Shown here piece after piece: positions 1 through 64,000 of a DNA stretch of 64,000 nucleotides. Positions within the stretch are counted from its first letter, which is position 1. Every line of letters begins with the position of its first letter. Made by a program: the position numbers and the translations under genes. The notes under the pieces are model-generated. The model saw only the letters and a program-made list of their open reading frames with translations, was not told where the DNA came from and ran no database searches. Source of the DNA: Plumapathes pennacea (Eukaryota > Cnidaria > Anthozoa > Antipatharia > Myriopathidae); the NCBI GenBank assembly GCA_964036295.1, contig OZ038469.1:7642067-7706066 (forward strand), read 5' to 3'.

Positions 1-432
1 TTTTTGCCGTGTACGAACACTGTTTTGAGTGGTTCCTTTGCTGGAAGGGGTCTTAAACTTTCTACAACCAGGCAGGAAATCGGTGAGTTGTTAATAATCT
101 ATAACTTGACAACGTGTCCGGCAGTAAAAATCCTAGTTGTGTTAACAAAAAACGTACACATTCGCTGGCTCTGTTCTTGTGTTTATTTCTTAACTACTCC
201 GAGAAAATAAAAACCCTGTTTTGAGTACAAAGCCGTTTGCTATTGAAGAACAAAAATGGTTAAAAGTTTAAGTGAAGTGATCGATTTCAACCGCTGGAAG
301 CACGTTTGTTCACTGAATATTTATTCTGTCTGGGATTGAATGAAAACAGTTTTGCTTGAAGTCTCTGTTTTATGTTTGCTGAAGTATATTTTATATAAAG
401 GTAAAACTACGTCACAGTCATGTAATAAATCC

Positions 433-574
433 CTCATTTGATGGTTTAGCGCGTAATACAGGCCAGCACTTTACTCGTTACTCACATTTTTCCTCGCCCC
501 GCGGAGGGGCTCGAAAAAATACGAGCAACTCGTAAAAATTCCGGCCCGTATTACGTGCTAAACCATCAAATAAG
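433..574. mobile_element. Small palindromic MITE-like element
   Basis: The two ends are inverted copies: the left arm reads from a CATTTGATGG core through GTTTAGCGCGTAATAC, and the right arm is its near-perfect reverse complement, ending CCATCAAATAAG. Arms are about 45 bp and the whole unit about 142 bp, with no coding capacity. It lies in the intron upstream of the first visible reductase exon. I did not resolve a target-site duplication, so the superfamily is open. Confidence 0.7.
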
Positions 575-685
575 ATGTATGTATATCCAAACATAACCAA
601 TCTGGGGGACAAAAAAATATATCCTTTCATCTGTACATTTGTTTTCCTCTTTTACAGTACAGTACTTAATGTCTTGTGTTTGTAG

Positions 686-886
686 GTTGCTAAACTCTTG
701 GGAAGTGGCAAAGTTATTGGAATCTGTGGTACAGATGAGAAGGGTCTGTACATCACAAAGGATTTGGGTTTCGATGCTTTCATCAATTACAAGACATCAA
801 AGAACTTGAGAGAAGAAATTGAGTCCCACTGTCCTGATGGAGTTGATGTATACTTTGACAATGTTGGTGGAGAAGTCAGTGATGAT
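686..886 (+). CDS. PTGR2: Prostaglandin reductase 2-like, internal exon
   Basis: This 201-nt exon encodes 67 residues of the NADPH-binding Rossmann part of a medium-chain dehydrogenase/reductase. Visible blocks are KVIGICGTDEKG (beta strand and dinucleotide-binding turn), LGFDAFINYKT, and PDGVDVYFDNVGGE, the family hallmark. It is bounded by a TGTAG acceptor and a GTGAGT donor, and both ends are in phase 0. Its reading continues directly into the exon at 16586, so the two are consecutive. The family reduces the 13,14 double bond of 15-keto-prostaglandins with NADPH in the cytosol. The resemblance is closer to PTGR2 than PTGR1 because of the PYPPP and NIGKQ blocks in the next exon. Earlier exons lie left of the window. 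Confidence 0.88.
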
Positions 887-898
887 GTGAGTACTTAC

Positions 899-924
899 AG
901 TGGCGCCTAAAAGTTTTAGGACAT
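899..924 (+). repeat. Left terminal inverted repeat of element 1
   Basis: These 26 bp are the exact reverse complement of 7952-7977. The repeat starts 12 bases into the host intron, immediately after the splice donor of the reductase exon. Confidence 0.9.
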
Positions 925-939
925 TTCACGCCCAATTTA

Positions 940-1500
940 TCGTGCACTACATGCACTTTACACGCTGTTGCGTTGACTACACGTATTCATAAACTTGCGT
1001 GTAATCAACGCAATTGCAAAAGCGGCCAAAAACTACACGCAGCTTCGTGGCTCATTAACAGCGTGTATTACACGCAGCTAGAGATGAAGGTGTGACAGCT
1101 CTTTTGTGCGATGACAAAGACGGCTAAACCATTGTTTGTAGTCGTTTGCAGTCGTCAGAGCGAATCTTTCTAAAGCTTTATCCTGAATTCTGTGCTTTTT
1201 GTTCCCGGCCGCTTTTCTAAACTCTTCCACTTTGCTTCTGTAACCACCGAAGTTTATATAAAAAAACTCGTCAGAACGAATCGTTTCGAAAACCGTTCTA
1301 GTATCCTTTACGTGCGGCCGCTTTGATAAACTCTTCCACTTCGCTTCAATAACCTCCGAAGATTTATCCTAAATTCGGCCGCTAATTTATAAACTCGTCC
1401 GAACTAATCTTTCAATTCGTTTTTAAAAAGTTTGCTTCGAAGCTCTTGTTTACGGCCGCTCTATTATTTACACGCTGTGGTCACGCTTTTTGTTTTGGAA
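940..1500. repeat. Left subterminal repeat array of element 1
   Basis: The outer part (940-1085) has repeated CGTGTA and TACACG words. The inner part has degenerate units of about 60-110 bp, each with a CGGCCGC core (1206, exact GCGGCCGC at 1314, 1376, 1453) followed by TAAACTCTTCCACTT-like sequence and CCGAA. The reverse complement of one unit aligns with units on the right side of the element, so the arrays are inverted relative to each other. Confidence 0.75.
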
Positions 1501-2130
1501 TCTGCATAATCAGTCCGACACTGGCACTTCGAAAACCAATATGGATCAAGTAACTTGTGCGCCACCCCAGACGTTTTGGTGGCGTTAAAGTTACCACATG
1601 TTAACTTATACGCCACCCACTTTTTAATTTTTTTTTCTATGAAGGTTTATCATGGATAAAAACACACCGAAATACACCAGCGTTTAGAAAAGCTTTTAAA
1701 AGGATTCATTGTTTACGCAATTTGACACCTCAACGCCTCCTTCGGCTCATTAGCACTAAACGTCTATTGAAACTGATCATTTGTGTTTGTGCTCCTTTGC
1801 ACTCATGTTTCTAGTTAAACTTTTTTCAAGATTTAATTCTAGTGTTTGTAGATGTGTTTGGGTTTAGCGATTCTTTTCGATCAGCGGTGCGCGTATTTTA
1901 TATTTTTAGCTCATATTTCAAGATGTTTTTCCCCTTCCGTTCGGATCTGATATTGTTGGCAATCTTTCAAAGTGGATGTGTTTGTGTTTTGTGATTTTTT
2001 CCCTTCCCATCAGTAGCGCACGAATTTTATATTTTATATTTTTAGCTGCAGGATTTTTTCCTCTAAAGCTTTGATAATTGCCACTTTGATAAATATGAAG
2101 ATGTTTGATGATCACAGACTTTATTTCAGC

Positions 2131-2150
2131 TGGTGGCTCCTAAAGGAGCC
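2131..2150 (-). terminator. Histone-type 3' stem-loop (GGCTCC-TTTA-GGAGCC-ACCA)
   Basis: On the - strand a perfect 6-bp stem GGCTCC/GGAGCC closes a TTTA tetraloop and is followed at once by ACCA. It is preceded by an A-rich run. This is the layout of the stem-loop bound by SLBP at the end of replication-dependent histone mRNAs. An AATAAA lies about 10 nt further on, and another lies about 145 nt upstream at 2297-2292. It is downstream of the small ORF ending at 2388 and 1.6 kb downstream of the transposase stop, so which transcript would use it is open. Confidence 0.55.
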
Positions 2151-2208
2151 ATTTTTAAGGTCGGCGTCTCACGAAAGTGAGAAGCACGACCTTGTTGCGG
2201 CCACGACA

Positions 2209-2262
2209 CCGTCAGTCCGTCAGTCAGTCCATCAGTCAGTCCGTCAGTCAGTCCGTCATCTG
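2209..2262. repeat. CAGT/CCGT tandem microsatellite
   Basis: A run of CAGTCCGT and CAGTCAGT tetranucleotide units with a few substitutions. It makes a spurious low-complexity reading on both strands. Confidence 0.9.
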
Positions 2263-2387
2263 TGTCAACAATAGGCTTCCAAATTAGGAAGTTTATTCCA
2301 AATTTGGGCACGACCACGCATGATGAAATGAAATACATTTCAAGAGATCGATTAACTTTAAAGGCACGGAATTATACGACCTTTTAA

Positions 2388-2630
2388 TCACGGCTTTTGG
2401 TGAAAGTATGAATGCGGAAGATGCTCCAAAGGTTTATACTTGCTCTTGGCCGATACCTCGAGTGTTTCAAGCATCGCCCGATTTTCCTGATAAACTCTGT
2501 GTGAAAACAACATTTCATACTGGCGTAACGGTACGGACTTTATATCGATCGTGTAGTTATTATTTTGTGTGAATGTTTCAGTCGGTTGACCGTACACAGG
2601 AACCCGGCGTTCATCTCTATCGACACTCAT
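2388..2630 (-). CDS. Hypothetical small protein inside element 1
   Basis: This 80-codon ORF starts at an ATG and shows no low-complexity bias. The product is basic and polar with no membrane segment or motif I recognise. It reads in the transposase direction, and the histone-type stem-loop lies about 240 nt beyond its stop. It could be a third element gene, a terminal exon, or a chance ORF. I do not recognise the family. Confidence 0.25.
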   Translation of the reverse strand: MSVDRDERRVPVYGQPTETFTQNNNYTIDIKSVPLRQYEMLFSHRVYQENRAMLETLEVSAKSKYKPLEHLPHSYFHQKP

Positions 2631-3739
2631 TGTGCAGTGGACGCGCGCGATTTAGTTGTTTACATTCCTCAGTTTAAATTTGCCTGGATAACTTACCGCA
2701 AGACTTGAAGTATATTGTGTATGCCGAAGCCCTTGAACGAAAGGTTACTTTGGTGTTCTTCGTTGATAATGAGTTACAATATTATTAAGAGTTCGCTCGA
2801 ACGAACTATGCAAGAAAACAACACATTCTTGTACGTATGTACGTATTCAGTCATCCGGTTAATATTTATCTGTTTCATCGGATTACCGAGACTGTAAATA
2901 TGTGAACCTTCTATGACAGGTCATTCATGTGACTATAATAAACTTCACTCAAAAAGCATTTTGTATTCGTCGTCATTTGAAACCCGAGTTAAAGATTACC
3001 GCGTGAATATGTATACCGCTTGGAAGGAAGTTACGCCGCTCAAAATGATTTAAACACCGGTAAAGCGGGCAAGGTTTGTGCACTTTAGAATAATAATATC
3101 CTGTCAATGTTCGCTTTGAGTTGAGGGGATTAGGCCACTTTGAGGTTTACGAGAAGTTATTTGACTCTCTGAGCTGAGCTGATTACCTCATTAAATATGC
3201 ATGTTACGCTTGATTGAGTGCAAGCGTGTTGCCCTCAGTGGTAAAGCGTGATGTCTTACTTTGCAAAATTTTCCATTCGAATCTCTAAACATACACAGCT
3301 GCTGCACAAACGTGTGCAAAGTTTCAAATCGCTAGCCCTACTGACAGCAACCAGATAGCTCCATACTGAACTCTCTTATTTAGCATCAGTTCTAAATCAA
3401 AGGAACCATTAACACCAAATAGGAGGGTTTAGTGTTGAGCAATTTGAACTTCAATAGCCCACATCTCAGCTGTTCAATGCGCTAAAGAGCTAATTTTTTG
3501 TGTGACCGTTTTTAGACAGGGCATTCCACAGAATTGTCTAAAATCCATATTCCAATATTTTTTGTGACATCACTTTACCACTATATTCACTCAAGGCAAT
3601 CCCTACTTTAGATCAGTTAAGACACAAGCCTGTTGTACGGACTAGACCACAACCAAAGTCTGCCAATCAAAAAGATAGCCGACCTTACAGCGGCATCGCT
3701 GCTTTGATTGTGTGTTTGCTCCAAAGAGCGGGGTTGATT

Positions 3740-4964
3740 TCAGTGTCCCAAAGCCTTCCCATTCCTCTCAATGATGGCTGGAATAACTTTCTGCAGATGG
3801 TCGATGTACGTTCTGCACTTCTCGGCGGTAATTTCGCTCCATTTCTGCTGGATTCCCGCAAGCAGCTCTTCTTTGTTCATGGGTTTCACGATGCGCCGCA
3901 GATGTGACTTCAGCTCGTTCCACATCATCTCGATTGGGTTGAGATCTGGACTTTCAGCGGGAGTCGGCCAGTACGTGACGTCGTTATCCTCAATGAACTG
4001 CATTGCAAGGCGACCTACAACAACAATAAGAAATTAACCAATTAGAACATCATTAACTTAGCAAGAAATACGCGATTCCAGTGTTAATACTTACTCCTGT
4101 GCTTCGGATCGTTGTCTTGTTGAAAACGATAGCCATCAGGAAATACATCGTTTGCAAACGGTACGAGGGAATCGCGAAGAATCGATTCCACGTAGAACTC
4201 CTTCCTCATGATCCCTGTAAACAAGACAATCCCTGTTGCTCCCCTTTTCGAAATCCCTGCCCAAGCGTGGACTTTGTAGGGATGTTTTGGAGTTGGCTTG
4301 AGTTTGGCGGGCATTCCGATCTTTCTAAAGCAGATACGGCCGTGTCGCTCTAACCAAATGCTGCATTCGTCGGTGAATATAACATTGTCAAATGTTTCGT
4401 TGGGCGAACTCCAGGCGGGCAACTCAATTCGCTTCGCGCACGATCTGACAATATTTTGGGCCAGTCTTCCTCCAGCCTAGTTTGTACCGTATAGATTTTA
4501 TAGCGGACAGGGAGGGCTTCATACCAAACTGTTGGTTGAGTAACTTCAGCAAACCTGTAAAAGAAAAATAGTATTTTATCAATGATTGATACTGCCCATA
4601 AAACTTCAGTGCTTCAAATTTCTTGCTGTAAGTTCGAAAAATAGTATTTCGTCAATGATTCATAGATCCTCTGATAGTGCATATAACTTCAATTACCTGG
4701 CGCTGTTAGTTCGTCGTTCTCCTCTAGTTTGGCGTCTATGAAGTCGAAGTGTTGCAGCTGGAACTTCGAAGGGCGCCCACTGCTGATCTTGTAACCGAGT
4801 GTTCCCTGGCTCGCATATTCTTTCAGTATCCTACTCACTGTCTTTCGATTGATGCGAAAACCTTCGACCTCATCCAGCATGCGAGTAATCTGACTTATTG
4901 TTTTGTTTTCAGACAAACGGAGCGAGATTATTCTAAACCTGATAAATGGAGGAGTGCGAGGCAT
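3740..4964 (-). pseudogene. Tc1-type DD34E transposase with two introns, broken
   Basis: Cut-and-paste transposase in three exons: 4964-4697, 4554-4095 and 4014-3740. Introns are 142 and 80 bp with consensus GTAAT/GTAAGT donors and TTTTACAG/TTGTTGTAG acceptors, and phases agree across both. Exon 1 has the paired helix-turn-helix DNA-binding region (RLSENKTISQITRML, then KTVSRILKEY) and a GRPSK linker. Exons 2-3 hold the DDE catalytic fold: FTDEC (first Asp), FQQDNDPKH (second Asp) and SPDLNPIE (Glu), with exactly 34 residues between the second Asp and the Glu. Exon 2 has an in-frame TGA about 40 codons in, followed by a frame change before NETFDNVIF, so this copy is inactive. Most Tc1 transposases are intronless. 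Confidence 0.88.
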
Positions 4965-5236
4965 CTTGAGACCAGTATTAATTTTCCGACGAGTAGTAAG
5001 AACTAGAATGTAAACACCAGAGTCTTCTTGTGTGATTTGAAGAACTGTCTCCTCTGCAGTAAGTCAGACCGCTATTGTTTACATGGATCGTATTTGTCCA
5101 ATGGCTGATGAGTTTGCACAACCTATTGTCATTTGACAGATTGAAATGCAGTCACTGCACTTACTGCCGAGGAAACACCTTGTTTAAATGTATAAAATGC
5201 TTAAAAAGTTTAGTAAGTGACCTTGATTACGTAAAC
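4965..5236. promoter_or_regulatory. Shared divergent promoter region of element 1
   Basis: These 272 bp separate the start codons of the transposase (-) and the BEN gene (+), so both must be driven from here. On the + side there is a CCAAT box at about 5098 and a TATAAAA at 5191-5197, 40 nt before the BEN start. I see no comparable TATA on the - side. Promoter function is inferred from position and motifs only. Confidence 0.5.
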
Positions 5237-7160
5237 ATGAGTCTCAGACGCGCCTTGAAAGTTCCGAACTACGGCTTGTTCTACTTTCCGTCGGACCAGT
5301 CAACAAGCATAGTTCTGACAAAGAATATTGTCAAAGTTTTATCGGGTGACAACACGTCCAAGGGGAGCCGAGTGACGATTAAGTTTGGCCGAGATGTATT
5401 TGAAGCTGAGATTGTCGATGTCCATGGTAAGTTGAAATTTCTCAAATTTCAAACTTATTTGAGGTACATCTCAATGACCCAATTACTAATATGTGTTTAT
5501 TATTCGTTCTCACAGATGACCAGTCCGTTTTAAGAAAACTAGATGAAGAGTTCTGGGCAAGTCAATTCGACAAAGAAAACGCTTTGCCGCCTCCGAAAAA
5601 AACCAAAATGACACCGAAGAAAACGACGCCAAAGAAACCGAAAACGAGAGCTCCAAAGCAGAAAAAAGGACCAAAGGAGAAGGAGCTGGTAAGTTACTAC
5701 TTTTACTGCAGTGAATGGGAACCATTTATATTCTTCGAGTAATACATCGATTATTAACGAACGTTACGAACTAGCGTATTGCTTGCGTTACCGTGAATGT
5801 CGCATTGCATCTTGTTGTGTTGTTGTTGAAGACTCAGTTGTGTTCAATAAGTTAGTCCAGTTCTCTGAACCAGTTTGGCGAATATATCTCGAGTAATACA
5901 CCAATAAAAACAATAACAACAAAAACAATATACGGATTGTTCACGTAACGAACACTTGGATTCTGACTGGACAAATTAGACTTTACTAATTTGTTTTTTT
6001 TTTACCTGCAGGCAACCGTAGTGGCCCGATTTCCTGCTGCCAGGCCTCTGAAACCTATCACTGTGACGAACAATATACCGATTGTTGACATAACAAACAC
6101 TATAACAGCGACTGTTGACACTACTGAAACTGACTCTACTGAAACTGATACACCGGTTGTTGCTGACTCTACTGAAACTGACTTTACACCGATTGTTACT
6201 GACTCTATTGAAACTGACAGTCCACAGAATATTAGCGAAACCGACATTCATATGAGTGTTGTCGAAGACAGCATTGATGAGAACGACAGCTCCTTCTTGG
6301 AAGGAGCTTACCCAGACATTTCACGACATACGGCTTCAAACCTACAAACATCACGATTACTGACAGAAGTACTGACAGCAAACTATGACTTTAACGACAT
6401 GTTTCATGAACCTCATCATGAACCTGACATCCCTGACAAGCCTTTGGGCAACATGTTTCATGAACCTCATCATGAACCTGACATCCCTGACAAGCCTTTG
6501 GGTGACATGATACTGACGGTTTTACAGAAACAAGACTTAATACTGCAACAGTTACAACAACAACAGACAATCCTCAACCAACTGTTGAGTGTTTCAAGAC
6601 TGCCTAGAGGTAAAACGGTCCGGCAGATTCCACCACTTGTTCGCTCAAGCTCGCCACAAGTACCGCCGCCAACAGTGCCAGAAGTACCGCCGCCAGCAGT
6701 GCAGCCAGCAATGCCGCCAACAATGCCCTCAACAGCGACCCCAACAGTGCCACAAGTACCGCTGCCAACAGTGCCAGAAGTACCACCGCCAGCAGTGCAG
6801 CCAGCAATGCCGCCAACAGTGCCCTCAACAGCGACCCCAACAGCGACCCCAACAGTGCCGCCGGCAGACAACCTTTCCCCCGAGGAGCTATTTAAGTTGA
6901 AAATTAGATCGTCCTCTGTAGGAAATTTCGCGGTACATCTGCTGAGAAAAAAGTTTGAACAAAGCGAACTGCTTGGGAAAAACGTAAATGGATGTCGGGG
7001 CAAAGAAAAGCTAGACTCAGCAAGGGTAAACATCATCAAAGAATACGTTTTTCAGATGCATCCAACTAGTCCGAGAGAAGAGGAAAACGTGTGGCGTTTA
7101 TGTGTAAAAGCAATGGACGAGTATATTCGAAGGCCAGTAAAGAAGCGTGTAAGCCAGTAG
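5237..7160 (+). CDS. BEN-domain protein encoded by element 1
   Basis: Exons 5237-5426, 5516-5688 and 6012-7160 join in frame (GTAAGT donors, CACAG and CTGCAG acceptors) to about 503 residues. Residues 1-75 form a globular N-terminal module ending FEAEIVDVHDD. A Lys/Pro-rich stretch with the look of a nuclear localisation signal follows, then an acidic Thr-rich region. Next are two tandem copies of an 18-residue unit containing FHEPHHEPDIPDKPLG, a Gln/Leu-rich coil, and Pro-rich tandem repeats. The C-terminal 85 residues are a BEN domain, with NGCRGKEKLD, a hydrophobic helix and VWRLCVKAMDEYIRR. BEN domains bind DNA and act in chromatin and transcription. The reading frame is intact. An AATAAA sits at 7249. 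The start at 5237 gives the best N-terminal match; an in-frame ATG exists at 5075. Confidence 0.85.
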
Positions 7161-7248
7161 GTTTTATATTATCACAATAACAATCTTGTCAGTTTCAAAA
7201 GGTGTTGTCGATCTTTATATACACTGTTTGCCGTTGAAGAGAAATCAC

Positions 7249-7254
7249 AATAAA
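7249..7254 (+). terminator. Poly(A) signal of the BEN gene
   Basis: A canonical AATAAA lies 89 nt after the BEN stop codon, in contrast to the histone-type stem-loop on the transposase strand. Confidence 0.55.
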
Positions 7255-7269
7255 TAACTTTAGAAAGCA

Positions 7270-7945
7270 ATGCAAAGTAAAGTTGAAGAGAAATCTGAAT
7301 AAATGTTCGGAAGCATTCGAACAGCACAAATTGAAGTAAAAGGAGTTAAACAGCGGCCGCGTTCTACAAGAGAAATCAGATTAAATGTTCGACAGCACTC
7401 GAACGGCAAAGTAAGGCCGCTTACAAACAAGAGAGGTCAGAATAAATGTTCGGAAACATTCGAAGGGCAAAGTAAATGAGTTTAATAGCGGCCGCTTACA
7501 ACAAGATAAATCAGAATAAATTAATGTTTGGAAACATTCGAACGGCAAAGTAAAGAAGTTTAACAGCGGCCATGAATAACAAGATACATCACTGTGATAA
7601 ATGTTCAGAAGCATTCGAATGATGAAGTAACGGAGTTTAATAAAAGCGGCAGCGTTTAACCAAGAATATTCAGTTAGATCGCTTTTGAGCGACAAAAAGG
7701 AGCAAAAGCGGCCCGACGTATCACGATTCGCTTGAAAGAAGCCAATAATTGCAGACAAAAGAATTTTCAGTTCAGAGCGCTGCGTTGACTACACACAGAA
7801 AACTTCAGAAAACAATCGTCTGCATAACAAAAGGTAAACTACACGCAGTAACGTGTAGTACACGCTGTGAGTGTAATACACGCTGCTTGAGTTAATGAGC
7901 TTTAGCGTGTATTACACGTACGTGTAGTGCACGTACTTTACACGC
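7270..7945. repeat. Right subterminal repeat array of element 1
   Basis: Degenerate units of about 65-80 bp read AAATGTTCGGAAGCATTCGA, then GGAGTTTAA, then the GCGGCCGC core. Cores are at 7353 (exact), 7415, 7488 (exact) and 7566, with weaker ones after. The outer 7790-7945 carries CGTGTA/TACACG words like the left end. The orientation is inverted relative to the left array. Confidence 0.75.
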
Positions 7946-7951
7946 GTGGAC

Positions 7952-7977
7952 ATGTCCTAAAACTTTTAGGCGCCACT
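7952..7977 (-). repeat. Right terminal inverted repeat of element 1
   Basis: Exact reverse complement of 899-924 over 26 bp. Confidence 0.9.
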
Positions 7978-8056
7978 ATGCCTTTAATAAGATTTATTGC
8001 CACCTTCACAATCATGTGCAGTACTATTTTATGCTATTATATATATATATATTCTA

Positions 8057-9836
8057 CTAGAAATACGATAATCGCAGATACCCCTCGCTCTGCCATTGAT
8101 TGGACTTTCACTTTGTTTTACTGAAATGTGGACTCAGTCAAGTGTTACACGCAAAGGAAGGAGAAAAAGAGTCGATTGCGTGACGAAGTACGTATTTCCC
8201 ACGGTCGGCACGTCAAATTAATTCATACAGTCTACCAAACACGTTCTCAAAATTGAATACTTAAATTTTGAAACTTGGTTGTCCACCGTAGTACGGGAAA
8301 AAAGGAACACTAATTTTCCAATTTTGAATCCAAGCACAGTTAAATTGGCTTCCTGTACGATTTTTTTTTTACTCTGGACTGCATGCACCAGACTCAGGCA
8401 TGCATATTTAATGAGCTCGAATTGTTTTGTTTGTGAACCCACTCAAAACAGCATGATTTCTCCCAAAATCAAAGCAAAACTTGAACGGTTTACTTCAAAT
8501 TATACACGGGCTTCAGGCCTACAGTAGTCATACTTCAAGGGGCTTGTGAACGATTCGCACTGCAATCACCGTGTCTCTGGTTACAGCATTTGTTACAGTT
8601 TTAGTCTTAAAAGAAAAAAATGAGACATTTGACTAAATCATTCAAGACTCCAAGTTCCGATTGCTCTGAGCGAATACGGTAGCCGAAACTGGCGACAGAA
8701 GCGTATTAAAACAATACTTTGATGGAAAATGATCAGCATACAGATTTTTAAAATATGTTCTTGAAGTGATCGAGTTACACAAGATACGGGATAGAATATA
8801 TTTGTCATGGTGATTGTTCGATTTTCACTGACTGACCTTTGTTGCTTGTCCTTTCTGAATAAGTATCTGAGTTTAACACGAAATGGCGTCTAAAGCTCTC
8901 AGTTTACTTTCAAGCGCTGTTCCCTTTGCGGAGCCGTTTCTTCGGCATGCTTCCCTTCATGATGCTGTCGGTTATAACATGTTTGTCGTCTTTTCTCTAG
9001 ACGTATTTGGCACTGTTTGATCATTTCACGTTTTCGCCTTGCCCGTGCCTGTTCCCTTCTCTTTTGAAGACGAGCTTCATGAGACCGTTCTGTTTCAAGT
9101 TTTCCAGTTTACGTTCTTCGACAACTGCAGCACGCTGTTGTCGGCGTAGAGTGTTGGCTTCATTTTGAGCTAGAAGTCTGCGGGTACTCTGTTCAGACGA
9201 TTCGTTGCCACGTCAGAAAGCTACTCGCTGGCAATTGGATTCTCTTTGCGGAGTCAAGTGCTGTTCTCTTTGAGGGGTGTTTTCTTTGGCTCGCTTGTGT
9301 TCACACCGCTTTTGATCGGCATTCATGTGCTGTTTTCTCTGCGGAGTCTTCTTCTGCACGCTTTTGCTCTTGAAGTTCCCGATTTGCTTTCAAGCGCTGT
9401 TTTCTTTGTGGAGTCGTTTCTTCAGCATGCTTCTGTTTATCATGCTGGCATCTTTTTCTAGACGTATTTGGCGCTGTTTGATTGTTTCACGATTCCGCCT
9501 TGCCCATGCCTGTTCCCTTCTCTTTTGAAGACGAGCTTCGTGAGACCTTTCTGTTTCAAGATTTTTAGTTTTCAAATTCATTTTTGTGAATGCAGTTACG
9601 TACAATTGTCAGTAAAACTAACCACGCACATGTAAAGTTCGACGTTTGAACCGGGTTAACTGATAATTATTATTACGTCATTACATCATTGGCTTAGGCA
9701 CCTGGTCTAAAAGGTTGCCTTATGACAGACTGACTGACGAACATTAAATTTCGAGATGGCAACTCCCTTGGAGTCTCCACACAAAGCGATTTTGCTGCAT
9801 TAGCGCTGTGATTATTACCCTCGCTTCGCCTGGGGA
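8057..9836 (-). mobile_element. Helitron copy A
   Basis: Read on the - strand, the element starts TCCCC after a host A (9837) and ends with TATCGTATTTCTAG before a host T (8056). These are the TC...CTRR termini and A|T target of Helitrons. A short GCAGA/TCTGC-type stem lies just inside the 3' end. It carries an Arg/Glu/Gln-rich reading (9605-9390 and relatives near 9000) matching the N-terminal part of Helitron ORF proteins. At 1.78 kb it is the longest copy here, because the ETAPQREQ-type unit is repeated internally. It has no Rep or helicase domain, so it is non-autonomous. Confidence 0.85.
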
Positions 9837-10505
9837 TTATATTTTACATTACTATTTAATGCCATATAAATGGCACTCGGGTAAATATCTAAATGCTAAG
9901 CCTTGTTTTGTTTCTACGTATTTATTGCATTATGACCAAAGAAGCATTCTCCATTCTGCCCACTATGTTTTACCGTATGTGGCCTGCCAAATATTTCGGC
10001 CTGATGAACTGTCCATCATTGTGAAAGTGGCTTTGCCTATCTTATCAGTTAAATCTAACATCTAAATAGTTACCCAGTAACATTTGGAGTTTTGCCAAAA
10101 TGGGAGCCAGTGAGCCATGCCAATACTCACAGTACTGTGGGAAAGTTATGAGAGCGAAATTTGACGAAAAGTCTTGAAAAATTGCAAAAAAGAGCGAAAT
10201 TTCAAAAGAAACGAAATTTTGGCAAATTTTTGCACCGCTATTGTTTTCACATGTTCACAGTGTTGACATCCTCACTCAAAGACACCATTTTATCAGGAGC
10301 ATGCTTTAATACCAAATATGGCAATTCCAAATAAGGCAATTAACTGGAAGTATATTGCAACATCTTCCTTTCCTTACAAAAGAAGTTATAATAAAAAACA
10401 AAAACAAAAACAAAATAGAACAAAACAAAAACAAAAACCGAAACTGCAAACAGGGCAAATGTTTTCTCAATGTTCTTACTGAGTGTCTTTAAATCAAACA
10501 AAGTC
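9837..10505. other. Gene-free spacer with A-rich tract
   Basis: No supported gene. An AAAAAC-type low-complexity run occupies about 10390-10440, and a GCGAAATTT word recurs near 10150-10215. The rest is unremarkable intronic DNA. Confidence 0.6.
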
Positions 10506-13050
10506 TCAGGTCATGTGAAAGTCCTTGAACCGCACGGATAGCTTTACAGCTCTTGCTCTGGTCGTTTGGTTCTGTGGCAGTGCTGGTGGTGCTGCTGGGG
10601 GTGTAGACTCCATGAGCTTCTTGGGACTCAATGTTATTGGTTGTGGTGAGTCTGTCGCTGAAGCACTTGGAGTGTGTTGCTGTGTCACTGGGGGAGTTTC
10701 CTCTGTTATGTCAGAGGGTTGAGGTGCTGGCTTTAGTGCTTCTTGGTTTCTCTTCACTACTCCTTTGTCAGTTTGCACCAAATAGGAACGATCAGACAGT
10801 TGTTGTAGGCATGTTGCCGACTTCCACATCTGGCTCTTGTGTAGTGGTGCAACCTTTACTTCTTGTCCAATCTCCAACTCTGGTGGAGGTTTGACAGTTC
10901 GGTCATAGTGGGCTTTGGCTCTTTGTCTCTTTAACTTGATCTTTTCTCCTACCCCATCCACTACTTTGGGATAGAGAAGGCTGGTGGCAGTTGGTAAGTG
11001 TGTCCTTGTCCTCTGTGAGATCAATCTCAGGGCCGGACTGGAGTCCAGGCCTTCCACTGGAGTGTTTTGATGGTCCAACAATGCTAACCAGGGATCTTGG
11101 CCACTCTTCAGGGCTTCCTTGAACAATCCCTTTGCAATTTTCACAGCTGATTCCGCTTCGCCATTGGACTTTGGGTAGTGGGGCGATGATGTCATGTGGT
11201 TGACTTCCCATTTAGTGATGAACTCCTTGAATTCTTGGCTGACTAGCTGTGAGCCATTGTCTGTGACTAGACAATTTGGGATTCCATGGCAGCTGAATTG
11301 TTCCTTTAGGGGTAGTTCTCCAACCTCTATGAAGTCCGAGTAGTAGTCCACAAGCACCACATAATCTTTGCCTTTGAGGGTGAATATGTCTGCTGTGACT
11401 TGGTTCCATGGTCTGTCTGGTATTTTGTGAGTCTGCATTGGCTGCCTCTGGTTGCGGGCTTGGAACTCAGCACATACTTGGCAGTTGGTTACAGCCTCTC
11501 TCATTTGGTCATTCATTCCTGGCCAGAATACTAAGTCTTTAGCTTTCCTCAGGCATGATTCAATTCCCATGTGGCTTGAATGGATCTTTCCTAGTATCTC
11601 TGCTCTCATCAGTTCTGGAATTATGATGTGGTGGCTCTTGAAGAGTACTGCATTGTGTACAGAGAGCTCATCTGTATAAGTCCAATAGTCTTGTATAGGT
11701 ACTGGAACTTGCTCTCTACACTCTGGCCATCCAGAGAGCACTGTTGTCTTCAAGGCTTGCAATACTGGGTCCTTACGCATACATTGTTGTAGTTGGACCA
11801 GCTTCTCTGGTGCTACTGTTATGGTGTTAAAGGGGTTCATCCTCTCCAACTCCACTGCAAACACCTGTGCTTCATCATGCTTTTCCTCCACTTCCGTCAT
11901 CGAGGCTCTGGATAGGTGGTCAGCGATGAACATCAGTCTTCCCGGCTTGTACTGAAACATCAAGATTGTAGCGTAACAACCTTAGCAGCATTCGCTGTAA
12001 TCTGCATGGGGCTGCATGGATGGGCTTCTTGAAAATGCACTGTAGGGGCTTGTGGTCTAATTCCACGTGTACTTTGTCCTTTAGGGCAATGTACTGGCTG
12101 AATTGTTCACATCCAAAAGCAATTGCAAGACATTCTTTTTCAATCTGTGCATAGTTCTTCTCTGTTCTTGACAGAGTACATGATGCAAATGCCACAGGTT
12201 GCCCTTGCTGGAGTAAGGTGGCACCAAGACCATTCTCACTGGCATCGCATTGCAGTGTGACCTCCTCACTGGGATTGTAGAACTTCAACACAGGGTGGTT
12301 GATCACAAGCTTCTTTACTTCCGCAAAGGTTTTCTCATGCTGTGGTGACCAAATGAATCGTGCATCCTTTCAGGTCAGATCACGGATGGGCTGAGCAACT
12401 TCTGAAAGTCGTGGCAGGAATTTGGACAAGTAGTTGACAAATCCTAGAAGGCTTAGTGTTTCTTTCTTGCATGTGGGCCTCGGCATCTCTTCTACTGCCT
12501 TGATCTTGTTGGGGTCTGGCTTCAGACCATCCTTGGTGACAGCATGGCCCATGAAGTCCACCTCTGTCTTCCTCAGCTTCATCTTTGCTTTGTTCAGCTT
12601 CAGACTAACTTGTTTTGCTCTGTCAAGCAGTCTTACAAGGTTCTCGTCGTGATCCTTTACAGCCTCTTTATATGTTTCTCTGTGCCCTGTGATAAGCACA
12701 TCATCTCAAATGACAACTACTCCTGGAAGGTCATCCAGTTTCTCATGGAGTTTGCATTCAAACTCCTCAGGGGCTACAATTACTCCGAAGGGTGGGCGTA
12801 GGTAGCGGTACCTGCCAATGGGAGTCCAAAAGGTGGTCTTTCTGCTGCTTTCCTTGTCGAGCATCCAGCATTGTACATACTTTGGCCTTACTTAGGCATG
12901 GCAGTAGTTCTTCCAGGGTGGGCATCAGATATTTCGGCTGTTGGAGGGCTTTGTTCAGGTCCCTGGGGTCAAGGCAAATTCTGAGTTTCCTGGGCTTTTC
13001 CACAAATATCAAACCAGTGACATCTTCAGTATCAACTAGTATATGGGAAT
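10506..13050 (-). pseudogene. Ty3/Gypsy pol remnant (RT-RNase H-integrase)
   Basis: Reading right to left, 13050-12767 holds reverse transcriptase blocks (KLRICLDPRDLNKA). 12710-12370 has the active-site region and thumb (NYLSKFLPRLS). 12306-11920 is RNase H (TLQCDASENGLGA, YAQIEKECLAI). 11963-10506 is a 485-codon reading with an HHCC zinc finger and integrase core (TADIF, TDNGSQ, NGEAE) and a C-terminal tail. Damage: a TGA falls immediately before the DD of the RT active site, there are several frame changes, and the integrase core appears shortened by about 15-20 residues between DFIEV and KEQFSCHG. The 5' part (gag, protease) is missing and no LTR was recognised. Confidence 0.85.
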
Positions 13051-13225
13051 TTAAAACACCATGCAGGAAAAAACTGTAACAATATGTAACAATCACATAC
13101 CACTTGTATTGACCTGTATATTCATTCTAATCGATATGCACTATTTACTAACAGTGGATTAAAAAAGGCTGTCTAAAAAATGGGCCACTTGTGGGGGAAA
13201 AATATGAATACTGGTGCAAACGTAT

Positions 13226-13951
13226 TCACCAAGATTCTTTCACTTTTAGATTTAAAAGGTGGCAATACTCATTGCACTTGTGCTTTTCAAAGAAGTTGTT
13301 TATAGCTGCTACAGATAAGTTGCCAGTGCAAAATTGTACTTTACCCTGATCATCGAGGTGCTCCTTTGTAGCAATTTCTGGATCATACAAGGTATAACCA
13401 GAACCTTGAATGTCTAACAACATCAGTCTGCCATTCGATTTTGTGAAAGTAAAATGAGCTAGAGACTCTGACTTCTTGCGTATTTCACTGTCACTGCCAC
13501 AAAGCTCACCGTTGTTGTTTATGTACTTTGTAAATTCCCCTTCAATGAATTCCTCCACAGTCACAAACTTTCCAATGTCTGTCTGACCCATGAATACCTT
13601 TTGGTATTTGAATGTTTGCCCATATTCTTCCTCTAGTTGTTCTTTTATTACTACCTCTTCCAATTGCCTGGTAAAGTTCATTGCAAGGTGATGGCCCTGC
13701 ACAGATTTTCTCGTATGTTCTTCGGGTGTTTGTTTTGTCAATCTAATACCTTCATGAGCCTCGTGCAAGTACTCTTTTATAACCCATTTTTTACCCGTGT
13801 ACCCTGGGGTAATAACCCATTTTTTAGCCGTGTACCCTGGGGTAAGACTGGTGGCTTTATAGGCTTCTCTGAAACCTCCAGAGGCGAATGGTTCAGTTTC
13901 AATAATGAATTCCACCTCTGAAGGAACTGTGCACCACTCCATGTGCTCCAA
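13226..13951 (-). CDS. Alpha-kinase (MHCK/EF2K-type) domain protein
   Basis: 241 codons covering an atypical alpha-kinase domain, a Ser/Thr kinase fold unrelated in sequence to classical kinases. Visible are the Gly-rich ASGGFREAYKA, the catalytic-lysine strand KKWVIKEY, VEEFIEGEFTKYINNNGE, the catalytic-loop region AHFTFTKSNGRLMLLDIQG, and FCTGNLS followed by a His/Cys zinc-binding tail (HKCNEYC). Length fits a complete domain. An 11-residue unit (TPGYTxKKWVI) is tandemly duplicated just before the catalytic lysine, from a 33-bp DNA duplication at about 13780-13845. Upstream, the open frame continues about 24 codons and then hits a stop. A second frame just before it (14151-13998) reads plausibly as linker, so a frameshift or intron separates this from the exon at 14369-14803. 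The gene is antisense inside the reductase intron. Confidence 0.85.
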   Translation of the reverse strand: MEHMEWCTVPSEVEFIIETEPFASGGFREAYKATSLTPGYTAKKWVITPGYTGKKWVIKEYLHEAHEGIRLTKQTPEEHTRKSVQGHHLAMNFTRQLEEVVIKEQLEEEYGQTFKYQKVFMGQTDIGKFVTVEEFIEGEFTKYINNNGELCGSDSEIRKKSESLAHFTFTKSNGRLMLLDIQGSGYTLYDPEIATKEHLDDQGKVQFCTGNLSVAAINNFFEKHKCNEYCHLLNLKVKESW

Positions 13952-14368
13952 GTCGAAGTGGTGAAGGCTGATGACAGTTGAGGAAGTTATGGCAATTATC
14001 TCAGCATTTCAACCACGGACAGGCTTTTCGGATATTCTTTGACTGGTGTATTTACTGGTGCTTTCCTGGGTGGTTCTGATATGGTGGGGCTGTCATCTAT
14101 TCTTCCTCGTTTGCATTTCTGCAAATGAGACGAGTCCATTACGGTTATTGTCATTTCATTTCTGAATATCAGAGTACCAGAGTACTTAGTACTTAGTACC
14201 AGTATCAGAGTACTTTGAAAGGGATGAATATGTAAGCCAGAAAAGTTTATGGTTCCCCCCAGATAAAGGCAAGGGTGATCTATCCCATCCCTAGTTCAGC
14301 AGTGCAAGCTGACTGCTACCGTCAAATGACTCACATCAATCAAACACGACAACAATTCACAGTTCAAC

Positions 14369-14803
14369 CTAAATCGACGTGCATACTCGTTTGTATGTGC
14401 AAATCTCTTTTGCTCTCGAAGCTTCCTCCGCTCCATAACTCATCTCATCTTCATCCTTTGCGATAAATCGCACAAAGAACGTTTTGGTATCGTGGAGTTG
14501 GGCCATTTTTTTGCACAAAGGGCCCCACTCTCCAGCAAGAACGTTGCAGACCATCCCCTTGTCTATTTTCCCTTCAAAATGCTTCTGGCACGCATCTACG
14601 ACATTCTGTATTGTAAGTTCCTCGTGCTTGAAGGGAACGTATTCCCTTGCCCCGATCCTTGAATACTTTTGCTGCTTTCCACTGACATCAGAGCTCATTC
14701 TCTGCATGATAATTTCATCAAGACTACCTTCATTGGCCTTGTCTTTTTTGCTGCCTGCACGTTTGGCTTTCTGTTTGTTTGCAAACTGTCGCCACTGCGA
14801 CAT
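14369..14803 (-). CDS. Probable N-terminal exon of the alpha-kinase gene
   Basis: An open reading starting at MSQWRQF encodes about 140 residues: a basic Lys/Arg-rich start, then a compact domain containing SRIGAREYVPFKHEEL, VDACQKHF and KTFFVRFIAKDEDE. I associate this module with coral proteins that lie upstream of vwkA-like alpha-kinase domains; that link is from memory and not tested. The frame also continues upstream to 14923, but the start at 14803 begins the conserved-looking part. The downstream boundary is unresolved: a CAG acceptor lies before the 14120 linker segment, but no consensus GT donor stands out. Confidence 0.5.
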   Translation of the reverse strand: MSQWRQFANKQKAKRAGSKKDKANEGSLDEIIMQRMSSDVSGKQQKYSRIGAREYVPFKHEELTIQNVVDACQKHFEGKIDKGMVCNVLAGEWGPLCKKMAQLHDTKTFFVRFIAKDEDEMSYGAEEASRAKEICTYKRVCTSI

Positions 14804-14935
14804 GTAGGTGCAAAAAAAGACAGAAGGCGAAAAAGAAAGGCACGACACATGTGAGCGCGCTCGTGTGGCCTTCTGGAATAGCCCAGGCCGCAATGAATCA
14901 TGGTAGTGGCAGTGCTCGGCCACGAGGAAAATTGA

Positions 14936-16912
<1,977 letters not shown>

Positions 16913-17590
16913 TGACTATGTTGTTCCTGTCTTCAAGTTGATGCTGATATCTTGTTTAGCGCCACTTGTAGCTGCATATCAATAGGCCACATACACCTTA
17001 TCAATGTAAAGTTGGGTTGGAAATGGAACCAATAATTATAAGTAAGTACATTGAAACCAAAAACACCCATGGAGACAGCAAAACCTCTGTGCAAGATAAA
17101 GGATTGGTCATTGACAAAGAATCCTGTTCTTGCTACCAGTGTTGATGGGGAGGTAACTGATTCAACTAATAATTTCCACCCTGTTGGCAACATTGGAGTT
17201 AAATACAAGCTCTTCCCAACTAGTGCAGAAGAGGAAGTAAAAGGAAGTAAATGGTAAGGACACCGAGTTACTGAAAGTTCTGGCAAAGCAAACAAAAAAA
17301 TTTTGCCTCGAGAGCACTGAGTCAGGACTCAGACTTAAGATGAAACATCCATATTATGCACAGATTCAGGGAGGCATATGCAATAACACAGAAACCCTGG
17401 TCTGACTTTGTTGTAGTAATGATGTGCAAATGCATGTTGCTACTTAGAGTAATATCAAACGGGAGTATAATATTGCTTTCATAAGCATCAAGTTATGCAT
17501 GTATATTATATAGTCCTCTGTACATTTGTTGCTGTTACAGAATACTGGAAAACAGGTGTACTGTATTTCTTACAACAAGGGGTCCCTTGA
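16913..17590 (+). other. Reductase 3' flank, no further gene
   Basis: Probable 3' UTR and intergenic DNA. A 62-codon reading at 17072-17257 (+) has ordinary composition but no recognisable domain or splice context, and I do not call it a gene. Confidence 0.5.
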
Positions 17591-17880
17591 AATTTGTAAG
17601 ATAACAACACTTTCCAGATTTTTTCCAAATCTTCAGACATGGAATTTGGGAACTTTGCTTCAGAATGAATGCGGACAGAGGCTATTTCTCTTGTCTCGTC
17701 CTCTTCATCAGGGTTGAGATGATCTTGCACCTCATGATAGGTGGAATATACAGGTAAACCTTCTTAGGAACAAGTAAATCTTGAATTTCAAACCCACGAT
17801 CAGCCATCACTGAGTCCCCCTCCCCTAGTTTGTCAACAATTCCACAATCTTGAGCAATTACCTTGTCACTGCAGTGACAC
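17590..17880 (-). pseudogene. DDE_Tnp_4-type transposase fragment
   Basis: The - strand reading contains GEGDSVMADRGFEIQDLL, the second catalytic-Asp block of Harbinger/ISL2EU-like DDE_Tnp_4 transposases. In a shifted frame it continues with DETREIASVRIH, the block that precedes the catalytic Glu region. Only this central slice is present and it is frame-shifted. It abuts the Gypsy fragment at about 17880. Confidence 0.7.
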
Positions 17881-18115
17881 CCAGTCAGTGGGCTCACTGA
17901 TAATGATCCCAATCCAATCGACCATTTTCTGTAGTTCGATCTGTACATCATCTTGAAGGGGTACTGGCACCTTGCGGGGTGGGTGCACCACTGGCTTGCT
18001 TGCAACACTGATTTCGATCTGGTGCTCGTCTGGTATACAACCTATACTGTTGAAAACATCTGCATAGTTACCAAGTACTGGGTCATGAGAAAGTTGAATT
18101 TCAGCTCCACTACAT
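17880..18115 (-). pseudogene. Ty3/Gypsy fragment upstream of RT
   Basis: Codons include VVHPPRKVPVPLQDD and SEPTDWVS, the strand just upstream of the RT palm in Gypsy pol. The same block is seen in the larger element at 21362-22393. Nothing further of RT follows; it is cut at the DDE_Tnp_4 junction. Confidence 0.7.
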
Positions 18116-18200
18116 GTGGAACAACAGTATAGTACCATTAGGTTTATTTTGCTGGCTTTAGCAGGTCACCGGCAGTAGATGTGTGAAACACAGCAACTTA
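18106..18200. repeat. Direct repeat, copy 1
   Basis: About 95 bp (CAGTATAGTACCATTAGG and following) recur at 18632-18733 in the same orientation. The reverse strand carries AATAAA. This could be LTR remnants of a deleted retroelement. Confidence 0.7.
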
Positions 18201-18631
18201 CAATCTACGCCATTTGTTTACAGCATCCTATGTTTTTGTTCTCTGCCTATCTACTGCTAAAGCTTTGCAGCACCGCCAGATACGAAAAACCTTAAAAAGC
18301 CTTTAGGGAGTATACTGCCCCGGGGTTTAGGGAGTATACTGTGATAAATACTGTGCTAACATTTACATTATCCATGTTGCAAATAAACGCTTTCTATACA
18401 GAATGGTAGGGAACTCATTATTATCGTCATTGTTTTGGAAAATTTACTCTAATCGATGATGTGGTGGTAACGGCTTAGAGTACTTAACCATGTGCAGCAT
18501 GGTGCTTATATCTACAAGTTGTCCCAGAATGCTCCGCATCACTGGAGCCCATGCTTTGCCATATCCGTGACGCAGAAATATCAATTTCTGTCTTATTCAT
18601 TTCCGACTCATTTGCCAGAAATTACATATTT

Positions 18632-18733
18632 TGGCTCCACTATATGACAGACAACAGTATAGTACCATTAGGTTTATTTTGCTAGCTTTGGCCAGTCACC
18701 GGCAGTAGACATGTGAAATGCAGCAACTTAGAG
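18632..18733. repeat. Direct repeat, copy 2
   Basis: Second copy of the 18106-18200 repeat, with scattered substitutions. About 430 bp of unannotated sequence, including a doubled GGGAGTATACTG at about 18305-18340, lies between the two. Confidence 0.7.
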
Positions 18734-18734
18734 G

Positions 18735-19765
18735 ACAAAGAAAGGACTTGAAGGTTATGAGACTTTGAAACTGAAAGTCTAGAAGTAATGTTGTCTTTTA
18801 CTTAGCCATTTTTGGCTGAGGCACTCTTCCATTGTCCGTGCCTTTGAAAAATCCTGTCTTTAACGCCACTGTTAGCAGCCTTAGAAGCTCCCCCTGTTCT
18901 AAAGGAATGGGTGCTGTAATTGGATGGTTCTGGTACTACGTTTTGCAGGATATTCGTTAAGTGATCTCTAAAGGTTGAATAGCTAATCGCTTTATCGTTC
19001 TGTGCTAGCTTGTAGGAAGATTTCAATCTGATGAGTTTTTTAAGTATTAGCCTGTTTGAAGTAGGTTTGATATCTACTTTCTCCAGGGAAGCCTTCAGAA
19101 TCTTCACAGGGCATACAACTGACTGAGTGATCACAACTTCATCCCCTTGTCTAAGCCGGTAGTTCTTACTCTTCGATCTTGATTGACATGTACCCGTCAT
19201 GGAAGGTTATGTGGTTTCTTTTAATTCTGATGGTGTTGTCATACCTGAGAAAACCTGCGTATGACAGCATGTAAAGAGAAATATTTCTGAGTTGAAGAGT
19301 GTTAGACAGATCGGCGTTTTGGACAATTTGTTTGAGAACCTCTGGTAATGGTTCCTTCCTGTTGGGTTTTGCTGTTCCCAGAATTCTAACTTCAGCTTCT
19401 TTGTCTCTGACAACTATGGGATTGTCAGTGGGGGAAACTAAATTGGCTGACTCGTGTGCCCACTTAATGTTTTAAAAAGCACAACCTATAGAGCTATAAG
19501 ATTTAGTGGACTCGAGCAGGTGTTGGAGATAGATTGCTACGTGGACTGGGTTGGCTGGGAGATATGATAGTTCTTTTTTTTGCCTAAAGCAAAGCTCTTC
19601 CTTCTTCTGAATGCTTGGTTGTATGTTACCAATGTTCCAGGAGCTCTAGAGGCCAAGATGATCGACTGGAGCTGAGTTGTCAGGTCCTTCAATTGCGGGC
19701 CTTTCAGGTTACTAGCTTCTTTCCAGACGCCTGCTTGGAAAATGTCTGTAATGCGAAAAACAGGA
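18735..19765 (-). pseudogene. Tyrosine recombinase (DIRS/Crypton-type) pseudogene
   Basis: Reading right to left there is an N-terminal SAM-like DNA-binding half (LASRAPGTLVTYNQAF, then HVAIYLQHLLEST). The catalytic half follows (LQLRNISL..LSYAGFLRYD, then THSFRTGGASKAA with the H-x-x-R pair, then FQRHGQWKS). The tyrosine expected just after SAKNG is a TAA stop at 18804-18802, and the frame continues beyond it with VKDNITSRLSVSKS. Several other frame changes are present. Enzymes of this class cut and rejoin DNA through that tyrosine, so this copy is dead. It is not fused to a visible reverse transcriptase, so DIRS versus Crypton is undecided. Confidence 0.8.
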
Positions 19766-20311
19766 TAATCTTGTCAATAGCATTGGAATGTAGTCGAGAA
19801 TGGTGAGTTCAGCAATATGCTGAATGAAATTTGAACAACGCAGAACGAGTCCAATGTGTAACTTTCTAGAAGTTTAATGTTCGATAACACTGGAATATAC
19901 ATTTTAAGCTCATGGTCTGCTGTTTACACAGTTGTAAATTCACCGTACCATTGTGTTGAGTGGAGTCCCAGCCGTTACTCTGATTAATTACAACTGCTAT
20001 TGAAAACGAAAGAATACATTTTGCAAATGCAGAAAGGGTTCATATACTGAACCACTGGGCGTGAAGTTGTAATGAAACTCCACCTGAGTGCAAGAGACCC
20101 TTGATACACAAGACATTTGGGACAACTGTTACTGTTGCTAGTACAGAAGCGTACAGATAGGTTTCTCTCAAGCAGCTTGAAGCTTATGCGTAAAGTGACA
20201 ACTGAAAATGATAGTCCTTGCTCCGAACAATTTGTTCTTGGCTTTACCCCTGGTGAATAATTGCTTAAATTTGGGTAGAATCACCCAGTCGTGAATGAAA
20301 GCCTTCCAGTG
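19766..20311. other. Unassigned spacer
   Basis: No supported feature. A short - strand reading near 20310-20180 (KAFIHDWVILPKFKQ) is open but not recognisable. Confidence 0.45.
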
Positions 20312-20373
20312 TGTTTCGTGTTGGGCTTCTTAGAAAGTAGACTTGAACTTGCATAAACACTTTTAATACTCTC
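20312..20373 (-). repeat. Truncated 3' LTR of Gypsy element
   Basis: 62 bp starting TGTTTCGTGTTGGGCTTCT are nearly identical to the LTR edge at 23502-23563 in the same orientation. Only the terminal end of the LTR remains; inward it joins the internal region directly. Confidence 0.75.
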
Positions 20374-20400
20374 CCACTCTGTTCACTCTGGTCACACTGA

Positions 20401-22393
20401 TCACTCACTCTGAAACAATAGGGTTCGCATCCATCCGGGGAACTGATTGATTTTCTTCACCATTTCTGGTCTCATGACTGTTGTGACTATGACTCTGTTC
20501 CCTTTGAAGAGTACTTCGTCTTGTACAGACAGTTCATCCCGGAAATTGTAATATGCCCTGATTTCTCTTGGGACTGCATCTCTATTATCTGGCCACCCGA
20601 GTTGTATGGTCTGCTTCAGCTGTTGTAAAGCTGCATCATCTTTGGTCTTCTGCTGGAAGTCTGTGAGGCGCTCTTTGGTAATGGAGAGATGCTGAGTCAT
20701 GTTGATCTCCTCTACTGCCCGGATAAATTCCAGTTCCTTCTGTGTTGTCTGGTCTGGTGTAGATAGGTGAGCCCTGCTTAAGGTATCTGCAATGTACATC
20801 TCTTGGCCTCGCTTGTAAACTACTTTCAGGGTGTAGTTTTGTAGACGCATCATCATGCGCTGGAGTCGCTTCGGAGCTGCTAACAGTGGTTTCTTCAGTA
20901 TGACCTCCAAAGGTTTGTGGTCGGATTCTACGGTGACATAACGACCAAACAGGTTCTGATCAAACCGTTCACAGGCATGTACGATTGCCAGAAGTTCCTT
21001 TTCGATATGAGCGTAGTTTCTCTCTGTTGCTGTGAGTGCCCTTGATGTGAAAGCTACTGGCTGGCCCTCTTGTAGCAGTACCGCTCCGAGGCCTGACTGT
21101 GACGCGTCACACTGTAGGGTTACTTCCTTTTTTAGGTCATAGTATCTCAGCATGGGGTGGTTTACAATGAGACTCTTGACCTCTCTTATGGCTTTGTCGT
21201 GGACTTCGTTCCAGTGCCATTTGACATCTTTGTCTTCCAAGCGTCTTAATGGCTCCGTGACCGATGATAGCCGGGGAAGGAACTTTGAAAGGTAGTTGAC
21301 CATGCCCAGCAACCTCTTCACTGACTGTACATCTGTCGGCTTGGGCATATTCAGAATTGCCTCAACTTTTTTTGGATCTGCTTTCAGGCCTCCTCCTGTT
21401 AGCAAATGGCCAATGGTAGGGTACTTCGGTAAGTCTCAGGTGAACTTTCTCCTTGTTGAAGGTGAGGTTTCTCTCCTTAGCTCGCTTCAGGATACTTCGG
21501 AGGTTCTTGTCATGGTCTTTTATAGCCATTTCCATGTTGTCCCCTTCTCTGTACACCAAAAGGTCATCCGCAATGACTGCTGCACCGTTGAGATCCCCAA
21601 ATATGTTGTTTATTCTCTTTTGGAACTCCTCTGGTGCAGAGGAGATGCCAAAGGGCATTCTCAACCAGCGGTACTGGCCAAAAGGTGTGTTAAAAGTGGT
21701 TAGTGTGCTGGAGGCATCATCTAGTTTCACTTGCCAAAAACCACTTTTCGCATCCAGTACCGAGAAGACCTTTGCTTTGCTAAGTTTGGAGGCAACTTCC
21801 TCAATGGTTGAGAGTGGGTAGTGTGAGCGCTTAATAGCTTTGTTGAGGTCTTTAGGGTCAATACAAATCCTTAACTTGTTCGGCTTCACGACAATCACCA
21901 TACTTGAGACCCAATCCGTTGGCTCAGTCGGGACTTCTTCCTGCACCATTCTTTCTAACTCTTTCTTTAAGGGCTCTCTGAGTGTTACGGGTACTTTGCG
22001 GGGTGGGTGTACTGTAGGCTTTATTGTTGGGTCAATTTCGATGTGGTAGGGCTCGGAGAGACATCCGACTCCTTCGAAAACTTCTGCATATTCCTCCAAG
22101 ATGCTGTCGTGACTGACTGTCAATGGTACGCCAGGATTTGCTTGATCGATCACAGTATTCACCTGATGGGGAGGGTCCTTCACCAGCACTTTCAAGAACT
22201 TGAGCTTTTGGCAGGTTTCTGCACTTAATAGTGGACGCATATCTCCTTTGACAACTTGAAATTCAAGGGTGTGTGAGGACCCATCTCGCGTACACTTTAG
22301 TTTACACTTGCCCACAGGGTACATAACCGTTCTATTGTACATGGCTAACTTGGCTCTACTCCTTTCCAGATAAAGGTCATAGGGGTTTCCCAT
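20401..22393 (-). pseudogene. Ty3/Gypsy pol: RT and RNase H, integrase deleted
   Basis: 22393-21362 holds the end of the protease region and RT (KLRICIDPKDLNKAI, FSVLDAKSGFWQ, FGQYRWLRMPFG, active site VIADDLLV). A frame change at about 21410 leads into 21405-20401, with NYLSKFLPRLS, RNase H (TLQCDASQSGLGAVLL, YAHIEKELLAI, ESDHKPLE), the VYKRGQEMYIADTLSRA connection and the start of the integrase-linked region. Reading stops before the HHCC finger, and the LTR remnant follows within about 30 bp. An internal deletion therefore removed the integrase and most of the 3' LTR. Confidence 0.88.
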
Positions 22394-23371
22394 GGCTCGT
22401 GAATAATCCTTTAGTGGTAACAGGTTGCTCCACAGTCCAGCTGGAACTTTACCTTCGCTTTGTCATTTACTGTCATGGTAGCAAATAATTGACTTGCACC
22501 ACTAGACTCACTCTTGTTTTTTAGTGCTCCAATTTTGTGACTGACCATGTCAATAGAAAATTCGTCTTCAGTATTGTCTTCTACTTCCACCAGGTGAAGT
22601 CGTCTGGTGTTGGAGCTTTTCTTTCTGCACTTTACTGCAAAGTGGTTTGCCACGCCACACTTCTGGCACTTTGCACCATATGCTGGGCACTGGTACTTGT
22701 CCCTTGGGTGTTTTTGGCCATAGTACCTGCAATCTATCACTGGTGCTTTACTGTGTATCTTCTCCTCTTTCTCTGAACAGCTCGCCTCAGATTTGATTGC
22801 GTGAATTGATTGGTCGACTGTCTTGTCCGCCTTTATCTGCTTCAACTGAACTTGAGTGAATTTGGTCACTCACTTTCTCAATCACGGTTTTCAGAGTTAG
22901 TTCTGCCTCTCTCAGAAGTCTTTCTCTCACTGTGCTGTCTTGGATGTCTAGAACGATCTGATCGCGGATAAGCGACTCTGAGAGTATGGAATTCACATGT
23001 GTCAGCTAAGTTTTTTAAGACGGTTACATAGTGGTCGATGGACTCTCCATGCTCTTGGTTCCTTGAGAAAAAAACATAGCGCTCATATATAATGTTCTTT
23101 CTCGGGTTGCAAAACGCCTCAAACTTCTCCAGAACCTTTGAGATTTTCAGTTCATCGCCCTCTTCGTCCCATGTGAACGTGTTGTATACTTTGACAGCTT
23201 CATCTCCGATTACCGTCAGTAGAGTCGCGACTCGCGTTGGCGGTTCTTTGCTACACCGGTTGCGATTTCATAGTTGCTCCATTTCTGCTTGAATTTCTTC
23301 CATTTCAGCAATGTGTTTCCTTGAAGTAATTGCAGGGGTTCAGGTGGCGGTAACCCAAGCGGCGCTGCCAT
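22394..23371 (-). pseudogene. Ty3/Gypsy gag-protease region
   Basis: The start is at the ATG at 23371 (MAAPLGLPPPEP), followed by a capsid-like region (WKKFKQKWSNYEIATG) broken by several stops, then RERLLREAELTLK. A CCHC-type zinc-knuckle region follows (CRYYGQKH.., CQKCGVANHFAVKC), then an aspartic-protease motif region (FQLDCGA, where D-C-G replaces D-S/T-G). Multiple frame changes show decay. Confidence 0.75.
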
Positions 23372-23486
23372 GTTGTGTTCTTTGACGTTGTGGTTTCTTG
23401 AGCGTTTCTCTCACACTGTTGTGTTCGCTGGACGATGTTCCATAAGTTACCTTGAGTAAATTAATCAATCCGGTACTCAAGAGTAA

Positions 23487-23501
23487 CCACTTCTGACACC
23501 A
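23487..23501 (-). other. Primer-binding site of Gypsy element
   Basis: TGGTGTCAGAAGTGG on the - strand lies immediately after the LTR end ...ACGAAACA. This is the common tRNA-primer site position and sequence type in Gypsy elements. Confidence 0.7.
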
Positions 23502-23600
23502 TGTTTCGTGTTGGGCTTCTCAGAGAGTAGACTTGAACTTGCATAAACACTTTTAATACTCTTATTAGTCACCGTTAGTTCCTGTGCAACATAAAGCTCA
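23502..23600 (-). repeat. 5' LTR of Gypsy element (inner end)
   Basis: The first 62 bp match the truncated LTR at 20312. The outer boundary is not resolved, because no second full LTR is available for comparison. Confidence 0.6.
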
Positions 23601-23689
23601 AGTGTTTAAATGTAATATTATACATTCACTGAGTAAATTACAAAATGTAGAGTATTAATAATAATAACAAATTCACAGACAAACTTCAA

Positions 23690-25388
23690 AATTTCAGTAA
23701 TAACAAATTCATATACAAACCATGCCAAGTATCATGTGAGTTTTCAATATTGTTTGCTGTCAACCAGTTCCTAATCTTTGGAACATAGTCATGGGCCACC
23801 TCCTTGATTACCAAACCTTGCAAAATACATTTGGAAGAGTCAGCAGCAGTAAAAGATGAAGATATGACATAGTGCACAGATACATTTTCCATATTTATGA
23901 CTGTGATACGCATAGCTCACGATACAATCATGTACATGACTATGATTGTATATTATGGAAGAGTAGTAAACCCAATGCGTACATAAAGTATAAACAGACC
24001 TTTCTCAGTGACGGCAGGAACGATGAGCTGCATGGCCTCAAATTCATGTGTTTGGGAACTTCGGAATTCTTTCTTATCAACTGTTTGTACTGCAACAACT
24101 TGTGACCTGTGACAGCAGTGTACGTGTGATTAAATTATGTGGTTTATCAATACAGGGGAAACCTAAATTCAGATGTGTGGTTGTACAGTTATTAGATATT
24201 TGAACTTACTCATAGGAGATCATGGCAACTGTGGAATGATAGGCATTGGAGGTGGAGTCATGCCTGCAGTCGGTGATCACAGTCTGTATGGGAAAAAGGA
24301 AGTGAAGTGACTGTGAATCATGACATAGATATGTAATATAAAAATTCCAAAAAAATGAAATATGTATAACACATACAGCCCCTCCATTGATGTGGTACCA
24401 TTCTGTTGCTTTTGCCCTGTTGATGGCTTCTTGCATAGAATTGGCAGCAATGTCATGCACTGTGTCCAGGTAATTCATAGTGTCGTAGACTGCAATTAAA
24501 TACGAAATAATCAAATTGGTCTTCTGTGTAAAGAACCCATTCATTTGACTTTTTTCATGTTTCATACAAAAATATCCTAAAAAAAAAAAGAGTCGTACCA
24601 TAGTCGATGTATTTATCACCAACATTTCCCACCTTGGCAGCTGCAGCAAAGCTGTGGTACCTGGACTCCAACATCCCACAGCTGGTGACTGCATGGATAA
24701 TTCTACAATGAATACAGGTCATAATCAGCTTTATGTACATATGTTATATATAAAGTACAGGCACATACCTACAGTTTGCAGTGTACTTCATGTTCAGAAT
24801 AGATGAGCTGCTCCATTTCAGGCGGTGTCCATTGGTGCACCGGCAATCCAGCCTCAGGACATGTCCATCCATGGAAAACTCCTCGCAATCAGGCCATAAA
24901 AACAATTCACCACACGGACAACCCTTTGAAACCTCTTTAAACAAAACCTCTAGACTGTCGACACCACATACAAAAAAACTCTCATCGACCCTTGCAGGAG
25001 ACAAAATTTGCCTGTAATCTGGTGCCACTGAATCCAGAACCTGACAGGCAACATCTTTCCTTGCTCCGCTCTCACCAGACTCTTCTTGCACTTGTAGCGT
25101 TGTGTTTGCCTGTACTGTATCAGTGTGTCGACTTTGCGAAAATTCAAATAAGTCCAGTAATGAAATAAGAAATTTGGCATTCCCTCGACCAACTCGAAAA
25201 GAGGAATTTCTGAGCTGACAAAATCGCTCCTGCACAGCTTTCATCTCCCCTTCCTCGCCAAAATTAAACTGAAAATCCAATGTAAATCGTGGTTTCCTTG
25301 GACCTCTTTTGTCGTTGTACACCTTTTGCATCTTGCTTCGTTTTGTGCTCGGCTCACTAGACACTCCTAACATTTTCAACGGCTCCAT
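23690..25388 (-). CDS. Multi-exon Kolobok-like transposase-derived gene, partial
   Basis: Exons 25388-24769, 24702-24599, 24489-24377 and 24293-24210 join in phase with consensus donors and acceptors. A further exon-like reading occupies about 23880-23690. Exon 1 (206 codons) is basic, then has a Cys-rich block (CPCGELFLWPDC, LDCRCTNGHRLKWSSSS). Exon 4 has TVITDCRHDSTSNAYHSTVAMI, resembling the D-x-R-x-D-S catalytic block of Kolobok-type transposases in anthozoans. The last piece has GLVIKEVAHDYVPKIRNWL and SHDTWHG. Exons 1-4 have no stops or frameshifts, suggesting a young copy or a domesticated gene. The 3' part would continue left, where a Gypsy element has inserted. Family assignment is from memory. 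Confidence 0.55.
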
Positions 25389-26019
25389 GTCTTCTCGATC
25401 AACGAATTACGGATCCCATGTTTACATCCGTCCCCACTCTCCCAAGGGGTGAATAACAACCAATGCAAACCCTTGATACACAGCCTTTTTGCTCTCCATC
25501 CAATCAATTTACTCAACCTATAAAGCCTTGGGGGAGAGGGCACAAGAAGAAGGCGCACTTTTCGAAATGTAAACGGTTTTAACCGGTATTTGGTAAGAGT
25601 TCGATAACAATGCAAAGAACAGTACAGAAATGAACACACATCCTATTCTTAAAGATATAAAGCAATTTATTTCTTCAGAGAGGCTCTAACTGAGCTAAAA
25701 AGAACCTTTCAGCGGAGAGAGGTTTGAGTTGCGTCAGTACTTGTCGGCCATTTTGTTTTTAATATCAAAATTTTCCCGAGGGGGGACCCCTTATATAGCG
25801 AGCGCTCACGTTTAACTTCATCCAACCTCAACTAAAAAATACAGAAAAAACTATTCCACAGGTGTCAGATTACTAGCACACATAAAGTTAATGGTTTGCA
25901 GTGGCATATATAACAGTCAAACAACTGCCATAACATTCATGCACATTTATAAAAGTGAAAAACAAATCCTTTCCCACTTTGATGAGCTTCAATGGTATTT
26001 GCCAGGAAGATCTCCCTAG
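25389..26019. other. Gene-free upstream region
   Basis: This is the 5' flank of the - strand gene starting at 25388. I see no clear TATA or other signal. The sequence is single-copy-looking within the window. Confidence 0.4.
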
Positions 26020-26220
26020 TGCGTTTGGTGCTGCTTCTCCAGGGGCTCTGAATGGGTAAAAACGTGCATGCCCCTTCCCCACATTCAGAACCATGCCTGG
26101 CTCTTCACATGAGAGGCAACCATTCTGCCCATTTTGCTGGGTCATGCTCATCAGGTACGCCTTCCCTTGAAGATTTGTAGATCCCAGTAAGACTGCTGCT
26201 TTGATGTTGATTGGAGGCAG
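26020..26220 (-). pseudogene. CACTA (En/Spm)-type transposase fragment
   Basis: The - strand reading contains LQGKAYLMSMTQQNGQNGCLSCEEPG and then FYPF, the block with paired Cys found in cnidarian CACTA transposases (Q-x-NG..GC..C..PG). Only about 65 codons survive; flanking frames have no continuation. Confidence 0.6.
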
Positions 26221-27295
26221 GTGGGGTAGTGAATTCTTGAGACCTGTTGGTCTATTTCACTTTGCAGTTGTTGCATTCTTGCAAGATCTTGTCCCCTGTC
26301 TTGTTACCAGGAGAGAATATATACATTTCCTTTTAACAGTTAGTGGTAATGTCTCCACAGTGATTGACGAATGGGAATATGGCTTACCCATATTTAGGGA
26401 GATCTGTAATGGCCAGTCGGTATGCAGAAAGTTGTACACGATAGTGAAGGCTTTAACTGTGACACTGCCACGGCTGTTAATAAAATCGGTTTCATCATAA
26501 AGCAGGCAATGACACACGGGTTCCCAGATTATCAGTTACGTCATTTCAGGTGCCAGGAAATAGCCAAAGGCAACTGCGACGTTTGTTTGCCATGGAATAT
26601 CTCACTTGGTTTTTTTAAAATAAGAGCACAGTGCTTTGGAAGGTGCATTATGCGATTAATATTGTACACATACTCTATGGTTTCCTGACAACAAAACAAC
26701 TGATTTCCACTGTACTAACTGATTGCACATAATTAGCTGCAGGCAACCTACCACAATGCCATTCCAATCTGCATTCTCGTCATTTAGAAGTAATGCAACC
26801 GACAAGTAATTATTGTGGCTACACTATCGCTTGGAACTGTGTTTGCTTGAGCCGTTTTTATTTAAATTAGCACATTCCAAGGTTGATGTCTAGTGGACCA
26901 ACTCCATAATTGTTATCCTCATCAAGTGGGTCAATCGTCTGTGCGCTATGTCGTCTTCTCCAGGCAATTCATTTGCGGCAGTTGGGGTTCATTCTCGGGC
27001 ACAGTTATACTTTCCAGCCAGCTCATGAAGGGAGTTTCATTTCCCTCAGATGAGTGATGGTGGAAATTCAACCTCTGCCTGAAATCTTCAAGATCACGAT
27101 TGATACGTGGTAGAAACGTATACTGAAGGAAGAAAAGATGAAGCTCATTCGAGTAGACAGTTATCACTCGTGGGGTGTGGCCCTGCGAGCTTAAAAAGGG
27201 AAATTATTTTTTCCTGTGTTTTTGCTCGCGGGGGCCTGGGCCCCAAGCGAGCTTAAACATGCAAATTTTTCTTTTTCTTTTTTTTTCTCGGTCGA
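26221..27295. other. No gene recognised
   Basis: Short open readings on both strands show no domain. The CACTA remnant may extend rightwards in degraded form to about 26520. Confidence 0.4.
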
Positions 27296-28030
27296 GAATC
27301 AGCACATGGTGATTTGTTCATATTATCACATGCTAAGTGATGACATAATTGACTTTGCTAAACAACTCGAGATGTGGCCAGTGAATTGCTCGTTACTTGT
27401 GTGTAAAAGTTAACTGCATCCCATCCAAGCTAAACACTATTTGGCTCTGTGCACGGATAAACTGGATTTTTAGGAACGATTTTGGCATGAGTTCAACCGC
27501 AGAAGCTTTGAGAATAGCCGTAAACAAATGTTTGATGGATACCGCTGGGGGATTGCAAATATCTCTGTCGTCAATAAATACATAGTCCCGACAAGACTTT
27601 CTGTGGGGACATGATTTTGGGAAGATAACAGGGTGAAAACAGAACCAAAGCTGCAGTGAGCTTTAGCCGTAAAACAATGACGCTTTATGCTTTACTCTGT
27701 ACATGACATCTGTTGCCTCATAAAATTCTTCTGCGTATCATACATTGCCTGTTCGAGTGTTTCTTTCATTCGATCATGTAGCCTTTGTTTTGCAATGGTC
27801 ATTGAATGCCAGAAATGAAAAATACACCGAAATAATTCTGAGGATCGAGTTTGCAGTCACAAATGGACTGAACACACTCTGAACAAAATCGCAATAATAT
27901 TGTAAACATCTCTTGTGTGACATTCCTCGCTTTCACTTTTTTATTTGTTACAGAGCACGAATACTCAAAAGCCTGATAGAAAAAGCGTATTGAGCTAATA
28001 AAAGAAACCACATAAGTAGTGAAGCGAAAA
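27296..28030. repeat. Dispersed 0.7-kb repeat, copy 1
   Basis: The copy runs from AATCAGCACATGGTGATT through AACTGCATCCCATCC, GATAAACTGGATTTT and GGGGATTGCAAATATCTCTGTCG to the CACATAAGTAGTGAAGC end. It recurs at 28031-28590 and 30255-31070. It is non-coding and the family is not recognised. Confidence 0.8.
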
Positions 28031-28590
28031 CGTTAACTGCATCCCATTCAAACTAAACACCATTTGGCTCTGTGGAATATGCATGGATAAACTGGATTTT
28101 AGGAAAAGATTTTGGCTCGTGTTCTCCGCAGAAGCTTTGAGAATAGCTGTAAGCAATTGTTTGATGGATACCACTGGGGGATTGCAAATATCTCTGTCAA
28201 CGAAACTTTCTGTGGCGACACGAAATACTTTTGGGAAGATAACAGGGCAAAAACAGAAACCAAAGCTAGGTGAGCTTTAGCTTTACTCTGTACATCGTAC
28301 ATTGCCTGTTCAAGTGTTTCTTTCATTCGATCATGTAGCCTTTGTTTTGCAATGGTCATTGAATACCAGAAATGAAAAATAACCCGAAATGATTCTGAGG
28401 ATTGAGTTTGCAGTCACAAATGGACTGAACACACTGTGAACAAAACCGCAATAATATTGTAAACATCTCTTGTGTGACATTCTTTGCTTTCAATTTTATA
28501 TTTGTTACAGAGCACGAATACTTGAAAGCCTAATAGAAGAAACGTATTGAGTTAATAAAAGAAAACACATAAGTAGTGAAGCTAAGGCTG
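28031..28590. repeat. Dispersed 0.7-kb repeat, copy 2 (tandem, 5' shortened)
   Basis: Direct tandem copy starting at the AACTGCATCCCATTC block and ending CACATAAGTAGTGAAGC like copy 1. It lacks the first 105 bp and has a deletion near the middle. Helitron B sits 20 bp beyond. Confidence 0.8.
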
Positions 28591-28609
28591 GATTAATCAT
28601 GGCCTCTGA

Positions 28610-29978
28610 TCCCCGAGCGAAGTGAGGGTAATAACGGCGCTAATGCAGCAAAATCGCTTTGTTTGGAGACTCCAAGCGAGTTGCCATCTCGAAATTTAAT
28701 GTTCGTCAGTCTGTCATGGGGTGACCTTTAAGGCAATGACGTAATAATAACTATCGATTAGCATCAAAGCGAGGTCAAAAAAAGGTTTGAAAGGAGCAAC
28801 AATTGTACGTAACTGTGTTCACGAAAATGAATTTGAAAACTGGAAAACTTGACACAGAACGGCCTCACGAAGCTCATCTTCAAAACAGAAGGGAACTAGC
28901 ACGGGCAAGGCACAATTGTTGAAACAATCGAACAGCGCCAAATACGTCTAGAGAAAAAAGATGAAAATCATGTTATGACCGACAGCACGAAGTGTGCCGA
29001 AGAAACAACTCCGCAACAAGAACAGCACCTGAAAGCTAATCGGGCGCTTCAGAAGCAAAAGCGGACCGAAGAAAATGCTCCGCAAAGGGAACAGTGCTTG
29101 AAAGCAAACCGGGAGCTTCAGATGCCTTTTTGTGTTAAATTCAGATATTCAGAAAGGACAAGCAACAAAGGTCAGTCAGTGGAAATCGAACAATCACCAT
29201 GACAAATATATTCTATCCCTCTTCAAGAATGTACTAAAATCTGCATGCTGATCATTTTCCCTCGAAATATTGTTTTAATACTCTTCTGTCACCAGTTTCG
29301 GTTACCGGCATATTTGCTCAGAGCAATCAGAACTTAGAGTCTTGAATGATTTAGTTAGATGTCTTATTTTTTCTTTCAAGACTAAAATGCTGTAATCTGA
29401 CACGGTGATTGCAGCAAGAATCGTTCACAAGTCCTTTGAAGTATGACTAGGTCTGAAGCCCGTGTATAATTTGAAGTAAACCGTTCATGTTTTGCTTTGA
29501 CTCTTGGAGAAATCATGCTGTTTTGTTCACATACAAAATAATTCGAGCTCATTAGATATGCATGCCTGAGTCTTGTGCATGCAGTCCAGAGTAAAAAAAA
29601 ATCGCACAGGAAGCCTATTTAATTGTACTGCCTATGAATTCAAAATTGGAAAACCTGTGTTCCTTTTTTTCCCGCACTACGGCGGTCGACTATTAAACTT
29701 TAAAATTTAAGTATTAAATTTTGAGAACATGCTTGGCAGACTGTATGAATTAATTTGACATACCGACCGTGGGAAATACGTACGGCGTCACGCAATCGAC
29801 ACTTCAATGCAAAAGTATAACACACCATTCTCTCCTTCCTTTGCATGTAGCACTTGACTTCAAAGAAAAGATTGCGTCAACATTTTGGTAAAACAAAGGT
29901 TGCCCTTGTCAGCAGTATGAAAGTAAAAGTCCAATCAATGGCAGAGCGAGGGGGTATCTGCGATTATCGTATTTCTAG
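28610..29978 (+). mobile_element. Helitron copy B
   Basis: Complete termini: host A at 28609, then TCCCCGAGCGAAGTGAGGG; the end is GCGATTATCGTATTTCTAG, then host T at 29979. Just inside the 3' end GCAGA and TCTGC can pair around an 11-nt loop, the expected subterminal hairpin. At 28827-29200 lies an Arg/Gln/Glu-rich Helitron ORF N-terminal fragment (NLKTGKL.., QREQCLKANRELQ) with stops. There is no Rep or helicase. Confidence 0.9.
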
Positions 29979-30254
29979 TTAGAAATAAGAGTCAATGTCA
30001 AACTGTCATAATCGATTGTGCATATAAAGATATGTCATGCATTCTCAAAATGCAGGGTCGCTCAACCTTTAAGAAGCAAGTGTATGAGTGTTGTAATGAT
30101 AACTTAGTTTAATCAAGGTGTCAAAAAAGCAAGGTGTCAAAAGTCTCTCTTGGGAGTTCCACTCTTGTCCCCTACTTTCCATTTTATATTCTGGTCTCGA
30201 CCCAACTCATGCCACGAGCTCACTGGCAACGCCAGTCTAGTTCTTTTCTGGCTC

Positions 30255-31070
30255 AAGAATCAGCACAAAGTGATTGGTTCACATTGTCACATGATGTGTG
30301 GTGACGTAAATTGACTTCACGAACAACTTGATGTGGTCTATTGAATTGTGTGTTACTCGTGTGTAAACGTGAACTGAATCCCATTCAAACTCAGGACCAT
30401 TGCTCATTGAAACATGCAAGGATAAACTGGATTTTAGGGAACGATTTTGGCTTGCGTTCTTAAGCTCACCAGAAAGCTTTGAGAGAAGCCATAAACCAAT
30501 GTTTGGTGGATGAGATCATTTGATGGATACCGCTATGGGATTGCAAATAACTCTGTCGCCACTAATTATTTTGTCCAGACGAAACTTTGTGGCTACACGA
30601 AGTACTTCTAAGAAGATACCAGACCAAAAACGGACACCAAAGCTATGATGAGTTCAGCTGTAAAACAATGACGATTTATGCTTTACACTGTGCATGACAT
30701 CTGTTGCCTCATACAAACTGTAGCTGTTTGTAAAGTTTCTTCACCAAAAAGATATCCCTTTTGTGACGAAAACATCTGTTCTCTCAGCGCACTCCACAAT
30801 ACGTGGCTATTTCATTATAATATTACATGTATTAGCACTGCAAGCCTGTCAAGTCATCAAAATGCTTTGGCCTTTATATTGTACAGCGCTGTTGAAATCT
30901 TTCTACCATTTGATCATGTAACCCTGGTTTTACAATGGTAATTGTATTCTAGAAATGAAAAATACACCGTAATAGTCCTGAGCATCGAGTTTGCTAGTAA
31001 TGTAGTAATGTGAAACAAAACAATAATATTGTAAACAAGTCTCGTTACATTCCTCGCTTTGTTACAGAGT
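30255..31070. repeat. Dispersed 0.7-kb repeat, copy 3
   Basis: Starts AATCAGCACAAAGTGATTGG and runs through GATAAACTGGATTTTAGGGAACGATTTTGG as in copies 1 and 2. It carries an extra insertion of about 150 bp near 30720-30890. Confidence 0.75.
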
Positions 31071-31459
31071 GCTGGTAGCTGGTGCCGTGTTGCAGAAGAG
31101 TGCAACAGAATGCGAGACTTCTCTGCCCAATACTCGCAAAGACCAGAGATATTACGCTCCAACTGAATAAGCACGTGAGAATTAAAACTAACATTTAACG
31201 AGGTTAACAATCTCCCAATGACTTGCTACGTAGTTTCGAATCTCCTGCACAGGTCACTTACAACAGATGGATCTTCAGTGTTTTGAAATCAGTTGTTTCT
31301 TTGGATCAATCGGCCACAAGCCTTGATGAATTCATTCATGTATTTTCTATTTACCCCAGCACTTGCCATTATCTTAACCCTCACGCTATGAGAATCCAAA
31401 CAAAAGAAAGCTGCACCACTCCCAGGGGAGGGAGGGTGGGGGACCTGCGTAAGGTTGCA

Positions 31460-31700
31460 AGTCATCTGTTGAGTTTTGTCATCAATCGAGTTTTGTGCCA
31501 TTGATCGAGTTGTGGCATTGATCGAGTTTTGTGCCATTGATCGAGTTTGCCATTGATCGAGTTTTGTATTGTTGATCAAATTTTGTCATTGATCAAGTTT
31601 TGTGCCATCAATTGAGTTTTGTGCCATCGATCGAGTTTGGTTCATCGACACTGTTTTGTTATTGACAGAGTTTTGTATGATTGACAGTTTTTTATGAGTG
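31460..31700. repeat. Minisatellite of about 17-20 bp units
   Basis: Roughly ten imperfect units of ATTGATCGAGTTTTGTGCC with variants ending at 31700. The array produces repetitive spurious peptide readings on the - strand. Confidence 0.85.
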
Positions 31701-31718
31701 ACTCTGCCAAATATATGA

Positions 31719-33092
31719 CTAGAAATACAATAATCGCAGATACCCCCTTGCTCTGCCATTGATGGGACTTTTACTTTGGTAGTCCCAACAAGAGTAGCCT
31801 TTGTTTTACCAAAATGTTGACTCAATCTTTTCTTCAAAGTCAAATGCTACACGCAAAGGAAGGAGAATGGTGTGTGTTATACTTTTGCGTTGAAAAAAAG
31901 AATCGATTGCATGACGAAATACGTATTTCCCACGGTCAGCACAACAAATTAATTCATACAGTCTGCCAAGCATGTTCTCAAAATCTAATACTCAAATTTT
32001 GAAGTTGGTAGGCCGTCATAGTACGGGAAAAAAGAAACACTGATTGTCCAATTTTGAATTCATAAGCAGTACATTTAAATAGGCTTCCTGTGCAATTTGT
32101 TTTTACTCTGGACTGCATGCACAAGACTCGGGCATGCATGTTTAATGAGCTTGAATTGTTTTGTATGTGAACCCACTCAAATCAACATGATTTCTCCCAG
32201 AATCAAAGCAAAACTTGACTAAAACGGTTTACTTCAAATTATACACGGGCTTCAGACCTAGTCATACTTCTAAGGGCTTGTGAACGATTCTCGCTGCAAT
32301 CACTGCATGTCAAATTTCAGTATTTGTTACAGTTTTAGTCTTGAAAGAAATAATAAGACATCTGACTAAATCATTCAAGACTCCAAGTTCCGATTGCTCT
32401 GAGCCAATACGGTAGCCGAAACTGGCGACAGAAGCATATTAAAACAATACTTTGAGGGAAAATGATGAGCATACAGATTTTAATACATTCTTGAAGTGAT
32501 TGAGTTACAAGATACAGGTAGAATATATTTGTCACGGTGATTGTTCGATTTCCACTGACTAACCTTTGTTGCTTGTCCTTTCTGAATAAGTATCAGAGTT
32601 TAACACAAGATGGTGTTTGAAGCTCCCGATTTGTTTTCAAGCGCTGTTCCCTTTGCGGAGCCGTTTCTTCTGCACGCTTCCGTTCATGATGCTGTCGGTT
32701 ATAACATGTTTGTCGTCTTTTCTCTAGACATATTTGGCCCTGTTCGATCGTTTCACGATTTTGCCTTGCCCGTGCCTGTTCCCTTCTCTTTTGAAGACGA
32801 GCTTCACTAGACTGTTCTGTTTCAGGTTTTCCAATTTTCAAATTCATTTTCGTGAACGCAGTTACGTACAGTTGTTGTCAGTAAAATTAACCACTGGTCA
32901 GTAAAACCACTGGCGGAGACGCTAATCGATAGTTATTACGTCATTGCCTTAGGCACCTGGCCTAAAAAGTCGTACGCCAGACTGACTGACAGACGAACAT
33001 TAAATTTCGAGATGGCGACATGCTTGGAGTCTCCGAATGAGGTGATGCTACTGCATTAGCATTGTGATTATTTCCCTCGCTTCGCTCGGGGA
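31719..33092 (-). mobile_element. Helitron copy C
   Basis: On the - strand it begins TCCCCGAGCGAAG at 33092 and ends TATTTCTAG at 31719 before T. The 5' flank is T rather than A. It carries the cleanest copy of the captured ORF1 segment (32847-32593, 84 codons: KRREQARARQNRETIEQGQ.., RAEETAPQREQRLKTNREL). Confidence 0.85.
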
Positions 33093-33359
33093 ACATTGAA
33101 GTATGTAATGTTTATCAATACAGTCAATAATACGTAACAAGAGGAAATGTTATTTTTGGACCATTTGGTGCGCCATAAGAAAATGTGTAAGGAATGTATG
33201 TCAGGAAGGTGATCAGTGGAGCGTCAGTGCTTTTGTCTGCAATGTGAAGTAAATTGAGAGTCCTTGTAGTCTTCTCATGGCTTCCATCTTAAATACAACA
33301 AACACATTACTAAGACTGCCTCAAGTTGCATGTTTAAGTTAACAAGAATTGAAGTTGCT

Positions 33360-33850
33360 TCGCCGTCTTTACACAGATTCTCATCTTTGTATCTCGAGTG
33401 CCTTCGTTCAGTTTGTTCCTTTAAGTTCTCAAGGTTCTGGATATCAGATTCTTTGTACATTTCTGTACAGTTGTGCACAGTTATGCACAGTTATGCAGTT
33501 CATTGATATATTCATTGGTAAGTTCATTGAATTTGCTTTCATGGCTTTCAATATGGCTTTTGAGGGTGAACGGACCGACCCAAGCCAAAACCGCTCAATG
33601 AAATTTAGTGTGGGTCTACCACAGCCGGCGTATGCATTTGTAAGTAAGATGAGCGGTCCATAAAATAATCCACAGAGCCAACTAAGGCAAGCAACACACA
33701 AGCCCACCTCCCACATCTTGCTGTCTTCAAAATGGCGAAACTTCTTGCCCGCCAAGTCACTTGATCACAATGTCATCACAAATCACATGATAATATGAAC
33801 CAATCACCGCATGCAGATTTGTAACCCAGGAAAAAAACGCTCCATTTTAA
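33360..33850. repeat. Duplicated 0.5-kb repeat, copy 1
   Basis: The segment from CGTCTTTACACAG through TTCTGTACAGTTGTGCA to TGGCGAAAC and AACCAATCACCGCATGCAG is repeated at 40950-41400 in the same orientation with high identity. It contains the phrase CGGACCGACCCAAGCC. It is non-coding or unrecognised. Confidence 0.8.
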
Positions 33851-33914
33851 AGCTTGTGTTGCCACAAGCAACTAGGATCAAACATTTATTAGATAAGAAA
33901 ACACTCTTGTCAAT

Positions 33915-34215
33915 TAATGCTTTTGTATTTAGCAAACTCTTTCTGCTCAGCAGTGTGGAGTAATACGTCTGAACATAACATAAAGAAGCTCCAGTTCGCT
34001 CAAAATTTCGCATGTAGAGTTGTCCTGAGTCTTTGGAAATATGACAATATATCTGAAGGCCTTAAATCACTTAAATGGCTTTGTGTGAATGATAAACTTC
34101 TCCTGAATGTTTCTGCTATGGTACACAAAATGTGTTAATAATAGGGCACCTAGTTATGTTTGTAATAAATTCACTAGACGTTCAAGTATACACAACAAAT
34201 ACTGGACATTCCTGA
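33915..34215 (+). pseudogene. LINE (CR1/L2-like) RT C-terminal fragment
   Basis: The + strand reading has a WSNTSEHNIKKLQFAQNFACR block and KYDNISEGLKSLKWL, typical of the conserved tail after the RT domain in CR1/L2-type non-LTR elements. After one stop or frame change it continues NNRAPSYVCNKFTRRSS. It is 5' truncated, as usual for LINE copies. Confidence 0.75.
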
Positions 34216-34429
34216 TGTTTTTATAACCGTTTTCTAGTCTAGAATGTTTCGGAGATGGTTGGGTAGCTTGTAGTGGCTGCTCTTTGGAATCAGTTCTGTC
34301 ACGTGGCCGTTTGAGGGACTATAGGTGAGATCACCAGTGGTTGTGACTCTGTCATTTCGGCTAAGAGGGCAGCGAGTTCTTGGTCGGTTGCTGTTTTTTG
34401 AGACAGAACTGTGAAGCGTTTTTCGAGGT

Positions 34430-35250
34430 TTCAAGCGTTACTCTGAAAAACCTTTCCTGTAACGAATATGTTATCTCGTTCTACAAATTGAATATTAATT
34501 GATAGTGGGTATGGCTGGTGGATAAAAATCCGTAACCTTGTTAAACAGTAGGGATTCCTAGGGGAGTAGCACCTGAGGGCCTGTGTGATTTTGATGATAA
34601 CAGTTGTATAGGAGTCTACAGGTCCAGTTTCTACGTTCATGTTGCACAATAACAACTTTGAGATTGTAGTTGGGGTGAAGCGGAAGAAACAGTTACAAAC
34701 TGTGTTTTTTCTAGTGTGTTTACAATCTGTGGATTGATATAGTTTGTGTGAAATCAGTGCTTCCTTGATTGTTCTGTGGACGAAGGAATTTTTCCTTCCT
34801 GTAAGGTACAATCGGCTGTTTGTTGAAGATCCAAGCAAGTTTTTGTTGACCTTTGATTAAATGCCAGTGTTTCATGAGAATCTGTTTTAGATTCGGTTTA
34901 GCCGGGTTGTAGGTAGTGATAAACGGTAGGATTTCATTTCTTTGTTTTCCTGTAGGCTGAAGTGACGCTGTTCTATCGCAGAATTGAATTGAAGTCAAAA
35001 TATTGTGTACGAGAGTGTAAGGATAGTCTCTGTTGTAGAGTCTGATTTCAAAATCTTGTTTAAGTTTTTTAAAGTTCGTTTTGACTGAGTTAGTTCTGAG
35101 TAGGCGTAAAACAGTACTTACTGATGACATCTCATGAGTGAATTTGATGGTGGGATGAGATGCCTTAGCAAAATCAACAAAAGTAGTGACTTCTGTCTTG
35201 GAAAAGTCCCACAGGAAGAAAATGTCATCAATAAATCTCTTCCAAACCAG
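34430..35250 (-). pseudogene. Penelope-like reverse transcriptase fragment
   Basis: The reading WKRFIDDIFFLWDFSK contains an F-I-D-D active site of the Penelope/GIY-YIG-associated RT type. The next part corresponds to the post-RT region (LRLLRTNSVKTNF, RDYPYTLVHNIL, LPFITTYNPAKPNLKQILMKHWHLI). Relative to the family, a segment between KFTHEMSS and LRLLRTNS is missing. The final part (34838-34430) is open in another frame, and I see no GIY-YIG motif. Confidence 0.7.
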
Positions 35251-35865
35251 ACCTCCTGGTCAAATTTTGTCAAATCTATTGTTATAAACGCTTATTGTAT
35301 GACTGAAACAATCAGAATCTGTGTTTTGCTTATTTTTTGATAGCTAAACAAAGAGATCAAAACACGATGAAGTTTCACGATTTTCGTCGCGGCACCATCT
35401 GTGCATACGCCATTTGTTTTTGTACTTTCACGGACAAAAAATGTGACTTAATGCTGCTAAATGTGGAAGGTTATCTCCTCAAAAATAACTGCCGACTTTA
35501 TGAACAGATTTTGACAGATTTAAATTCTGAAAGAACCTTCAACCGGTGAAGACGAAAGAAAACATGTCATGTTGTTTGAACTTACAATGGCGGACATACA
35601 AACGCGGATTCTTGTAAGCTTGTGATCTGTCCAAGGCAGTATGTTTCTTCGTTGTGTTTACCGGAGATGGATTTGTGGAGTTATACGTCTTGATTTTTCC
35701 AGCTTAGTTTATCATCGATATGTACTCCAAGACTTTTACTGCTGTGAACTCTTTCAAGTGGATCACGGGAACTTGAACAATATTTGATAACCTGTGATTG
35801 GATGCTATTATTGTATATTCAATTTTGGTAACATTTGTGACCCTCTCCAGGAAAACATACCGAAC
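35251..35865. other. Unassigned spacer
   Basis: No supported gene; a 70-codon + reading at 35337-35549 has no recognised feature. Confidence 0.4.
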
Positions 35866-35869
35866 GGTT

Positions 35870-36120
35870 TTCTGTTTATAATCCGTTTAAACGGCCAAGA
35901 AATGCGTTTAAATGATTTCTAAATTTGTTTAAACGGTTTCAAAATTTATTTAAACGATTTCAAAAATCGCTTAAACAGTTTCAAAATCCGTTTAAACGAT
36001 TTGAAAATTTGTTTAAATGGATACGAAAATCGTTTGAACGATTTGGTACACCGTTTAGGTTTTCAGCTTGTCCGTTTAATTGAGACTGAGCAACCCATTT
36101 AATTGCAATACGTGTAAACG
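35870..36120. repeat. GTTTAAAC tandem array, left
   Basis: About ten units of period about 21-22 bp read GTTTAAACGATTTCAAAATTT. Exact GTTTAAAC occurs at 35885, 35927 and 35990; others have one or two changes. The sides of each palindrome are also semi-palindromic. Confidence 0.85.
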
Positions 36121-36689
36121 TTCAGCTCGAAAGATCAAGCCGTTCAAATTGAGTGTTGGTCGCATCGTCACACGATTGAGATAGAAAGTTACATGACATA
36201 CATCGCAGCAAGTTATCGCATGTCCCATATCTTTTCCCATGTGACAAGCCTTCCGGTTGTATTTGACTGGCGACTTTTAGACGGTATTGCATCATTTCAA
36301 GTGCAAACACCACTTTGTCTACCAAACATTGAAGCCGTTGTGAGTGCTCTAAATTGTCTGAATTTGATTCCCTGGAGTGATTTCAAACAAAAACTCGAAA
36401 AACTCCGACGATCGTAATGAAACATGCATCAACAGAGAAAATGGGATTTAGAAACGAAGTTTACTACAAGTTGATTCTCCCGCTATTCATACAGTACAGC
36501 CCAGATGTAAGTTCCCTCTAATGAGCGACCGCAGAACGAGCGATTGGCGAGCGTGGAGCGAGCACAGATCACGGGTTATGCGTAACGCATCCACATAATT
36601 GATTACCTTTGTGCCTATCTGTTGTTCTAAAACACAATGAAATGAAAAGGAACAAGTGTCAAATATCGGCTGGTTTAGCTGTCGCAGTG

Positions 36690-37120
36690 AATGGCCGGCA
36701 AATCTGTCAGAAAAATTAAAAGCAAACGGTTTGTAAATAAAGTTCGCAGCTTAGGCAAAATAAATCATCAAAGCTCCCCCGGTTTTCGTTTATAAAATAG
36801 AAGCGAATGGATCACTCAGCAAACCGGTAATTTTAGCTGGCATTGTTTGACCAAAGCGAACGGTTTCATCGAGCAGAGCTGAGCTGGCGAATCTGTCTGA
36901 GAATATAAACATCAGACGTCGCATTGCATCATCAAAATAGAGAGATTGTGGTCGGCCGTTCACTCTCCGCAGTAAAATGTCTAATGTAAACAAATAAAGT
37001 CAAAAGCAGAAGCAAATGGATCCGTTTAACAAATTGGTAATTTAGCTGACAGTGTTTGACCAAAGCGAACAATGTCATCGAGCAGAGCCGAGCCGGCGAA
37101 TCTTGTGAGAATAACAGCCA
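36690..37120. repeat. Tandem duplication, period about 209 bp
   Basis: 36800-36907 and 37009-37114 are two copies of a unit beginning AGAAGCGAATGGAT and containing TGTTTGACCAAAGCGAAC and CATCGAGCAGAGC. A weaker partial copy precedes them from about 36690. Confidence 0.75.
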
Positions 37121-37171
37121 TATGCAGAAACAACAAGACAGGTAAATTTTTATTTATAATATTTATTTGCT

Positions 37172-37846
37172 TCACTTGCGGCGTAGAAACTCATCGATTG
37201 CTGTAATACAATGCTGCCACAATCTTGGTCTATATGCTGGTGGCATTGGGTAGAACTCAAGAACTGCTTGTTTCACAAATTCAAGTTTGTATTCATCGAG
37301 CTTTTGTTTTCCTCTTGCACCTCTGCAATTGCGATTTTCCAATTCAGTTGGATCAAAAATTTCCGATACGATGTTTTTCGCAAAATTTGGCTCCGAACAG
37401 GTTTTGACATTGATTTCAATCAATGCATCGTGGCTGATTGGCTGAGGGACAGTGTTGGAGTCCACAGCACTGGCGCTTGTTTCTAAGATGTTTCACTGCT
37501 CCAAGAAGTCTGCTGTGGCGGCTGCGGCTGCATCAAATTCCTCGAATGGGTCTGGCTGCTGCTGCTGCTGCTGAAGTTGAATGAACAATCCATGCAGGGC
37601 GTCAACCTTGCGATGGAGAGACCAGATTAATTCTCTCTTGCAAAAACTCCATATCAGGAAACAGACGACGGATGGCTGGTGGACTTGATGGAAATTCAGC
37701 GACAGGTGAGATGGTTGGACTTGGTGGGTCAGCAGGCAATTCAATGACGGGTGATATGGGTGGAATTATCAGCACAGTTCGGTTATTTGGCAATTCAGCG
37801 ACAGTCGGAATTGGCGCTTCTACTACACGATACACACTTGCTGGCT
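37172..37846 (-). pseudogene. BEN-domain gene of element 2, degraded
   Basis: After a CTTTCAG acceptor at about 37847 comes a Pro-rich region (PPSPTISPVAEFPSSPP). A frame change at about 37630 leads to a coil with a Gln run (LHRKVDALHGLFIQLQQQQQQ), then an in-frame TGA at 37495-37493. The frame continues into a BEN domain (NRNCRGARGKQKLDEYKLEF, LWQHCITAIDEFLRRK) ending at 37172. Domain order (Pro-rich, Gln coil, BEN) matches the intact gene in element 1, though the sequence is well diverged. N-terminal exons are not recognised. AATAAA signals follow within about 10-25 nt of the stop. Confidence 0.75.
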
Positions 37847-38243
37847 GAAAGTATGTGTAGAAAAGTAGAATATAAATATATTGTTGGGAAATTGTGAAAG
37901 TACATTTCATATATCGGATGAAACTTGAAAACATATTGGTATTAGGGAAAATATTGAAAAGGGAATGCATTCACAAGCTAAGAGTAAGACATCAGAACAA
38001 AGTCAAAACAAATGCAAACGAATTCAAAACAAATTCAAAGTTTTCCGTCTCCTTTTATGCAAAGTTGCGCTAATTGCGGTGCTTACTCTGACCATTTAAT
38101 TAGTGCATTGTTGCGTTATGGACAATGAAATATTGGCCTTAAAATCTGTAGCCGTCGCATTGTTGTGTTGTAAAGTAATTTTAGGTGTTTCTCGAGTTCG
38201 GAATTGTAAGTAAAGGTTTGTTGGTGGATACAACGTTTTCGTC

Positions 38244-38650
38244 ATGATATTTCATCAGAAATCATCAGAATTCTACTGCGACCAGATACTGAAGAAAGCT
38301 CTCAAGTCATTTTTGGATCAGCGATTTCCAGATGGCCACCGCTTTCAGCAGGACAATGATTCAAAACACACTAGCAAAAAGGCACGAGCTGCAATGGACG
38401 AGCTGGGCATCAACTGGTGGAAAACACCACCCGAGAGCCCAGACCTGAATCCCATCGAGAATATTTGGCATCAGCTGAAGGGTACTTGCGGACGGAAGTG
38501 AAACTGATGGTCAAAGACGAACTTATTAATGGCATCCAAAAGTTTTGGACAGAGAAGATGACATTGACGCAGTGTGTTATGTACATCAACCACCTGCACG
38601 GGGTCATACCGCTGGTGATTGCCAACAATGCTGGTCCTTCCGGCCGCTGA
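38244..38650 (+). pseudogene. Tc1 DD34E transposase remnant of element 2
   Basis: The C-terminal half of the catalytic domain: [17 protein letters not shown] (second Asp), then [16 protein letters not shown] (Glu) with 34 residues between them. After one frameshift at about 38482 comes [22 protein letters not shown], then MYINHLHGVIPLVI and the stop at 38648. The N-terminal DNA-binding part and first Asp are absent. There is no intron at the position of intron 2 in element 1's gene, so the two transposases belong to different lineages or one lost its intron. Confidence 0.82.
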
Positions 38651-38679
38651 CAATCGGTGTGGAAGCACCAAAACAAAAC

Positions 38680-38699
38680 GGCTCTTTTAGGAGCCACCA
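38680..38699 (+). terminator. Histone-type 3' stem-loop (GGCTCT-TTTA-GGAGCC-ACCA)
   Basis: Starting 29 nt after the transposase stop codon, GGCTCT/GGAGCC (one T-G wobble) encloses a TTTA loop, with CAAAAC just before and ACCA directly after. The purine-rich GAGAAAAG about 5 nt downstream of that is placed like a histone downstream element. Stem length, loop size, the flanking A-rich and ACCA sequences and the distance from the stop all match replication-dependent histone mRNA ends. I see no nearby AATAAA on this strand. Confidence 0.65.
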
Positions 38700-39461
38700 C
38701 ATCTGAGAAAAGTGGTGACATATTATACTTCAAACAAGACAGGCCCGTGGCCAGTGCGCTTGTGACGTCATTAGTACAATGAATAGAGACATGCGGGGTC
38801 CCGGGAGAGGAACTTTTGTCGTGCGTTTATATGCAAAAGATATTATAGCCGAGTCAGTTTTTGCACATGACGGATCCAAGAGCTCCCTTTATTTTTCTTG
38901 CCCTCTTTTCTTCTAATTTCGGTCAAACAGATATTCACGAAAAAGTATATTATAATAATTGAGAGAAAACAATTATCGAAGGCCCCGTAGGAATATTCTT
39001 CGTTTGCAACAACCCAGTTTTCATTGCTTTCCGATGCACATGACAGTACTTGTGTGACGCTTGCTATACAACCTGGCAACCTTGTTGAGTGAATTTTCAA
39101 GCTGATATGTTTTGTGGAGGAACTGTGACAACACGTGTTGTCATTTTGTAATGGGATTGATTGGGGAATACCCGACATCTTAAGTAGCTGTAAGACAGCG
39201 TAATAGCCTTATCTCATCTTCCCAGCGTGTGCATCATGTTCAAGTAGCTGTAGCACATTAAAACATGACACTTCCCATGATGAAATTACTTCGTATGAAA
39301 AAGCCATCTCAGACGTTACGCATCCTACATGTACAAGTCTGATCACTAATATGTTCAAGACTGCTATGCATTAAGCTTTAACGCAAAATTCTGGGTCGAT
39401 ACGAAATTAATCTCTATCGGAAGCTGTAGACGTTTGAATACCGTGACAACAAAGGCGTGCA
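38700..39461. other. Unassigned stretch right of the element 2 transposase
   Basis: A 111-codon - strand reading (39178-38843) has a hydrophobic segment near its C-terminal third (CFLSIIIIYFFVNICL) but no recognised family. Confidence 0.35.
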
Positions 39462-39866
39462 TCACGGGCTTGTGGAGCGAACATTACGGCTCGGATAGTT
39501 GGATATCAACCTTGAGCTTTTGAAGACTTCGAGGTATTCAGTGACAAATATTCTCGATGAAATCGCCTGCCGGTCTTTCCTGCTTTTGTTAAAGCGGCGT
39601 GAGTGAAAGCTAAGTAGCTGATGATTTGGGATTCCCCGTTCTATGATATTATGCTCGTGACATTTCATTGACAGATCTTGTATCTTAATCTCGCGTGATA
39701 TTTGCCTCAGACCTATTAGTAATTCAATATCCTCAGACAATAAACAAAGAACCTTTACTGCACGCAAAACGAAGTTAAACGCCGACTGTTCGTATACGCC
39801 GCGCGTTACACAAAGCCGCAGAGTTTCCGACAAAGGGAGACGCTCTGCCCGCAGGGAAAAGTTCAA
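39462..39866 (-). CDS. Unrecognised ORF, related to 40360-40695
   Basis: 134 codons, basic, ending SRLISNYPSRN and containing FNKSRKDRQAISSRI..VTEYLEVFKSSR. The block N-K-S-R-K-x-R-Q and the following 20 residues resemble LNKSRKSRQLIQEYISKNVPKSSK in the ORF at 40360, so the two are paralogous pieces. They may be C-terminal pieces of a membrane receptor family, but that is a guess. I do not assign a function. Confidence 0.3.
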   Translation of the reverse strand: MNFSLRAERLPLSETLRLCVTRGVYEQSAFNFVLRAVKVLCLLSEDIELLIGLRQISREIKIQDLSMKCHEHNIIERGIPNHQLLSFHSRRFNKSRKDRQAISSRIFVTEYLEVFKSSRLISNYPSRNVRSTSP

Positions 39867-40359
39867 GTTCTATCAAGTTTCGACACGTCTTCTACTACTT
39901 ATTCGATGTTCTTTCACACAAATATTGCTCAGAACACAGATACATTGGTTGAAGCGGTATCTATAATCGAGCATTTGCAAAACACAACCCTTCGTACTTT
40001 ACGGGGGTCCCGCTGGTAACACATCAAGCATTTGTGTACGGCTATTTTCAAGTCTTCCGACGCTTAAAAACAATGCAAGCCAAAATCGCTCTTAAAGTAT
40101 GGCTTCCGTGCATCCAGAAAGCCAACCGATGATCGTTTTGTTTGGATCAACAACTGAAGGACCGAAATTTTTTTCTATATCCCTTGACAGAGAAAACCCA
40201 TTGTACTTGGTTCTGTGATTTTGATTTCTGAATACGTCTGATCTTGCAATGCCTGTTTTTTAACACATTTTAAAATACAAACGTATCTTAGCACCTCGGT
40301 TACTTTTGGCAATCGTCTTTTTGAGCTTCTAGCTTTCTCGCAGCGATGGTTTATTGATC

Positions 40360-40695
40360 CTAATTTTCTCTTTCCATTTCCATCTGTGGCTTTTTATTGT
40401 TTCCATGTTGTTTACACGCACGTTCACGGAATGCATTAGCATTGTGAAGTACGTAAGCTCGGGTATAATCATGAACTTTTGACGACTTTGGGACATTCTT
40501 TGAAATGTATTCTTGTATTAGTTGCCTGCTTTTTCTACTCTTGTTCAAAATGCGTGAAAGGTAATTCAATGGTACATGGCTTGGCTCACGACTTCGTCTT
40601 GCAGGACTTCGGTTTTCTTTCACATAAACATTTGTGGGAATACAATAAAACTGAGCAAAGCGAGATCTACCAACGGTCACTTTTTCCTCAGCCAT
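40360..40695 (-). CDS. Unrecognised ORF, related to 39462-39866
   Basis: 111 codons starting MAEEKVTVGRSRF, strongly basic, with the shared LNKSRKSRQLIQEYISKN block followed by a charged tail (QMEMEREN). It lies on the same strand about 500 bp from its partner, suggesting an old tandem duplication. Confidence 0.3.
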   Translation of the reverse strand: MAEEKVTVGRSRFAQFYCIPTNVYVKENRSPARRSREPSHVPLNYLSRILNKSRKSRQLIQEYISKNVPKSSKVHDYTRAYVLHNANAFRERACKQHGNNKKPQMEMEREN

Positions 40696-40704
40696 TTCCC
40701 AATT

Positions 40705-40917
40705 TTAAAATAATAACGCTATCTGTTCCACTGATTGTTTGACCTTCATGGCACCGAGCCAAAATGTCGCAACAACAACATAAACGCACAGCAGAGTGAA
40801 ATTTTGATCCCAAACAAAAGTCAGATTTTCTGACGCTTTACTTGTATCAGCAAGAATAATACAAAGTAAAAGAATACAAAGTACCTTCAAGTTCACCCTC
40901 ATACTAAACAGTTCCAT
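40705..40917 (-). CDS. Possible small membrane protein
   Basis: 70 codons from the ATG at 40917. A signal-like hydrophobic run (LKVLCILLLCIILADTSKA) is followed by a short polar segment and a second hydrophobic run (FTLLCVYVVVATFWLGAM). It could instead be an exon of a receptor-like gene with its neighbours at 40360 and 39462. No family recognised. Confidence 0.3.
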   Translation of the reverse strand: MELFSMRVNLKVLCILLLCIILADTSKASENLTFVWDQNFTLLCVYVVVATFWLGAMKVKQSVEQIALLF

Positions 40918-40949
40918 ATAATCCGCTATCAAGCACTTGTCAAGAATCG

Positions 40950-41400
40950 CCGTCTTTACACAGGTTCTCGTCTTTGTATCTCGAGCGCCTTCGTTCAGCT
41001 TGTTCCTTCGGGTTCTCAAGGTTCTGGATATCAGATTCTTCGTACATTTCTGTACAGTTGTGCATAGTTATGCAGTTCATTGATAAGTTCATTGCATTTG
41101 CTTTCATGGCTTTCAATATGGCTTTTGAGGCTGAACGGACCGACCCAAGCCAAAACCGCTCAATGAAATTTAGTATGGGTCTACCGCAGCTGGCGTATGC
41201 GTTTGTAAGTAAGATGAGCGGTCCATAAAATAATCCACAGAGCCAACTAAGGCAAGCAAGTTGCTGTCTTCAAAATGGCGAAACTGCTCGCCCGCCAAGT
41301 CACTTGATCACAATGTCATCACATATCACATGATAATATGAACCAATCACCGCATGCAGATTTGTAACCCAGAAAAATAAAAAAAAAAGAAAATCGTTCC
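40950..41400. repeat. Duplicated 0.5-kb repeat, copy 2
   Basis: Same orientation and high identity to 33360-33850. It differs by lacking one GTTATGCACA unit and a stretch of about 30 bp near 41255. Confidence 0.8.
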
Positions 41401-41999
41401 ATTTTAAAGCTTGTGTCGTCACAAGCAATAAACACACCTGCTTCTTCAATGAAACTTTTACGGTCAAAAAAAAACTTCTTATAGCTTCTCTTTGCCCAAA
41501 ACAAATTCTTCCTTCTCTCAAAGTTATTTTGGTTGATGAAAAAAAATCCACTTCACTTCAATAAACTGAAAGCTTTTCTTTGCGATCAAAGCAATACTTC
41601 TTCAATCAAATTTTTTTGGCCGATAAAAAAAGTACTTCACTTCTGTAACCTTCAAGCTTTTGTTTAGTCAAAACAATACCAAATCAGTGCATTCTAAAAT
41701 GCTAAAATGCTGTTTCCAACTGGAACAAGTCTAACTACTATTTTACATTTTCACCTAATTAACATTATAACTGAAAGAAGTCTAGCCACTAGTCATGCAC
41801 GCACTACCATGTAATACCTAATAATTATTCATATTGAACGGTCTGTTTCGGCTGGAAGAATGAGGTTGGTTCTTCCATTTCTCGCAAAAGAACTTGCTTG
41901 TCTTGCACTTCATGTTGATTTTGGGGCAATTAGTCTTGACAGTTGTTTACACATGTATATTTTGATAAGGCTGTTGACTGGTTGGCAGTTGGCGTCAGA

Positions 42000-43030
42000 G
42001 ACCTGGCGTCGAATGGCTGGGTTGACTGCCACTGTCCTCGTTGCAGAGGGCCAACAGGGTACTGACATCAATGGTAGAGAAGTCCTCATGCGATTCGAGA
42101 GCTGGAGAACTTGGAATTTCGGTGACTCCAAGAGATGATGCCAACAATTCGTGGTTTGTTTGTGTTGCTGCATCGTTATTCTGTGAAATGTTCAAAGCAA
42201 CAGAATTAAAAATCATAATTCTATCAAGCTTCCTTCAAAGTGTTAACTGCCTTCATAACAATATGCGAGGCTCGTTCCAATCGAAGACGTAGAACAAATA
42301 AAAATCATAAACATCACAAGGTAAAGTTTTCTTGGCGGAATCTTCAGACAAAGTGAACGATTATTCATGCAAACATTAAAGTTATTTTACAGTAACCGAC
42401 CTGAAGTGCAGGTCTTCGGGATGAATCCAGTGAATCTAGCCTCTCCAGTATTCTACTGACGGCTGCTTCCATTTTCGATTTCATGGAGGCGACAGAATGT
42501 TCAAGCCTTTCAACAACCTGAAACATCAGGGAAAAACAAGGTTAGCACATCCACAAACAAAAATTCAGTGTGTGTCCCATGATCAAATGAAGCTCATCAA
42601 AGAAAACCCAAAATAACTTCTTAATTATAGGCATTCCGATCCACTCAAAAGTCAAGCTGAACTCTACCTCATGACAGTTTGATCAGGTGTGAAACGTGCC
42701 ACAAGCAAGTGGCCAATCCAATGTATTCACCGCCATGTTTTTTTTGGCAGAAGTCTAAGTTTTTGTTGAGTGTGTTTGTCGATCCGACGATGGATTGTAA
42801 ATGTCTTACCTTGCTAAACTTCTCGCTCGCAGCCAACTGTTCATTCTGTAACTGTTGGATTCAATTCCTCAGTTGCTCGCATTCATGTGACTTCTCCTGG
42901 AGCTGTTTTCTCTGGGTCGGCTTTAGACGTGGATTTGTTCAGCTTCCGCATCGCTTCTCTGTGGCGTTGCTCTATGATGTACTGCTCGTACTGCTCTTTT
43001 CTTCAGAGTGCTTCACCTCTCGTCTCTTAG
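42000..43030 (-). CDS. Possible coiled-coil gene in element 2 (uncertain exons)
   Basis: Exon-like readings on the - strand are about 43030-42815 (coil-forming QYEQYIIEQRHREAMRKL and QLRN..QQLQNEQLAASEKFSK in shifted frames, GTAAGA donor) and 42525-42405 (VVERLEHSVASMKSKMEAAV.., AG acceptor, GTCGGT donor). A third is 42186-42000 (NNDAATQTNHELLASSLG.., CACAG acceptor). The composition is that of a coiled-coil nuclear protein. A similar coil reading (IETLQQENKALREEVASL) lies at about 46700-46565. Frames are interrupted, so this may be a decayed element gene. Confidence 0.3.
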
Positions 43031-43958
43031 ACCAGTGAGAACAATCTCTCCATTTGTAATTTGTTTTCCAGATAAAATGAACCGTTTCACTAAGAGACAT
43101 GATTCTGTTAAACTGTTACTGTTTGATAGTGCAGATTTCGCTGAATGGATTTTGTTTGTCCTTTTATATTCTCGTATGGATCAACTAAGTCATTTAAAAC
43201 TGTTTTTATTGGTCGATGTGAGGCGTATTTTACTTAGCATTTGGGTGCAGTCCTATGGCATTGATCTTCGGAAATCTATTGAGGTAAGTCAGTTCCTTCC
43301 ACCTAATTTTTTCCCTCCCCTCCTTGTGTCAAAGTCTTGACCATCTTCCCCTGCCTTTCTCCCTTCACCCTCAACTCGGCCAGGGCCAAAAGTTTGTAAC
43401 CGTTGATCATGTAAGGCATGGATGGTGCGCGCCTACCATTTTGAAACACATGCTATTGAAGGAACTTTCACCTTCATAGAGCAACTGCGTTACTATGCCC
43501 CTGATGAGAATAGCGTGCTTGCTTGGACGGACAAACCTCAAGTGATGGTCATTAGTTCGACACACCTTTTAGAACGCTCTTTCCTACACCACCCGTTTAA
43601 CTTCCACTTTTATTAATTACTGTTATTGTGTTAGCGCCTTCACTAATCCCTTCGTTTTTCAGTTCTCTGTTTATTATATTCTCGGTTTTATTCACTCTTC
43701 GCACCCGTCCCCTTTGTTGCCCAACACACGTGTTAACTACCGACCCCAACTACATGTCTCCCTAGCGAAAATGTTCCCTACACAAATACAAGCCCTGACA
43801 CGGACCCCATTTTAGCACTGCAGCATATAATCACGTACTAACGCACATTGTTTCAACTTATACTTCACTTCCCCACTTGATTACTCCCTTAACCTCATAT
43901 AACTCATCCACCATTAATCTTAATATAATAGCACGGGTCAAAATACCCGCGGCACAAT
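43031..43958. other. No gene supported
   Basis: A + strand reading at 43077-43340 (MNRFTKRHDSVKLLLFDSADF..) is open and of ordinary composition but not recognisable. Pyrimidine-rich sequence dominates 43290-43800. Confidence 0.35.
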
Positions 43959-44994
43959 TCAAACCTCGCACATGACCCCGAATATGCCACACTTCCTTGG
44001 CGTCTTGAAGTAGATAGGCTGCATGGGATTGCTTGGAATATGCACCTGCTGGGCGTAATCGAAGGAATGGTGCATAGTTCCTTCCCAGGAACACGCATCA
44101 TTGGTGGTGGTTTCTTTTTCATGGAGAACCTCGGCTGCTTTCTTGCAGGCATCGCGGTAGGTGTCTCGCTCTATCTGGGCCTTGTTCAGGTGTTCTTGGT
44201 GGACCTTCACACACTCTGACTTCTTGGCATCAGACAAGTTTGCAGCTTGCTGTAGTTTGCAGGTATTATCCTGGCAGGTCTGACACAAAGCCATCTGCAG
44301 CTTCACGATTACAACATTCGGGTAAAATTTGTCCCAGAGTTTAGCAAATGTTGAGTAGCCAACACCCTGCTTGTTGGATGCTCCGCACATCGCTGTATAC
44401 TCATTCCAAACTTTGGCCTTGCTTTTACATGAAGAAAGCAGGCAGATGTTGTCACTCTTATGTCCTGGAATCCGTCCAGGAAGTGTTATCGCATTTTCCT
44501 CGGCGTAGTTCGTAATAAATGTCTTCACATCCTCGACTGTTGACTGCGGAAGCGTGTTCCAAGGAAGCCTTTTGCTGTTTCCATGTTCTCTGGGATAAAT
44601 GCCGTTCAGTTTGTAATGTTCCTTCAGTCTTCGGTATCTGGATTCACTTATTCCGTGCAGTTGCAAAAACGTTCTGCAAATGGTCTTCGACTGAAAGAAA
44701 GTCGCAGCGTGGTCTCTTTTCCCTGATCACTTCTCTTTGGGTGAAGACTTGAATGTTTGCCAGGATTATGAGATCCAGCTCCGTGTGGGACAGTTCTTTA
44801 ACGTTGTTTAAATTAAATCGGATGGCTTCCTCCGAAAACTGTGTGGAGGAATTTGTTCCCCTCGGACCAAGGTTGCATCCGCATCCATTCTGGAAAATTA
44901 AGTGTAGCTTTTCGAAAGCATCGCTGTGTGATTCTTCTTCATGCCCATTTATTGTGAAATGTGAGTTTGATGAGGCTTCATGCTGACAAAACAC
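43959..44994 (-). pseudogene. Transposase-associated Cys-rich protein fragment (DUF7869-like family)
   Basis: 44994-44644 and 44666-43959 overlap in different frames and belong together, with a frameshift at about 44650. Blocks include LHGISESRYRRLKEHY, LPWNTLPQSTVEDVKTFI, the PGRIPGHKSDN loop, YSTFAKLWDKFYPNVVI, a CQTCQDN zinc-binding pair, a long coiled helix, and HHSFDYAQQVHIP..YFKTPRKCGIFGV. This is the N-terminal half of a family abundant in cnidarian genomes that continues with a putative D-N-C/QNKNN nuclease-like region; that part is missing here. The family name is from memory. Confidence 0.55.
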
Positions 44995-45479
44995 AATTAT
45001 TGTTTATGTTGTCACGGGCACAGTCAAAAGTATTGTTGTCATGGGAACATGCATAATCAATATTGCTATTATTGCGCGCACTCACGCATGCAGAGTGTGT
45101 GGCCTTGGAATGGAAGTCATTCAAACCATTCAAACCATTCAATTCAGTTCTTGGAACCAGAACAAAACCTTTGACGGCAGGCATCAAGACTGTCAAAGTT
45201 GAACGTTGGCATTTCAGGTGAGTGCATCGTCTTTATAGAGTGTGGATTGTGCATTATTTTTACCACTTGGCTCGAGTTGGCTAAAGTTGGATGGAGTTGT
45301 TTCGAATTTGAACAAGCTCAAATTTTCGTCCAAGTTGTGCTAAGCTTCTCACCGTTGGCCACTCACGTGCAAGTTTTGATTTGCAACTTGGTTCGAGTTG
45401 GGAGTACCGTTCAGCCAGGGCCTTACAAAGGCAAGCTGAAGTAGAACGGACTAAAATCTTAGCCTGAAATCCAGCCGTT
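44995..45479. other. Spacer with no supported gene
   Basis: Nothing recognisable. A GAGTTGG-type word recurs at 45270-45400. Confidence 0.4.
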
Positions 45480-45720
45480 TAATAGTTTATGCAAGCATTT
45501 AATTGAAGTGCTAGCTCGTTCAAACAGTAGAGAAAACCGTTCAAAGTTTTGGACTGCCTGTTTAAATGATTTCAAATTTCGTTTAAACGATTTCAAATTT
45601 CATTTAAACGCTTTTAAATTTCGTTTAAACACTTTCAAATGTCATTTAATCGATTTCAAATTTCGTTTAAACGTTTTGAAAAATCATTTGAACGGTTAGG
45701 AAAATTGTTTAAACGATTTT
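45480..45720. repeat. GTTTAAAC tandem array, right
   Basis: Units of period about 21-23 bp read GTTTAAACGATTTCAAATTTC. Exact GTTTAAAC occurs at 45581, 45623, 45665 and 45707. It closely resembles the array at 35870-36120, 9.6 kb away. Confidence 0.85.
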
Positions 45721-45721
45721 T

Positions 45722-45886
45722 CCCACGCCCTGCGTGGGTAGTAATCTGAACACCATATTGTTTTTTGATGTCTGTCATTCACGGACCGACACAGGGCTTG
45801 CTGGGTAAAACATTGGAACAGAATTACGTCTCCGCGTAGCGGGGTTTCCTGGGTGAAAACATCAAAACTGAGTCACGTCCCCGCAC
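45722..45886. repeat. CTGGGTAAAACATTGGAACAGAAT-type repeat, copy 1
   Basis: The block starts CCCACGCCCTGCGTGGG (a short hairpin) and continues GTAATCTGAACACCAT, then GTCTGT, then two units of the TGGGTaAAACATtggAACAGAAT-GTC type. It matches 60272-60700 and is interrupted by the foldback at 45887. Confidence 0.75.
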
Positions 45887-46534
45887 CATTTGCGCAAATA
45901 TTTAGACCAATAACACGAAAATACTTCCAATTACTGTAAAATGACATTCATTTGCGCGAAAAGCAATTTCAGTAACGATTTTTGCATAAGCAGTAACATT
46001 CAACTTCATTAACTGGCAACCATTTACACGGAAATGACATTCTTTAGCATCAAATGAAATTTCATTAGCACAGTAATCAGTTTCAATAACACAAACCATC
46101 CAATCAACTACGGGAATTGACAATCATAGTGTAAATGACATTAAAGATAAGATTCCGTTGCTGAATATTAGAATGACGCTAATGTTTGTATAGTCGCCCT
46201 AAAGAACGTCGCTTCCATGAAAATGATTGTCCATAAATGCAAATGAATGTGCCGTCTATGCAAATATCATTAATGAATGTCATTTACACTATAATGATCG
46301 TCAATTCATGTAGTTGATTGGACGGTTCGTGTTATTGAAACTGATTGCTGTGCTAATGAAATTTCATTTGATGCTAAAGAATGTCATTTCCGTATAAATG
46401 GTTGCCAGTTAATGCAGTTGAATGTTACTGCTTATGCAAAAATTGTTACTAAAATTGCTTTTCACGCAAATGAATGTCATTTTAAAGTAATTGGAAGTAT
46501 TTTCGCGTTATTGGTCTAACTATTTGTGCAAATG
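45887..46534. mobile_element. Foldback element with 255-265-bp arms
   Basis: 45887-46143 and 46276-46534 are near-identical inverted copies (for example GACCAATAACACGAAAATAC against the reverse complement of GTATTTTCGCGTTATTGGTC), with a 132-bp spacer. The arms themselves are rich in AATGACATT/AATGTCATT words. It has no coding capacity and is likely a non-autonomous foldback or MITE. Confidence 0.9.
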
Positions 46535-47150
46535 AATGAATATTTTCTGCTAAATGAACAGCAAAAGGTGTAGTATTCTGAGCTATTGATGCAGACTGTG
46601 CAGCGAGGCGACTTCTTCCCTGAGCGCTTTGTTTTCTTGTTGGAGTGTTTCAATCTGGCCACCTTGAAATTCCAGACTGGGTAAGCTCGTATAGCTTTCG
46701 TATTTCTTTGTTTTCTTCAAGGAGTTTGTCGGTGTTTGTTTGTATCTTGATGAGCACTTTCCATATATCAGTCAGCTTGGGCACCTCGGTGAGTTCCTCA
46801 TGGTGATTGGCTTCTGCTTCGTCTTCAGTGTATGTCTTACCAAGTTTCGCTGGTGGTTTCCAGCTTTTCCCAGCTTTTCTACCTGCACACTAGATTTAGT
46901 TTGTGCCTGCTGTACTTTTGTAATACTGTGAACCTCTCTCAATAGGAATTTATCCTCTGAGTTATCAAGCGTTAATGTCTGTCACTGTAGTTTCAAATAA
47001 TGTGAAATGTTTTGTGTGAAGTCCTTGTTTTGCAAGTATTATTATACATAGATTGGTATGAGAGCCTTTTCGTTTCTTAGAAGCTTGTTAGAAACATTGT
47101 AATTATGTTAGCTGTACTTTAAGGAACAAACCTAAATATTAAAAAATGTT
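46535..47150. other. Spacer with a possible decayed coil exon
   Basis: The - strand at 46700-46565 can encode a short leucine-zipper-like coil with interrupted frame. Nothing else is supported. Confidence 0.3.
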
Positions 47151-47154
47151 AGTA

Positions 47155-47240
47155 TATAGGTATGTATGTATGTAGTAAGTCTGTTAGTAAGTATGTATGT
47201 ATGTATGTATGTATGTATGTATGTATGTATGTATGTAGGT
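47155..47240. repeat. GTAT microsatellite
   Basis: GTAT tetranucleotides, pure from about 47190 to 47236, flanked by imperfect units. Confidence 0.95.
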
Positions 47241-47274
47241 ATTTTAGTAAATATATAAGCATGAGAAAAAAAGG

Positions 47275-47385
47275 GTCGCTGGAGCGTTGGATCAGTTGAT
47301 TGCTAGATCCTTGGATCAGTTGATTGCTGGAACATTGGATTGGTAGATCGCTGGATCCTTGGATTGGTAAATTGCTGGAGCGAGC
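47275..47385. repeat. Minisatellite of GCTGGA-CCTTGGAT units
   Basis: Units of about 18-36 bp such as TTGATTGCTAGATCCTTGGA, tandemly repeated about five times with variation. Confidence 0.8.
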
Positions 47386-47552
47386 CAAAAGAGCCTGGAA
47401 GTGATGCAGCCACCTTTAAAATTACCCAGATGTCACCTGAAACGAGGAACACAATAGTTTCGGCCATTCTTCATTGTTTTTTACTTCTAGCTTTTAATTC
47501 ATCATTTTCTGTTTATATAGAGAAGGAAAGAAAACATTTCATTCAGCTACTA

Positions 47553-47879
47553 CAGTCAACTCCCAGTAACTCAAACCTTCAAGGGAAATTGAAAGGGTTT
47601 GAGTGATCGGGAGTACAAGTTATTGGGAGTTAGTAACAAATGACCGGAAATAAGGAAGAAACGGTTTTTACTGTTTTTCTATTCATACAGTGTATATTTT
47701 AGTCAAATTTAATTATAGAGAAGTGGAGTGAAAATGGAACAATACAAGTTATTGAGGTTCTCAGTTACCGAGGGTAGAATTACAGTAAATATATGACAGA
47801 AATCCAGGGGAAATTGATTTTGGTTCAAGTTGGCACGAGGTTCGAGTTAGCGAGGGTTCGAGTTATCAGGAGTGGACTG
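47553..47879. mobile_element. Tc1/mariner-superfamily (pogo-like) MITE
   Basis: The ends are CAGTCAACTCCCAGTAACTC and, inverted, CAGTCCACTCCTGATAACTC, directly flanked by TA on both sides (47551-47552 and 47880-47881). Length is 327 bp and it is non-coding. TA duplication and CAGTC termini fit the pogo/Tigger branch. Confidence 0.85.
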
Positions 47880-48104
47880 TATTGAGTCTGAGTGACATAC
47901 TGGCTCATTTCTGGTGTCTTTGTCTGTTAAAAATTGACTGAGATGTTTGGGCTTACTATGTTCAAGTAACTAATCAAAAAGTGTGATGCATGAAAAGAGC
48001 AGGTGAAAAGTGAAGCACTTGACCTTTGTGCTGCCACTTGCAACACGTGGAACTCTGTGGTCTCCTGACAAGTCACTGTTTTGGGTTTAACCTCGGTGAA
48101 TAAC

Positions 48105-48494
48105 ATGAGTTCTTTCAATGACATCCAATCTGTAACAGAGCAAACTTGGTCAAGATCCTGTGGGAAAAAAATAGCACCAGAGAACATCCAGGACTGGCTT
48201 GATACATTCGCCAAAAGTTGTGGTACTTCATGTGAATTACTATTAGCAGGATTGCTGCCATGCACCAGAGCCCTAACCGAGGATGCATCGGTAAAACTGT
48301 TCGACTCTCTAAAAGAGAATGGGAACTTACCTTTTGTTGATCTAGCTCCATTTGGTACCAGCCAAATGCTGGCATGCAACATGGTCTGCATGGAACCACT
48401 AATCTCGCACCTTGAGCCATGTGTACAAAAAGCAACCTTATTGACTCCATGTCAACGAATGGCCTCTTTAACCAATTCCAGAACAGTATTATGA
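48105..48494 (+). pseudogene. DUF3987-like ATPase fragment
   Basis: The reading contains FAKSCGTSCELLLAGLLPC, a block NGNLPFVDLAPFG in the P-loop strand position, and LACNMVCMEPLISHLEP. Homologs I recall have a G-x-x-x-x-GK-S/T loop after LAPSG; here the loop reads APFGTSQM and lacks the lysine, so ATP binding is lost. The frame ends at TGA at 48494 and nothing clear follows. Confidence 0.5.
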
Positions 48495-49084
48495 AAGACG
48501 GTGAAAGGGTTCAAGTCCCGCTTTTGTGCATCAATCAACGGAATCCTGCATACTTGCATATTCTTTTGTGAAGTTATCAAACTCCAATACTTTGAAAAGA
48601 AGAACAGTTTCTGGATGCATTTTGGATTTGTCTTTCATTGCCAGCCGTCTTTTCCAAATCCGGCTTGGGTTGGATGTTGCTGGATATTTTTTAGTAAGGG
48701 ATAAATCCAATCACCTGCTTTTCTCTGAAGTTTCTTGTTATAAGAAAGCAGTCTTTCTTTACCACTGCTTGGGTGTCACCTTTCACAAATATCGATTTGA
48801 CGAGGGGTGCTGGTTTTGTAGGACTGTGTGCTGTTCTTGGCAGGCACCCAGACATATCTTACTTGTGTGGTACAGATATCCGTTGCTTTGAGAGGGTGAC
48901 CTGAACCTTGGTCTATGTATTTGGTTTTCTTTTGTCCATTACGTACAGGGTATGTACAGTTTTCAAATGAACACTTTTACACTCTCGCAAAATGTGTGCT
49001 TCACTTAAACTTCTACATTTGTTTTATCGATCTTTAAATTTTGGTAAACGGTGATTGTTTCTGCACTTAGAATCATTCTTCGGC
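48495..49084. other. No gene supported
   Basis: Open + strand readings to 48891 may be the decayed continuation of the DUF3987-like fragment, but no motif confirms it. Confidence 0.35.
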
Positions 49085-51937
49085 TTGCAGCACATTTTTG
49101 AGGGGAGCTTCAAAGATATCTAAATTGATAACCAGCGATGGCCTGGTTGGATTTAAGGAGGATACTGCCTGCAGCACTGAGTTCATCTCTGAAGTTCCAA
49201 AAAGCTTGGAGACTGTCAAGGAAGTGGCCTTTTGTGGGGGGCCAGCCTTGGATGATGTAGTGTTGGACTAATTGCATGTCTGGGCATGATTCTGTCGCTG
49301 TGCGTAGTTCTGCCAGGGTTAAATCTGTAATGGCTGTTGAAATTGGGTCTAACTGGGCTATGTGTCCTGATAACCTGGAGTGTGTCCAGGTTAGGGGAAG
49401 TAGTGGGTGTGTCTTGGCATGGAGCTCGAGTAAGTATCTGCCAGGTGCAGGGATGATTCCTTCCTGTACACTATGGTGAAGTTATATCACTGCAGGAAGA
49501 GCATCATTTTCTGCAGTCGCTCAGGAGCTGAGGTTAGATCTTTCTTGAAGATGAACTGTAGGGGTTGGGGGTCAGTGTGTACTGTAATGTGTGCCTTGCC
49601 AAGTAACCAATGGTCAAATTTGCTGAAACCTTCCACTATGGGCAGTCACTTTTTTGATTTGAGCGTATTGCTGTTCTGTTGGTGTTAGGCTTTTGGAGCT
49701 GTAGGCCACCGGCTGTAGATGTTCATCATCAAAAGTGCTGTGTTTGGAGGGTTGTAGAAATGCTGCTCCTAAGCTGTAGTCAGAGGCAACCACTTGAAGC
49801 ACAACTGGTGCCTTCACATTATAGTAGGCAATGCAGGGAGCAGAGCTAGCTAGGGTCTTGGCTTCTTGGAAGGCAAGTTGGTGTTGTGTCGCCCATAAAC
49901 ATGGGGTACCATCTTTGGTGAGGCTGCGCAGGGGTTGGGTAACTGTGCTCAAGTGTGGACAGAACTTGCTGAGGTAGTTGGTAACACCCAGGAATCTGCA
50001 GACTGCGTGCTTTTCTGAGGGTGTGGGCAATGAACTACTGCCTGGACTGTGGTTGGGTTTGGCAGGAGGCCTTCTCTGGTGATCACATGACCCCATCTTG
50101 TTGGCAGTGATTCATATGAAGTGCTATTCGAGTCGCTCAAGGACTGCAATCAGGTTTTAATTGATTCTTGCCTGAGGCTGAAGATATGCCAAAGGGAAGT
50201 CTTGTCCATCTGTAGCAGCCCCATGGTGTGCATGGTCGTCATGAATGATGAGCGGGCAGTTAACAGGATGTTCTGGAAGGCCTCTTTGACATCAATCACT
50301 GTCATGTAGTTGATGCCCTGGAGCTTGTGGAGGTTTTCTTCCAAGAGTGGGATTATGTACTTTGGCTGTCGTATGGCTTTGTCGAGGGTTTGGGAGGGAT
50401 CTTGGCATACCTGTATCTTTGCAGGTTTGTCTGGAGTAGGGTGCTTTCCCGTTACCACCATGTTAGAAATCCAGTCTGCGGATTTTAAGACTCGGATCAG
50501 TTGGCCAATGGCTTCATGTGCATCCAAAGCTGCTTTGATCTCCAGCTTCAACATAGGCTGACGATGGAGCATGAGTGGGTTTGATGCTGGGGTCAAGGTC
50601 AAACTGAACGGGAGAGCCCAGGTAGCCAGGTCCTTGGAATAGTGAACGCAGTTTTTGTAATGAATTCCATTGTTAGTGTCTAGTTCAGGCTAGATCTTTG
50701 ATGTGTCAGGCGGAGCTGGAGAAGGGCCGGCAGCTGATTCTGAGCTGTCTGGAGCCATTTGCAGTTTGGGATTGTGAAATGCTAGTTGTACACCGCCTAA
50801 TGTAGTGGGCGTTTAAAGTCAGTACACCCAAGGCCTTGCTGGCTTCTGTGCTGAGCAAGGCAGGCTGATCAGTGTCAATCACTTGAAAAATGAAGGTGTG
50901 GGTGTAGTTATTCTTGGTGGCGATGAGCGTCACTTGACCCACAGGTTTGATCGGTGGACTGGCATAGGGAAGCAGTACTGTGGAGGTGGTTTGGAGTTTG
51001 ACGTCAGGGATGTTGGCCAGGAGTGGAGATGGTAGGATGTTGCAAGAAGCTGCTGAATCAATCTGGAAAGGGATTTGCATGGCAGTGGTGGAGGCAGGGC
51101 TCTTTAGGTCAAGGTTTACAAAATGACCTGTGGTCTCTTCCGGTGTGTAGCTTGTCTGAAGTGGTGAAACTGTGTTCATACTGTACTGTCTCATCTTGGG
51201 AGTATGAAAGATCCTCTTCTGGAAGCAACATTCTGACATGTTCTTGCCTTTGTAAAGTAGCCTTCTGGGTGGCTTTCTGAGCGGAAAATGTGGGAGCTCG
51301 GTTGTCCCCAGTGGCTTGTAATTAAACCTTTGCAAAATGGCCAGTTTTGTGACAATAGCTGCAGGTTTGTCCCGAGGCTGGGCAAGATTCGCAGGATGTT
51401 TGTCACCACAAAGCCAGCAGGATCTGTTGAATGATCTGGGCTTGTTTTGTTAGGAGGCTTCTGAGAAATACCATGAGCAGGTGCTGGTGTGCAGTGTACC
51501 TGTTTTTCAATGGTAAAAGATGCCTTTGCGGAATCAGCTGAACAAGTAGTTGAGGCCAAAAAGGACTTTATCTCGTATGAACTCATCTGCATTTGTGCCA
51601 AAAAAGGAGCGTCCAGCTGCTGTGCAGACTGGTCTCCCAGGCTGTGATGGAAGCTTGGTCAGGTTGTGACATTTTCGCCCAGAAATAACAACGATCCTGC
51701 ATCAAAGTGCTCACTCCTACGTAGTACTGTTTGATTCTTTCTAGCCAGACCCAATGCTTCTCCTGGCTGGCTGTGGGGATTTTTGTAGCAATAACGTTGT
51801 CCAAAGTGTTGCATTCGGTGGCCGGTAAAGCAGTGCAGAGCACAACTGTTTCATACGGTAGTTTCTCCATGATATAATCATCGGCAGGAGCGGTCTGACC
51901 ATCCTTAGTGGGGTTACAATAGCCCTCCAATAAATAA
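49085..51937 (-). pseudogene. Ty3/Gypsy gag-pol remnant (third Gypsy lineage)
   Basis: Right to left there is gag-like capsid (ALPATECNTLDNVI, GVSTLMQDRCYFWAKM), a Cys/His knuckle near 51370, retropepsin (IPFQIDSAASCN, a D-S-A variant), and RT (KIQVCQDPSQTLDKAIRQP, NYMTVIDVKEAFQNI). RNase H and thumb follow (NYLSKFCPHLSTVTQPL, VVASDYSLGAAFLQPS, YAQIKK), and then part of the region leading to integrase (PDMQLVQHYIIQGWP), where it stops. The RT active-site region is missing at about 50150, with many frame changes. Its 5' gag start and LTR lie beyond the Helitron at 51938-53252. Confidence 0.82.
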
Positions 51938-53252
51938 CTAGAAATACGATAATTGCAGATACCCCCTCGCTCTGCCATTGATGGGACTTTTACTCCCAAC
52001 AAGAGTAACCTTTGTTTTACCGAAATGTTGACTCAATCTTCTCTTCGAAGTCAAGTGCTACACGCAAAGGAAGGAGAAAAAGCATGGTATGTGTTATAGA
52101 GTCGATTGCGTGACAGAGTACGTATTTCCCACGGTCTGCACGTCAAATTCATAGTCTCCAAACACGTTCTCAAATTTAATATTCAAATTTTGAAGTTGGT
52201 CGGCTGTTGTAGTACGGAAAAAAAGGAACACTGATTTTCCAATTTTGAATTCATAGGTAGTACAATTAAATAGGCTTCCTGTGCAATTTGTTTTTACTCG
52301 ACTGCATGCACAAGACTCAGGCATGCATGTTTAATGAGCTCGAATTGTTTTGTATGTGAGCGCACTCAAAACAACATGATTTCTCCCAGAATCAAAGCAA
52401 AACTTGAACGGTTTACTTCAAATTATACACGGGCTTCAGACCTAGTCATACTTTTAAGGGCTTGTGAACGATTCTCGCTGCAATCACCGCATGTCAAATT
52501 ACAGTATTTGTTACAGTTTTAGTCTTGAAAGAAATAATGAGATATCTGACTAAATCATTCAAGACTCCAAACTCTGAGCCAATACGGTAGCCGAAACTGG
52601 CGACAGAAGCGTATTAAAACAATACTCCAGGGAAAATGATAAGCATACAGATTTTTGATACGTTCTTGAAGTGATCGAGTTACAAGATACGGGTAGAATA
52701 TATTTGTCACGGTGATTGTTCGCTTTCCACTGACTAGCCTTTGTTGCTTGTCCTTTCTGAATAAGGATCTGAGTTTAACACAAGACGGCGTCTGAAGCTC
52801 CCGATTTGCTTCCAAGCGCTGTTCCCTGCGGAGCCGTTTCTTCAGCACGCTTCTGTTCATGATGCTGTCGGTTATCAAATGTTTGTTGTCTTTTCTCTAG
52901 ACGTATTTGGCGCTGTTCGATTGTTTCACGATTTCGCCTTGCCCATGCAAGTTCCCTTCTCTTTTGCAGATGAGCTTCACGAGACCGTGCTGTGTCAAGT
53001 TTTCCAGTTTTCAAATTCATTTCCGTGAACGCAGTTACGTACAGTTGTTGCTTCGTTCAAACCTTTGTTTGACCTCGCTTTGACGCTAATCTATAATTAT
53101 TATTACGTCATTGCCTTAGAGGTCGCCCTATGACAGACTGACAGACTGACTGACGAACATTAGGTTTTGAGATGGCGACTCGCTTGCAGTCTCCACACAA
53201 AGTGAATTTGCTGCATTAGCGCCATAATTATTACCCTCACTTCGCCCGGGGA
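51938..53252 (-). mobile_element. Helitron copy D, inserted in Gypsy gag
   Basis: On the - strand it begins TCCCCGGGCGAAG after host A (53253) and ends TATTTCTAG before host T (51937), with no target duplication. It carries the captured ORF1 segment at 53020-52775 (81 codons: NLKTGKLDTARSREAHLQ.., ETIEQRQIRLEKRQ). The flanks are the two halves of the same retroelement, which gives a direct empty-site reading. Confidence 0.9.
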
Positions 53253-53488
53253 TAATCATGAAATCTAGTCTCCAAATGTCTGAAGTGGTCTCGGTTTTCT
53301 GAAACCACTTGGATGTCCAGGATTGGTTTCTCATGTTTTGGTATGTTTATATGGATCAAAGAAGTCAAGATGGCGGCAAAGGTTGAAGTTTTTGGTGCAG
53401 CAAGTAAATGTTGTGTATGTTAATTCAACTTGCCAATTTGTTGTTAATTGTGCTCTTTGCGGTAGGTTTGTAGGTACTGCTGACACCA
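53253..53488 (-). pseudogene. 5' part of Gypsy gag and primer-binding site
   Basis: The leader starts with the TGGTGTCAGCAG primer-binding site at 53488, then an ATG-led gag start (IYIPKH/MRNQSW frame region) that runs into the Helitron. The sequence resumes at 51937. Confidence 0.65.
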
Positions 53489-53831
53489 TGTTATTCATGT
53501 AAATGGTCAAAGGAATACAGCCATCTTTGAAACCACGTTTATTCCCTGAGTGAACTCAATACAAAATACTACATCTGGGAACTACATTATGTCGTAGTTA
53601 AACTATATTATGTCGATTTCCCCAAGTAAATTTGCAGACTTTAAAGAAGAATGGCTACTTGAAATAACCACTGGAAAGATGCTGTATACAACAGTACTAG
53701 CAAATGTTGGGACATGGTTGTGTCCTAATTTCCTTTTCAGCTCACTGGAATGGATGGCAGCCATTTTCCTCCATGTCAAGAGGATCAGGTATACTATTAT
53801 GTACATGCAAAATAATTTGTAAAGTATGCAC
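53489..53831 (-). repeat. Probable 5' LTR of the third Gypsy element
   Basis: It ends ...ATAACA immediately before the primer-binding site and has an AATAAA on the - strand at about 53545. A TGTGCATAC start at 53831 is my best guess for the outer edge. No second LTR is in place for comparison. Confidence 0.5.
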
Positions 53832-53954
53832 ATGGATAGTGGGGACCTACAGGTTCAGTGGGTAATTCTGTTCTAAACTATATGCTTCAGACCATTACCA
53901 TAATAACAACGGAGACAACTGGTTTAATTGTGGTGTAGTTGGGCCATTACTGTT

Positions 53955-54430
53955 TAGGCCCCATTTACACCAGAGCGAATTGTTCCGGATTCGTGACATT
54001 TGTTTCCAGATTTGTGAAAGCGTTTGCACTAGTTTTGATGAATCCGAATCATTTTCTGTGAATCCGGAATAAAAACGAATCCGCAATCGAAAGTGAGAAC
54101 TTTGTATCCGAAATGGTTTTCTGATGTAAACACACTTTTCCAGATGCGTCAAGCAATTGCCTCGTTTTTAGGTTCGCGCATGCATAGAATGAATACAACG
54201 TGGCAGACATTGGCAGGTTGTCAATGTTGTTTATGGTTTTTGCAAATTTGTCATTTCTTTTTCTCGCTTATCAGTGCAGCCTGTTACTGATGATACAAAG
54301 AATATACTTCCAAAGAAGAAACCAGTTAGCTGAACTTTTGGTATCTACGGGAGTTAGAATTCAACGATTGAATGGTAGAAAAAGGCCACGCTGATTCTGG
54401 ATCAGGCCAGGCAGAGTGGAGGATAGGAAC
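53955..54430 (+). pseudogene. Harbinger-type transposon 5' fragment
   Basis: The start GGCCCCATTTACACCAG follows TTA, as in PIF/Harbinger elements (TTA target, GGCC/GGGC termini). Downstream a + reading (LLLMIQRIYFQRRNQLAELL.., RKRPR then FWIRPGR) matches the N-terminus of Harbinger nucleases before the catalytic region, with one stop. It is cut off at about 54430 by the BEL/Pao fragment. Confidence 0.65.
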
Positions 54431-56600
54431 CAGGTGAGAGAAGTGCTGCTGCTTCGGCAGTAGGATTGGATGTTTTTCTGGGAGATCGAGATTGGATCGG
54501 CAGAGACGGCCACCTACTCTGAATATTCGTTCAGCATCTAGGATCGGGTCCAGGCGATGTAGATTGATGTCTTCAGTGCATGTTTCCTCTGGCAGATGCG
54601 ATCTCCGTCGTTAGGTGGGTCGCCGACTTCTCTCGCTAGTAAGAGGTCATCCAGGAAGACGTCTTTCTGGACAGCTTTCACCATTATGGTTTCTGCATGG
54701 TTCAGCTCTTCAGTAGTTGGACGACGTGTGAGTCCTGGGTCTGCTTCCTGCATGGGAGGCTTCTGTTTTGAGCATTCATGGCTTGTTCCTTCGGTCCGCT
54801 TACCGGACCTGTGACTGTTGCATGCCGCTCTAAACTCCTTTATCTTGACCAAGGTTGACCAAGGCTCGATGTAGGGACGCAAAACTTGAGAAGCAGTTGA
54901 ACCTTTCCGATCCTAATCCCTGTGTTGCGTGGACTCCTGTGACACGGGTGATCACTGGTTTCCTGACCTCTGGGTCTTTTTCGTCCAGTACAACTTCTGT
55001 GGTCGCCAATCTGGTGATAGGCAAGGAACTTCTCAAAAATTCTGGACCATTCAGCCGTATGGAATCTTTCAGGTTCTGGGCGGGGATCCCACGGGTAGCA
55101 AGGTTGGCTGGGTTTGAGGCGGTCCTGATGTATCTCCATTGTGATGAGTCTAATGTGTTCCTTATTGTCTGTACACGGTTTGCCACGTAGGTATAGAAAC
55201 GTCGACTGTCGCTCTTAATGTACCCGTGTGTGACCTTGGAGTCAGTGTAGAGGACGACTTCGTGGATTGGGATACTGAGTTCTTGCGACAGTTTCTTTGC
55301 TGCCTTGGAAGACAGAACTGCGCCACACAGTTCTGGTCGAGGAACTGAGGTTGCTTTTAAGGGAGCCAGCCTTGTTTGCCTGAAGAGAAAGGCAATGCTT
55401 CTCCCAATTCGTTGACTTGCTTTAGATAGGAGGCAACTCCTATTCCCTCGTTGCTTGCGTCAGAGAATGAATGGATCTCGGATCGGATCACACGGCCAAA
55501 GTCTTCCGGGTGGTAGCACCTGGGGACACGGATCTGCTCCAAAACCAAGAGCGCATCTTCCAAGAATGCCATTTATGGGCCAACTCTTGAGGCAAGGGGT
55601 TGTCCCATCCCAGGGGAGGATCATTAGCTTTGTTCCCCATGGCAACCAGTTAGCGGAGCAACAACTTTCCTCTGAGAATGATGGGGGTGGCGAGGCCCAA
55701 AGGGTTGTAAACCGAGTTGATAATGGCAAAAACGCCTCTGTGTGTATATGGCCTTTCTGGCAGAGCCACGTTAAAGGTGAAGTTGTCCCCTTCCAGTTCC
55801 CAGTGGACTCCAAGGGAGCGCCGAATCAGAAGACTATCCTTGCGCAGGTCCAATTCGCAGACGTTCTTTCCTCCGTCTTCTCTTGGTAGCGCTTCCATGA
55901 CGACAATGGAATTTGAGATGACTTTGTGTAATCTGAGGTGGGCGGCAGCCAGCATGGATTGGGTTTTCTTTATCAACACCGATACTTCTTCATTTGTTGA
56001 TCTTGAAGTCAGTCCATCATCGACATAGAAGTCTTTATGGACAAAGTCCTTTGCCAATGAACCAAACTCCTCGCCATCTTTCACCGTCCTTCTCATGCCA
56101 TAGGTGGCAATGGCTGGGCTGGAGATGTTCCCGAAGATGTGGACGTGCATGCGGTATTTTACTACTTTCTCTAGAGGGTTGTTAATCTTGAACCAAAGGA
56201 GTCTCAGGAAATCCCTGTGGCTGGGTGTTACGTGAAATGAGTGGAACATTTGTTCCACATCACACATCAGGGTGACCTTTACTTGTCTGAATTGGATTAG
56301 GACGCCGAGAAGGCTGTTCATTTGATCTGGTTCTGCCAGAAGTTCTTTGTTCAATGAGACCCCTTGGAACTCTGAGGACGAGTTGAAGACCACTCGGATC
56401 TGGCCAGGCTTCCTAGGATGGTATACTCCAAACTGGGGCAGGTACCAAACTTGACCTGGACAGTTGGTCTCTTGGTCAGCTTTCAGCTTCTCGGAAGGCA
56501 CTTGAGTGGCATGCCTGCGCTTGAAGATCTTTTCCATCAATTCAAGATAGTCCTCCAACTGAGGTTTCCTCCTGAACGATTTGAGTAGGCTGTTGAGACG
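54340..56600 (-). pseudogene. BEL/Pao retrotransposon pol
   Basis: The RT region 56600-55650 has WYLPQFGVYHPRKPGQIRVVF, the SSEFQGVSLN block, CDVEQMFHSFHVTPSHRDFL and active site HKDFYVDDGL, then RSLGVHWELEGD and NPLGLATPIILRGKLLL. In interrupted frames from 55600 to 54340 come a DASNEGIGV RNase H-type block, the TASNPANLATRGIPA block and an RVGGRL-type block. The integrase zinc finger and core are absent. Frames break at least four times after 55650. The 5' side joins an unrelated gene in frame (see 56600-58328). Confidence 0.85.
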
Positions 56601-58328
56601 ATTTGCGGTCGTAAAGTTTCCCTTGGCTCGTGCTTTCTTTTGTCCAACTGGCCCACGTTTTTCCAAACCATGCCGGTTGAGGTCGACCATGACTGCATGA
56701 ACCAAATCCCGGGGTACACGGAGGTCATGTTCTTGCCGCACTTTAAGATGCATTGCTCTGTATCCGAGTAATTTCCTGGGCCCGTCAAGCTCCTTTACGG
56801 CTTCCTTGACTTCGGCTACCGATACATTGGAATCATTGTCGAAATTTAATGTTTGTCTGTCAGTCTGTCCTGCGACCTCGTCCCCAGTTCCTATTGCTGC
56901 TTAACCAATAACAAAGGCAGGATCGATCATGTGTGGCCCTGTAGTTTTACTCGCAGTAAGAGAAATTAGATACAGTATATCGTAGCTGTGTTTACGAAAA
57001 TGGAAAACTGGAAAACTTGAAACAACAGTCTCGTGAAGCTCGTCTTCAAAAGAGAAGGTAACAGGCACGGGCAGGGCGAAATCATGAAACGATCAAACAG
57101 CGCCAAATCCGTCTAGAGAAAAGACAAACATGTTATAACAGACAGCATCATGAACAGGAAGCGTGCTGAAGAAACGGCTCCGCAAAGGGAACAGTGCTTG
57201 AAAGCAAATCGGGAGCTTCAGACGCCGTTTTGTGTTAAACGCAGATACTTATTTTGAAAGGACAAGCAACAAAGGTTAGTCAGTGGAAATCGAACAATCA
57301 CCGTGACAAATATATTCTATCCCGTATAGCTTGTATAAACTCAATCACTTCAAGAATGTATTAAAATCTGTATGCTGATCATTTTCCCTCGAAGTATTGT
57401 TTTACTACGCTTCTGTCGCCAGTTTCGGCTACCGTATTTGGTCAGAGTGATCGGAACTTGTAGTCTTGAATGATTTAGTCAGATGTCTTATTTTTCTGTA
57501 ATTTGACACGTGGTGATTGCAGCGAGAATTGTTCACAAGCCCTTAGAAGTATCACTGGGTCTGAAGCCCGTGTATAATTTGAAGTAAACTGTTCAAGTTT
57601 TGCTTTGATTCTGGGAGAAATCATGCCGTTTTGAGTGGGTTAACATACAAAACAATTCGAGCTCATTAAATATGCATGCCTGAGTCAGGTGCATGCAGTC
57701 TAGAGTAAAAATAAATCGCACAGGAAGCCTATTTAATTGTACTGCCTATGAAGTCAAAATTGGAAAATCATTGTTCCTTTTTTCCCGTACTACGATGGCC
57801 GACCAACTTCAAACTTTGAGTATTAAATTTTGAGAATGTGCTTGGCAGACTGTATGAATTAATTTGACGTGCCGATCGTGGGAAATACGTACTTCGTCAT
57901 GCAATCGATTCTTTTTTCAACACAAAAGTATAACACACACCATTCTTTTTCGCCTTCCTTTGTGTGTAGCACTTGAGTTCGAAGAAAAGATTGAGTCAAC
58001 ATTTCGGTAAAACAAAGGCTACTCTTGTTGGGAGTTACCAAAGTAAAAGTCCCATCAATGACAGAGTGAGGGGGTATCTGCGATTACCATATTTCTAGTA
58101 GTAGATATCAAAATGACGAAGGTGCCTGTCAAGAGTACGGAGGCTCCAAGCATATTGCCCAAAGTCCCTCTTCAAAAAATCGAAAATTTCCTCATGCTGG
58201 AGCCCACGCTTTACATGCTTGAAGAAAATCATCCTCTTTCCAGCCTTCGTTCCGGAAGTAGAAATTCCCCGCCATATTGCTTTCTTGAGAACTGGGTACC
58301 AGTCCACGACATACGCGGTTTCCCGCAA
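56600..58328 (-). pseudogene. Integrase-core (Ginger-like) gene N-terminus, split by a Helitron and fused to Pao
   Basis: 58328-58099 encodes KRMIFFKHVKRGLQHEEIF, FLKRDFGQYAWSLRTLDRHL and RHFDIYY. After the Helitron at 56839-58098 the reading resumes in frame at 56838 with SVAEVKEAVKELDGP, LLGYRAMHLKVRQEHDLRV and GPVGQKKARAKGNFTTA. I associate these blocks with cnidarian and chordate integrase-core proteins of the Ginger type, where a catalytic DGHDK region would follow. Here it is replaced without a frame break by BEL/Pao pol starting NRLNSLLKS. Apart from the Helitron the reading is open for about 430 codons. Confidence 0.65.
56839..58098 (+). mobile_element. Helitron copy E with alternative 5' terminus
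   Basis: The 3' end is TTTCTAG followed by T, like the other copies. The 5' end is TCGAAATTTAATG, a TC that in other copies lies about 90 bp inside the element. The host reading frame is restored exactly when 56839-58098 is skipped, so this is the true insertion boundary and not a later deletion. It carries the same captured ORF1 segment (57000-57240, frame-disrupted). Confidence 0.8.
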
Positions 58329-58493
58329 GGTATGATGGTATACTGTGGCAGTTCTCAGCCACTAACTTTTTTTTTCAAACCAGAAAAAAACAACAATGGC
58401 GTTGCGTTCTCGGCCATGGAAAAAAACTTTGTTTTCAATTCAAATTGATTTTACATTGACTTCGTTTGGACTTTGATTTTATTTTGAACATTT

Positions 58494-58930
58494 TTAATTC
58501 GGTTTTGAGTTTAATTTTTGAAACAAAAAATTAAAATTACGTAGGTCACGACTGTTTTCAATGGCAGCCCTCGCCCACCGTAGTAGTCCCAAATCTGGCA
58601 CCTGGATGTTGCATATTTTCTTCCAGTCGAGCTTCATGTGAGTTAGCCAATCTTTTCCAAAGAGAGATGGTCCCGAGCCTTCAACTACTAGAAGTGGCAC
58701 GGTTATGTTCTGGTCTTGGTACTTGAGGTCAGCATGAAATTGACCAGAAACTTGGACTGGGTGGCCTGTGTAGGTGTGCAGGCGAGTGCTGCAGGGCTTG
58801 AGTGAAGTGCCGTTAAAGTGCCTGTTGTAGGTTTCCTGTGAGAACATTGAGACTCCAGCACCTGTGTCTAACTCCATAAGAAGGTTAGTTCCGTTTAGTT
58901 CAACTGGTATTTCAATGCCGGATTACTAAA
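58494..58930 (-). pseudogene. Retropepsin fragment of a Ty3/Gypsy element
   Basis: The - strand reading has LMELDTGAGVSMFSQ (D-T-G active site), VQVSGQFHADLKYQ, the LLVVEGSGPSLFGKDWL block and a tail toward the RT. Upstream from 58930 and downstream from 58494 no gag or RT is found, so it is an isolated piece. Confidence 0.75.
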
Positions 58931-60271
58931 AGTTGTACACTTGTTCTGTATGTAAATTTGGGTCCCTGCTTCACATTTCTATCAAATGTTAACACACCAG
59001 TTCTGCACCATGCATCTGCCCCAACCTTTCGAGACTTTACAAACTCTTCAATGTCCTATTCAATGTTTGGAAACCTCTTCAAAATTCGTGATACAACTTT
59101 TGGTAATGTGTTTTTCAGCAGAGGTGCTTTTGCAATCTCTTTTGCTTTCATTCTTGCATGTTTCCTTTTGTATACTTTCCTTATAACTTGTTCAGGGATA
59201 TTTTCATTCAACTGTTGATCTGGGTCATCATAAGCTAGTTCATTATCTCAAATTTTCTCCTGAGCAGCATTCTCCCTCTCCCTTACTAATAAAACTTGCC
59301 TTAAGGTTTCAGTTCCTGATCCCCATCTGCAGAAATGTCTAAAATGGAAGCCGATCTAAGAAGTCACAAATTGCTTGTGTCATCACATTTCTACTAAGAT
59401 TCTGTAACGTCCTTAGTGATCATGTGATGGTACTGGTGACACAACTGCCCTGTTCATTTCAAGTGTGGCGTCTGGATCAAGGTGTAATGAAAGATCTCCA
59501 TTTACAAATTCCTACCACTACTGTGGGTCCACACTGTCTTCTTTCTCTCCACCTGAGAGCTATTCAAAATCAGCTTGTGTGCCTTCTGAACCTGATGATG
59601 TTCTGTTTCACTGCAAGGTGGTTCATCCTCTGGGCGGATGCCAAATCCTCTCAACATTGCCTTATCTTGCACTGTGGCGAGTTCATCAACAACTTCATGG
59701 ATTTTCCTTCATTCTAGGCAAGGCATAAATAAATCTTCTCTTTCTGTTGATTGAAGTTTTGAAATCCGTATAGTTTCTGACAAAGCATTTGACAAAAAGT
59801 TCTCAGCTTTACTGCAAACATATGTTTAAGTAGGAGTCTGTCTTTATCTGAGCTTGCCAATATACGAAGTTCCTTCAGGTTTTCTTTGTCTAATCTTGAA
59901 GCAGATTGTTGTTTTTGCCACACTTTCTCTGCAAGCGGTACAAAGTTTTTGTAAACCACACCATCAATCTTCTCTATGACACAATTTTGCACTTCCAAGA
60001 CAAATTATAGCCATTGTGACCACACACACAGGTAGCTGTATCAACTTTCTCACAGCCAAGTCACTCTTGTACACCATGTTTGGAAAATCATTTGATATGT
60101 TGCTGCAAGCTCAACACCTCCACCTTCCTTTACAGCCTAGCAAAACCTCAGCAAACGTAAACACTCTTAGCATCCATGAGCTTGTCTGCCAGAACAAAAT
60201 AGTGGTAAAACATCCACAAAGTCATTTATAGTAACGTTTTTCAAGTAGGAAACAATCTCATCATTCCCACA
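58931..60271. other. Stretch with one unrecognised - strand ORF
   Basis: 59998-59714 (-) is open for 94 codons (LDKENLKELRILASSDKDRLLLKHMFAVKL..). It may continue leftwards in broken frames to about 59600 (DEL..VQDKAMLRGFGIRPEDE). It could be the N-terminus of a decayed element protein. No family assigned. Confidence 0.35.
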
Positions 60272-60710
60272 TCCTGCGTTGGTACTAATCTGAACACCAT
60301 GTCGTTTTCGAATGTCTGTTGTTTATGGGGCGACCTCCCCGTGCATTGGGGTTTGCTTGATAAAAACATCAGAACAGAATCACGTCCCTGTGTAGTGGGG
60401 TTTGCTGGGTAAAACATTGGAAGAGAATCATGTCGCCGTGTAGCAGGGGTTACTGAGTAAAACATTAAAACAGAATGATGTCCCCAAGTTTGCTGGGTAA
60501 AACATTGGAACAGAATCTCCAGCCTCGTTCCGAGGCTCTTTCCTCTCTCGACCCCAAATCTCGTGTTTTAATGTCTTTTGTTCATGGGATGACCTCCCTG
60601 CACCGTGGGGTTTGCTGGGTAGAACATCGGAACAGAACCTCCAACCTCGTTCCCAGGCTCTATCCTGTCCTAACCCCGAATCTCGTGTTTTAATGTCTTT
60701 TGTTCATGGG
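60272..60710. repeat. Minisatellite/dispersed repeat, copy 2
   Basis: About six units of a roughly 60-bp motif (GGGGTTTGCTGGGTAAAACATTGGAACAGAAT with GTC/ACC caps), plus two longer 150-bp units (60480-60560 and 60600-60690) containing CTCGTTCC..AGGCTC and CCCCGAATCTCGTGTTTTAATGTC. Related to 45722-45886. Confidence 0.85.
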
Positions 60711-60759
60711 GCGACCTTGGTTGATCATGTGGTGTTCTGGTAGTCCGTTGCAAAGCAAA

Positions 60760-61668
60760 GAATGAAACGGAACACTCGTGAGAAGAAACAAGTTTGTCTT
60801 CAAAAATGAAGAGAGCAAGCAAGACTAAGACAAATTCATGAGACAAGGCAACAACAGAGTATTCGTCTCGAACGCAGACGGCAAACAGCTGCCCAACAAA
60901 ACAACAGCAGTCGAGACAAGACAATACTGTTGCTGCCAAGCAACGAGCAGAAACGAGCTCAGGAGACAACCCAGGAAAGAAAATGGCACATAGCTGATTG
61001 GGAGCATCATATGCAGAAGCGAGCCCAAGAACAACTCAGTGAAGAGAACAGCGCATGAAAGCCGATTGACATCGAGCTGCTTCCTGACACTACAATGAAA
61101 CGACTGCACAAAGGGCCTGCAGGCTTCAGGCTCAAAATGTGGCCAACAATCGATCCTTCTTTTCTTGTCGAAGAATAGTGCTTCCAGAAACGACAATATC
61201 TGCATGGCTGTGGATGGGCTAACCCTGACAATCCAGCTCTGCACAATCAAGAGTGGGCACAAGAGGAACTTGCAGCCTTCCATTGCTACGAAGAAAACCT
61301 TCGACACCTTCACTGTAGGGTGTGCAAAGAAACATGGCCAATAGTTGCGAACCAAAGTAGGGCTGACCCGAACTATACCTGCACCAGGTGTAAGCGGGAC
61401 AAAAAGACTTGTGCCACTATTTCTCAGGTTACAATGACATGGACAGTGCCAACAGAACTACAGGGCCTCAGCGAAGTGGGGGAAATGCTCATCGCCTGGG
61501 CTTTTCCCATTATGTGTGTTTGTTAAAACATGGCGGCCAGCTTGGGTACAAAGGACATGTCTTCAACTTGCCACAGGACGTGCAGGGATTTCTCAGCGGT
61601 CTCCCTGCCAATGTGAGTGACTTGCTGATTCTTATCATCAGGAAACCAGAGGACAGTAAGAAATAAAA
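60760..61668 (+). pseudogene. Helitron Rep protein N-terminal region (DUF6570-type)
   Basis: In broken + strand frames: an Arg/Gln-rich coil (QSIRLERRRQTAAQQ..), LHKGPAGFRLKMWPT, and a zinc-finger region (HCRVCKETWPI..YTCTRCKRDKKT). Then comes the block GPQRSGGNAHRLGFSHYVCL, read with frame changes, leading to HGGQLGYKGHVFNLPQDVQGFL and LPANVSDLLILIIRK. This is the region preceding the Rep (rolling-circle replicase) domain in animal Helitrons. The Rep and helicase domains are absent. Confidence 0.75.
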
Positions 61669-63132
61669 CACTTCCTTTCTTTGTACCTCTGCAATAATAC
61701 TTTTCAGCCGTTTTGGAAATACAGTAGTTTTCTTTGCTTTGTTGTTGTTTCATTATGTTTGTTTTTCATGTGAGGAACTGCCAACCATTTCAATTTTCAC
61801 AGCTGATTCACTTGCTAAATGTAGTATTAGATTTGTTAATGAGTTCCTTCTCTGTTTAAATTGCCTTTTGAAAACCTAACCAGTTTATTGACATGAAGAA
61901 AAAGTTCTGTACCTGCACGAAAGACAAAATACGTTTGGTACTACATTTTTCTGTATCAATAGTCTTCTTGACTGAGTTCATGTTTTTTTCTTGTTTAATT
62001 GATTGTGTTTGCTGTCCATCTTTCTTTTACATGCATGTAATTGTACATTAAAATGTTCACATCACGAATTTTGCTGAACTTCCAAATGTTATCACATTCT
62101 CCAAAATGTTGAACAGTAAGAAAATGTATGGTACAGTGCACTCGTGACACTACACAACTGTTGTCTTGCGGGATTACACTTATGTTAGTGTGCAATTTCA
62201 TGGTTTTCTATCAATTAAAAGCAGCTGCCATACTTTGTTTTACACTTTTTTGTCTTTGAGAAGTTTCATGATTTTCTATCAATTAAAAAGTAGTTACATA
62301 TACTTTGTTTTACATTATTTGTCTTTGAAGACTTTATGAATTTATGAATTTTCATTTCAAATGCATCGTTTTTCTTTGTTACTGACACTTCTGTGTCATT
62401 TAAGAGTTGTTGGCTCAAATTAAACTGTCTTGCCCCATTCATTGAGTCTTGGTCAAATGCTTTGTTTGTGCAAGCTTGTCATCCTGGCGGTGACTCACAG
62501 ATATGCAGCTGTTGCTGTGTCCTAAAATGTCGAGTGTATCGTTTTATTGCTTTGTATTAGGCCCTGAGTGGAGTATCCAGTCGGTTGGAGCAACAAGGGG
62601 AAAATTAGGAAAGATAAATAGTGATCAGAATGCGAAAGAATCTTTCATAAATGAATTTGTGGAGGCTGTAGAACACCTGAAAGGTTGTTCTGTTTATACG
62701 ACAAATCTTTACCGGGAGATGGTGCAGTTGCATCTGTCTAATTCAGTACACTTCTGAATATCTGAAGCATGTGTTGCTGTCAGTTGCTTGATCTCTAGTC
62801 CTGCTGTAGCATTAATTTTATATCTCAATTTAAACATATTAGGTAGTATTGGATCAAAATATAGTTGCATTCATTTACACTTCTATATTTTTACAATATT
62901 TACTCTGGAGAACTTTGTTTCATCTTATAAAAGTATTGCATAATATATAGTATTTCTTTTACAAAATCGGTTTAGCTAAGGTCAGATTTCACACTGCTGT
63001 ATTTCATTTGTGTGAGAGCTCTATCCATGCAAGAAGTTTCACGTTGATTTTAACATTCATGTTCAAAAATCAATAGTTGTTAATAAGGTATTGCAGTTAC
63101 CCAAGTTGTGTAGAGGGTTACGTGTAGTTACT
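61669..63132. other. No gene supported
   Basis: An AT-rich region with an internal direct repeat of GTTTCATGATTTTCTATCAATTAAAA (about 62196 and 62265). An 84-codon + reading at 62503-62757 has no recognisable domain. Confidence 0.45.
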
Positions 63133-63315
63133 CGTCTTCGTGGCCTGTGTCATCTTTGTCCTCAACCATCAGTACCACTTGGAACATCATCTTCAGGTGG
63201 TTGTGTCAGTGATTTGTGGTCGATGACAATGTCCTTGTAGTAGGGAATGCTGGCCTTGAGCCACTGAATAGCATCCAAGACTTGCTTGTGGCACACTACA
63301 GTCTTCACAAGTGTT
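63133..63315 (-). pseudogene. Helitron DUF6570-type segment, inverted
   Basis: The - strand reading VVCHKQVLDAIQWLKASIP, then YYKDIVIDHKSLTQPPEDD, is the segment that normally follows the GHVFNLPQDVQGFL block in animal Helitron proteins. It lies on the opposite strand to that block, 1.5 kb away, so an inversion or independent insertion is implied. Confidence 0.6.
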
Positions 63316-64000
63316 ATTTAGTTTTCAGATGCAGAGAAAATCGTGCCTTAAGATTTTTGGTGCCCTGACGGTGTTTGTTGACATAAGCAGCTAATCTGTC
63401 TGCCAGTCAGTAAACTAATTGACGTCACAACTCAGACAGGCTCGAACCTGATTGGCTGACTAAACTGGTCAGACAACAATACCGTACGGAGATCGTGGGT
63501 GATCTGACTGCTTGAATATTAAGAGGCTGTCTCTGTAAAATCCTCCGAGTCATTTCAGATTCAAAAACAGATTTCGTTCATACTTTGCCTATCGAAGACA
63601 CTTGATGCCCAAGTAACGAAAAACATTGTTTGGTGGAAGTCGGTTCTATTAAGAAAATTTGAGCTTTGAGACTTGCTGTGTTCTAAACGGTGTTTCCGAT
63701 TAAAAATAAATTTGATACTAGCATAGAATAACCTTCATTCTCTCTGGAAAAAGTAATTTCCTTTTGTATTATGGAAATACCGTGGGAAAAACATCGCACA
63801 AACACAGCTTCCTTAGCGTGACAGGTCAACTTTTGAAAAAGTATCCAAGTTGAAGTCACGTAATCTCGAAAGTGGCACTTACCTGGAACGTTCTTTTAGT
63901 ATTGATGCAGAGTCAAATGGATACTTTTCAAGTATCAGTTAAAATAATTGGCGGCACTGGGATATCGATGCAGGAGTGAGCCCTCAAATCTATAGTTGTG
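63316..64000. other. No gene supported
   Basis: Nothing recognised; a CAGTCAGTAAACTAATTGACGTCA region and a CTGATTGGCTGACTAAACTGGTCAG imperfect palindrome at about 63440-63475 are the only structure seen. Confidence 0.4.

Follow-up and report, generated by a model that had tools for sequence, protein, structure and literature searches.

The window, that is, the whole 64,000-nt stretch of Plumapathes pennacea DNA analysed here (contig OZ038469.1), holds two loci at which a BEN-domain gene lies head to head with a DD34E Tc1 transposase gene, as the initial annotation had claimed and as PF10523 and DDE_3 matches and the DD34E spacing confirm (Table 1). Element 1, a 7.08-kb Tc1/mariner element (window 898-7977), encodes on the minus strand a transposase whose three exons are separated by GT-AG introns and which matches DDE_3 (E 1.3e-7), but it is broken in exon 2. 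Its BEN gene, arranged head to head with the transposase, comprises three exons that join through GT-AG introns into an open frame of 503 residues. The two proteins of element 2 are homologous to those of element 1 (tblastn E 7e-15 for BEN and 5e-11 for the transposase), their genes are again head to head and both are broken, and its right TIR was looked for within the window and not found. As both transposases are broken, the window copies cannot supply their own transposase.

Table 1. Features of the two BEN/Tc1 elements, in window coordinates.
Feature	Position	Strand	Remark
TA target duplication, left	896..897	.	
Element 1 left TIR (family A), CAGTGGCGCCTAAAAGTTTTAGGACAT	898..924	+	23-nt core matched across genome
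Element 1 transposase exon 3	3740..4014	-	last D-to-E part, DDE_3
Element 1 transposase exon 2	4095..4554	-	in-frame stop and frameshift
Element 1 transposase exon 1	4697..4964	-	HTH region, matches under Pfam cut-off
Spacer between the two start codons	4965..5236	.	272 bp; putative shared promoter
Element 1 BEN exon 1	5237..5426	+	N-terminal domain without a Pfam family; all-beta fold predicted (mean pLDDT 69)
Element 1 BEN exon 2	5516..5688	+	basic linker
Element 1 BEN exon 3	6012..7160	+	BEN domain at about 6927-7136 (PF10523 E 4e-10), preceded by a repeat-rich linker
Element 1 right TIR	7952..7977	-	26 nt remain; last two bases missing relative to other copies
Element 2 left TIR (family C), CAGTACAGCCCAGATGTAAGTTCCCT	36492..36517	+	
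Element 2 BEN remnant	37172..37846	-	broken; domain within 37175-37492, PF10523 E 9e-7
Element 2 transposase remnant	38214..38650	+	DD34E part, broken; DDE_3 E 7.4e-13

Over 29 nt, the arms of element 1 (899-927 and 7949-7977) show 97% complementarity, and over 26 nt they are identical, in agreement with the perfect 26-bp TIRs first described around both genes. The assignment as a TIR element also stands, with the corrections that the target is TA and that the true left end is 898, directly after the TA, instead of 899. The label "composite" is wrong, because one TIR element carries both genes. At the right end, the window copy has CACT|ATG in place of the CACTG|TA seen in other copies. The 23-nt TIR core (up to 3 mismatches) occurs at 70 places in the 290-Mb genome, against 0 for the reversed-pattern control, and 20 of these family-A loci were fetched (L039-L058). 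A TA abuts 26 of the 28 ends inspected and lies on both sides in 7 of the 8 two-ended loci, the exception being the window copy, whose right end is short of two bases; the ends are thus those of a Tc1/mariner element. Membership of another superfamily, first hinted at (hAT) by the odd right end, is ruled out by the TA on both sides of the other copies.

At a tblastn threshold of E 1e-3, both genes are present in one of the 20 family-A loci (the window copy), a BEN match lies beside the right end in L058, and neither gene is found in 18, a count in which 12 of the 20 loci show one TIR only and are therefore of open-ended extent. The initial annotation had named copies devoid of the BEN gene or the transposase as evidence against the pairing; such copies are literally what these 18 loci are, but the pairing is not undone, since at least four of them (L041, L043, L045, and L056) keep just the two end regions and are internal-deletion derivatives. 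Derivatives of this kind are usual for DNA transposons. One further locus, L066, retains the left TIR and transposase exons, with no BEN match within the 4.2 kb fetched.

Neighbouring divergent pairs, as the initial annotation had recommended, were sought in this one genome with two BEN and two transposase queries, which returned 28 BEN and 42 transposase merged loci. Seven pairs are no more than 1.5 kb apart, all of them divergent, while about 0.04 would be expected by chance within 5 kb. They comprise the two window elements, L059, L060, L061, L064, and C11:10406384; the last two, both on C11, have one identical 17-bp junction and probably represent one deletion event. Grouped by identities, the pairs are held by three families, A (element 1), B (L059, L060, and L064), and C (element 2 and L061), between which the transposases are 47-60% identical and the BEN domains 31-43%. 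The recurrence of a divergent BEN and Tc1 pair in one TIR unit, claimed from the window, is thereby supported, as this genome has such copies in each of the three families. No BEN match lies within 5 kb for 35 of the 42 merged transposase loci, many of which are distant or fragments; among the ten transposase loci above 100 bits with either transposase query, five have a BEN gene. Of the 28 merged BEN loci, 15 have a TIR place of family A or B/C (134 in all) no more than 1 kb away (0.03 expected), a proximity that is partly circular because these same elements supplied the BEN queries. No relatives were found in viral contigs with patterns drawn from the L059 transposase only.

Family B offers the clearest case, with two full-length copies that carry both genes. 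L059:939-5364 measures 4,426 bp, has the ends TA|CAGTGCCGCC...GGCGGTACTG|TA, and carries inside its TIRs a single-exon 340-residue transposase ORF and a divergent BEN gene. The ORF in which it sits resembles that of a retrotransposon (RVT_1 at E 0.0027, a weak match under the cut-off), and joining the element's flanks with one TA renders the interrupted ORF continuous again. A second full-length copy, L060 with L065 (4,568 bp), also holds both genes between TIRs and TA, its transposase being broken, and L064 retains both gene ends around an internal deletion. Family B moved its two genes jointly. A BEN gene inserted separately with its own duplications, the other finding that had been said to count against the pairing, is ruled out, as L059 and L060 are each one unit. 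Family C is less complete: element 2 and L061 are both degraded and the second TIR is confirmed in neither; the B/C terminus pattern occurs at 64 genome places (control, 0). This degradation is what would be expected if a BEN-carrying element, or a host BEN gene, merely lay beside Tc1 copies by nesting or chance. Such an explanation is extremely improbable in view of seven divergent pairs against 0.04 expected, of the two genes enclosed by TIR and TA in L059 and L060, and of the empty site of L059 that closes cleanly, and for family B it is already largely refuted. We are highly confident that a two-gene class of Tc1/mariner elements is real.

The DD34E spacing of the transposases is 34 residues in elements 1 and 2, L059, and L062; for the paired-like HTH DNA-binding region, HTH_32 and PAX matches fall under the Pfam cut-offs in element 1 and L059, and the closest PDB match is Sleeping Beauty (5cr4, 3.2e-16). 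L062/L063 represent a close related family devoid of BEN, with an element of about 2.55 kb. In the transposase tree, rooted with L067 (at most 22% identity), element 1 joins these BEN-less relatives with a support of 58%; at this value the tree does not decide between gain and loss of BEN, and a single BEN gain is not established by it.

The BEN proteins score 40.2 (element 1), 29.5 (element 2), and 26.3 bits (L059) with PF10523, for a cut-off of 23.2, and their nearest PDB sequence is BEND3. The protein is laid out as a small beta-rich N-terminal domain, a low-complexity linker, and the C-terminal BEN domain. Exon 1 returns no Pfam family above cut-off, and its low-confidence model (mean pLDDT 69.4) gives nothing significant in a Foldseek search of the PDB (best E 1.0). 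This exon is 42% identical between families A and B, and the L059 exon used as a query matches L059, L060, and element 1 only, apart from a single further place at E 0.03. In both families, intron 1 interrupts the homologous site in phase 1, and the start codons are separated by 272 bp in element 1, 287 in L059, and 277 in L060. The BEN genes of these elements share common descent, with a conserved intron. In the BEN tree, from which the L064 row was left out, the only supported groupings are element 2 with L061 (90) and L059 with L060 (62).

Constraint was estimated as dN/dS by the Nei-Gojobori method with stops dropped (bootstrap ranges in brackets). Between element 2 and L061, the ratio is 0.19 (0.09-0.35; 89 codons) for BEN and 0.13 (0.03-0.32; 65 codons) for the transposase. 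Between L059 and L060, BEN gives 0.19 (0.04-0.65) in exon 1 and 0.61 (0.33-1.29) in the last exon; for the transposase, the values are 0.36 (upper limit 1.06) and 0.39 (upper limit 1.21). The L059-L064 BEN ratio is 0.55 (0.35-0.95) and that of element 1 and L058 is 1.04 (0.55-2.31). In several of these closer pairs (L059-L060 for the last BEN exon and the transposase, element 1-L058 for BEN), a ratio of 1 lies within the range. Drift is to be expected between closely similar dead copies, so the constraint signal comes mainly from element 2 and L061, a single 89-codon comparison; in this one deeper comparison, BEN constraint is comparable to transposase constraint. If we assume instead that a Tc1 element picked up a host BEN gene that hitch-hikes without a function for the element, the BEN-less relatives and derivatives and the ratio near 1 of the young copies, element 1 and L058, would be accounted for. 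This passenger scenario is nevertheless improbable: the same divergent pair recurs in three families, between which BEN-domain identity is just 31-43%, families A and B have the BEN intron in common and a spacer of similar length, and the element 2-L061 BEN ratio is 0.19. We consider it quite likely that the BEN gene has been selected for the element's benefit.

Taken together, these data suggest that the second protein, BEN, helps or regulates jumping. BEN domains bind DNA sequence-specifically, and oligomeric BANP selects unmethylated CpG (PMC11472053). In the mechanism we propose, the transposase would cut out the whole TIR-bounded unit and put it in at a TA, while the ~280-bp spacer would drive the transposase and BEN genes head to head. 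The BEN protein would be a selected accessory factor binding the element's own DNA, most likely at the promoter common to both genes and/or at the subterminal repeats that carry CpG; once bound, it may regulate transposase expression, aid end pairing, or oppose silencing. Regarding candidate sites, CGTGTA/TACACG occurs 14 times subterminally and 3 times internally in element 1, and ATCGAG/CTCGAT 8 times and 0 times, respectively, in L059. Such repeats would suit a DNA-binding partner. CpG is enriched at the element ends, but more strongly in the BEN-less L062, where subterminal repeats are also denser, and this makes binding at the ends less plausible. The right TIR of element 1 has at its inner edge (element position 7053) the hexamer ACATGT, which NACC1 is reported to bind (PMC7764960); being missing in L059, it is a lead only.

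On balance, a two-gene DD34E Tc1/mariner lineage with a selected accessory BEN protein that binds the element's own DNA is the probable reading. The narrower proposal that BEN acts on its own promoter or ends falls slightly short of being probable. Alternatively, the BEN protein could be a targeting or anti-silencing factor whose site of action is host chromatin and not the ends or promoter of the element. BEN proteins do act on chromatin, BANP and BEND3 preferring unmethylated CpG (PMC11472053), and the model of the beta-rich N-terminal domain returns non-significant Tudor matches at Foldseek ranks 2-4. Yet with Foldseek E-values of 1 or more, this host-directed role seems the less likely one. 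The strongest form of the own-DNA reading, by analogy with RAG2 and its RAG1-like transposases, would be a two-protein Tc1 system in which an obligate BEN partner couples transposition to chromatin or methylation via tandem CpG-bearing end repeats and a bidirectional promoter; we regard it as speculative and rather unlikely.

The usual view of animal Tc1/mariner elements is that they have one gene and can work across very different hosts because they need little help, and a single gene in about 1-2.5 kb is typical of Tc1/mariner elements, if not strict. With a second gene and sizes of 4.43, 4.57, and 7.08 kb, the elements described here lie outside this norm. If the proposed reading is true, a lineage in which a BEN partner is retained over diverged families would amount to a two-protein Tc1 system arising in nature. 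Such a lineage might also have supplied animal genomes with BEN genes, and it would offer a simple setting in which to ask how a transposase gains a DNA-binding partner, a question raised by RAG1/RAG2. The idea is directly testable with L059 of family B, which is apparently open and codes for the two proteins.

Compared with DD34E Tc1-like elements such as Tc1 and Sleeping Beauty, the TA target, CAGT termini, DDE_3 domain, and DD34E spacing are shared, whereas the BEN gene, the divergent pair, the 4.4-7.1 kb size, and the two introns of the family-A transposase are not. The initial annotation knew of no class with a BEN gene, and none of the papers listed in searches of a largely open-access literature describes a Tc1/mariner element with a BEN gene; extra genes in Tc1/mariner elements, however, have a precedent. 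The ciliate TBE elements likewise combine a Tc1/mariner transposase with additional element-encoded ORFs, which are under purifying selection; one is of 22 kD and the other, of zinc-finger/kinase type, of 57 kD, and by their description they are set apart from the BEN gene found here (PMC4724952). KolobokP is also a DDE transposon with a gained accessory gene, a His-Me nuclease, but it belongs to another superfamily and has long terminal direct repeats (PMC9587614). RAG-like transposons (RAG1L-RAG2L) resemble the present elements as two-gene animal DNA transposons with a recurrent transposase-partner pair, and differ in their convergent genes and 5-bp duplications, as opposed to the divergent genes, TA target, and Tc1 transposase reported here (PMC7204232). 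Lastly, the chromatin factors BEND3, BANP, and NACC1 have the BEN domain in common with the element proteins (Pfam and BEND3 matches) but are encoded by host genes, whereas the BEN genes described here are element-borne and start with an N-terminal exon that matches no Pfam family above cut-off.

Seven TIR pairs with the family-C terminus, all in the same orientation, lie on a single contig (C4) of the searched assembly, G000. The two TIRs of each pair are ~1.23 kb apart, a transposase N-terminal piece is found in 7/7 pairs, and the pairs, spaced by 0.43-0.86 Mb, may belong to a larger repeat. Elsewhere, five BEN frames have no transposase match within 50 kb and no family A or B/C TIR within 5 kb, and may be host genes or members of additional element families.

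Coordinates of elements, genes and frames
Feature	Location	Detail
TIR pairs, family-C terminus	G000 C4:22290481, 22723432, 23461237, 24158754, 24927217, 25672307, 26533672	same orientation
BEN frames without nearby transposase or TIR	G000 C6:12407330, C6:11826016, C2:30917635, C1:38732219, C7:533929	258-375 aa
Short family-B derivatives	G000 C2:8140006-8140901, C5:1709536-1710444, C10:3968105-3968998, C6:13288066-13288960, C11:10252955-10253757	
BEN-less Tc1 family	L062:1618-4184	TIR CAGTACTGTGCAAAAGTAATGGCA
Family-A transposase	window 3740-4964	two GT-AG introns

The short family-B derivatives (0.8-0.9 kb) have a BEN gene reduced to its last 31-33 codons. The subterminal arrays of L062, the related Tc1 family devoid of BEN, are palindromic, dense and of the GAAATTTCG type. 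Regarding gene structure, the intron-containing family-A transposase differs from those of L062 and the full-length family-B copy L059, which are single ORFs.
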